Translations under genes and position numbers: made by a program
Notes under the pieces: generated by a model
The model's database searches: none
What the model was told of the DNA's origin: nothing
What the model saw: only the letters and a program-made list of their open reading frames with translations
Assembly (NCBI GenBank): GCA_947463095.1
Contig: CANHRE010000021.1
Location: forward strand, 1 to 36,332
DNA length: 36,332 nt
Reading direction: 5' to 3'
Source: Flavobacteriales bacterium
Lineage (GTDB): Bacteria; Bacteroidota; Bacteroidia; NS11-12g; UBA955
Part shown: positions 1-36,332 of the stretch, piece by piece
How positions within the stretch are numbered: the stretch's first letter is position 1
How the letters are laid out: the number at the start of each line of letters is the position of its first letter

Positions 1-1
1 C

Positions 2-232
2 ACTTTCTATAAAGGTATCTCACAACACCCGCTGCTCAGACTTCACCAGCACAACTGCAATGAGGTCCGTTCCACTGCTGGTAAAGGTCCCTGGACCTTA
101 TTGGCTGTTTTCCTATGTGATTCTAAAACCAATGCCCTCATCAGGGAACGCAAACTCAAGAAATACAGCCGGGAAAAAACACTCATTTACATCACGCAAT
201 ATGAAAACATCGTTCACCTGTTTCAATCTTAG
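2..232 (+). CDS. GIY-YIG nuclease family protein, 5' end cut by window
   Basis: Reading frame 2 is open from the left edge to a TAG at 230-232 and gives about 76 residues of the C-terminal part of a single-domain GIY-YIG protein. Visible family features are the FYKGIS segment, a PLLRLHQHN stretch with the Arg and His/Asn pattern of the domain, a STAGKGPW loop, the ALIRERKLKKYSREK helix that carries the conserved Glu, and a short tail. The N-terminal YVYIL strand lies outside the window. The reading rests on the match to small stand-alone GIY-YIG proteins common in Bacteroidota, whose cellular role is mostly unknown. It is on the same strand as ruvC, 142 nt upstream. A longer in-frame reading of ruvC from position 60 runs through this gene in another frame and is not real. 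Confidence 0.8.
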   Translation, partial: TFYKGISQHPLLRLHQHNCNEVRSTAGKGPWTLLAVFLCDSKTNALIRERKLKKYSREKTLIYITQYENIVHLFQS

Positions 233-248
233 CGCCGCCCTGGCATCC

Positions 249-264
249 CTACCGCTTGCGGTAG
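249..264. repeat. Short perfect inverted repeat between GIY-YIG gene and ruvC
   Basis: CTACCGC-TT-GCGGTAG forms a perfect 7-bp stem. It lies 17 nt after the GIY-YIG stop codon and is followed by TAAAAA rather than a T-run on the plus strand, so it is not a standard intrinsic terminator. It may be a weak 3' end structure or a repeat element. The function is not known. Confidence 0.4.
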
Positions 265-337
265 TAAAAAACACAGGCCTTGGCTTCAAGGCGTCCCATG
301 CGGCTGTGAGCCCAATTGTTCACCCTATTTTACATTT

Positions 338-367
338 TTTGAATACCCTTGGAAAACTGCAACTTTG
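338..367 (+). promoter_or_regulatory. Candidate Bacteroidota promoter for ruvC
   Basis: TTTG at 338-341, an 18-nt spacer, then CAACTTTG at 360-367. This fits the Bacteroidota sigma-70 pattern TTTG-N17..23-TAnnTTTG with one mismatch in the -7 box. Transcription would begin around 371-374, which leaves almost no leader before the ATG at 375. Confidence 0.5.
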
Positions 368-374
368 CAACAGG

Positions 375-953
375 ATGCTACCGCTTTCCTTTGAACGAGT
401 TATCCTTGGCGTTGACCCTGGAACACAGATACTTGGCTATGGAGTCATTGGATGCAATGGCAAGAATTTCCAGTTATTGGACCTGGGCGTGTTGCGACTT
501 GAAAAATTTCGCGACCACGCAGAAAGGCTTCGAAGAATACACGTTCGCATGACTGAGCTCATTCTACTCCACAGCGTTGGAGAAATGGCCTTAGAGGCCC
601 CTTTTTACGGCAAAAACGTACAAAGTATGCTGAAGCTGGGAAGAGCACAAGGTGTTGCCATTGGCGCTGCTATTGCAAAAGATGTAGCAGTTTTTGAATA
701 CAGTCCCAGGAAAATAAAACAAAGCGTTACAGGAAAAGGAAGCGCGAGTAAAGAACAGGTGGCAGCTATATTACACCAATTGATGACCATTGACGTAAAG
801 CCGGAAAAGTTCGATGCTACAGATGGACTTGCCGCCGGGGTTTGTCATTTTTTCCAGGCTAATCCGGGGAAAATAGGCCGCACAAGTGAAGGGAGCAGCA
901 AGAAAAACGCTTGGGCTAAATTCATCAGCCAAAACCCGGACAAAGTACGCTAA
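375..953 (+). CDS. ruvC: Holliday junction resolvase RuvC
   Basis: RuvC is the endonuclease that resolves Holliday junctions together with RuvAB. The start ATG at 375 gives 192 residues, close to the usual 160-190. It places the first catalytic Asp at residue 14 in the GVDPGT motif. The other acidic residues are Glu74 in LEAPFYGKN and Asp147/Asp150 in FDATDGLAAG, the same three-residue spacing as E. coli Asp138/Asp141. The frame is open back to position 60, but that part is not RuvC-like and overlaps the GIY-YIG gene. There is no clear Shine-Dalgarno sequence. The stop codon lies 3 nt from the stop of the convergent HIT gene, so no terminator separates them. The C-terminal 25 residues are basic and probably flexible. 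Confidence 0.93.
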   Translation: MLPLSFERVILGVDPGTQILGYGVIGCNGKNFQLLDLGVLRLEKFRDHAERLRRIHVRMTELILLHSVGEMALEAPFYGKNVQSMLKLGRAQGVAIGAAIAKDVAVFEYSPRKIKQSVTGKGSASKEQVAAILHQLMTIDVKPEKFDATDGLAAGVCHFFQANPGKIGRTSEGSSKKNAWAKFISQNPDKVR

Positions 954-956
954 GGC

Positions 957-1352
957 TCAAGCCATTACAGCCCGTATTCTATCTGCTAGTGCAGAAAGTT
1001 CTTCCTGCCCGGGCTTCATTTTGGTTTTTCCAAAATTCATATCATCAACATGCTGCATCGGAATCAGATGAACGTGCGCGTGAGGCACTTCCAGTCCAAC
1101 TACTGATACACCAATTTTCCTGCAAGGCACGGCTTGTTTGATGGCAGCCGCTACTTTCCGTGCGAAAGGAAGAATTCCTGATAGGTGCAGCTCATCTAAG
1201 TCGAACAGGTAATCCACCTCTATTTTGGGCACTACGAGGGCGTGGCCCGTCACCAGTGGATTCACATCCAAAAAGGCAATAAAATGGTCGTCCTCCAGCA
1301 AAATGTGTGCAGGGATTTCCTTGTCTATAATCTTGGAAAAAATCGTTGACAT
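957..1352 (-). CDS. HIT family nucleotide-binding hydrolase
   Basis: A 131-residue histidine-triad protein of the HINT/PKCI branch, expected to hydrolyse purine nucleoside phosphoramidates or similar nucleotide conjugates in the cytoplasm. The signature HAHVHLIPM places the triad His at residues 91, 93 and 95, and the N-terminal SKIIDKEIPA segment is typical. The start is taken as the ATG at 1352, giving MSTIFSK. The frame is open upstream to 1370, but that would run into greA and adds a non-family sequence. The start codon follows the greA stop by one base (TGA-C-ATG), which implies translational coupling. The physiological substrate is not predictable. Confidence 0.92.
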   Translation of the reverse strand: MSTIFSKIIDKEIPAHILLEDDHFIAFLDVNPLVTGHALVVPKIEVDYLFDLDELHLSGILPFARKVAAAIKQAVPCRKIGVSVVGLEVPHAHVHLIPMQHVDDMNFGKTKMKPGQEELSALADRIRAVMA

Positions 1353-1353
1353 G

Positions 1354-1827
1354 TCAACGAAAAATTTCAAGTATTTCCATCTTCATCAAACCCGCCGGCA
1401 CCTGAACTTCCACAACATCACCCACGTGTTTGCCCATCAGGGCTGATCCGATTGCAGATTTCACAGATATCTTTCCGAGCTTCAAATCTGCTTCCTTCTC
1501 ACTAACCAACATAAAAGTGAATTCCTTCTTCAGGCTGTGATTTTGAACACGTACAGAACTAAGAATGGTAACCTTACTGGTATCCACCTTTGAAACATCT
1601 ATTAGGCGCGCATTAGACAAAAGGGTTTGCAACTGTGCTATTTTCATTTCTAGCATACCCTGAGCCTCTTTTGCGGCATCATATTCAGCATTTTCACTGA
1701 GGTCCCCCTTTTCACGAGCTTCCGCGATGGCTTTGGAAATTTTTGGTCTTTCCACTGCCTTCAATTCATGGAGTTCCTGTTTAAGCTTTTCGAGCCCTTC
1801 TTTCGTTAAATAAGTTATTTCACTCAT
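1354..1827 (-). CDS. greA: Transcription elongation factor GreA
   Basis: GreA rescues backtracked RNA polymerase by stimulating transcript cleavage through the secondary channel. The 157-residue length matches the family (about 158). The N-terminal coiled coil contains the conserved tip motif GDLSENAEYDAAKE with the acidic Asp/Glu pair needed for cleavage. The C-terminal globular domain ends with the family-typical PAGLMKMEILEI. ATG at 1827 is chosen because it gives the family N-terminus (MSEITYLTKEG) and lies 8 nt after a perfect AAGGAGG. The open frame up to 1884 runs back through the porV terminator and is not coding. It is co-transcribed with the HIT gene. Its leader is unusual and is described separately. 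Confidence 0.95.
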   Translation of the reverse strand: MSEITYLTKEGLEKLKQELHELKAVERPKISKAIAEAREKGDLSENAEYDAAKEAQGMLEMKIAQLQTLLSNARLIDVSKVDTSKVTILSSVRVQNHSLKKEFTFMLVSEKEADLKLGKISVKSAIGSALMGKHVGDVVEVQVPAGLMKMEILEIFR

Positions 1828-1835
1828 GTTTCTTT

Positions 1836-1842
1836 CCTCCTT
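1836..1842 (-). promoter_or_regulatory. Perfect Shine-Dalgarno sequence of greA
   Basis: On the minus strand AAGGAGG lies 8 nt before the greA ATG. It is the only perfect Shine-Dalgarno sequence with its own untranslated leader found upstream of a gene in this window. Most other starts have A-rich or unremarkable leaders, as is usual for Bacteroidota. Confidence 0.85.
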
Positions 1843-1846
1843 GGAT

Positions 1847-1881
1847 AAAAAAAAAGTGTTGCACCGGTTAAGATGCAACAC
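1847..1881 (-). terminator. Intrinsic terminator of the porV-like gene
   Basis: Read on the minus strand, GTGTTGCA (1881-1874) pairs perfectly with TGCAACAC (1863-1856) around a 10-nt loop and is followed by nine T residues (1855-1847). This is a textbook intrinsic terminator 20 nt after the porV-like stop codon. The same hairpin would form the 5' end of the greA transcript if the -7 element at 1884-1891 is used. Confidence 0.85.
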
Positions 1882-1883
1882 CA

Positions 1884-1891
1884 CAAAGATA
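1884..1891 (-). promoter_or_regulatory. -7 promoter element of greA
   Basis: TATCTTTG on the minus strand is a perfect match to TAnnTTTG. No TTTG at the usual -33 distance was found. The predicted transcription start is about 1878-1880, at the first bases of the terminator hairpin. Confidence 0.5.
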
Positions 1892-1901
1892 AGTTTTGGA
1901 A

Positions 1902-2999
1902 TTATTCGTTTTCGTAATTCAAATCAATACGAACACCGAAGGTATGGGTACCTCCAAAAGGATTGGTAGCCCTGTAGCTATAGTCGATACCGAGGTTAGA
2001 CTTGCTATCGGGGCCAGTTTTAAATGGAACGTCCAAAGACAAGCCCGCATTTAGACCGGTGTAGGCTGTAATTCGTGTATCGTAGTTAAAAATGCCCTCC
2101 TGATAGGTGAAGCCGAGGCGACCGGAAATGAAATTATTATAGGCATATTCCATTCCGAGGCTGGTTTCGTTGTTCTGGAATGCGTGGTTGGCAAAGCCCA
2201 ATGCAAGAGTCAAACGATGCATATACAGACCCGGATCGCTATCAAGTCGGAAGTCGTATGCAGCGCTCATAGCAAGAACCGTAGGTAACTGGAAACGATC
2301 TACTCTATGTTGCAGGGTTTTGGTAAAATCACCGTTTTGTACCACAGCTTTTGTGCTTAAACCATCGCCACTGTGGCGCATATCAGGTCCAATATTCTTA
2401 ACCACCAATCCGAAGTGGATGTCGTTCTTTTTGATGGTATTGGCCGGATTGGCAGAATTTACATATTGAACGCCTGCGTCCATGCTCATTCCCAGTGCGC
2501 GTGCATCAGGAATTCCTTCACTCACTGCACGGAACATTACGCCGGCCGTGATGGTATTGAAGGTTTTACCATATCCAACGCCAAAGTTGGTCATGCTCAC
2601 ACGATAAGTACCAAGTCCGCCATAGGGCTGATCTTCGGTAGTGATGACTATAGGCGCTACCTGCCACTGCATCACGCTTACACCAAGCACACCGTCTTCG
2701 CTCACCTTTTGGGCCAGTCCGAAGCTGTTGATATTGATACCACTTCCTCCGAGCCAGCTGGTACGGGAAAATGCGGCCTCTGTCATGTTCGCTCTGGCCA
2801 ATCCTGCTATGTTCAGGTACGTAGCTTCTACGCCTTTGGCAGTGCTGACGCCTGACCATCCCCAAGCGGAATTCCGGCCCCAGCCATTGACTACCAGTTG
2901 TTGGGCACCTGCCTGACCTTGACGGTCCGGATTACCTGCCCAAAGCGCTATACCGGAACAAATTGCTGCGGCGAGGCTCCATGCTTTATTCAGATTCAT
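1902..2999 (-). CDS. PorV/PorQ-family outer membrane beta-barrel, T9SS-associated
   Basis: A 365-residue outer membrane protein of the PorV/PorQ family. Canonical PorV is the shuttle that carries T9SS cargo from the translocon to the attachment complex. Residues 1-32 look like a signal peptide. The family hallmark follows: a Gly/Ala-rich first strand (NSAWGWSGVSTAKGVEATYLNIAGLA) equivalent to GMGGA...A.YWNPAGLA. The rest shows alternating amphipathic strands, and the C-terminus (THTFGVRIDLNYE) resembles a terminal barrel strand. It lies 29 nt after the T9SS cargo gene and is followed by a strong terminator, so it is the last gene of the operon. It is probably a paralogue dedicated to the adjacent cargo rather than the housekeeping PorV, because its N-terminus differs and it lies beside a cargo gene. 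That is inference. Confidence 0.85.
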   Translation of the reverse strand: MNLNKAWSLAAAICSGIALWAGNPDRQGQAGAQQLVVNGWGRNSAWGWSGVSTAKGVEATYLNIAGLARANMTEAAFSRTSWLGGSGININSFGLAQKVSEDGVLGVSVMQWQVAPIVITTEDQPYGGLGTYRVSMTNFGVGYGKTFNTITAGVMFRAVSEGIPDARALGMSMDAGVQYVNSANPANTIKKNDIHFGLVVKNIGPDMRHSGDGLSTKAVVQNGDFTKTLQHRVDRFQLPTVLAMSAAYDFRLDSDPGLYMHRLTLALGFANHAFQNNETSLGMEYAYNNFISGRLGFTYQEGIFNYDTRITAYTGLNAGLSLDVPFKTGPDSKSNLGIDYSYRATNPFGGTHTFGVRIDLNYENE

Positions 3000-3028
3000 G
3001 TCTTTTCTTTTTTGGCTTTTAAAATCCC

Positions 3029-6000
3029 TTAATAACTATCCAAGTCCACGGAATGCATGATGCCGTACCAGCGAACCACTTTTTCTCCCAGGTCAGGGGC
3101 TTTTACATGGATGATGTATAAACCGCTGGCGATAGGAACACTTGCATCATTTTTAAGATCCCAGTCAACGAAGGTTCTGTCGTCCGATTTTTCAATTCGG
3201 CGCACCAGTGCCCCGCTCAGGTTGTAGATGCTGATTGTGCAGGTTGGCGGAAGATTCGTAATCTTCACCCGTGCATCAATAGGACTAGTCTCATACTTAC
3301 TGAATGCCCTATATGGGTTGGGTACTACATTCACCAGATCCAGTGATTTCTTGCCATGATCAGTGGTGATGGCCGGAGCTATATCCTCACTGTTAAAGGA
3401 ATACACGGGAAGATTATTGTTCACCGGCGTAGTTGAGGTATTATAGGCCGTATAAGCCTTCTTAATTCTGATGCGTATGCGCACTTCTGTTGGAGGCACA
3501 CCATCTTTCATGGAATAACCTGGAGCCAGGATGGTTGGCACTACCCACATGATTTGCGACAATACCTTCCGTTTGTCCACTGTGCCGGGAGAGGCACCTG
3601 CAGCAGAGGGCAGCAATACAGCCGAATAATCGCTGATTCCTTCTGGATATTTCTTTCCTTTCACCGTGCGCTGCACACCAAAACTGTATCCGGTTCCGAA
3701 GACATAGATAAAATGCTTACCTCCCAAGGCCGGATAAGTTCCGTTGTCGTTGAAAAAGGTAGACGTTGGATTCCAAATCATGTCCTTGCCATTCTCACCT
3801 GGCAGGTAACTGTCTTCACCGAATGCCAGATTCAGTCGTTCTCCTGTTTCCAGGTTCACCGCATAACCGGGGAAGTAGCTCTTACCCTGACCGGCACTTG
3901 GCTTCAGATCTCTGTCAAGACTGGTTCCCCAGCGCATGTTAAACTTATCCATCTGCCCATCAGTACTTGCTTTCACCTGATCATCAGCCATCTCGAGCAC
4001 GATGCATTCCGACCATTTTGAACGATCAGGAGTGATTACCAGATCAATGCTGGCCAATTCGGTCAAAGGATTATCGGAAACGGCGCTGTTTCTCCATGCC
4101 ATACCGAAGGTGTTCCTGTTTGTTGTTGCTTCCAGCCCTGCTCTTGCTGCGAGTGCATAGGGAGCAATACGACCATTCCAGATTTTCTCATAGGAGCCGT
4201 TGGGATCTAAAGGATTTCCGTTGGCGTCCTGCATATCGTGTTCATAGGGACTGAACGTAGAACCGCGACCTGCATTACCGGAGCGAATCCAGTTTTGCCA
4301 GATGTTGGCGCCTTGTGCCGCATCGTTATCGGCGATGGCAGAAAGCCATGGCCTTCCTGGATCTTCAAATTCCACACTCCAGTCAAGCAAACCATTGGCT
4401 ACATCAGCTTGTGGTTTGGTACCGGGATTATTCACCTGCTCGATTTCCACACTCAGGCCCCAATCGTTCAGGGTAACCCTGCCCACTTTGGAACTGCTGG
4501 GGTTATTGGTAAGCGCTGGCCTTCCCTGCAGGGATTCAAACTTATAGGCAAGGGTGGTATCGCTAAATACGGTATCATTGGTGGTTTTATTCACCAGCAT
4601 CCAACGGCTTGTTGATCTGATGGTATCCTGCCAACCTTGCGAAGACGGCTGGGTACGTGGTTTGGGTTCAAGAATGTACAGCTCGAAATTTGCCTTGGGC
4701 ACTTTCAGCGGATCAACAACCTTGATTTTCGCCGGACCGTTTCCGCCGAGGTATTTGGGATTCAGGCTGGAGCCGTTTGCCAGGATTTCCTTCACTGTCT
4801 CTTCGGTAAATTCCAGCACATTGCCACCGTTTCCACGACCTTCTATACGCTGAAGGGTAGGACCGCTGCCATAACCTGAATTCAGGCGGGTACCGAAATT
4901 CTCGGGGTCAGTTTTGTGGGGAATTGCTTTAAGCACCTGGATGTTTCTGCGACCAGCAAGGAATTGCTGTGGCTCTGTTGAAAGAGTGTCATCAGAAAGC
5001 ACGCCATAGGAAAGCACCATGTAATAGTAGGTTCTGAAGTCAACCAGGCCCTGGTTTGCGCTGGTAGCAAACAAATCTTTTTTGATGCTGAAAGAGTGGC
5101 GCAGGCCATTGTTCTCTCCGTTCACCTTTTCTTCAGGGATATAGGCATTCACCTTTGCATCAAATACGCGATTGATGATTTGAGCGAAGTTGTCTTTCAC
5201 ATCACACTGGAACAAGAGACGCGCTTTGTCTACATTCTCCAGATCACCTGTGTTCACTGTAGCGTCTTTCAGCTGGTAAATCATGTAACCCTGGAATTTG
5301 TAGGTAAGCTTCTTGTTTGCTTCGTTGATGTAGGCTTCGGTATACCCTTCAACTTTCTTACTGTTGGTGTTCACCAGTTTCATCACCAGTTCACCTTCCA
5401 ACTCCTGCATTTCGATATCCGGAGCATCAGGACCATCCAGAATTTTGAAGTTGTTATTAAACAGTCGTTGCGCTTTATCTGAAGCAAGTCGCAGTAGGTT
5501 TAGCGAACCTTGTGCCGCGCCGGCGCAGGGCTGACCGGCACCGCCTGAGGTGGTGCGCGCCCAAACCACACCCACTGTTACACGGTTTACTGCACCGGGA
5601 TACATGGTAAAGGGGCCTGAAGACTGCAGGAAGCGGCGATCACCGGGGCGGTTGCCGGCACTTCTTTCATCCCAGCACTGACCGGGAAAATCATTGTCTG
5701 TGCCTGCCGAGAACATATAGCGGGTGGTCTGAGAGCCACCGATGCCGTTTCCGCCAAAGGTAACGTTTTGACCACCCAGCCAACGCCCGCGAAGCAGGTT
5801 ATAAAATTCCTGCGCGAGGTCAGGGTTTCCGTTAATCGGGTTATTGTCGTTATTGTAGTACATGAAGGCGCCCATGCCCAGCTCATTTCCTGCTGAGTCG
5901 CGGGGTCCTTCAAAGAAATCTACCCCAACGGTAGGCGGGTTCAAGCCGTAGCCAAGTACACCTTCATCATCTTCATCACCATTATAGCAATAGCCCAGAG

Positions 6001-6952
6001 CCCGGTTTACATCACACCCTACGTAGTCATCGGCATAGTTACCCAAGTCGGCATCTACCCACTGACCAAAATAGGTTTGGTTGATTTTGCTGAAGCTGCG
6101 GTTGATGACTTCTGTAGAATAGAAAGTCATGTTGTTCACCTCATCATTGGTGGCGAAACCAAAGGCGGTGGTATGCAGTTCTATACCAATGGGAACACCC
6201 TGGGTTTCGCTGTGGATGTTACCCTTATCGTTATAGCAGAACCACAGCATCATATCGGGCTGGCGGTCTACACCGTTTTCGCTGATAGGGCGGCGGTTAT
6301 CCAGTACGGGGTGTTCACCCTGAAAAGGTTCATAAATACCGTTTCCGTTGATATCCTTAAAAGGAGCCAGCGATTTGGGTTCTGTTGAGCTGGTAGCATA
6401 GGGCCGGTTCAGGCCTGCGGGCCATTCGGTGATGCCTGCTCCGGGGTTGATCCAGCTATTGGCTTCAGCCTCTTCCATTTCTGTTCTGGAAACCTTCCAA
6501 ATGCGGTCATAGGCTTTACAGCGTTGTGGGTCGGTACCTGCAGTAGTGGTATCCAGCGGACCCGGCCAGAAGTCGCTGCCGCGCTGCCGATAAGTCATCG
6601 CCGCCAGTTTCAGGTTTCCACCATCGTCCAAACCACCGATCCACAGGGCTCCGCTGAACATTGAATGCTTGCGAACGGCATTGGCATCGGTAACCTTCGG
6701 TACTTCGTACTTCGGGTTATTCAGATCCCACCACATATCCCCTCCATTGAGGATTTTGGTTCTTACGTTGTTGATATCCAGGTCGGCACTCTGAGTGGCA
6801 GGTTCGCAGGTATTGGCGAACATGTTCATACGCCTGTCCTGGGTTACCGGCTTGGAGCGCGGATTCAGGTTCGTAACGGGTCTAGCCTGAAGGGCTGCCA
6901 GGGTTACGAGCAACAGCGTTGAGCTGATGATAGATTTTCCTCTTTGTTTCAT
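3029..6952 (-). CDS. Large secreted protein with T9SS C-terminal sorting domain, function unknown
   Basis: A 1307-residue exported protein. ATG at 6952 gives a clean signal peptide (MKQRGKSII..., hydrophobic to about residue 21). The track-style GTG start two codons earlier is less likely. The N-terminal third carries motifs recurrent in a Bacteroidota family I recognise only as conserved-hypothetical: ALWIGGLDDGGNL, FWPGPLD, DINGNGIYEPFQGEHP (possible Ca-binding loop), and DLGNYADDYVGCD. No hydrolase active site was found. The middle is long and beta-rich. The last roughly 95 residues form a type A sorting domain: VVPNPYRAF, SIYNLSGALVRRI, and ASGLYIIHVKAPDLGEKVVRW. The protein should cross the outer membrane by T9SS and be anchored on the surface or released. 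It lies between a TonB receptor (45 nt) and a PorV-like barrel (29 nt) on the same strand. Confidence 0.88.
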   Translation of the reverse strand: MKQRGKSIISSTLLLVTLAALQARPVTNLNPRSKPVTQDRRMNMFANTCEPATQSADLDINNVRTKILNGGDMWWDLNNPKYEVPKVTDANAVRKHSMFSGALWIGGLDDGGNLKLAAMTYRQRGSDFWPGPLDTTTAGTDPQRCKAYDRIWKVSRTEMEEAEANSWINPGAGITEWPAGLNRPYATSSTEPKSLAPFKDINGNGIYEPFQGEHPVLDNRRPISENGVDRQPDMMLWFCYNDKGNIHSETQGVPIGIELHTTAFGFATNDEVNNMTFYSTEVINRSFSKINQTYFGQWVDADLGNYADDYVGCDVNRALGYCYNGDEDDEGVLGYGLNPPTVGVDFFEGPRDSAGNELGMGAFMYYNNDNNPINGNPDLAQEFYNLLRGRWLGGQNVTFGGNGIGGSQTTRYMFSAGTDNDFPGQCWDERSAGNRPGDRRFLQSSGPFTMYPGAVNRVTVGVVWARTTSGGAGQPCAGAAQGSLNLLRLASDKAQRLFNNNFKILDGPDAPDIEMQELEGELVMKLVNTNSKKVEGYTEAYINEANKKLTYKFQGYMIYQLKDATVNTGDLENVDKARLLFQCDVKDNFAQIINRVFDAKVNAYIPEEKVNGENNGLRHSFSIKKDLFATSANQGLVDFRTYYYMVLSYGVLSDDTLSTEPQQFLAGRRNIQVLKAIPHKTDPENFGTRLNSGYGSGPTLQRIEGRGNGGNVLEFTEETVKEILANGSSLNPKYLGGNGPAKIKVVDPLKVPKANFELYILEPKPRTQPSSQGWQDTIRSTSRWMLVNKTTNDTVFSDTTLAYKFESLQGRPALTNNPSSSKVGRVTLNDWGLSVEIEQVNNPGTKPQADVANGLLDWSVEFEDPGRPWLSAIADNDAAQGANIWQNWIRSGNAGRGSTFSPYEHDMQDANGNPLDPNGSYEKIWNGRIAPYALAARAGLEATTNRNTFGMAWRNSAVSDNPLTELASIDLVITPDRSKWSECIVLEMADDQVKASTDGQMDKFNMRWGTSLDRDLKPSAGQGKSYFPGYAVNLETGERLNLAFGEDSYLPGENGKDMIWNPTSTFFNDNGTYPALGGKHFIYVFGTGYSFGVQRTVKGKKYPEGISDYSAVLLPSAAGASPGTVDKRKVLSQIMWVVPTILAPGYSMKDGVPPTEVRIRIRIKKAYTAYNTSTTPVNNNLPVYSFNSEDIAPAITTDHGKKSLDLVNVVPNPYRAFSKYETSPIDARVKITNLPPTCTISIYNLSGALVRRIEKSDDRTFVDWDLKNDASVPIASGLYIIHVKAPDLGEKVVRWYGIMHSVDLDSY

Positions 6953-6997
6953 AATCACATTTCTTTTAAAGACCTAAGATGAAATTGCTGTAATGAA

Positions 6998-9900
6998 TTA
7001 GTTGATATTAAAGCGGATGCCGAGGCGGATGGTTCTGGGAGACGCATAGTTTCCGCCCTGGGTATTCAGCAACGCACGATACAGGTCAACATAGCTTTGG
7101 GCATTGATTTGACGCTGTATGGCCAATTGACCTTGGGGTGAGTTCAGGAAGCCGTCGTCTGTTGGCAATCCGGTGTAGCGGTAAACGCTTACAATGTTCC
7201 TGCCATTCAACGCATTTTCTACCCACAGGTATGCATTAGCCATAAGGGGACGTTTGCCAGTTCCGCGGTTGATTTCAAATGATTTGCTCAGGTTGCCATT
7301 GATGGTAAATTGCCAGGGCAAGCGCGCTCCGAAAGGCACGCCTTTAATCTGGGCGCGGTCAACAGCACCAATCTGAACAGGCTGCGTGGTTGGGGTAAAG
7401 GGTGCCCCGCTGATGGCGAAGAACATAAGATTCAGGTTGGTAAACTTGAATATTTCCTTACCGCTGATCCGTGGACCATTGTACAGATTCTTGCCGTATT
7501 TGTCTTTGCCACCTTCCCATCCGATGTTGAATACGCCCTTAATGGCATGACGAATATCCAGTTCACCCAAAGGAATCATGGTACGCAGGTTAGGCTGGTT
7601 GCTGGCAATAAGGGCCTGTTGAGAGTTAATGTTGGAACCTGTACCATCTGCAAACTGCAGGGTGTAGTTGGCGGTCAGGCTTACCGGGCCAAGCTGGGTA
7701 AGGATGTACTGCACGCGGAAGCTCTTCACGGTGCTGAAATCGATGTTTCGATAAGTTGAGTAGGTTACGGGATAACCTTGGTTGATCTGATACAAACCGA
7801 AGTCACCACGGATTTCACTGTAGCTGGCGGTAATTTCAATACCACTGGTTTTGCCGATTTGCTGTTTGAAACCAACTTCATAATCTGTTTTAATACGAGG
7901 CTTCAAGTCACCATTGGAGATCACACTTCCCTGACGGTTTTTCAGGTAGTACAATTCGTCAATGGTCAGGAACGAAGCGCCGGCATTGGGCCTCTGAGCC
8001 AATACATCATAGCTGGCATAGAATAATTTGGTTCTGTCAATAGGAAACTGGAACCAGATACGGGGCAGCATGTTGATGGCAGGAGTAAAGTCCTTGAAAG
8101 AAGCGGGCGTAATTTGTTGGTTGTTCGGATCCACCAAATACGGAGCGATGCGTCCATTACTGGTTTGGTTCGCCAGGATTTCGGGGTTAGTTACTTCGCC
8201 GCCATTGGCATCATACCACTGAACGCCATCGCGGTAGCCGATGATGCGTGTGGGGGAATTCATGTCGTTCACATAAACCTTATATGTTCCTTTGATGTTG
8301 TCGGGATGATTTACATTCAACCCATTCAGTTCACTCACTTCAGCAGCAGTTTTCATGGGGTACAGGCTGTATGGGTCATCAAGGACGCGCTGGTTGGCAT
8401 CATAGCGCTCCATGCGCAAGCCCACACGAAGTATCAGATCTTTATAGGCGAACTGATCCTGAACCCAAGCGGCCATATAAACTGGTTGGAATGCACCGAT
8501 GGTTCGGTTGTCGCGGTCGAAGATAAACTTATCGATGGCCGGACGACCGCGAACCTTATTACCCAGGTGGTCATATCCGAAGTAGGAAACGTATCCGTTT
8601 CCATTGTTGAGCAATTCATCGGCATTGAACATATTCAGATTGAACATGGACGGGCTCAATGCGTTAATGTCTATAAAGCTGGTTTCGTTGATGGCTTTAC
8701 CATAAACATCCTTAGCCCCCTGAGCAATCAATTTTTCGCGAAGGTTTTTGTCAAATGTGCTCTGCTCATTGCTGTTGATGAGGCGGTTGTAGCGCACGGT
8801 ATCCTGAAACACGCCCCACTGGTCATAAGAAAGGATGGGGTTGTTCACATCCAGTTCGGAGATGTGTTTGTTGGCAAGTTGTCGCATTAGAATCCAGAGG
8901 CCGTTGGCACCAAGTCCATAGCCGCGCTGAATTTCCTGCTCGTAGGTCAAACCGAACTGCACATCATGGGGAGTGCGCAGCTGGCCTTCAGCTTCTTTGC
9001 CTTTCACCTGGAATTCACCCATGGCGAAAACAGTGTAGCGTTCAGCCTGGCTCTTGCTCCAGTTGGCAGTTACGGTACCGGGTGTTGACCACAGAGAATA
9101 CACGTTTGGAGGGTTAAAGCCGTTCAACAGACCCTGATTGTTGATGATGGTATTGTCGTTGCGGATTTTCCCGCCCAAACCGGCCACATAATCATACAGG
9201 TTTCTGGTGTAATTGGCGCGAAGGGGATTCAGTCCGCTGGGGTTAAAGGTAACAAGGGTATCGGTGAACCCAATTTGTTCCCAGTAGTCACGGATATAAA
9301 CGATGTTACCGAATTGATCTTTCACCCTACGTGGTTGACGGTTGGGGTTGCCGCTCGCATCTCCATGAGAATAGGCGAATGCCTCGGTAGGATAGTGGGT
9401 AAAGGCGCCCAGATTCCCGTAATCGAAGTAGTTGTCCAAATGGTTGGCATCGCGGGTTTTTGAGGCATTGCTCTGGTAGTCGAAACGGATGGTATAGAAA
9501 GCATTCTGGATGGCAGAGCCTTCAGAGTTTTTCAATTTTTGGGTGAACCTGGCATAGGTACGCACAGTATTCGCGTCGGTACGGGGATTTAGCCCGTAGT
9601 TCATGATGGAATTGGTGGCAGAATAAGCGCTGGAACCGAAGTAGCTTCCAAAAACGGTGAAGTCTGTTTGCTTGTTGAACTGGTATACCAGTTTTCCTTG
9701 CAGGGCCGCGGTAGTGGCACCCGAGTTGGGTCTCGCCTTGAGCAATTCCATATCGCTATCGCGCAGGAAGTTGCCGGCGTGCACCAAGCCATTGGGGGTT
9801 GCCACCAGAGGGCGTTCTTCTATTTCGCGCAACTTGTCTTCTTTCACCACATAAACACCGGTTACCATAGGCGCGCGGTCTTTGGTATAGTTTCCGTTTC

Positions 9901-10741
9901 CTGAAACGGAGAAGCCGAGGCGAACGAATTCTTTTGATTTATTTCCTTTGTTGGCAATCAGCAAGGGACCTGAAAGGTAACCTTCCACCTGATTGTAACC
10001 GTAGGGGTCCAGTTGTTGAGAGGTGATGGCTTCAAGGCTGCCGATGTAATTCCGGGAAATACCACGCGTAGTTACACTGATGGCACCACCGGTAAAGTCA
10101 CCGTACTGGGCGGGAACACCACCCTGAATCACTGTTACCTGCTGTTGCCCTGCGAGGATGGAGGTTAGGTTACCGATAACGCGAACACCGTCCACATAAT
10201 AAGCTGTACCGTCGCTTCGCGAGCCTCGGAAAGAGATACCCTGCGAGGTGTTTACCACACCACCGGCGCTGGCAGTAACGATGTTTGCCACGCTGCGGCT
10301 GTTCATCTTAACAAGGTCATCGCGGGTAACAACAGCGGTATTTCCCGTGCGGTCAATCACCTTTTTCTGGGACCTACCTCGAATCACCAGGGTTTTCAGG
10401 TCGCTCGCCTTTGGAAACAGGCGAACGTTCTCTTCCTGGGGAACGTTTTCAACGATTTTCACAGACACAGAGTCTGTATTCATTTCGTTGAACGAGGTAA
10501 TCAGGGTGTAATTCCCCGGATCAATGGTTTTAAAGTAGTAGCGACCGCCATTTCCGCTGTTAGCCTTTCCGGCTTCCACCCCATCACGCACCAGCACAAG
10601 TGTGGCACCCACGATGGGCTGTTTGGTTTCAGCGTTGGTCACCACACCGCGCAGCTCCCCGTAATTGGTCTGTGCCTGAAGGCCGAAGGACATGCCTATA
10701 AAGGCTGTGGCGGCAAGCAGTGAACGTAGTGTTTTATTCAT
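6998..10741 (-). CDS. TonB-dependent outer membrane receptor with N-terminal carboxypeptidase-regulatory domain
   Basis: A 1247-residue TonB-dependent transporter. Residues 1-23 are a signal peptide ending LQAQ. Residues about 26-110 are a CarboxypepD_reg-like beta-sandwich (GELRGVVTNAETKQPIVGATL). The plug follows at about 112-225, with VVTRDDLVKMNSRSVANIV, SQGISFRGSRSDGTAYYVDGVRV and QGGVPAQYGDFTGGAISVTTRG. The remainder is a large barrel ending in IRLGIRFNIN with the aromatic/hydrophobic C-terminal pattern. No SusD partner lies next to it, so it is not a standard SusCD pair. Instead it heads the cargo/PorV operon. The substrate is unknown. A weak promoter-like TTTG-N21-TAAAACTG lies just upstream, but transcription may also enter from the dehydrogenase gene 47 nt away. 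Confidence 0.92.
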   Translation of the reverse strand: MNKTLRSLLAATAFIGMSFGLQAQTNYGELRGVVTNAETKQPIVGATLVLVRDGVEAGKANSGNGGRYYFKTIDPGNYTLITSFNEMNTDSVSVKIVENVPQEENVRLFPKASDLKTLVIRGRSQKKVIDRTGNTAVVTRDDLVKMNSRSVANIVTASAGGVVNTSQGISFRGSRSDGTAYYVDGVRVIGNLTSILAGQQQVTVIQGGVPAQYGDFTGGAISVTTRGISRNYIGSLEAITSQQLDPYGYNQVEGYLSGPLLIANKGNKSKEFVRLGFSVSGNGNYTKDRAPMVTGVYVVKEDKLREIEERPLVATPNGLVHAGNFLRDSDMELLKARPNSGATTAALQGKLVYQFNKQTDFTVFGSYFGSSAYSATNSIMNYGLNPRTDANTVRTYARFTQKLKNSEGSAIQNAFYTIRFDYQSNASKTRDANHLDNYFDYGNLGAFTHYPTEAFAYSHGDASGNPNRQPRRVKDQFGNIVYIRDYWEQIGFTDTLVTFNPSGLNPLRANYTRNLYDYVAGLGGKIRNDNTIINNQGLLNGFNPPNVYSLWSTPGTVTANWSKSQAERYTVFAMGEFQVKGKEAEGQLRTPHDVQFGLTYEQEIQRGYGLGANGLWILMRQLANKHISELDVNNPILSYDQWGVFQDTVRYNRLINSNEQSTFDKNLREKLIAQGAKDVYGKAINETSFIDINALSPSMFNLNMFNADELLNNGNGYVSYFGYDHLGNKVRGRPAIDKFIFDRDNRTIGAFQPVYMAAWVQDQFAYKDLILRVGLRMERYDANQRVLDDPYSLYPMKTAAEVSELNGLNVNHPDNIKGTYKVYVNDMNSPTRIIGYRDGVQWYDANGGEVTNPEILANQTSNGRIAPYLVDPNNQQITPASFKDFTPAINMLPRIWFQFPIDRTKLFYASYDVLAQRPNAGASFLTIDELYYLKNRQGSVISNGDLKPRIKTDYEVGFKQQIGKTSGIEITASYSEIRGDFGLYQINQGYPVTYSTYRNIDFSTVKSFRVQYILTQLGPVSLTANYTLQFADGTGSNINSQQALIASNQPNLRTMIPLGELDIRHAIKGVFNIGWEGGKDKYGKNLYNGPRISGKEIFKFTNLNLMFFAISGAPFTPTTQPVQIGAVDRAQIKGVPFGARLPWQFTINGNLSKSFEINRGTGKRPLMANAYLWVENALNGRNIVSVYRYTGLPTDDGFLNSPQGQLAIQRQINAQSYVDLYRALLNTQGGNYASPRTIRLGIRFNIN

Positions 10742-10788
10742 ACTCTGATTATCTCTTTTACAGTTTTAGAGCAAGGGCGCAAATTCCC

Positions 10789-11766
10789 TCAAATTTTGTA
10801 ATATTCCAATAGTGTTGGCAGCATTTGAGATTCTCGATTGAACCAACGGATAATTCGAGCAGCGAGTACTCCCGAAATACGCTCGTATGATTCGGTGCTC
10901 CATCCGCCCACATGCGGGGTAAAGAGCACCTGATCCATGCTGAGCAGCAGGTCAAACCATTTTTTATCATCGGCGGCAAGTGCACTGGGGGGTTCTTTTT
11001 CAAGCACATCAGCTGCAAAGCCTCTGAGCATGCCACTTTGAAGGGCTTCGGCTACATGCTTTGTACGCACTACCGGTCCGCGGCTCAGGTTTAACAGGTA
11101 CAACGGTTTCCGGAATCTGCGCAGGTAATCGGCATCCACCATAAAGCGTGTTTCGTTGGTGAGAGGAACATGCAGGCTCAGTACATCGGCCTCCCGAAAC
11201 AGCTCATCCATATCGGTTTGGCGCACATGGGCTACCTGCTCTATCGTCTTGTAGGGGTCATAGGCCAGCACCTGCACACCAAAGCCGTATAATCGTCCGG
11301 CAAAGGCGCTGCCGGTATATCCGAATCCTAGGATGCCCACGGTTTTACCTTTCAACTCGGCACCACGGTTTCCTTCGCGGTCCCAAATACCACTGCGCAC
11401 CTCACGGTCGCCTTTGGCAATATTGGCCAGGAGGCTCAACAGCATTCCGAGCGTTTGCTCGCCAACGGCGTCGCTGTTGGCACCACCGGCATGCACAATA
11501 CCAACACCATGATGAGTACAATCTTTTTCGTTGATGTTGTCAGTGCCGGCGCCAGCGCGGGCTATCAGGCGCAAACGGGGCGCTGCTGAAAGAAATGCAT
11601 CGTCAACATACAACTTACTGCGCAGCACCAGCACCATACAATCAGCAGCCAGTGCGCGGGCTTCATCGCTGCTGCAATCAGGACGGTACAACGGCTCAAA
11701 ACCTGCGGCTTCGAGTGCTTCCATCAGCAGCGGATGAACATCATCTATGATCAATACCTTGTTCAT
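10789..11766 (-). CDS. D-isomer-specific 2-hydroxyacid dehydrogenase (phosphoglycerate dehydrogenase-like)
   Basis: A 325-residue NAD-dependent dehydrogenase of the D-2-hydroxyacid family. The Rossmann motif GFGYTG is at residues 147-152. The catalytic triad is visible: Arg229 in NLSRGPVV, Glu258 in VLEKEPP and His285 in TPHVGGWS. The Arg-Glu distance of 29 equals that of E. coli SerA. The length fits the short forms that lack the regulatory ACT domain of full SerA. The N-terminus ARAGAGTDNINEKDC matches the 3-phosphoglycerate dehydrogenase branch better than formate or glycerate dehydrogenase, so serine synthesis is plausible. No serC or serB is adjacent, so I leave the symbol empty. It lies 47 nt upstream of the TonB receptor gene on the same strand. 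Confidence 0.9.
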   Translation of the reverse strand: MNKVLIIDDVHPLLMEALEAAGFEPLYRPDCSSDEARALAADCMVLVLRSKLYVDDAFLSAAPRLRLIARAGAGTDNINEKDCTHHGVGIVHAGGANSDAVGEQTLGMLLSLLANIAKGDREVRSGIWDREGNRGAELKGKTVGILGFGYTGSAFAGRLYGFGVQVLAYDPYKTIEQVAHVRQTDMDELFREADVLSLHVPLTNETRFMVDADYLRRFRKPLYLLNLSRGPVVRTKHVAEALQSGMLRGFAADVLEKEPPSALAADDKKWFDLLLSMDQVLFTPHVGGWSTESYERISGVLAARIIRWFNRESQMLPTLLEYYKI

Positions 11767-11792
11767 GAGACCGTTTTTTCGGTTTGTTGATT

Positions 11793-11800
11793 CGAAGTTA
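11793..11800 (-). promoter_or_regulatory. Candidate -7 element for the 2-hydroxyacid dehydrogenase gene
   Basis: TAACTTCG on the minus strand matches TAnnTTTG with one mismatch and lies 26 nt before the ATG at 11766. No -33 TTTG was found at a normal distance. The same TTCG variant recurs upstream of two other genes in this window. Confidence 0.35.
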
Positions 11801-11830
11801 ACAGCCTAAACCCGCCCTTGTATGCGGTCT

Positions 11831-11876
11831 TTGAACAACGAGGTGAGCGGATTGAACAACGGGCGCTGACTCACCT
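11831..11876. repeat. Direct repeat nested in an inverted repeat at the biotin carboxylase 3' end
   Basis: TTGAACAACG occurs at 11831-11840 and 11852-11861, exactly 21 bp apart. AGGTGAG (11841-11847) and CTCACCT (11870-11876) form a 7-bp inverted repeat that overlaps the biotin carboxylase stop codon. No T-run follows on the minus strand, so it is not a standard terminator. It could be a 3' processing structure or an operator. Confidence 0.35.
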
Positions 11877-13385
11877 TTTACGTTCACGACGGCTTTTCCA
11901 GTTGCTTTCTGCCGCCGGAACCTGGGCTGTTGCGTTTTGAGGTGCGTTGGTTGCAGCGCGGCGGCTCCAGGCGAATGCAGCAGCGATGGCGGCAGCCGCT
12001 TCTTCTTCTGCTTCGAAGGCGTGATGGTCGAGGTATTCCGGCTTGAAATGCCGACCGATAAAGCCGGTGTCAAAGTTGCCGGAAACAAAAGCTTCATGCT
12101 TCATCACAAAAGCGCCAAAGGCCAGGGTGCTGGCAATGCCAGACAGGCGGTATTCTGAAATGGCCCGCAGCATGCGCCCCAGGGCTTCCTCGCGGCTACT
12201 ACCCCACACAATGAGTTTGGCAATCATGTTGTCGTAGTAAATGGGAATCTCCATGCCGGCTTCCATGGCATCGTCCACACGGATACCGGGGCCTTTAGGT
12301 ATAGCGTATTCGGTAATGATGCCTATATCCGGCAGGAAGTTGTTGGCCGGATCTTCGGCGCAAACCCGCAGTTCTATGGCATGTCCGTTGATCTTCAGGT
12401 CATCCTGGGTGAAACTGAGTGGCAGACCAGCCGCCACGCGGATTTGTTCCTGCACCAGGTCAATACCGGTAATCATTTCGGTAACAGGATGCTCCACCTG
12501 CAGGCGGGTATTCATTTCCAGAAAATAGAAATTCCCGTCGTTGCCCACCAGAAATTCCACGGTTCCGGCACCGGTATAGTTACAGGCGCGGGCTACATTC
12601 ACGGCGGCTGTACCCATCCTGTGGCGCAATGCCTCATCCAGCGCGGTGCTGGGAGCCTCTTCCACCAATTTCTGGTGGCGGCGTTGTATAGAACATTCGC
12701 GCTCAAACAGATGGCATATGTTGCCTTGCTGGTCGGCAATAATCTGAAATTCGATGTGGCGTGGCCCGCCGACATACTTCTCAATAAATACCGAGTCGTC
12801 GCCGAAGGCGCTGCGCGCTTCACTCTGCGCCCTGCCTAGTTCGTCTATAAAATCTTCGGCGCGTTCAACGATACGCATTCCCTTTCCACCACCGCCGGCA
12901 CTGGCTTTTACCAATACTGGAAAGCCAATTTGACGGGCAATGTTCAGGGCTGATTCGGGGTCGTTGATGGCCTCGTTAATGCCTGGCACCAAGGGTACAC
13001 CGAACTTCTCAACGGCCTGCTTGGCGCCGATTTTACTGCCCATCACCTCCATGGCTTCCGGAGAGGGGCCAATGAGTGAAATTCCTGCTGTTCTGAGGGC
13101 GCGAGCAAAAGAGGCATTTTCCGACAAAAAGCCGTAGCCAGGATGAACGGCCTGCGCACCTGTTTGTTTGCACACCTCGATGATGGCGTCACCCCTGAGG
13201 TAGCTTTGGTTGCTTGGCCCCGGGCCGATGCAAAAAGCCTCGTCGGCATAGCGCACATGAAGGGCATTGCGGTCGGCTTCGCTGTACACTGCCACCGTGC
13301 GTATGCCCATCTCGCGGCAGGCACGCATTACACGAATGGCAATCTCTCCGCGGTTTGCAACCAGTATCTTGTTAAACAGGGCCAC
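11871..13385 (-). CDS. accC: Biotin carboxylase subunit of acetyl-/acyl-CoA carboxylase
   Basis: Catalyses ATP- and bicarbonate-dependent carboxylation of biotin on a carrier protein, the first half-reaction of acetyl- or propionyl-CoA carboxylase. The domains are in the standard order: N-terminal biotin carboxylase domain (FNKILVANRGEIAIR), ATP-grasp with glycine loop KASAGGGGKGM at about 160-170, and the catalytic segment EMNTRLQVEHPVTE with Glu290, Asn292, Arg294 and Glu298. The start is taken as GTG at 13385, 11 nt after the upstream stop, because it gives the family N-terminus (504 aa). An in-frame ATG at 13445 would overlap the upstream gene by 49 nt and add 20 non-family residues. The C-terminus extends about 50 residues beyond E. 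coli AccC and is Ala- and then Arg-rich. The carrier and carboxyltransferase genes are not in the window. Confidence 0.92.
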   Translation of the reverse strand: MALFNKILVANRGEIAIRVMRACREMGIRTVAVYSEADRNALHVRYADEAFCIGPGPSNQSYLRGDAIIEVCKQTGAQAVHPGYGFLSENASFARALRTAGISLIGPSPEAMEVMGSKIGAKQAVEKFGVPLVPGINEAINDPESALNIARQIGFPVLVKASAGGGGKGMRIVERAEDFIDELGRAQSEARSAFGDDSVFIEKYVGGPRHIEFQIIADQQGNICHLFERECSIQRRHQKLVEEAPSTALDEALRHRMGTAAVNVARACNYTGAGTVEFLVGNDGNFYFLEMNTRLQVEHPVTEMITGIDLVQEQIRVAAGLPLSFTQDDLKINGHAIELRVCAEDPANNFLPDIGIITEYAIPKGPGIRVDDAMEAGMEIPIYYDNMIAKLIVWGSSREEALGRMLRAISEYRLSGIASTLAFGAFVMKHEAFVSGNFDTGFIGRHFKPEYLDHHAFEAEEEAAAAIAAAFAWSRRAATNAPQNATAQVPAAESNWKSRRERKR

Positions 13386-13396
13386 CGTATTTGCTG

Positions 13397-13870
13397 TTAG
13401 TCCTGGTCTTTGAAAGGTTCTTCCAACATGGGAAGCTTGATCCACTGGCGCTCAGCATCACTTACCGCTGAAATGCCCCAGAAGCCCCCATCAGCGTGGG
13501 CGATGTAATGGGCAAATTCGCGAAGACTTTTATAAAGCTGTCGTGCGAAATGTTTCTCGAGCTGGGGGAAAATGAGGTTCAGGCGCTGCAGCAATCCGCT
13601 GAGCATGTCCTGACGTTCTTCCGTATTTTCGGGAAGTGATACCAGCATATGCCTAAGGTGGGCAGCCAGGTCATGGTCGAGTTCTGCGTACAAGGCACGC
13701 AGCTCATATTGTTCTGAAAAGGTTTTGGTATGCACCAGTTCCAGGATGCGCTGCTGTTCTTCCAGCTGCACATGGCCGTCGGCACCGGCAATAAGTATAC
13801 TTACGTAAACAGGGGCCTGGAGCACCAGATTTTTCTCTTCTTCTGATAAATGATGGATGTGGTCGAGCAT
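13397..13870 (-). CDS. TerB-like helical protein, function unknown
   Basis: A 157-residue soluble, mostly helical protein. The segment AGADGHVQLEEQQRIL at about 28-43 has the Asp-Gly...Glu-Glu pattern of TerB-type (tellurite-resistance B fold) domains. It is preceded by a helix with PVYVSILIAG. The C-terminal motif HADGGFWGISAVSDAERQW looks like a conserved family signature, but I cannot name the family. There is no signal peptide or membrane segment. It lies 11 nt upstream of the biotin carboxylase start and is divergent from ccmB (38 nt between start codons). The TerB assignment is tentative and a role in fatty acid metabolism is only suggested by context. Confidence 0.7.
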   Translation of the reverse strand: MLDHIHHLSEEEKNLVLQAPVYVSILIAGADGHVQLEEQQRILELVHTKTFSEQYELRALYAELDHDLAAHLRHMLVSLPENTEERQDMLSGLLQRLNLIFPQLEKHFARQLYKSLREFAHYIAHADGGFWGISAVSDAERQWIKLPMLEEPFKDQD

Positions 13871-13884
13871 TGGAATGAGCTAAA

Positions 13885-13892
13885 TAACTTTG
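13885..13892 (+). promoter_or_regulatory. -7 promoter element of ccmB
   Basis: TAACTTTG matches TAnnTTTG perfectly. It ends 16 nt before the GTG start and lies in the 38-nt gap between divergent genes. No -33 TTTG was seen at a normal distance, and the region it would occupy is inside the start of the divergent gene. Confidence 0.5.
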
Positions 13893-13908
13893 CGAAATAA
13901 CTAAAAAG

Positions 13909-14568
13909 GTGGCAAGGCGGCACAAAACTCTTCAACTGATTCGCGCCGAATGGCAAAGTGACCTAAGTCAGAAAGCTGTTTTAGCAGGTGTTCTGCTGCA
14001 GCTGTTCACCACGGTTCTGGTGTGTTATCTGGCGGTTCAGGTGATGCCTGTTCCGGTTTGGAATGCCATGTTCTGGATTTTGGTGCTTACCGGAACCATG
14101 CAGGGTATTGTGAAGAACTTTATTGCCGTACCCGCCGGTCGCTGGCTATACCTGTATCAGCTTTGCGAACCAGGTTCGCTCATCCTTGCCAAGATCATCT
14201 ACAACAGCCTGGTGATGACGGTTTTATTGCTGGGCACACTGTTGATGTATTCTTTCTTTTTGGGTTTTTATGCCCCTCAATGGTGGCCTTACCTGCTCAG
14301 CGTATGGCTTACCGGTCTGGGCGTGAGTACGGTTCTTACCCTTGTTTCTGCCATATCCGCCAAAACAAGGCATGCCGGCCTGATTGCGCCCGTGCTTAGC
14401 CTTCCTGTGATTATCCCCGTACTTCTGGCCGGGATGAGTGCCAGCAGGAAATGCCTGGAATCCTTTCTTCCGGAAGCTTTTTACAAAGACTTGCTGGTGA
14501 TCATCACCCTGGATGCCCTGCTGATATACCTGAGCCTCATCCTGTTCGGCTTTGTGTGGCGCGAATAG
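13909..14568 (+). CDS. ccmB: Heme exporter protein B (CcmB), cytochrome c maturation
   Basis: CcmB is the membrane permease subunit of the CcmAB(C) transporter of system I cytochrome c maturation. It is an integral membrane protein of 219 residues, the typical length, with about six hydrophobic segments at roughly 21-45, 50-66, 92-116, 124-147, 154-174 and 195-216. Family-like features are the N-terminal AEWQSDLSQKAVLAGVLL (compare LLEWRQKYALNGILLY), WNAMFWILVL, the RWLYLYQL loop and LILAKIIYNSLVM. The start is GTG at 13909. A stop lies in frame at 13885-13887 and no ATG is available. No ccmA, ccmC or other ccm gene is adjacent, which is unusual because ccmB is often followed by ccmC in this phylum. 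Confidence 0.82.
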   Translation: MARRHKTLQLIRAEWQSDLSQKAVLAGVLLQLFTTVLVCYLAVQVMPVPVWNAMFWILVLTGTMQGIVKNFIAVPAGRWLYLYQLCEPGSLILAKIIYNSLVMTVLLLGTLLMYSFFLGFYAPQWWPYLLSVWLTGLGVSTVLTLVSAISAKTRHAGLIAPVLSLPVIIPVLLAGMSASRKCLESFLPEAFYKDLLVIITLDALLIYLSLILFGFVWRE

Positions 14569-14573
14569 TCTTC

Positions 14574-14644
14574 TGATATCATGCCGATGTCCGGGCTGCT
14601 TGACAACTGTTCCGATACAATTCTTTAGATTCGCCATGATATCA
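14574..14644. repeat. Paired palindromes TGATATCA, 63 bp apart
   Basis: TGATATCA is present at 14574-14581 and 14637-14644; the second is extended to ATGATATCAT. The spacing of 63 bp is six helical turns. The candidate promoter for the downstream secreted protein lies between them and its start site falls on the second copy. This is compatible with a looping repressor site, but no regulator is known. Confidence 0.35.
14600..14633 (+). promoter_or_regulatory. Candidate promoter of the T9SS protein/GH53 operon
   Basis: TTG at 14600-14602, a 23-nt spacer, and TAGATTCG at 14626-14633 (one mismatch to TAnnTTTG). The ATG of the first gene is 18 nt further on. Confidence 0.4.
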
Positions 14645-14651
14645 TCAGCCT

Positions 14652-16655
14652 ATGAAACGGATTATTACCCTTTTCCTACTCCTGTGTGGCTTCACTTCCG
14701 GCTTCCTGGCCGAGGCACAGGTTGCCAAAACCCAGGTGGTGATGGCCGGAGCCATTGCCAACCCTGACGGCACCCTCACTATATACTGGCCTCAAGAGGC
14801 CTATACCGGCACCTGGCAGATATATCGCCGCAGCGACCTGAACAATGAGGACTGGGGTGCTACTCCCGTGGGCACCGTGGCAGGAAATGTGGCAAGTTGG
14901 AAAGATGCTTCTGCCAAAAAAGGTGCGGCCTATGAATATATGGTTGTGAAAGTAAATGCCAGCAATCAGGCCGATGCCCTAGGCTATGTCTGGGCCGGCA
15001 ACCGCTATGAAGAACAACTTGCCAACGGCGGCATCATCCTGCTGATAGACAGCAATTACCAGCTTCCCCTGAAGAATGAAATTAATCGCCTGAACGCACA
15101 ACTGCAATCGGAAGGCTGGAACACCAGTATGCTGTATGCCGGGCGAAAGGAGAAACCTGCGCTGGTGCGCAGCCGCATACAGGCCGAATACCAGAGGCGC
15201 GGTGGAAAGGTAAGCACGCTGTACATCATCGGCCATGTGCCAGTGCCCTATTCCGGCGATTACAGTTCTTCCTTTATTCCTCCTCCCGACGGGCACGTGG
15301 AAGGTTCCGGAAACCATACCGGCGCCTGGCCGGCAGATTTATTCTACGGCGAGCTCGACGGAGAGTGGTTTGACAGCGAAGTAACCCGCACTACCGGCTC
15401 ATCTCCCCGCCTGTACAACATTCCCGGCGACGGCAAGATGGACCAGACCAAGGTTCCCGGGGCCGTTGACCTGGAAGTGGGTCGTGTGGATTTGTTCGAT
15501 ATGACCTCTTTCAGTAAAAACGATACCCTACTGGTACGTAAATACCTGAACCGCAATCACCTGTGGCGCACCGGACAACTGCGTTCCGTAAACCGCGCCC
15601 TGATTGACAACAACTTCCCTACCCTGAATCTGGCCTCCACAGGCTACCACAACTTTGCCACCTTTTTCCGCACCGACAGCATTTTTGATAACCGTGATTA
15701 CTTCACTGCGCAAAAAAGTGGTGCCTATTTATGGAGCTATGGCTGCGGCGCCGGATCTTACACTTCCTGTTCCGGGATAGGCGTTACCAACAACTTCGCC
15801 GCAGATTCCCTTCGGAACATATTCACCATCCTTGCCGGCAGCTTTTTCGGCGACTGGGACGTGAACAACAGCCTGTTGCGGGCTCCACTGGCCAACAGTG
15901 CCCTGGCCTGTTTCTGGGGTGGCATCCCCAAGTGGTATGTGCACCATATGGCGTTGGGAAAACATATTGGCTTTGGCACACGGATCACCCAGAACAACAG
16001 CACCTTTTACTTCAGCGGAAACTTTAACTATTCCCAGCAAGGCATACATATTGCCCTGATGGGCGATCCCACCCTGCGCATGGCTTATGTGCCGTCGCCA
16101 TCAAACCTGAAGGCCCAAAGCGTGTCCAACCGCGTAAAACTAAGCTGGAACCGGGCTAAAGGTGCGGTTGACGGCTATGCTGTGTACCGTTACGACAGCG
16201 CTTCCAATGGATACTTCAGGGTAAACAAGAATTACCTGATTACCGATTCGGTGTATTACGACAGCACGAACTACCTGCAGGGCAGAAACCTATATACAGT
16301 ACGTGCACTGCGCCTCGAAACTACCAACTCCGGAACCTGGTGGAATGCCAGCGGTGGCCCTTATAGCTCAGTAACGCATTCCAACAGCGTGATGCAGGCT
16401 GCTGTACCGCTGGAACTGACCCTCTTCCCAAACCCGGGCAAGGGATTGGTTCAGCTGGCACTGAGCACCCCAGTAAATGATGCTAAAGTGCAGGTGTTTG
16501 ACCTCAATGGACGATGTGTTTTCCGAAGGGATTATACCCAAAGTACAGCGCAGTTTGAAGCAGACCTGAGCGCCTTGCAGGGTGGGCTGTACCTGGTTCG
16601 CCTGGAAGCACCGGGACACAGCATCGCCAGCTGCAGCTATGTGAAACTGCCCTGA
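14652..16655 (+). CDS. Secreted T9SS protein with gingipain (C25)-like core and fibronectin III domains
   Basis: A 667-residue exported protein. Residues 1-23 are a signal peptide. A fibronectin III-like domain follows at about 27-110. The core at about 125-480 resembles the alpha/beta fold of C25 peptidases: GGIILLIDSNYQLPLKNEI, TLYIIGHVPVPY and AYLWSYGCGAGSYTSC, then AGSFFGDWDVNNSLLRAPLAN. In true gingipains a His-Gly and a Ser-Cys supply the dyad. Here the equivalent positions read YGC (Cys365) and GSFFGDWD, so protease activity is doubtful. A second fibronectin III-like domain is at about 483-575. The last roughly 80 residues are a type A T9SS sorting domain with LTLFPNPGKG, VFDLNGR and GGLYLVRLEAPG. 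The gene lies 2 nt before the GH53 gene. The C25 link is by motif resemblance only. Confidence 0.8.
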   Translation: MKRIITLFLLLCGFTSGFLAEAQVAKTQVVMAGAIANPDGTLTIYWPQEAYTGTWQIYRRSDLNNEDWGATPVGTVAGNVASWKDASAKKGAAYEYMVVKVNASNQADALGYVWAGNRYEEQLANGGIILLIDSNYQLPLKNEINRLNAQLQSEGWNTSMLYAGRKEKPALVRSRIQAEYQRRGGKVSTLYIIGHVPVPYSGDYSSSFIPPPDGHVEGSGNHTGAWPADLFYGELDGEWFDSEVTRTTGSSPRLYNIPGDGKMDQTKVPGAVDLEVGRVDLFDMTSFSKNDTLLVRKYLNRNHLWRTGQLRSVNRALIDNNFPTLNLASTGYHNFATFFRTDSIFDNRDYFTAQKSGAYLWSYGCGAGSYTSCSGIGVTNNFAADSLRNIFTILAGSFFGDWDVNNSLLRAPLANSALACFWGGIPKWYVHHMALGKHIGFGTRITQNNSTFYFSGNFNYSQQGIHIALMGDPTLRMAYVPSPSNLKAQSVSNRVKLSWNRAKGAVDGYAVYRYDSASNGYFRVNKNYLITDSVYYDSTNYLQGRNLYTVRALRLETTNSGTWWNASGGPYSSVTHSNSVMQAAVPLELTLFPNPGKGLVQLALSTPVNDAKVQVFDLNGRCVFRRDYTQSTAQFEADLSALQGGLYLVRLEAPGHSIASCSYVKLP

Positions 16656-16657
16656 AG

Positions 16658-17737
16658 ATGGGGAATCGTTTCCTGAAGTACGCCTTCCTGCTGACGGGAA
16701 TAGTACCGGCACTGTGTGCGCTCAACGCTTGCAGGAAACCTGAAATCGGACCGCCCCTCATAGCCAAACCTGCCCTCGTTGGTGCGGATTTGTCCTTTTT
16801 GCCTGAAGTAAGGCAAAGCACGTTGCGTTGGTATAACCCCTCAGGGCAGGTAGAAGATATGCTGCTAACCCTAAAGAATGCTGGCATCAACCTGGTTCGT
16901 TTGCGACTATGGCACCAGCCTGGCGCAGGCGCTGACTTAGCAAAGGTGCAGACCTTGTGCGAGGAGCTGCGCGGATTAGGCATGAAGTCACTCATCAGCC
17001 TCCATTATTCCGATTCATGGGCGGATCCTGCCCACCAATCGAAACCGATGGCCTGGAAAACGCTAAGCCGAGCCGCGCTGGCCGATAGTGTTTATGCCTA
17101 TACCAAGGGGGTAGTGCAGGCGCTGCAACCGGATTATATCCAAATTGGCAATGAAATAAACGGCGGATTGCTTTGGCCCGAGGGAAGCAGCAGCGATACA
17201 GGAAGCATGCTCCCCTTGCTTCGAGCTGGCATCCGCGCGGTGCGCAGCATCCGCAAGGAAACACAGGTTGTGATGCACCTGGCCATGCTTGAGGGCGTGG
17301 AGCAACAGTTGGAACCGTTTCGCTCGCTGGACTTTGATATCATCGGCCTGAGCTATTATGCCATGTGGCACGGCAAGGATTTAAATGTACTGAAGCATCG
17401 GCTGCAGTCCATCAGCAAGGTATTCGGTAAACCCCTGTTCATAACCGAAACCTCCTATCCCTTTACCCTGGGCTGGAACGATAATACGCACAACGTTACA
17501 GGCCTTACAGAGCAATTGTTACCACAGTTTCCGGCAACGCCGCAGGGCCAGAAGGATTTTCTTTGGGCCATCCGCAACATGATTTTAGCTGTAGAAGGGG
17601 GATTGGGTTTTTGCTACTGGGGCGGGGAATGGACTGCATTCCGGGGCAACAATGCTACCGATGGCTCATCTTGGGAAAATCAGGCGCTATGGGACTTTCA
17701 GGGGCGCGCACTGCCAGCAATGGAAGCGTTTTGGTGA
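16658..17737 (+). CDS. GH53 endo-beta-1,4-galactanase, lipoprotein
   Basis: Family 53 galactanases cleave beta-1,4-galactan (arabinogalactan I, pectin side chains). The 359-residue protein shows the family path: LVGADLSFLPEV, NLVRLRLW, LHYSDSWADPAHQ, and the acid/base Glu166 in IQIGNEINGGLLWPEG. The nucleophile Glu264 is in FITETSYPF and the end is YWGGEW. The N-terminus is a lipoprotein signal with lipobox ALNAC and Cys25, so the enzyme is membrane-anchored, probably in the outer membrane. It follows the T9SS protein gene by 2 nt and is co-transcribed. No SusCD pair is near, so this is not a classic polysaccharide utilisation locus. Confidence 0.92.
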   Translation: MGNRFLKYAFLLTGIVPALCALNACRKPEIGPPLIAKPALVGADLSFLPEVRQSTLRWYNPSGQVEDMLLTLKNAGINLVRLRLWHQPGAGADLAKVQTLCEELRGLGMKSLISLHYSDSWADPAHQSKPMAWKTLSRAALADSVYAYTKGVVQALQPDYIQIGNEINGGLLWPEGSSSDTGSMLPLLRAGIRAVRSIRKETQVVMHLAMLEGVEQQLEPFRSLDFDIIGLSYYAMWHGKDLNVLKHRLQSISKVFGKPLFITETSYPFTLGWNDNTHNVTGLTEQLLPQFPATPQGQKDFLWAIRNMILAVEGGLGFCYWGGEWTAFRGNNATDGSSWENQALWDFQGRALPAMEAFW

Positions 17738-17898
17738 GGGCTCTTGCCGGATTATTACATTCAGTCCATTGAAATCGCAGCCAACTTAATTCCGGCACTT
17801 CCAACTTTAAAGTTAAGTTCTTTCTACCGTGCTCAGCAGCATAGAATAACTTCAGCAGGCTGTCTGCCATACCTGTTAAAAAAAGGCTGTATTGGCTA
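17738..17898. other. Intergenic region with A/T-rich inverted repeats
   Basis: No coding potential was seen. AACTTAA (17783-17789) and TTAAGTT (17813-17819) can pair. Within the loop, AACTTTAAAGTT at 17803-17814 is a perfect 12-bp palindrome. CTTTCT follows the stem, so it may be a weak transcript end for the GH53 operon, but the stem is A/T-rich and this is uncertain. Confidence 0.35.
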
Positions 17899-17912
17899 AG
17901 TGAGCGCTTACA
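17899..17912. promoter_or_regulatory. LacI-family-like operator palindrome upstream of the DHS-like gene
   Basis: AGTGAGCGCTTACA is a near-perfect palindrome centred on CG and differs from the common LacI/CcpA-type operator TGTAAGCGCTTACA at two positions. It lies 30 nt before the -7 element of the DHS-like gene. No LacI-type regulator is encoded in the window. Confidence 0.35.
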
Positions 17913-17941
17913 ACCGTTCCATTCGTTTGACTTGCTTGTCC

Positions 17942-17949
17942 TACTTTTG
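17942..17949 (+). promoter_or_regulatory. -7 promoter element of the DHS-like gene
   Basis: TACTTTTG is a perfect match to TAnnTTTG and ends only 4 nt before the ATG at 17954. Transcription would begin at or next to the A of the start codon, predicting a leaderless mRNA. A TTTG at 17926-17929 is too close (12 nt) to be the -33 box. Confidence 0.5.
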
Positions 17950-17953
17950 CGCC

Positions 17954-18928
17954 ATGACTAAAGGTCCGGTTTCGCAATTTATCCAGCACCATTACCGCCA
18001 TTTCAACGCCGCTGCGCTGAAGGATGCAGCCATGGGCTATGAACAGCACCTGCTTGAGGGCGGCAAGATGATGGTTACCCTGGCAGGCGCGATGAGCACT
18101 GCTGAGCTTGGGGTAAGTTTGGCCGAAATGATTCGTCAGGGCAAAGTGGACATCATTTCCTGCACCGGTGCAAACCTGGAAGAAGACCTGATGAACCTGG
18201 TGGCACATAGCCACTACCGTCGCATCCCCAACTACCGCGACCTTACACCACAGGAAGAATGGGATCTTTTGGAGAAGGGCCTGAACCGTGTTACCGATAC
18301 CTGCATTCCCGAAGAAGAGGCATTCCGACGTTTACAGCAGCATATCCACAAGCTGTGGAAGGACGCCGATGATAAGGGCGAACGCTATTTCCCGCACGAA
18401 TTCATGTACCGGATGATTCTGAGCGGCGTGCTCGAACAATATTACGAGATCGATCCAAAGAATTCATGGATGATTGCCGCCGCGGAAAGAAACCTGCCCA
18501 TCATCGTGGGCGGCTGGGAAGACAGCACCATGGGCAACATTTTCGCCAGCTATGTGATTAAAAATGAAATCAAGGCCACGACCATGAAAAGTGGCATCGA
18601 ATACATGGTATGGCTGAGCCAGTGGTACCGCGAAAACTCCGGTGGCAAAGGCGTGGGCTTCTTCCAAATTGGCGGAGGCATTGCCGGCGACTTCCCCATT
18701 TGTGTGGTGCCGATGATGTATCAGGATCTGGAATGGCATGATGTTCCTTTCTGGAGCTACTTCTGCCAGATCAGCGACTCTACAACCAGCTATGGAAGCT
18801 ACTCCGGTGCCGTACCGAACGAAAAAATCACCTGGGGCAAGCTGGATATCCATACGCCCAAATACATCGTGGAAAGTGATGCGACCATTGTGGCTCCGCT
18901 GATTTTCGCCTGGGTGCTGGGGTGGTGA
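17954..18928 (+). CDS. Deoxyhypusine synthase-like protein
   Basis: In eukaryotes and archaea DHS uses NAD and spermidine to modify a lysine of eIF5A. Bacteria lack canonical eIF5A, so the substrate here is unknown; a polyamine conjugate is plausible. The 324-residue protein aligns by motif: SCTGANLEEDL (human TTAGGVEEDL), GGG at 240-242, and SGAVPNEKITWGKLD with Lys296 in WGK, equivalent to the human catalytic Lys329. The human KHH after the GGG, including the important His288, is replaced by GDF. The end DATIVAPLIFAWVL matches the family. ATG at 17954 is chosen over an upstream GTG at 17900, because the extra 18 residues are non-family and overlap promoter signals. It is monocistronic with no polyamine gene beside it. 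Confidence 0.88.
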   Translation: MTKGPVSQFIQHHYRHFNAAALKDAAMGYEQHLLEGGKMMVTLAGAMSTAELGVSLAEMIRQGKVDIISCTGANLEEDLMNLVAHSHYRRIPNYRDLTPQEEWDLLEKGLNRVTDTCIPEEEAFRRLQQHIHKLWKDADDKGERYFPHEFMYRMILSGVLEQYYEIDPKNSWMIAAAERNLPIIVGGWEDSTMGNIFASYVIKNEIKATTMKSGIEYMVWLSQWYRENSGGKGVGFFQIGGGIAGDFPICVVPMMYQDLEWHDVPFWSYFCQISDSTTSYGSYSGAVPNEKITWGKLDIHTPKYIVESDATIVAPLIFAWVLGW

Positions 18929-18962
18929 GGATGTGTTATCATTCAAAGTCTTTTTAGCTTAC

Positions 18963-19060
18963 GTCATCCCCTTTGGATTTCGCGTTTGCTTCAAGCCTCT
19001 GTTAGAATCATGTCATCCCTTCGGGATTTAAATATTGCAGAACCCCGAAGGGGTGATATT
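18963..19060. repeat. REP/REPIN-like element with CCCTTCGGG cores
   Basis: Three related units lie in the gap between two genes. GTCATCCCCTTTGGATTT (18963-18980) is a diverged copy. GTCATCCCTTCGGGATTT (19012-19029) is followed after 11 nt by an inverted copy, AACCCCGAAGGGGTGATA (19041-19058). Each of the last two is itself a small hairpin (ATCCC-TTC-GGGAT and ACCCC-GAA-GGGGT), and the pair can also fold on each other. This is the layout of REP doublets. Such CCCGAAGGG repeats are frequent between genes in Bacteroidota. No transposase is near. The rest of 18929-19153 is A/T-rich and shows no gene. Confidence 0.65.
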
Positions 19061-19129
19061 GATTTGCCGAATTTTTTAAGCACTGATTTCTTCAGATATT
19101 ACAGTACATTCTACAATAGAAATTAGTAT

Positions 19130-19137
19130 TATTTTCG
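19130..19137 (+). promoter_or_regulatory. Candidate -7 element of the SRA-HNH nuclease gene
   Basis: TATTTTCG matches TAnnTTTG with one mismatch and ends 16 nt before the TTG start codon. The surrounding sequence is more A/T-rich than the neighbouring genes. No -33 box was found. Confidence 0.35.
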
Positions 19138-19153
19138 TGGTGCAAACAATGAT

Positions 19154-20050
19154 TTGAATGCCCTGCCCTTCATACCGGATCACATATACAATCGCCGAAG
19201 AGATATTCATGCGATTTATGGCGGTAATGGGCAATCTGGTATATCCCCAAGCGCGAGTTATCCCTATATTTTTATATTCACCGGATCAGCCGGAACCCAG
19301 CACGGATATGCTGACCGCTGGGAAAATAACAACGTTTTTTCCTACACCGGAGAAGGTCAGCAGGGCGATATGGAATTTATCAGAGGAAACCTCGCCCTGA
19401 GGGATCATATGCTCAACGGGAAGCGGGTATTCCTTTTTGAACAGGCCGGAAAGGGATTTGTAAAGTTCATTGCAGAGGTTGAAATACATGAATTTGGTTT
19501 CTTTGAAACACATGATACTTCAGGAAAGGTTAGAACTGGTATTAAATTCTTCTTCAAGCGTCTAGGTTTATATCTGCCAAAAACGGATTTCATTCAAGAT
19601 ACCATTTATGTTGATAAACCGCAATCGGAGTTATATAAACTACTTCAGCCGAATGTTACTGAGCGTCAAGGTCTTGTAACATCCCGTGTGGGCCAGAGTG
19701 CCTACCGTAAGAGCATTATACACCGCTGGGAATACAAGTGTGCAGTTACCGAATTCAATGAACTGAAAATTCTGGTTGCATCGCACATTGTTCCATGGGC
19801 AGAAGCATCAGATGAAGAACGCCTGAACGTGCACAACGGCATCCTGCTTTCCCCGGTTTATGACGCCCTATTTGACCGTCATTTGATAAGCTTTGAAAAT
19901 CACGGGCAAATTATTTTATCGGATCAAATCGAACCTGAAGCCTACCGGAAAATAGGCGTTAGCGGCAAGGAACGAATTAAAAACCTGAGCAGTGAAAACA
20001 CTGTATTTCTGGAACATCACAGAACACAGTTGATCACACAAGGGCTTTGA
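19154..20050 (+). CDS. SRA-like/HNH endonuclease, McrA-type modification-dependent restriction
   Basis: A 298-residue protein with two domains. Residues about 1-130 resemble the SRA-like module of ScoMcrA-type enzymes: IYNRRRDIHAIYGGNGQSGI, YIFIFTGSAGTQHGYAD, FSYTGEGQQGDMEF and a GN.A.RDH segment. Such modules bind modified DNA. The C-terminal HNH_2-type nuclease has His211 in ASHIVPW, Asn228 in VHNGILL and the YDALFDRHLISF helix ending at His243. This predicts a type IV restriction enzyme that cuts DNA carrying modified bases; the modification is not predictable. The start is TTG at 19154. The frame is open only back to 19127 and contains no ATG or GTG. It is a single gene with lower G+C than its neighbours and a REP-like repeat upstream, which fits gain by transfer. 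Confidence 0.85.
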   Translation: MNALPFIPDHIYNRRRDIHAIYGGNGQSGISPSASYPYIFIFTGSAGTQHGYADRWENNNVFSYTGEGQQGDMEFIRGNLALRDHMLNGKRVFLFEQAGKGFVKFIAEVEIHEFGFFETHDTSGKVRTGIKFFFKRLGLYLPKTDFIQDTIYVDKPQSELYKLLQPNVTERQGLVTSRVGQSAYRKSIIHRWEYKCAVTEFNELKILVASHIVPWAEASDEERLNVHNGILLSPVYDALFDRHLISFENHGQIILSDQIEPEAYRKIGVSGKERIKNLSSENTVFLEHHRTQLITQGL

Positions 20051-20075
20051 AGTATTACCATTCCCCCCATTTCCT

Positions 20076-20083
20076 TTTCTTTG
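20076..20083 (+). promoter_or_regulatory. Weak candidate -7 element of the ChaN-like gene
   Basis: TTTCTTTG differs from TAnnTTTG at one position and ends 6 nt before the ATG at 20090. A TTTG at 20046-20049 is 26 nt upstream, longer than the usual 17-23 spacer. Confidence 0.25.
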
Positions 20084-20089
20084 CATCCC

Positions 20090-20959
20090 ATGAAATCGCT
20101 GCTCAGCCTCTTCCTTTCACTGTTGTTCCTCAGCAACAGCTTCGCGCAGGACAAGCCCGCCTATGCCCTATACAATGCCAAGGGTAAAACTGTTTCATAC
20201 AGGGATATGATGAAGGCTATGGCTGCTGCCGACGTAGTACTCTTCGGTGAACTGCACGACAACCCGATTGTACACTGGCTGCAGGCAGAAGCTACCCGCG
20301 ACCTCATTTCGGGCAGCGGCAGCCGGAAGGTGGTGCTCGGCGCAGAAATGTTCGAAGCCGATGTACAGGCTACCTTCAACCGCTTTCTGGCCGGCGATAC
20401 GTCCCTCACCGAAAAGGATATGAAGAAACTGTGCCGCGCCTGGCCGAATTACCAGACCGATTACAGCCCTCTGGTGGAACTGGCCATGCAACATAAGTTG
20501 CCCTTCATCGCCACCAACATTCCCCGCAAATACGCAGGCACCGTTTACCGCGGCGGCTTCGAAGCCCTGGATACCCTGCCTGCCGCCATCAAGGCGCAGA
20601 TAGCCCCCCTGCCCGTTCCTTATGACAGCACCCTGCCAGGATATAAGAACATCTTCATGGCCGTGGGTGGTCATGGAACGCCAAACCTGCCCAAGGCACA
20701 GGCCATCAAAGACGCTACCATGGGCTGGTTCATCACCCAAAACCTGCCGCAAGGCGGCCTGTTCATTCACTACAACGGCACCTACCACAGCGATAACCAC
20801 GAGGGAATTATGTGGTACCTGAACCAATACAAACCGGGACTGAAAGTGGTTACCATCAGCAGCCAGATGCAGGATAACACCGCTCCTCTTTCCTCGGAAA
20901 ATAAAAGCAAGGGCGATTACATCATCATCGTGCCTGAGCGCATGACGCGTACCTACTGA
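20090..20959 (+). CDS. ChaN-like (haem-binding uptake/TIKI superfamily) exported protein
   Basis: A 289-residue protein with a type I signal peptide (MKSLLSLFLSLLFLSNSFAQ). The core matches the ChaN-like family of the EreA/TIKI superfamily: VVLFGELHDNPIVHWLQ with the Gly-Glu-x-His motif near residues 50-55, GAEMFEADVQ, AWPNYQTDYSPLVELA, FIATNIPR and FMAVGGHGTPN. Campylobacter ChaN binds haem, and other members are metal-dependent hydrolases or peptidases, so iron/haem acquisition is only one possibility. Unlike E. coli and Campylobacter ChaN, no lipobox cysteine is seen, so it should be periplasmic. ATG at 20090 gives the natural signal peptide. Its last 7 nt overlap the convergent glycosyltransferase gene. 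Confidence 0.85.
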   Translation: MKSLLSLFLSLLFLSNSFAQDKPAYALYNAKGKTVSYRDMMKAMAAADVVLFGELHDNPIVHWLQAEATRDLISGSGSRKVVLGAEMFEADVQATFNRFLAGDTSLTEKDMKKLCRAWPNYQTDYSPLVELAMQHKLPFIATNIPRKYAGTVYRGGFEALDTLPAAIKAQIAPLPVPYDSTLPGYKNIFMAVGGHGTPNLPKAQAIKDATMGWFITQNLPQGGLFIHYNGTYHSDNHEGIMWYLNQYKPGLKVVTISSQMQDNTAPLSSENKSKGDYIIIVPERMTRTY

Positions 20960-21939
20960 TTCCAGGGAAGAAACTTCTCTTCCTGCAACACCTGCAGCAC
21001 CGGATTGCTGCTGTTCAGCGTTTCTCCGTTCAACACACGCTCATAAAGCATCAGGTAATCACGGCACATTCGCCCGGCATTGAATAGTTCGCGCGCCCGC
21101 TCATGGCAGTAAGCACGTGAGAATCGTTCAAGGTGCTTCAGGCTATAGGCCAGCTCAGTGGCGCTGCTGCTCAGGGCCCCGCTTTCTTCATCCACCAGCT
21201 CCGGCAAGGCGCCGTAAGGGGTGGCAAACACCGGACAGCCGAAATACATACTTTCTATCACTGCCAGCCCAAAAGGTTCATGCCAGCGCACAGGAAACAC
21301 GAGCGCTGATGAGTTCTTCAGCACTTCCAGCTTGCGCGCACCGCCCACCATGCCGCAAAAAGCCACCCTCGGATCCAGGGTGAAGCGAAAGCCCATTTTC
21401 AGGTTCAGCCGCTTACCACCCATCACCAGCAACTTTGTATGGGCAAGCCTGGACACACGGATGGCGCCCTGCACATTTTTCACCCGCCAGGCAGCATTGC
21501 CAAGAAAATGCGCATAGCGCCGGCTTGGTGAATCCAGCATCGGAGATCCGTAATCGTCCCAGTCGAGTCCATTGTGCACAAAAGCATCGGCGCCATAGCG
21601 GTCGGCGTGGTTTTTAGACAGAAACACGGTGTTGACGGGAAAGGGATTGCAGCTGTTGCGGTTGCCGTGATTGGTGATCAGCGAAGGGATGGGCAGCAAC
21701 TCATCGCTGGGGAAATGAAGGTGGGCAAGATCGCAGTCGGTGGGAATTTGCGCCGACAATGGGCGGTCGTGGGTCAGGGGCAGCACCCTGGCAAATGGGC
21801 TGCTGCTGCCGGGTTTACACAGCAGGGTAACGCGATGGCCCATTTTGTGCAGCTCCCGCGCCAGATACCATACCACGCGCTCCGTTCCGCCATAAGCCGA
21901 AACGGGCAGCAGGCCATGTTCAACAAGACAGATGTGCAT
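20953..21939 (-). CDS. Family 4 glycosyltransferase
   Basis: A 328-residue GT-B glycosyltransferase. It starts MHICLVEHGLLPVSAYGGTERVV, the N-terminal Rossmann strand with the GG(T)ER acceptor-side loop of GT4 enzymes. The C-terminal half has the retaining E-x7-E motif in HEPFGLAVIESMYFGCPV and the following PYGALPELV loop. ATG at 21939 fits the family start; an upstream in-frame ATG at 21999 adds 20 unrelated residues. The protein is somewhat shorter than typical GT4 (350-400). The donor and acceptor are unknown. Lipopolysaccharide, exopolysaccharide or T9SS-linked A-LPS synthesis are possible. It diverges from mraZ, and its last 7 nt overlap the ChaN-like gene. Confidence 0.9.
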   Translation of the reverse strand: MHICLVEHGLLPVSAYGGTERVVWYLARELHKMGHRVTLLCKPGSSSPFARVLPLTHDRPLSAQIPTDCDLAHLHFPSDELLPIPSLITNHGNRNSCNPFPVNTVFLSKNHADRYGADAFVHNGLDWDDYGSPMLDSPSRRYAHFLGNAAWRVKNVQGAIRVSRLAHTKLLVMGGKRLNLKMGFRFTLDPRVAFCGMVGGARKLEVLKNSSALVFPVRWHEPFGLAVIESMYFGCPVFATPYGALPELVDEESGALSSSATELAYSLKHLERFSRAYCHERARELFNAGRMCRDYLMLYERVLNGETLNSSNPVLQVLQEEKFLPWNQ

Positions 21940-21991
21940 TCCCACAGTTTCCAAAAATGGAGGCTGAAATCGGCATGAAAAAGAAAAATCT

Positions 21992-22006
21992 TCCCACAAT
22001 TCCCCA
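21992..22006 (-). promoter_or_regulatory. Possible minus-strand MraZ-like repeat pair before the GT4 gene
   Basis: On the minus strand TGGGG-AATTG-TGGGA gives two TGGGN units 10 bp apart, 53-67 nt before the GT4 ATG. The remaining sequence between the GT4 start and the mraZ operator shows no gene. Two short units are weak evidence. Confidence 0.2.
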
Positions 22007-22126
22007 CCATAGCAGAAACCCTTTATATTCGCTGCAAATCAGGGCTTCACACCGAACCTCATCACGGTAAAATCGCCAGCAAAAAGCACGAAAACAGGGA
22101 TTCTCCACGTTGATGTGCAAAAGCTG

Positions 22127-22161
22127 GGGGAAAATGTGGGTAAAAGTGGGAAGCGTTGGTT
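22127..22161 (+). promoter_or_regulatory. MraZ operator: four TGGGN-type units with 10-bp period
   Basis: Units begin at 22127 (GGGGA), 22137 (TGGGT), 22147 (TGGGA) and 22157 (TGGTT), each separated by 5 nt. In E. coli the ring-shaped MraZ binds TGGGN repeats spaced by 5 nt upstream of its own gene and represses the dcw cluster. The last unit is 35 nt before the mraZ ATG and abuts a TATTTAGC sequence (22163-22170) that may be a poor -7 element. Confidence 0.7.
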
Positions 22162-22195
22162 TTATTTAGCAGGTCAGAAGACTTAGGAAAACTCC

Positions 22196-22675
22196 ATGAC
22201 ACAATTCATCGGCGAATTCAGCTGCAAAGTGGACGACAAAGGCCGGATCATGCTGCCTTCCCGTCTGCGTGCGCAGATTCCTGAGAGCGCCGGAAATACG
22301 GTGGTGGTGAACCGTGGGTTTGAGCAGTGCCTTGTGCTGTTCACCCGGGAGGACTGGCTGGCTGAAACAACTAAACTGGATCACCTCGATGACTTTATGA
22401 GTCCGGAGGTGCGCCGGTTTAAACGACTGTTCACCAATGGGGCTACCCCGGTGCAGTTGGACAACGCCAACAGAATCCTTATCCCTAAGAAGTTGCTGGA
22501 ATACGCAGGCCTGGAGGATGATGTGGTGTTGACTGCGTATGGCAACAAAGTAGAAATCTGGAGTCAGAAGGCTTACGACAGCGAACTCAATGTAGACGCT
22601 GATGAATTAAGCAGGCTGGCACAGCAGTTTTTCAACCGTTCAGCCACACGCAGCCATGATGGAACTTCCTCCTGA
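22196..22675 (+). CDS. mraZ: Transcriptional regulator MraZ
   Basis: MraZ is the DNA-binding, ring-forming repressor that heads most dcw clusters. The 159-residue protein holds the expected two AbrB-like half-domains: VDDKGRIMLPSRLR near residues 12-25 and LDNANRILIPKKLLEYAGL near 88-106. FIGEFSCKVDDKGR is a clear family start. The operator repeats lie 35-69 nt upstream. A partial Shine-Dalgarno (AGGA) is 8 nt before the ATG. The 3' end overlaps rsmH by 20 nt. The C-terminal tail after residue 140 is variable in the family. Confidence 0.95.
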   Translation: MTQFIGEFSCKVDDKGRIMLPSRLRAQIPESAGNTVVVNRGFEQCLVLFTREDWLAETTKLDHLDDFMSPEVRRFKRLFTNGATPVQLDNANRILIPKKLLEYAGLEDDVVLTAYGNKVEIWSQKAYDSELNVDADELSRLAQQFFNRSATRSHDGTSS

Positions 22676-23588
22676 CGCCCCCTCCAACACGGCCTACCAC
22701 CTACCTGTAATGTTGCGGGAGTCGGTGGATGCGCTGAACATCCGGCCCGACGGCACCTACGTAGACTGCACCTTCGGCGGCGGAGGGCACAGCCGGGAAA
22801 TCCTGTCGCAACTGGGCCCGGAAGGCCGGCTGGTCGCTTTTGATCGCGATGCCGATGCCATCGCCAATTTACCCGACGATCAACGTCTGATCTTCGTTCC
22901 GCACAGCTTCAGGTTTCTGTATCAATTTCTGCGCTTTACAGGATGTATTCCGGTAGACGGCATCCTGGCCGACCTGGGCATCTCTTCCCACCAGATTGAC
23001 CAGGCGGAACGGGGATTTGCACACCGCTACGATGCCGATTTGGACATGCGCATGGACCGCCACGCCACCTTGCATGCCGGAACGGTGGTTAATCAATATC
23101 CGGAGGAATCGCTGGTGCGCATCTTCCGCAATTATGGAGAAATAAGCAATGCTGCCAAGCTGGCTTCCAGGATTATCGATACCCGCCGGCAACATCCAAT
23201 ACGCAGCACCGGAGCCCTGTGCGAAGTGCTGAGCACCTGCACATCGGCACATACCCGCAATAAGTATTTCAGCCAGGTATTCCAAGCCATAAGAATGGAG
23301 GTAAACGGCGAACTGCTCGCCCTGGAAACCATGCTGGAACAAGGCGCCGAGGTGCTTCGTCCGGGTGGCAGGCTTGTGGTCATCAGCTACCATTCCCTGG
23401 AAGACCGGATGGTGAAGCACTTCCTGGCCAGTGGCAACATGGAAGGAACCCGCGAAACCGATCTGTACGGCAACACCCAACGACCCTTTGACCCCGTCCA
23501 GAACCGCGCACAAATGCCCGGTGAGGAGGAAATAAATGCGAACCGCCGCGCGCGCAGCGCCAAGATGCGCGTGGGCATCAAAAGATAA
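22656..23588 (+). CDS. rsmH: 16S rRNA (cytosine1402-N4)-methyltransferase RsmH
   Basis: RsmH (MraW) uses S-adenosylmethionine to methylate N4 of C1402 in 16S rRNA. The 310-residue protein has the SAM motif YVDCTFGGGGHSREIL at about 35-50, DGILADLGISSHQID, the GFAHRYDADLDMRMD segment and the VVISYHSLEDRMVKHF motif near the end. The C-terminus NRRARSAKMRVG is the family ending. Two adjacent ATGs (22656 and 22659) are possible starts. The gene begins inside mraZ, which suggests coupled translation. Confidence 0.95.
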   Translation: MMELPPDAPSNTAYHLPVMLRESVDALNIRPDGTYVDCTFGGGGHSREILSQLGPEGRLVAFDRDADAIANLPDDQRLIFVPHSFRFLYQFLRFTGCIPVDGILADLGISSHQIDQAERGFAHRYDADLDMRMDRHATLHAGTVVNQYPEESLVRIFRNYGEISNAAKLASRIIDTRRQHPIRSTGALCEVLSTCTSAHTRNKYFSQVFQAIRMEVNGELLALETMLEQGAEVLRPGGRLVVISYHSLEDRMVKHFLASGNMEGTRETDLYGNTQRPFDPVQNRAQMPGEEEINANRRARSAKMRVGIKR

Positions 23589-23592
23589 AGCA

Positions 23593-23982
23593 ATGAAACA
23601 GGAAGAAGAATCATTGCTGAATTCAAGAAATCAAGGCCTCACCTCGGAAGAAACGGTGGGTTCGGAAAAAGCCCTGTCATTGCAGGCCCTGAAAACATGG
23701 CTGCGCCCGGCCGTGCTCATCCCGTTTGGGCTGGTGGTATTTGTGCTGGTGCTGCTCTATGTAGCCAATCAGTTGCACGCCGTAAAGGCCCTGAAGCGAA
23801 AGGAGCAACTGAAAACCGGTATTAAAGAGCTGCGGGCGGAATTTATCAGCATTGAAAGCGACATGATGGTACGCTCCCGCCAAAGTCAGGTAGCCCAAAA
23901 ACTCAAGGACAACGGCGTAAAAACCCTGGTAAGGCCTCCCATAAAGTTGGAAAAAACGAAGAAAGACGATGACGGGAACTAG
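23593..23982 (+). CDS. ftsL: FtsL-like cell division protein
   Basis: A 129-residue bitopic membrane protein between rsmH and the division transpeptidase, the standard place of ftsL. It has a cytoplasmic N-terminal segment of about 38 residues, one membrane helix at about 39-58 (AVLIPFGLVVFVLVLLYVA), and a periplasmic coiled-coil stretch at about 62-108 with heptad-like Leu/Ile/Val. The tail is charged. FtsL sequences diverge greatly, so the assignment rests on position and topology, which match Bacteroidota FtsL-like proteins. ATG at 23593 is 4 nt after the rsmH stop. The last 14 nt overlap ftsI. Confidence 0.85.
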   Translation: MKQEEESLLNSRNQGLTSEETVGSEKALSLQALKTWLRPAVLIPFGLVVFVLVLLYVANQLHAVKALKRKEQLKTGIKELRAEFISIESDMMVRSRQSQVAQKLKDNGVKTLVRPPIKLEKTKKDDDGN

Positions 23983-26095
23983 GGTAAACATCAGAAAGGT
24001 AGTACTGCTGCGGGCATACATCGCCTTTGCGCTGGTGCTGTGCTTTGCCTGTGCCATCGTTTTTTCAGCCACCAAGCTGCAATGGTCGGAGCGAAGCCTG
24101 TATGACTCACTAAGCCGGGAGAAGCGTTTCCGCACCAATGAAGTACCTGCCATCCGCGGCAACATCTTCGCCGCCGACGGCAACCTGCTGGCTACCTCTG
24201 TACCCTATTACGACCTCATCTTCGACCCTTTAGCCGACGGACTCAGCAAGGCAATGTTTAACAGCAAGGTTGACTCACTGGCCATGCTGTTCGCCCTGCA
24301 CCTTCCGACACGCACGGAAGAACAATGGCGGCGCTATTTCCGGGAGGCCCGCGCACGCAACCTGCGCGGCATCACCGTGGCTAAAGAACTGACATTCGAA
24401 CAGATACGCATGATGAAGACCTGGCCCTTGATAACCTTGGGCAAGTTTAAAGGCGGATTCTGGACGAGGGAATACAACAAACGGATTTACTTCATGGGCG
24501 ACCTGGCCCGGCGCAGCGTAGGTGCTTATAAAAAGGTACGCGACAAAATCATTTACTACGGCCTGGAGGGCGCTTTTGATAGCCTGCTGCGCGGCAGAAA
24601 CGGGCTGCGCACCGAACAAAAGATGTACGGCGGCGCCTGGAGGCCCATACGCTCGGAAGACGAAGTGGAAGCCATCAACGGGATGGATATCATAACCACC
24701 TTGGATGTGAACCTTCAGGATGTGGCACAGTATGCCCTTCGAAATGTGCTTGCCAAACACAGAGCACACCATGGCTGTGCCGTACTTATGGAAACCGCTA
24801 CCGGCGAAATCAAGGCCATTGCCAACCTGATGAACAACGGCAACGGCGAGTTCAGCGAATCGCTGAACTACGCAGTGGATGAATTCAGCGACCCGGGCTC
24901 CACCTTTAAGCTGGTGAGCGTGATGGCTCTGCTGGATGAAGGTCATTTCAAGCCGGAAGACAGCGTAGATGCCCAGTGGGGTACGGCCTATATCAACGGC
25001 ACCAAGATGGAAGACGCTAAGCCACCAGGCAAGAAGTACCTCACCCTGAGCGAAAGTTTCATCCAGTCGAGCAATGTAGGCATCAGCAAATTCATGCTGG
25101 ACGCATATGGCGACAAGCCTAAGGCCTATATCAAATACATTAAATCGCTGGGACTGGATCAGCCGCTGGACTTCGACATCAGGGCGAAAGGAAAGCCGAC
25201 CATCAAAACCCCGGGCAGCGCCAACTGGTATCCCACCACGCTTCCGTGGATGAGCATAGGCTATGAAACCGGGCTGAGCCCCCTGCAAATGCTTACGCTG
25301 TATAACGCCATTGCCAACGGCGGCACCATGGTAAAGCCCTATATGGTAAAGGAAATAAGGCTCGACGGGAAGCTCATCGAGCGCCGCGAGCCTGAAATCA
25401 TCAAAAAACAAATATGTAAACCAGAAACCCTGAAGGCCCTGCAATCTATGATGCTGGGGGTGGTAGCATCAGGAACAGCTTACAGCATGCGCAGCACGAA
25501 TTATCAGATAGCTGGCAAAACTGGCACCAATCAGCTGGTTATGGGTAAAGCGTATGCCAAGGACAGACACAAGGCCTCTTTTGTGGGCTATTTCCCGGCC
25601 AACGATCCTCAGTACACCTGCATTGTGGTGGTGGTAGATCCAAAAGACAGCGGCTATTACGGTGGCGCCGTTGCCGGACCGGTATTCCGTGAAATTGCAG
25701 ATCGGGTGTACAGCAGCTCCTATAAGCTGCATCCCGGTTTAAACGCTCCTGCCTATCCGCAGATGCCGGACGTAAAACCCGGCGACCGCAGCATGACCCG
25801 GCAAACCCTGAATGAACTTGGAATCAGTGCGCACAGCAACGGAGACCGCGGCAGTCAGGTGGTGCAGGCCTCGGCCAAACAACATTCGGTAGCCCTGCTT
25901 CCTGTTAGCCATAAGTCCGGAACTGTACCCGATACCCGGGGCATGGGACTGCGCGATGCCTTATACCTACTGGAGAATGCCGGCATGACGGTGAAATCAA
26001 ATGGATATGGATCGGTGCGCAGCCAGAGCGTAGCTCCGGGAACGCGCATCCAGCCCGGGATGAACATCACCCTAACCATGAGCAGCGAACCATGA
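23969..26095 (+). CDS. ftsI: Division transpeptidase FtsI/PBP3-type with C-terminal PASTA domain
   Basis: A class B penicillin-binding protein that cross-links septal peptidoglycan. The 708-residue protein has an N-terminal membrane helix (about 9-33), the PBP dimer domain (RGNIFAADGNLLATSVPYYDL), and the transpeptidase motifs. These are Ser311-Thr-Phe-Lys (acyl-enzyme serine in DPGSTFKLV), Ser367-Ser-Asn369, and Lys517-Thr-Gly in GKTGTNQ. The last roughly 65 residues (GTVPDTRGMGLRDALYLLENAG...TLTMS) form one PASTA domain. E. coli FtsI lacks PASTA, but Bacteroidota versions often have it. The gene overlaps ftsL by 14 nt, and its stop overlaps the murE start (ATGA). Confidence 0.93.
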   Translation: MTGTRVNIRKVVLLRAYIAFALVLCFACAIVFSATKLQWSERSLYDSLSREKRFRTNEVPAIRGNIFAADGNLLATSVPYYDLIFDPLADGLSKAMFNSKVDSLAMLFALHLPTRTEEQWRRYFREARARNLRGITVAKELTFEQIRMMKTWPLITLGKFKGGFWTREYNKRIYFMGDLARRSVGAYKKVRDKIIYYGLEGAFDSLLRGRNGLRTEQKMYGGAWRPIRSEDEVEAINGMDIITTLDVNLQDVAQYALRNVLAKHRAHHGCAVLMETATGEIKAIANLMNNGNGEFSESLNYAVDEFSDPGSTFKLVSVMALLDEGHFKPEDSVDAQWGTAYINGTKMEDAKPPGKKYLTLSESFIQSSNVGISKFMLDAYGDKPKAYIKYIKSLGLDQPLDFDIRAKGKPTIKTPGSANWYPTTLPWMSIGYETGLSPLQMLTLYNAIANGGTMVKPYMVKEIRLDGKLIERREPEIIKKQICKPETLKALQSMMLGVVASGTAYSMRSTNYQIAGKTGTNQLVMGKAYAKDRHKASFVGYFPANDPQYTCIVVVVDPKDSGYYGGAVAGPVFREIADRVYSSSYKLHPGLNAPAYPQMPDVKPGDRSMTRQTLNELGISAHSNGDRGSQVVQASAKQHSVALLPVSHKSGTVPDTRGMGLRDALYLLENAGMTVKSNGYGSVRSQSVAPGTRIQPGMNITLTMSSEP

Positions 26096-27552
26096 AAACC
26101 CTGGAACAACTGTTGGTGAACACAAAGCTGCTGGAACGATGCGGGCCTGTTGAAACAGCCATCAGCGGCATTACCCTAGACTCTCGCAAAGCTTCGCCGG
26201 GAGTGCTTTTCGCGGCGGTTCCCGGAACCCAGAGCGACGGGCACCGCTTTATCGACACTGCCATAGATCAGGGATGCTCGGCCATCCTGTGCAACAGGCT
26301 GCCGGAAACCATCAGGGAAGGCGTAAGCTACCTGCTGGCTGCCGATGTGCGTGAAGCCCTTGGCAGTGTTTGCCGCAGCTTCTTCGACGACCCATCCCGG
26401 AAACTCACCCTGGTGGGCGTAACAGGCACCAATGGCAAAACCACGGTAAGCACCCTCCTGTATCAGCTGTTCAGCAACCTTGGTGAGCGCTGCGGACTCA
26501 TCAGCACGGTGAGCTACAAAATTGGCAACGAGGAATACCCCAGCACCCATACCACTCCTGATGTGGTGTCCTTATACGAACTGCTGTCCCGCATGGTACA
26601 GGAAGGCTGCACGTACTGCTTTATGGAAGTAAGCTCGCATGCTGCAGACCAGCGCCGCATCGCCGGGCTGCACTTCGCCGGGGGCATCTTCACCAACATT
26701 ACCCACGACCATCTGGATTACCACGGCACCTTCGCCAACTACCTTAAGGCCAAGCAAAGCTTTTTTGACCATCTGGACCGCGATGCCTTTGCCCTGACCA
26801 ACCGCGATGACCGCAATGGGCAGATCATGCTTCAAAACACCAAGGCATCGCGCTACAGCTATGGCCTTAAAGGCACAGCCGACTTCAACGGCAGAGTGCT
26901 GGAACGCGATTTCAGCGGCATGCTCATGCACATTGATGGGAAAGAAGCCTGGTTTTCACTGCTGGGTGAATTCAATGCCTACAACCTGATGGCGGTATAT
27001 GGAGCGGCCTTTTTACTCACCCATGGCCGTGAAGGCCTGGCAGTGGCGCTCACCAAGGTGGGCAGGGTGCATGGTCGTTTTGAGCCTGTACCCGGCCCAA
27101 ACCGCATCACCGCCATTATTGACTATGCCCATACCCCGGATGCCCTGGAACGGGTACTGGAAACCATCAACCACATCCGCAGCCGCAATGAACAATTGAT
27201 TACCGTGGTGGGCTGCGGAGGAAACCGCGACCGTGCCAAACGCCCGGAGATGGGGAAAATAGCCGCCCGGATGAGCAACAGGGTCATCCTGACCTCAGAC
27301 AATCCCCGCATGGAAGACCCCAACACCATCATCGAAGAGATGAAGGTTGGTATAGAACCACAAGACTACAAGAAAGTGCTGAGCATTACCGACCGCAGAG
27401 AAGCCATCCGAACGGCACTGGCCCTGGCAGGGAAAGGCGATGTCATCCTGATTGCAGGTAAAGGACACGAAACATACCAGGAAATCCAGGGCGTAAAACA
27501 GCCCTTCGACGACCGGCAAATCATCACAGAACTCTTTAAAGACACACACTGA
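26092..27552 (+). CDS. murE: UDP-N-acetylmuramoyl-tripeptide synthetase (meso-DAP-adding) MurE
   Basis: MurE adds the third amino acid to UDP-MurNAc-L-Ala-D-Glu. The 486-residue protein has the Mur ligase P-loop GTNGKTT at 112-118 (Lys116), the FTNITHDHLDYHGT segment, and the VGCGGNRDRAKRPEMG motif. Asp403-Asn-Pro-Arg406 in TSDNPRMEDP is the signature of the meso-diaminopimelate-specific enzyme, so the organism is predicted to have DAP-type peptidoglycan. The start codon overlaps the ftsI stop (ATGA), and the stop overlaps the mraY start (TGATG). Confidence 0.95.
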   Translation: MKTLEQLLVNTKLLERCGPVETAISGITLDSRKASPGVLFAAVPGTQSDGHRFIDTAIDQGCSAILCNRLPETIREGVSYLLAADVREALGSVCRSFFDDPSRKLTLVGVTGTNGKTTVSTLLYQLFSNLGERCGLISTVSYKIGNEEYPSTHTTPDVVSLYELLSRMVQEGCTYCFMEVSSHAADQRRIAGLHFAGGIFTNITHDHLDYHGTFANYLKAKQSFFDHLDRDAFALTNRDDRNGQIMLQNTKASRYSYGLKGTADFNGRVLERDFSGMLMHIDGKEAWFSLLGEFNAYNLMAVYGAAFLLTHGREGLAVALTKVGRVHGRFEPVPGPNRITAIIDYAHTPDALERVLETINHIRSRNEQLITVVGCGGNRDRAKRPEMGKIAARMSNRVILTSDNPRMEDPNTIIEEMKVGIEPQDYKKVLSITDRREAIRTALALAGKGDVILIAGKGHETYQEIQGVKQPFDDRQIITELFKDTH

Positions 27553-28685
27553 TGCTGTACTGGCTCTTCTACCAATATCTGCACAAGATGGGCTTCCCGG
27601 GAGCGGGTGTATTCCAGTACATCTCGTTCAGGGCTTCCATGGCAGCCCTCCTGAGCCTGCTCATCACCCTGCTGGTGGGCAAGAAAATCATCAACTGGCT
27701 TCAAAAGAAGCAAATCGGGGAAACAATCCGCGACCTGGGTCTGGAAGGGCAGATGCAGAAAAGAGGAACCCCGACTATGGGCGGTATCATCATCATTGTT
27801 GCCATCCTGCTTCCTACACTGTTGTTCGCCAAACTCAGTAATCCCTACGTACTGCTGATGATGCTGAGCACCCTGTGGATGGGTACCATCGGCATGATTG
27901 ACGACTACATCAAGGTCTTCAAAAAGGACAAAGAAGGCCTAAAAGGCTGGTTTAAAGTGATGGGACAACTGGTATTAGGCGTCATCATCGCCATCACCAT
28001 TGACATCAACCACCATTCGCATAACCTGCCCTTGCAAACCAATGTGCCGTTCATCAAGGAACCCTTTGACTACAGCAGTTTGTTCGGTGTGGGCAATGCC
28101 TGGTTCCTGTTTGTACCCGTGATTATCTTCATCGTGGTGGCTGTAACCAATGCGGTGAACCTTACCGACGGCATTGACGGACTGGCGGCAGGCACCACTT
28201 CGATTGTGGGCGGTGGCCTTGGCATCCTGGCCTATGCCGCTGGAAATACGCGCATGAGCGAATACCTAAACATCCTGTACGTACCAGACAGCGGTGAGGT
28301 GGTGGTATTCCTGGCTGCCTTCATCGGAGCCTGCATCGGATTCCTGTGGTTTAACGGCTTTCCGGCCCAGGTATTTATGGGTGACACCGGCAGCATGGCA
28401 CTGGGCGGCGCAGTAGCGGCGGTAGCCATCATCATCAAGATGGAATTGCTGATTCCGGTTTTGTGCGGTGTGTATTTCGCAGAAAGCCTGAGTGTGGTGT
28501 TGCAGGTGGGCTGGTTCAAGTTCACACGCATGCGCTACGGAACAGGACAACGCATCTTCCTGATGTCGCCACTGCACCATCATTTTCAAAAAAAGAACAT
28601 CCCGGAAAGCAAGATCACCGTTCGATTCTGGATCATCACCCTCATCCTGGTCCTCATCACCATTGCCTTGCTCAAACTGCGTTAA
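27552..28685 (+). CDS. mraY: Phospho-N-acetylmuramoyl-pentapeptide transferase MraY
   Basis: MraY transfers phospho-MurNAc-pentapeptide to undecaprenyl phosphate, making lipid I in the inner membrane. The 377-residue protein has about ten hydrophobic segments. Diagnostic motifs are KRGTPTMGG, GMIDDYIKV (aspartate-rich loop), NLTDGIDGLAAGTT, FMGDTGSMALGG and SPLHHHFQKK near the C-terminus. The start ATG overlaps the murE stop by one base. The stop codon TAA is followed directly by the murD ATG. Confidence 0.96.
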   Translation: MLYWLFYQYLHKMGFPGAGVFQYISFRASMAALLSLLITLLVGKKIINWLQKKQIGETIRDLGLEGQMQKRGTPTMGGIIIIVAILLPTLLFAKLSNPYVLLMMLSTLWMGTIGMIDDYIKVFKKDKEGLKGWFKVMGQLVLGVIIAITIDINHHSHNLPLQTNVPFIKEPFDYSSLFGVGNAWFLFVPVIIFIVVAVTNAVNLTDGIDGLAAGTTSIVGGGLGILAYAAGNTRMSEYLNILYVPDSGEVVVFLAAFIGACIGFLWFNGFPAQVFMGDTGSMALGGAVAAVAIIIKMELLIPVLCGVYFAESLSVVLQVGWFKFTRMRYGTGQRIFLMSPLHHHFQKKNIPESKITVRFWIITLILVLITIALLKLR

Positions 28686-30026
28686 ATGAAACAAAAACTC
28701 GTCATACTCGGTGCCGGTGAAAGCGGCTGTGGCGCTGCCCTCCTTGGGTTGAAGCAAGGGTATGACGTGTTCGTAAGCGATGCCGGCAACATCAAAGTTC
28801 AGTACCAACAGGAGCTTGAATCCATAGGTGTGCCTTTTGAAAGCGGAACCCACAGCATGGAACGCATCCTTGAGGCGGCTGAAATCATCAAGAGCCCCGG
28901 CATTCCGGATACTGCTGAGGTGGTACTTGCTGCCCGCAAGGCGGATATTCCGGTGATATCGGAAATAGAATTCGCCGGACGCTATACCGATGCGATGAAA
29001 ATTATCATCTCCGGAACGAACGGCAAAACGACCACCACGGCCCTCACCTACCACATTCTGAAGGAAGCAGGACTCAATGTAGGATGTGCCGGAAACATTG
29101 GTGACAGCTTCGCCCGGATGGTGGCACGGGAACAACATGATGTTTATGTATTGGAAGTAAGCAGCTTTCAGCTGGACGGGATGTTCCGCTTCCACGCGCA
29201 CATCAGCGTGCTCACCAACATCACACCCGACCATCTGGACCGCTACGAATACGACGTAGCCAAATACGCCGGCTCCAAATTCCGGGTGGCCAACAACCAA
29301 ACAGAGCAAGACTTCTTTATCTATTGCGCGGATGATCCGCTCACGCTGCAGTATATGGCGCAGTACGACATAAACAGCCGGAAACTGCCCATCAGCATAC
29401 AACAAGAATTTGAATACGGCGCCTGGACCAAAGCAGGCACGATGCGCGTAAAAACCAACGAAAAACCCCCATTTACCATGACCATACACGAATTGTCACT
29501 GCGTGGCATCCACAACACCTACAACAGCATGGCTTCGGCTGTGGTTGCAGGGTTATTGGACATCAGGAAAGAGAAAATCCGCGACAGCCTGGCCAACTTC
29601 CAAAACATCGAGCACCGGCTCGAATTTGCCGGCAGGACGAAGGGTGTTGAATACATCAATGACAGTAAGGCAACCAATGTCAACTCGGCCTGGTATGCTT
29701 TGGAGAGCATGGAACGACCGGTAGTATGGATTGCCGGCGGCGTTGATAAGGGCAATGACTACGAAGCTTTACGTCCGCTGGTGCGTGAAAAAGTACGCGT
29801 CATCATAGCGCTTGGCACCGACAACCGCAAGATCCATGAAGCCTTCCAGAAAGACGTGGACATGATTGTGAACACGGGCAGCATGGAAGAAGCCGTTCAT
29901 GTGGCATCGGGCTTGGCAAACCGCGGCGACATCGTACTGCTTTCTCCCGCATGTGCTTCGTTCGACCTTTTTCACAACTATGAAGAACGCGGTCGCCTGT
30001 TCAAAGAGGCCGTAAAAAACCTTTAA
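28686..30026 (+). CDS. murD: UDP-N-acetylmuramoyl-L-alanine--D-glutamate ligase MurD
   Basis: MurD adds D-glutamate to UDP-MurNAc-L-Ala. The 446-residue protein has the N-terminal nucleotide-binding fold (LVILGAGESGCGAALLG), the P-loop ISGTNGKTTTT at about 108-118 with Lys114, the VLTNITPDHLDRY motif, the EHRLEFAGRTKGVEYINDSKATN segment and the C-terminal LLSPACASFDLF. It begins at the base after the mraY stop codon. The length is normal and no substitutions were noticed in the motifs. Confidence 0.96.
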   Translation: MKQKLVILGAGESGCGAALLGLKQGYDVFVSDAGNIKVQYQQELESIGVPFESGTHSMERILEAAEIIKSPGIPDTAEVVLAARKADIPVISEIEFAGRYTDAMKIIISGTNGKTTTTALTYHILKEAGLNVGCAGNIGDSFARMVAREQHDVYVLEVSSFQLDGMFRFHAHISVLTNITPDHLDRYEYDVAKYAGSKFRVANNQTEQDFFIYCADDPLTLQYMAQYDINSRKLPISIQQEFEYGAWTKAGTMRVKTNEKPPFTMTIHELSLRGIHNTYNSMASAVVAGLLDIRKEKIRDSLANFQNIEHRLEFAGRTKGVEYINDSKATNVNSAWYALESMERPVVWIAGGVDKGNDYEALRPLVREKVRVIIALGTDNRKIHEAFQKDVDMIVNTGSMEEAVHVASGLANRGDIVLLSPACASFDLFHNYEERGRLFKEAVKNL

Positions 30027-30035
30027 CAGGCAGCC

Positions 30036-31232
30036 ATGCAACAGCCGGGCAGGATATTCCGAGGGGATAAGTACATCTGGATGGTCGTAGCAGCATTATC
30101 GCTGCTCGGCATCCTTGCCGTGTATTCCGCCAGCAGCTCGCTGGCCATGAACAAAAAGGGCGGGAATACCGAATTTTACTTCATCCGTCATACAGGCTTC
30201 CTGATCATCGGTCTGTTCTTCATGTACTTTACCCACCTGCTGAATTACCGATACTACGCACGCATTAGTCAGTTTATGCTCTGGGTGTCCATTGCGCTGC
30301 TGTGCGTTACCCTGGCCATAGGAAGTGAGGTCAACAATGCCACCCGCGTATTGCCGATACCAGGACTGGGCATCACCTTCCAGACCTCTGACATGGCCAA
30401 GTTGTTTCTGATTATGTACATCGCACGCTACATGGCGCGTAATCAGGACCATATCGAAACACCGAAAGCCTTTTGGAGCATTACCGGCATCATCAGCATC
30501 GTGGTACTTTTGATTGCACCGGAAAACCTGAGCACCGCACTGGTGTTGTTCAGCACCTGCATGCTGCTGCTGTTCATCGGAAGAATCCATGTTAAATACC
30601 TGGTGATGGTTTTTGGCAGTGGGCTGCTGCTGCTCACCCTTACGGGCTTTATGCTGCTGAATGTGGATACTGAAGGCTGGGCCTCTGCAGGCAGGATTCC
30701 CACATGGAAAAAACGCATAGAATCATTTATTGGCCAGGGACAGGAAAGCGACCAGGCCATACAGTCCAAAATTGCCATTTCCACGGGCGGCTTCACCGGC
30801 AAAGGACCCGGCGGAAGCACACAGCGCAACTTCCTGCCACACCCCTATTCTGATTTTATCTTCGCCATCATCGTAGAAGAGTACGGACTGTTGGGCGGCC
30901 TTTTTGTAGTTTCACTCTTTCTGACCCTGTTGTACCGATGTCTGCTCATCGTGGTCAACACCCCACGAGCCTATGGCGCCTTCCTGGCTTTTGGACTGTG
31001 CATCAGCATGGTGATCCAGGCCTTCATCAACATGGGGGTAGCCGTAGGATTGTTGCCTGTAACAGGCCTTACCCTGCCGCTGGTAAGCATGGGTGGAACA
31101 AGTTTGGTGTTCACCAGCATTGCATTTGGGGTGATTCTGAGCGTTAGCCGCGGACTGGAAGAAGAACGGCAGGATAAAAACACTGACCAAGCTACAGGCA
31201 AGGTGGAAGGAGCACCCTCCCATGCCACATAA
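30036..31232 (+). CDS. ftsW: Septal peptidoglycan glycosyltransferase FtsW (SEDS family)
   Basis: FtsW polymerises glycan strands from lipid II at the septum with FtsI as partner. The 398-residue integral membrane protein has about ten membrane segments. SEDS motifs include LAVYSASSS near residues 27-35, NNATRVLPIPGLGITFQTSDMAKL, and the large periplasmic loop with GPGGSTQRNFLPHPYSDFIFAIIVEEYG. TLPLVSMGGTSL follows near the end. It starts 9 nt after murD. The last 11 nt overlap murG. The C-terminal roughly 25 residues are polar and cytoplasmic. Confidence 0.95.
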   Translation: MQQPGRIFRGDKYIWMVVAALSLLGILAVYSASSSLAMNKKGGNTEFYFIRHTGFLIIGLFFMYFTHLLNYRYYARISQFMLWVSIALLCVTLAIGSEVNNATRVLPIPGLGITFQTSDMAKLFLIMYIARYMARNQDHIETPKAFWSITGIISIVVLLIAPENLSTALVLFSTCMLLLFIGRIHVKYLVMVFGSGLLLLTLTGFMLLNVDTEGWASAGRIPTWKKRIESFIGQGQESDQAIQSKIAISTGGFTGKGPGGSTQRNFLPHPYSDFIFAIIVEEYGLLGGLFVVSLFLTLLYRCLLIVVNTPRAYGAFLAFGLCISMVIQAFINMGVAVGLLPVTGLTLPLVSMGGTSLVFTSIAFGVILSVSRGLEEERQDKNTDQATGKVEGAPSHAT

Positions 31233-32304
31233 ATTCATCCTTTCCGGAGGCGGCACCGGCGGCCATATTTTCCCGGCGCTGGCCATTGCCGAAGCCCTGA
31301 AGCAGCAACTAGGCCCCTGCGAAATTCACTTTGTGGGCGCACTGGGCCGCATGGAAATGGAGAAAATTCCCACAGCCGGCTACCCAATCACAGGATTGCC
31401 CATCAGAGGATTGCAGCGCAGCCTCAGCTGGTCTAACCTCGGAGTACCCTTTGCGTTTATCAAAAGCCTGAACATGGCGAAACAGCTTCTGCGTGACTTC
31501 ATGCCTGATGCAGTCATCGGCACCGGTGGCTACGCCAGCGCTGCGGTATTGTTTGCCGCCACGCAACGACATATCCCTACGCTGATCTGGGAGGGAAACG
31601 GTTATGCCGGACTTACCAACCGCTGGCTGGGCAAAAAGGTGGATTGTATTTGCACAGGCTTCAACGGAATGGAATCCTACTTCCCGAAAGAGAAAATCAT
31701 TTACACCGGAAACCCGGTGCGCCACGATTTGTTGCGCCTTCCCGACCGGCAATCAGCCCGTGCGGCTTTCGGACTGAATCCGGAGCAGCCTGTATGTTTA
31801 GTCATTGGCGGCAGCCTGGGCGCGCGCACCCTGAACACCGCCATGGAAGCCTGCGTAGAAGCATTGCTGCTGGCCGGTATTCAGGTCATTTGGCAAACAG
31901 GAAAAAGCTATGTTCACCCGGAAAAAACTATACCTGCCGGATTATGGCGCGATGTGTTTATCCAGCGCATGGATCAGGCCTATGCAGCAGCAGACCTTGT
32001 GGTATCCAGGGCCGGCGCGCTATCGATAGCAGAAATTGCCGTTACGGGTAAAGCATCCATCTTGGTACCCAGTCCGAACGTTACAGAAGACCATCAGACG
32101 CGCAACGCCTTAAAACTGAGCGAACACGGGGCCGCCCTGCTGCTGCCGGATTCGGAAGCTCCGGATAGGCTGTGCAGCGAAATCCTGCGCCTCATGAATG
32201 ATACTCAAGCCCGCACACAGATGCAGCAGGCCGTTCAGAAACTGGCTATTCCCGATGCGGCCAACCGCATTGCACAACAAGTAATAAACATCATGCGCAG
32301 ATGA
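31222..32304 (+). CDS. murG: Lipid II synthase, UDP-GlcNAc:lipid I transferase MurG
   Basis: MurG adds GlcNAc to lipid I on the inner face of the membrane, forming lipid II. The 360-residue GT28 protein has the donor/phosphate loop GGGTGGH at residues 9-15, GTGGYAS, IWEGNGYAGLTNRWL, a second Gly-rich loop VIGGSLGARTLN, and the donor site SRAGALSIAEIAVTGKASILVPSP. The substitution of Trp-Glu-Gly-Asn for the usual Gln-x-N segment is mild. The ATG lies inside ftsW (11-nt overlap). AAGGAG 9 nt upstream could act as a Shine-Dalgarno but is part of ftsW codons and can pair with the CTCC just before the ATG. Confidence 0.95.
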   Translation: MPHKFILSGGGTGGHIFPALAIAEALKQQLGPCEIHFVGALGRMEMEKIPTAGYPITGLPIRGLQRSLSWSNLGVPFAFIKSLNMAKQLLRDFMPDAVIGTGGYASAAVLFAATQRHIPTLIWEGNGYAGLTNRWLGKKVDCICTGFNGMESYFPKEKIIYTGNPVRHDLLRLPDRQSARAAFGLNPEQPVCLVIGGSLGARTLNTAMEACVEALLLAGIQVIWQTGKSYVHPEKTIPAGLWRDVFIQRMDQAYAAADLVVSRAGALSIAEIAVTGKASILVPSPNVTEDHQTRNALKLSEHGAALLLPDSEAPDRLCSEILRLMNDTQARTQMQQAVQKLAIPDAANRIAQQVINIMRR

Positions 32305-33719
32305 ATATACAGGGCTATCAATACGTTTATTTCCTGGGCATAGGCGGCATTGGCATGAGCGCCCTGGCTCGCTACTTCAAGGCCCAGGGCCTACAGGTTT
32401 CAGGCTACGACAAAACACCCGCAGCACTTACCGACATTCTTCAGGCAGAAGGCATAGGCGTACACTTTGATGAAACACTTAACGCCCTGCCCGATTTCGT
32501 TACCATATACCCCGAAAAGACCCTCCTGGTATATACCCCTGCCATCCCGGCCAACCATCCCCAGCTACAGTTTTTACAGCGCGAAGGATATACCCTGTTC
32601 AAACGCAGCGAAGTGCTGGGACTGATTAGCAGAGATGCCTATTGCATTGCTGTGGCCGGCACCCACGGGAAAACCACCACCAGCACACTCATAGCGCACC
32701 TGCTGGATGAATGCGGCATCAACTTCACCGCATTTCTGGGGGGCATCTCGGCCAACTTCAACAGCAATTACATCCATAAAACCGATGGCAGCAACCTGTT
32801 TCAGGACCGCGGCCTGGTGGTACTGGAGGCCGATGAATTTGACCGCAGCTTCCACAGGCTGAGCCCAGATGTTGCCGTGATTACCGCCATTGACCCAGAC
32901 CACCTGGACATCTACGAAACAGAGGAGGCTTTTTATCAGGCCTTTGAGGAATTCAGCCATAAAATAAAATCTGGAGGAACCCTGCTGGTACAGCAAGGGC
33001 TGAAACGACATTGGCCGGAACAGATACAAGTGTTGCACTACGGACTCATCAATGGTTCTGAACATCCTGAATGCAGTTCAGGCTTTACTGGCATCTCCGA
33101 AGGCCATTTCTACTTCAACTACCAAAGCAAGCGCGGACAGCGCCCGATAGAAGAACAAGGCTTGTATTGCGGGTTACCCGGCTTCCATAATATAGAAAAT
33201 GCAACTGCGGCGTTGGCTATTACCCTGAACATCCTGCACCTGGATTCCTCCAATGTTCGCCGCGGTCTGAGCAGCTTTATGGGCGTGAAACGCCGCTTTG
33301 AGTACCTCGTAAAACAAGAGCGCGCTGTGGTCATTGACGACTACGCGCACCATCCCGAAGAACTCAGAGCCATACTCAGCTCGGTGAGGGCCTTATACCC
33401 GGACAAGAAGCTCACCGCTGTGTTCCAGCCCCACCTATTCACGCGCACACGCGATTTTGCCATCGGTTTTGCCGAAGCGCTGGCCTTACCGGATGAACTA
33501 ATCCTGATGGACATATACCCAGCACGGGAATTACCCATACCGGGTATCAGCTCTGCCTGGCTGCTGGAGCAAATAGCACTACCCAATAAAAAGCTGATGA
33601 GCGCAGCAGAAGTGCTGGACTTTGTAAAACAGGAAACACCGGAACTGCTGCTGCTGCTTGGCGCAGGAGATATTGACCGCCTTGCGAACCCCATTAAACA
33701 CCATTATGAAGCTGATTAA
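32301..33719 (+). CDS. murC: UDP-N-acetylmuramate--L-alanine ligase MurC
   Basis: MurC attaches L-alanine to UDP-MurNAc, the first committed peptide step. The 472-residue protein opens with the nucleotide fold YFLGIGGIGMSALARYF. It has the P-loop AGTHGKTTTS (Lys124), the EADEFDRSF segment, ITAIDPDHLDIYE, the VKRRFEYLVKQERAVVIDDYAHHPEEL motif typical of MurC, and a C-terminal LLLLGAGDI. The start overlaps the murG stop (ATGA). The last 14 nt overlap ftsQ. Confidence 0.96.
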   Translation: MNIQGYQYVYFLGIGGIGMSALARYFKAQGLQVSGYDKTPAALTDILQAEGIGVHFDETLNALPDFVTIYPEKTLLVYTPAIPANHPQLQFLQREGYTLFKRSEVLGLISRDAYCIAVAGTHGKTTTSTLIAHLLDECGINFTAFLGGISANFNSNYIHKTDGSNLFQDRGLVVLEADEFDRSFHRLSPDVAVITAIDPDHLDIYETEEAFYQAFEEFSHKIKSGGTLLVQQGLKRHWPEQIQVLHYGLINGSEHPECSSGFTGISEGHFYFNYQSKRGQRPIEEQGLYCGLPGFHNIENATAALAITLNILHLDSSNVRRGLSSFMGVKRRFEYLVKQERAVVIDDYAHHPEELRAILSSVRALYPDKKLTAVFQPHLFTRTRDFAIGFAEALALPDELILMDIYPARELPIPGISSAWLLEQIALPNKKLMSAAEVLDFVKQETPELLLLLGAGDIDRLANPIKHHYEAD

Positions 33720-34551
33720 CGGAAGCAAAAAGCAGAAGATGTTGCAACTGCTCACGGCGGCTGTTCTATTGCTGGCTGTGGCTGTGGGCCTGTTTATGGC
33801 TTCCGGTGCCGAGGACAACAAGATGGTAAGGAGCCTGGAAATCAATATTGTTCCCGATACAGGCCTATATTTCATCACCCCGAATGATGTAATACAGGCG
33901 CTTGGACCAGATGGCAGTGCTTACCAGGGCAAGCCCGTTTCTGCCCTGCACCTGGAACGACTGGAAAGCAAGCTTCAGGAGCATCCATTTGTGGCTACCT
34001 GCGATGTACATGCCGATTTAAGCGGGAACATCCGGATAAAAATAGAACAGAAACGGGTGCTGCTGCGCGTCATCAACCGGGAAGGAAGCAGCTATTACCT
34101 GGCCAATAACGGCCAAAAATTACCCTTCAGCGAGCAATTCACACCGAATGTGCCGGTGGCCACGGGGAATATTGAAGAGCGATTGTTGGACAGCGCCTAT
34201 CCCAAAACAAAAACCCTTCAGGATTTGCACCTGCTGGCCTCCTTCCTCAGTAAGAATCCTATGTGGGCTGCGCAAATTGAACAAGTGTATGTAGATAATT
34301 TATCCGAGTACCTTTTGATTCCGCGCGTAGGAAGCCATAGCATTGTTTTGGGCGCTTGCGACGCACTGGAAGAAAAAATGGAAAAACTTAGGATTTTCTA
34401 CGCAAAAGCCTTACCCAGCGTGGGTTGGGACACATACAGCAAAATCAACCTCAGCTACCGGGGTCAGGTGGTTGCCACCCGCAAGGCCTCTGCTGAAGGC
34501 CCCACTGAACAAAATGAACTACACAACAACGAACAAAATACTGGACATTAA
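33706..34551 (+). CDS. ftsQ: Cell division protein FtsQ/DivIB-like
   Basis: A 281-residue bitopic membrane protein that links early and late divisome parts. It has a short basic N-terminus, one membrane helix at about 12-32 (MLQLLTAAVLLLAVAVGLF), then a periplasmic POTRA-like region with LEINIVPDTGLYFITPNDVIQAL, LESKLQEHPFVATCDVHADLSGNIRIKIEQKRVLLRV, and a beta-rich C-terminal domain ending in the YSKINLSYRGQVVATR segment. Position between murC and ftsA supports the call, as sequence conservation is low in this family. ATG at 33706 lies 14 nt inside murC; the frame is open further upstream but there it only duplicates murC. The final roughly 20 residues are polar. Confidence 0.9.
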   Translation: MKLINGSKKQKMLQLLTAAVLLLAVAVGLFMASGAEDNKMVRSLEINIVPDTGLYFITPNDVIQALGPDGSAYQGKPVSALHLERLESKLQEHPFVATCDVHADLSGNIRIKIEQKRVLLRVINREGSSYYLANNGQKLPFSEQFTPNVPVATGNIEERLLDSAYPKTKTLQDLHLLASFLSKNPMWAAQIEQVYVDNLSEYLLIPRVGSHSIVLGACDALEEKMEKLRIFYAKALPSVGWDTYSKINLSYRGQVVATRKASAEGPTEQNELHNNEQNTGH

Positions 34552-34562
34552 ATACATACCCC

Positions 34563-35861
34563 ATGCGTAAAGTGAAATCAGAAAAAATTATTGTAGGGCT
34601 GGACATAGGTACCACGAAAGTGTGCGCCATCGTCGGGAAGATGAACGAAAACGGGAAAATCAACGTGATGGGGATTGGCAAATCACCCAGCATGGGAGGA
34701 GTTTCCCGGGGGATGGTGAGCAACATCGGCAAAACGGTGGAAGCCATTAAGGCAGCCGTAGCCATAGCCAGTAAACAAAGCGCCATAGAAATTGCCCGTG
34801 TATATGTAGGCATTGCAGGCCACCACATCAACAGCAAACAGTTTCCAAAAACCAGAATTAGGCCCAACAACCATGAAGAAATCACCACGGAAGAACTAAG
34901 GGCCATGGAACAGGACATGTATAATGTGTACCTGGGCAATGATCTGGAAGTCATCCACATCATGCCACAGGAATACAAGGTGGACGGTGAACCCGACATC
35001 AAGGACCCGGTTGGTATGACAGGGCTAAAGCTGGAAGGCAATTACCACGTAATTACCGGGCAAACCACTGCAGCCAAAAACATCACCCAGGCGGTAGAAA
35101 AAGCCGGCCTGAGCGTTGATGGCCTGTTTGTAGAACCTGTAGCCTCTGCCAGGGCGGTGCTCAGCATGGAAGAGATGGAAGGAGGCGTTGCCCTGGTAGA
35201 TATCGGCGGCGGCACATCCGACATTGCCATATTTCACAATGGCATCATCCGTCATACCGCTGTGATTCCTTTCGGCGGCGACATCATCACCAACGACATC
35301 CGCGAAGCCTTCCAGCTGGGCAAGGAGCAGGCAGAAGCCCTTAAGGTGAAATGTGGCAGCGCCATACCTGAAGAATCCAGGAAAAATCAGGTGCAAAGCA
35401 TCCAGGATTACCCCGGAAGAAAACCTAAGGAAATTTCAGTGTACAACCTGTCGCTGGTAATCAATGCGCGCGCCCAGGAAATCATCCACCTGATCAACGA
35501 CCAGATACGCATGTCAGGTTATGCCAATAAATTGGCTGCAGGCATTGTACTCACCGGTGGAGGTGCCAACCTGCAATACCTGAACCTGCTCATGGAAAGC
35601 ATTACCGGCCTTGATACCCAGATGGGTGTACCAAACCAACACCTGGGAATAGGTATGGTTGACGAGGTGAAAAGCCCCATGTACGCCACCGCAGTCGGGC
35701 TGGTGCTGAATGGCTTTGACGCAAGCATGCTTAAACCCGAAGAGCCTGCCGAAACCTACGACACGCAGGAACCCAGAACCGCTAAACCCACCTGGTTGAG
35801 TTTCTTTAAAGGAAAACTGTTCAACCTGTTGGATGATAAGAGTATTGACGATTTCAAATAA
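34563..35861 (+). CDS. ftsA: Cell division protein FtsA
   Basis: FtsA is an actin-like ATPase that tethers FtsZ to the membrane. The 432-residue protein has the phosphate-1 loop [14 protein letters not shown] near residues 13-26, the SHS2-like 1C region (about 85-165), the phosphate-2 loop [16 protein letters not shown], and the adenosine motif [14 protein letters not shown]. The C-terminal amphipathic membrane-targeting helix ([15 protein letters not shown]) is present after a short linker. It starts 11 nt after ftsQ and ends 8 nt before ftsZ. There is no Shine-Dalgarno. Confidence 0.96.
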
Positions 35862-35869
35862 ACCAAACC

Positions 35870-36332
35870 ATGCCACTCAACAATTTCACCCCAGACATAC
35901 CCACCCTGAGCACCTCCATCATTAAGGTTATAGGCGTGGGCGGCGGCGGCAGCAATGCCGTGAACTACATGTTTAAAGAAGGCATCGAAGGCGTTCAATT
36001 TTACGTATGCAACACCGATGCGCAGGCGCTGCGAAGCAGTCCCGTGCCCAATAAAATCCAACTGGGACTGCAGCTTACAGAAGGCCTGGGTGCAGGCTCT
36101 GAACCCGATATGGGTCAAAAAGCGGCCTTGGAAAGCGCCGACAAAATTGCAGACGTGCTGCGCCAGAATACGAAAATGGTGTTTATTACTGCAGGCATGG
36201 GCGGCGGAACAGGAACCGGGGCCGCTCCGGTAATCGCAGAAATTGCCAAACAGATGGGTATCCTCACCGTGGGTATCGTAACCATACCGTTTGTTGATGA
36301 AGGCCCCGACAGAAGAAGACAGGCCGAACAGG
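35870..36332 (+). CDS. ftsZ: Cell division GTPase FtsZ, 3' end cut by window
   Basis: FtsZ is the tubulin-like GTPase that forms the division ring. 154 residues of the N-terminal domain are visible. They include [23 protein letters not shown] and the GTP-binding signature GGGTGTG at residues 111-117 in [21 protein letters not shown]. The segment that usually reads PF-x-FEG reads PFVDEG here, so the conserved aromatic is an Asp. The T7 catalytic loop and the FtsA-binding C-terminal tail lie beyond the window. The gene starts 8 nt after ftsA and has no Shine-Dalgarno. Confidence 0.95.

Follow-up and report, generated by a model that had tools for sequence, protein, structure and literature searches.

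The C-terminal sorting domains (CTDs) of PorU and PorZ in P. gingivalis are not removed: PorV and PorQ keep them bound, and a review proposes that a CTD is shielded from cleavage by its cognate PorV-like barrel (PMC10202324). In F. johnsoniae, proteins with type B CTDs depend on cognate PorP/SprF shuttles whose genes lie immediately 3' of their own, which is the closest tested precedent for the gene arrangement described here (PMC12618676). In the published alginate utilisation locus of R. marinus, tonB is followed by hypA, with a T9SS type A CTD, and then by hypB, of the PorV/PorQ family; in the available portion of its description hypA and hypB are termed hypothetical, and the three genes are not treated as a unit (PMC9530828). 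Within the open-access literature, excluding subscription journals and preprints, no paper was found in which the three genes are regarded as one system.

We analyzed a stretch of 36,332 nucleotides (the window) from an uncultured aquatic bacterium. It encodes a TonB-dependent receptor, a T9SS-type surface protein (hereafter, cargo) and a PorV/PorQ-family barrel in consecutive genes, termed the triad. The features of the locus are as follows.

10789-11766, minus strand: 2-hydroxyacid dehydrogenase (PF02826, 167 bits), conserved upstream neighbour, no working part of the triad
6998-10741, minus strand: TonB-dependent receptor, 1247 aa, with a CarboxypepD_reg N-terminal domain and a plug (Pfam, above cut-off)
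3029-6958, minus strand: T9SS-type surface protein (cargo), 1309 aa (orthologues across the order, alignment)
5441-6808, minus strand: predicted N-terminal beta-supersandwich of the cargo, approximately residues 51-506 (AlphaFold2 model, VIA, conservation profile)
3044-3364, minus strand: predicted C-terminal sorting domain of the cargo, approximately residues 1199-1305, with the tail LDLDS(Y/F) (VIA, alignment)
1902-2999, minus strand: PorV/PorQ-family barrel of the triad clade, 365 aa (NF033709, profile against PDB, tree)
1884-1891, minus strand: Bacteroidota -7-like box TATCTTTG, immediately preceding the hairpin
1855-1882, minus strand: hairpin with an 11-pair stem followed by eight T, between the barrel gene and greA
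1354-1827, minus strand: greA, conserved downstream neighbour, no working part of the triad

All three triad genes are on the minus strand at the positions given in a preliminary description of this DNA, which had them running in one direction. The cargo and barrel genes are separated by 29 nt. The gap between the receptor and cargo genes is 39 nt if the cargo starts with GTG at 6958, and 45 nt, as described previously, if it starts with ATG at 6952, which is more likely. That description also stated that SusD is absent, and indeed no SusD gene adjoins the triad and neither the cargo nor the neighbouring genes match SusD. An Rfam search across the locus gave no match.

The triad is conserved throughout the window's order, represented by 108 genomes from two families and 24 genera. 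Orthologues of the cargo were found in 107 of these genomes, nearly always as one full-length copy, those of the barrel in 104, and those of the receptor in 102; the near-complete genomes contain the cargo and the barrel in 64/64 cases each and the receptor in 62/64. In a further 20 genomes of the order, the full locus always has the gene order dehydrogenase, receptor, cargo, barrel, greA and HIT, the dehydrogenase being 5' of the receptor in 20/20 loci. The position of greA and the greA-HIT neighbourhood are also kept in six loci from other orders of the class. In some genera, a second receptor paralogue (36% identity) is located 5' of the dehydrogenase (L049 11933-15631, L050 12251-15922).

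Separate occurrence of the three families had been named in the preliminary description as an outcome that would speak against it. In the comparison of 61 loci, which represent both families of the window's order and some 30 families from elsewhere, complete triads in the order receptor, cargo, barrel were found in 59, and the two exceptions are contig ends. The 40 loci from outside the order were picked by the best barrel score alone, ignoring their neighbours; 38 of them are complete triads with the same order and strand, and two end at contig ends. As triads were the source of the barrel profile, this sample favours the triad clade. Among 395 evenly sampled genomes, the cargo profile matches 191, the receptor profile 173 and the barrel profile 220, a part of the barrel matches being weak cross-hits to PorV and PorQ. 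Within the same class but outside the order, strong matches to all three profiles come from an identical set of seven genomes (G144, G148, G152, G171, G265, G269 and G285), and the triad is absent from most sampled Bacteroidia.

The 80 named loci of cargo relatives include 65 complete triads, 12 loci cut by contig ends, one with a broken reading frame (L202) and two solitary second cargos (L249 8278-12141, L253 8344-12018). The genomes with these lone copies also have a full triad, and the solitary cargos are possibly orphans that share a barrel. The named relatives are mostly uncultured, many of them freshwater bacteria, and include records of Crocinitomicaceae, Cryomorphaceae and other Flavobacteriales. 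Several deviations and recurrent neighbours were observed. Locus L186 is rearranged: the barrel comes directly after the receptor, and several genes upstream lies the one for the CTD protein. Three families have a fusion of a multihaem cytochrome c with TPR encoded directly 3' of the triad barrel (L099 1-1920, L119 2-1916, L122 10605-12500), and proteins with a GWxTD domain occupy the same place in L095, L116 and L120 (about 10600-12030).

The barrel belongs to the PorV/PorQ family (NF033709, 102.5 bits at a cut-off of 90), and a profile of 21 barrels matches PorV in PDB (6h3i_F, E 2.7e-10). Its scores are far below the cut-offs of the equivalog models: 31.8 bits for PorV (cut-off 250), 31.1 for PorQ (220) and 16.3 for PorV2 (325). 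The same genome encodes PorV directly downstream of PorU (NF033710, 481 bits), and PorQ (290.8 bits) and PorV2 (389.4 bits) at other sites. Since PorV, PorQ and PorV2 are encoded elsewhere, the triad barrel is a fourth member of the family. A tree of 110 barrels places PorV, PorQ and PorV2 in groups of their own (SH-aLRT support 100, 99 and 97), and all triad barrels fall into one further group (97), within which the window's type has support of 99. A tree of 64 rows that includes R. marinus recovers the triad group with support of only 6 and the window's type with 100. Judging from the sequences, a single origin of all triad barrels is likely; it is not settled because of this low value.

Grouping of the barrel with the housekeeping PorV was the other outcome that had been set against the preliminary description. 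The barrel falls outside the PorV clade, and together with the separate genes for PorV, PorQ and PorV2 in the same genome this led us to reject its identification as the housekeeping PorV. At the gene level, the proposal that the barrel is specific to its cargo thus has good support, given that the families co-occur in fixed order and the barrel is outside the PorV clade. The PorP family has no match in the barrel, and type B CTDs have none in the cargo. SprA is present in all 12 genomes tested, including that of the window (2331 bits there). In two different genomes, two tandem PorV-family barrels come after a short protein whose T9SS CTD is weak, with no receptor (L171 8291-10374, L191 8356-10322).

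The receptor matches PF13620 (38.9 bits), PF13715 (35.8) and PF07715 (28.8), all above cut-off. It has both the CarboxypepD_reg domain and the plug that characterize the receptors of SusC-SusD pairs, and the receptors of triads retain these domains. It matches none of the NCBIfam models, and therefore has no SusC match.

Cargo sequences from different genera share 48-66% identity. A Pfam scan gave no match for it, and we rejected its assignment to SusD or to any known Pfam family; neither its sequence nor its profile finds a relative in PDB. The first 50 residues, read by eye, contain no Cys, so that the cargo, unlike SusD, is apparently not a lipoprotein. The structure was modeled as two pieces, with pLDDT of 91.9 for the N piece (AlphaFold2) and 89.2 for the C piece. 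The N piece is closest to the N-domain of dextran dextrinase (VIA Z 18.4 over 253 residues), and its predicted fold resembles the N-terminal beta-supersandwich domains of GH94, GH116, GH15 and GH65-type enzymes, with Z of 14-18 across some 250 residues and no (alpha/alpha)6 catalytic domain after it. A predicted supersandwich fold shared with GH enzymes demonstrates neither function nor sugar binding. A strongly conserved stretch, D.DLG...DD..G.D...LG..YN, is located at residues 302-327 according to the conservation profile. A stand-alone relative of the N-module (503 aa, 30% identity over residues 105-466) is encoded in L008 (1165-2676, G000:C34), and similar proteins occur in many genomes of the order.

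The T9SS sorting domain that the preliminary description assigned to the cargo falls just below the curated cut-offs (TIGR04183, 21.1 of 23 bits; PF18962, 13.7 of 27); the assignment holds at the level of the predicted fold, a C-terminal Ig-like beta-sandwich of the CTD type seen in type A T9SS proteins. The VIA Z for this domain is 11.8 with the CTD of PorZ (30% identity), 9.6 with PorU, 8.7 with mirolase, 7.6 with NucA and 7.5 with RemA, and most of the triad cargos scanned match the PorZ family model at their C-terminal end. The modeled CTD is thus nearest to PorZ both in fold and in profile. In the alignment, the last CTD strand is followed by the tail LDLDS(Y/F), which is near-invariant within the order and absent from the paralogous cargo type.

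Paralogous triads are abundant in some genomes. The census comprised every PorV-family barrel of finished genomes, collected with the general NF033709 model and hence free of the triad-profile bias. Triads account for 12/17 barrels in G459, 10/16 in G137 and 7/11 in R. marinus DSM 4252, or 29 of the 44 barrels in these three genomes. We also compared the paralogous triads of two genomes, each with ten or more: the similarities of receptor, CTD and barrel correlate at r 0.88, 0.93 and 0.89, a value reached in 0/10000 permutations. By this measure of sequence similarity, receptor, CTD and barrel have duplicated and diverged as units. Co-duplication means linked inheritance, not contact, and an operon alone would give the same result. 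The term module, used in the preliminary description, is too modest for a phylum-wide gene set that was duplicated again and again.

Many paralogous triads have shorter cargos (600-900 aa) that have only the CTD in common with the window cargo; among those scanned, Pfam revealed no catalytic or binding family. One R. marinus DSM 4252 contig (C2) is 100% identical to the plasmid pRMAR01 (NC_013502.1), whose triad is publicly annotated as a TonB-dependent receptor, a hypothetical protein and a PorV/PorQ family protein; a plasmid search with the window cargo gave no match. The alginate locus of R. marinus (L297; cargo gene at 7042-9345, barrel gene at 9369-10424) matches the triad profiles, with PL6 and PL17 lyases encoded downstream; its cargo has the CTD in common with the window cargo, and the N-terminal module is not shared. 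The barrel of this locus is followed by a protein with weak similarity to FadL. Among the further genes found near triads are those for CBM20 proteins, a solute-binding protein, FG-GAP/ASPIC proteins and multihaem cytochrome-TPR proteins. Triad-rich genomes have 0-6 copies of SusD, compared with 66 in G269, which yielded one triad; the sole SusD match in the window's genome is on a different contig (C54). Being a correlation over 21 genomes, the scarcity of SusD was rejected as proof of replacement. Taken together, the alginate locus, the neighbours and the scarcity of SusD favour nutrient capture by the paralogous triads.

The strong terminator reported after the barrel gene corresponds to the hairpin and T-run, 20-47 nt past the barrel stop codon; its role as a plain end of the three-gene unit is weakened. 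Among 21 genomes of the order (that of the window and those of L038-L057), the hairpin is present in 20, and the -7 box (TAnnTTTG) adjoins it in 18, against a shuffled mean of 0.04. As this promoter-like box is directly in front of the hairpin, the hairpin may belong to the greA leader, and the interpretation of a plain operon terminator is weakened accordingly. It could be a leader or attenuator of greA rather than a terminator of the triad. A precedent for such an element is GraL, the greA leader of E. coli.

We are inclined to think that the three genes constitute one outer-membrane capture-and-import unit, in which a barrel-held, CTD-retaining cargo feeds the receptor without SusD. The cargo would be made with a Sec signal peptide and cross the outer membrane via the SprA translocon. 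Its CTD would then be taken over by the neighbouring PorV-type barrel instead of the housekeeping PorV, and would stay uncleaved, as in PorU-PorV and PorZ-PorQ. The barrel would thus extract its own cargo and, the CTD being kept, hold it at the surface. The large N-terminal module might bind a substrate or present it to the TonB-dependent receptor encoded upstream, in the role of the SusD lipoprotein. From the genomic data we infer that the proteins pair physically, that the CTD is retained and that the cargo serves as a lid or capture protein, and likewise what its substrate would be. The preliminary description, which suggested surface uptake or adhesion, is partly borne out: uptake is supported for the paralogous triad of the R. 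marinus alginate locus (PMC9530828), and this support does not extend to the window triad itself; nothing was found in favour of adhesion.

Three observations are less easily reconciled with the capture-and-import unit, namely the extra cargo copies without partners in L249 and L253, the nearly constant single copy of the window triad throughout the order, and the lack of the window cargo's N-terminal module in the alginate-locus cargo. Near-universal presence in the order, usually in a single copy and at a fixed chromosomal place, would better suit an envelope housekeeping assembly than the capture of one nutrient. The barrel would then be a platform for a large extracellular scaffold, similar to BamG that holds BamH (PMC12578637), and the receptor-like protein would be structural or signalling and not an importer. 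Cargo identity of 48-66% across genera, high for a surface protein, is also consistent with such an assembly, which we nevertheless consider rather unlikely, as the paralogous triads are multi-copy, with one located among alginate lyases, the receptors retain the plug and CarboxypepD_reg domains, and most sampled Bacteroidia have no triad. The window's own near-universal triad may still have such a housekeeping role. It is less probable still that the barrel is only a private shuttle, taking the cargo from SprA to PorU, where the CTD would be removed, so that the cargo would be shed or attached to LPS instead of staying on the barrel. PorV does this for ordinary cargos (PMC10202324), and PorU is encoded beside PorV in the window's genome; however, the cargo CTD is closest in predicted fold and profile to PorZ, itself uncleaved, and an ordinary PorU product would make one barrel per cargo unnecessary.

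PorV is a member of the FadL superfamily (PMC12578637), and the barrel might on that ground be a channel of the FadL type that admits small solutes, hydrophobic or otherwise, and is unrelated to the CTD, with the three genes merely sharing a regulon. The FadL-like protein after the alginate-locus barrel would agree with this; we find the explanation very improbable, because the barrel matches the PorV/PorQ models and not Toluene_X, and stays directly behind the CTD gene phylum-wide, like porV behind porU. The explanation by chance neighbourhood, or by an ordinary operon whose outer-membrane genes are unrelated, gains something from the fact that all three products are outer-membrane proteins by family. 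Its probability is negligible in view of 59/61 loci, 29/44 barrels in the three finished genomes and the co-duplication, and chance adjacency is ruled out by the phylum-wide census.

A broader reading of the capture-and-import unit, which in our estimate may equally hold or fail, is that triads are a second TonB-dependent import architecture beside SusCD, with a capture protein that T9SS delivers and that a PorV-type barrel of its own anchors via the uncleaved CTD. Since each triad carries its own barrel, the barrel subfamily would then be a set of cargo-specific anchors. If so, Bacteroidota and sister lineages (e.g. Rhodothermota) have an import architecture that was apparently never named, and the presence of 10-17 PorV-family genes in some genomes is explained. 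The hypothesis that cognate PorV-like barrels decide whether the T9SS signal is kept or cut (PMC10202324) also becomes testable, and the cultured R. marinus with its seven triads offers natural test pairs.

The triad is similar to several described systems in some of its parts. Like PorU-PorV and PorZ-PorQ, it combines a T9SS-CTD surface protein with a PorV-family barrel, and porU directly upstream of porV reproduces the order of cargo and barrel; the uncleaved CTD is known in these pairs and inferred for the triad. In contrast to them, the triad barrel is outside the PorV, PorQ and PorV2 clades, a TonB receptor gene is added, and the cargo has no sortase or beta-propeller domains. The type B CTD and PorP/SprF pairs of F. 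johnsoniae, where pairing is experimental, likewise have a dedicated barrel gene directly 3' of the cargo gene, but no receptor gene; in the triad, the CTD is type A-like or PorZ-like and the barrel is of the PorV family. SusC-SusD resembles the triad in having a TonB-dependent receptor with CarboxypepD_reg beside a large surface partner, and a paralogous triad occupies its place in the alginate locus, whereas the triad partner is neither SusD nor a lipoprotein and carries a T9SS CTD, with a barrel of its own. The R. marinus alginate locus, with tonB, hypA and hypB in a row (PMC9530828), matches the triad profiles and differs from the window triad in that its cargo is without the window's N-terminal module. 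The parts of the triad are thus of known kinds, and their combination is new.
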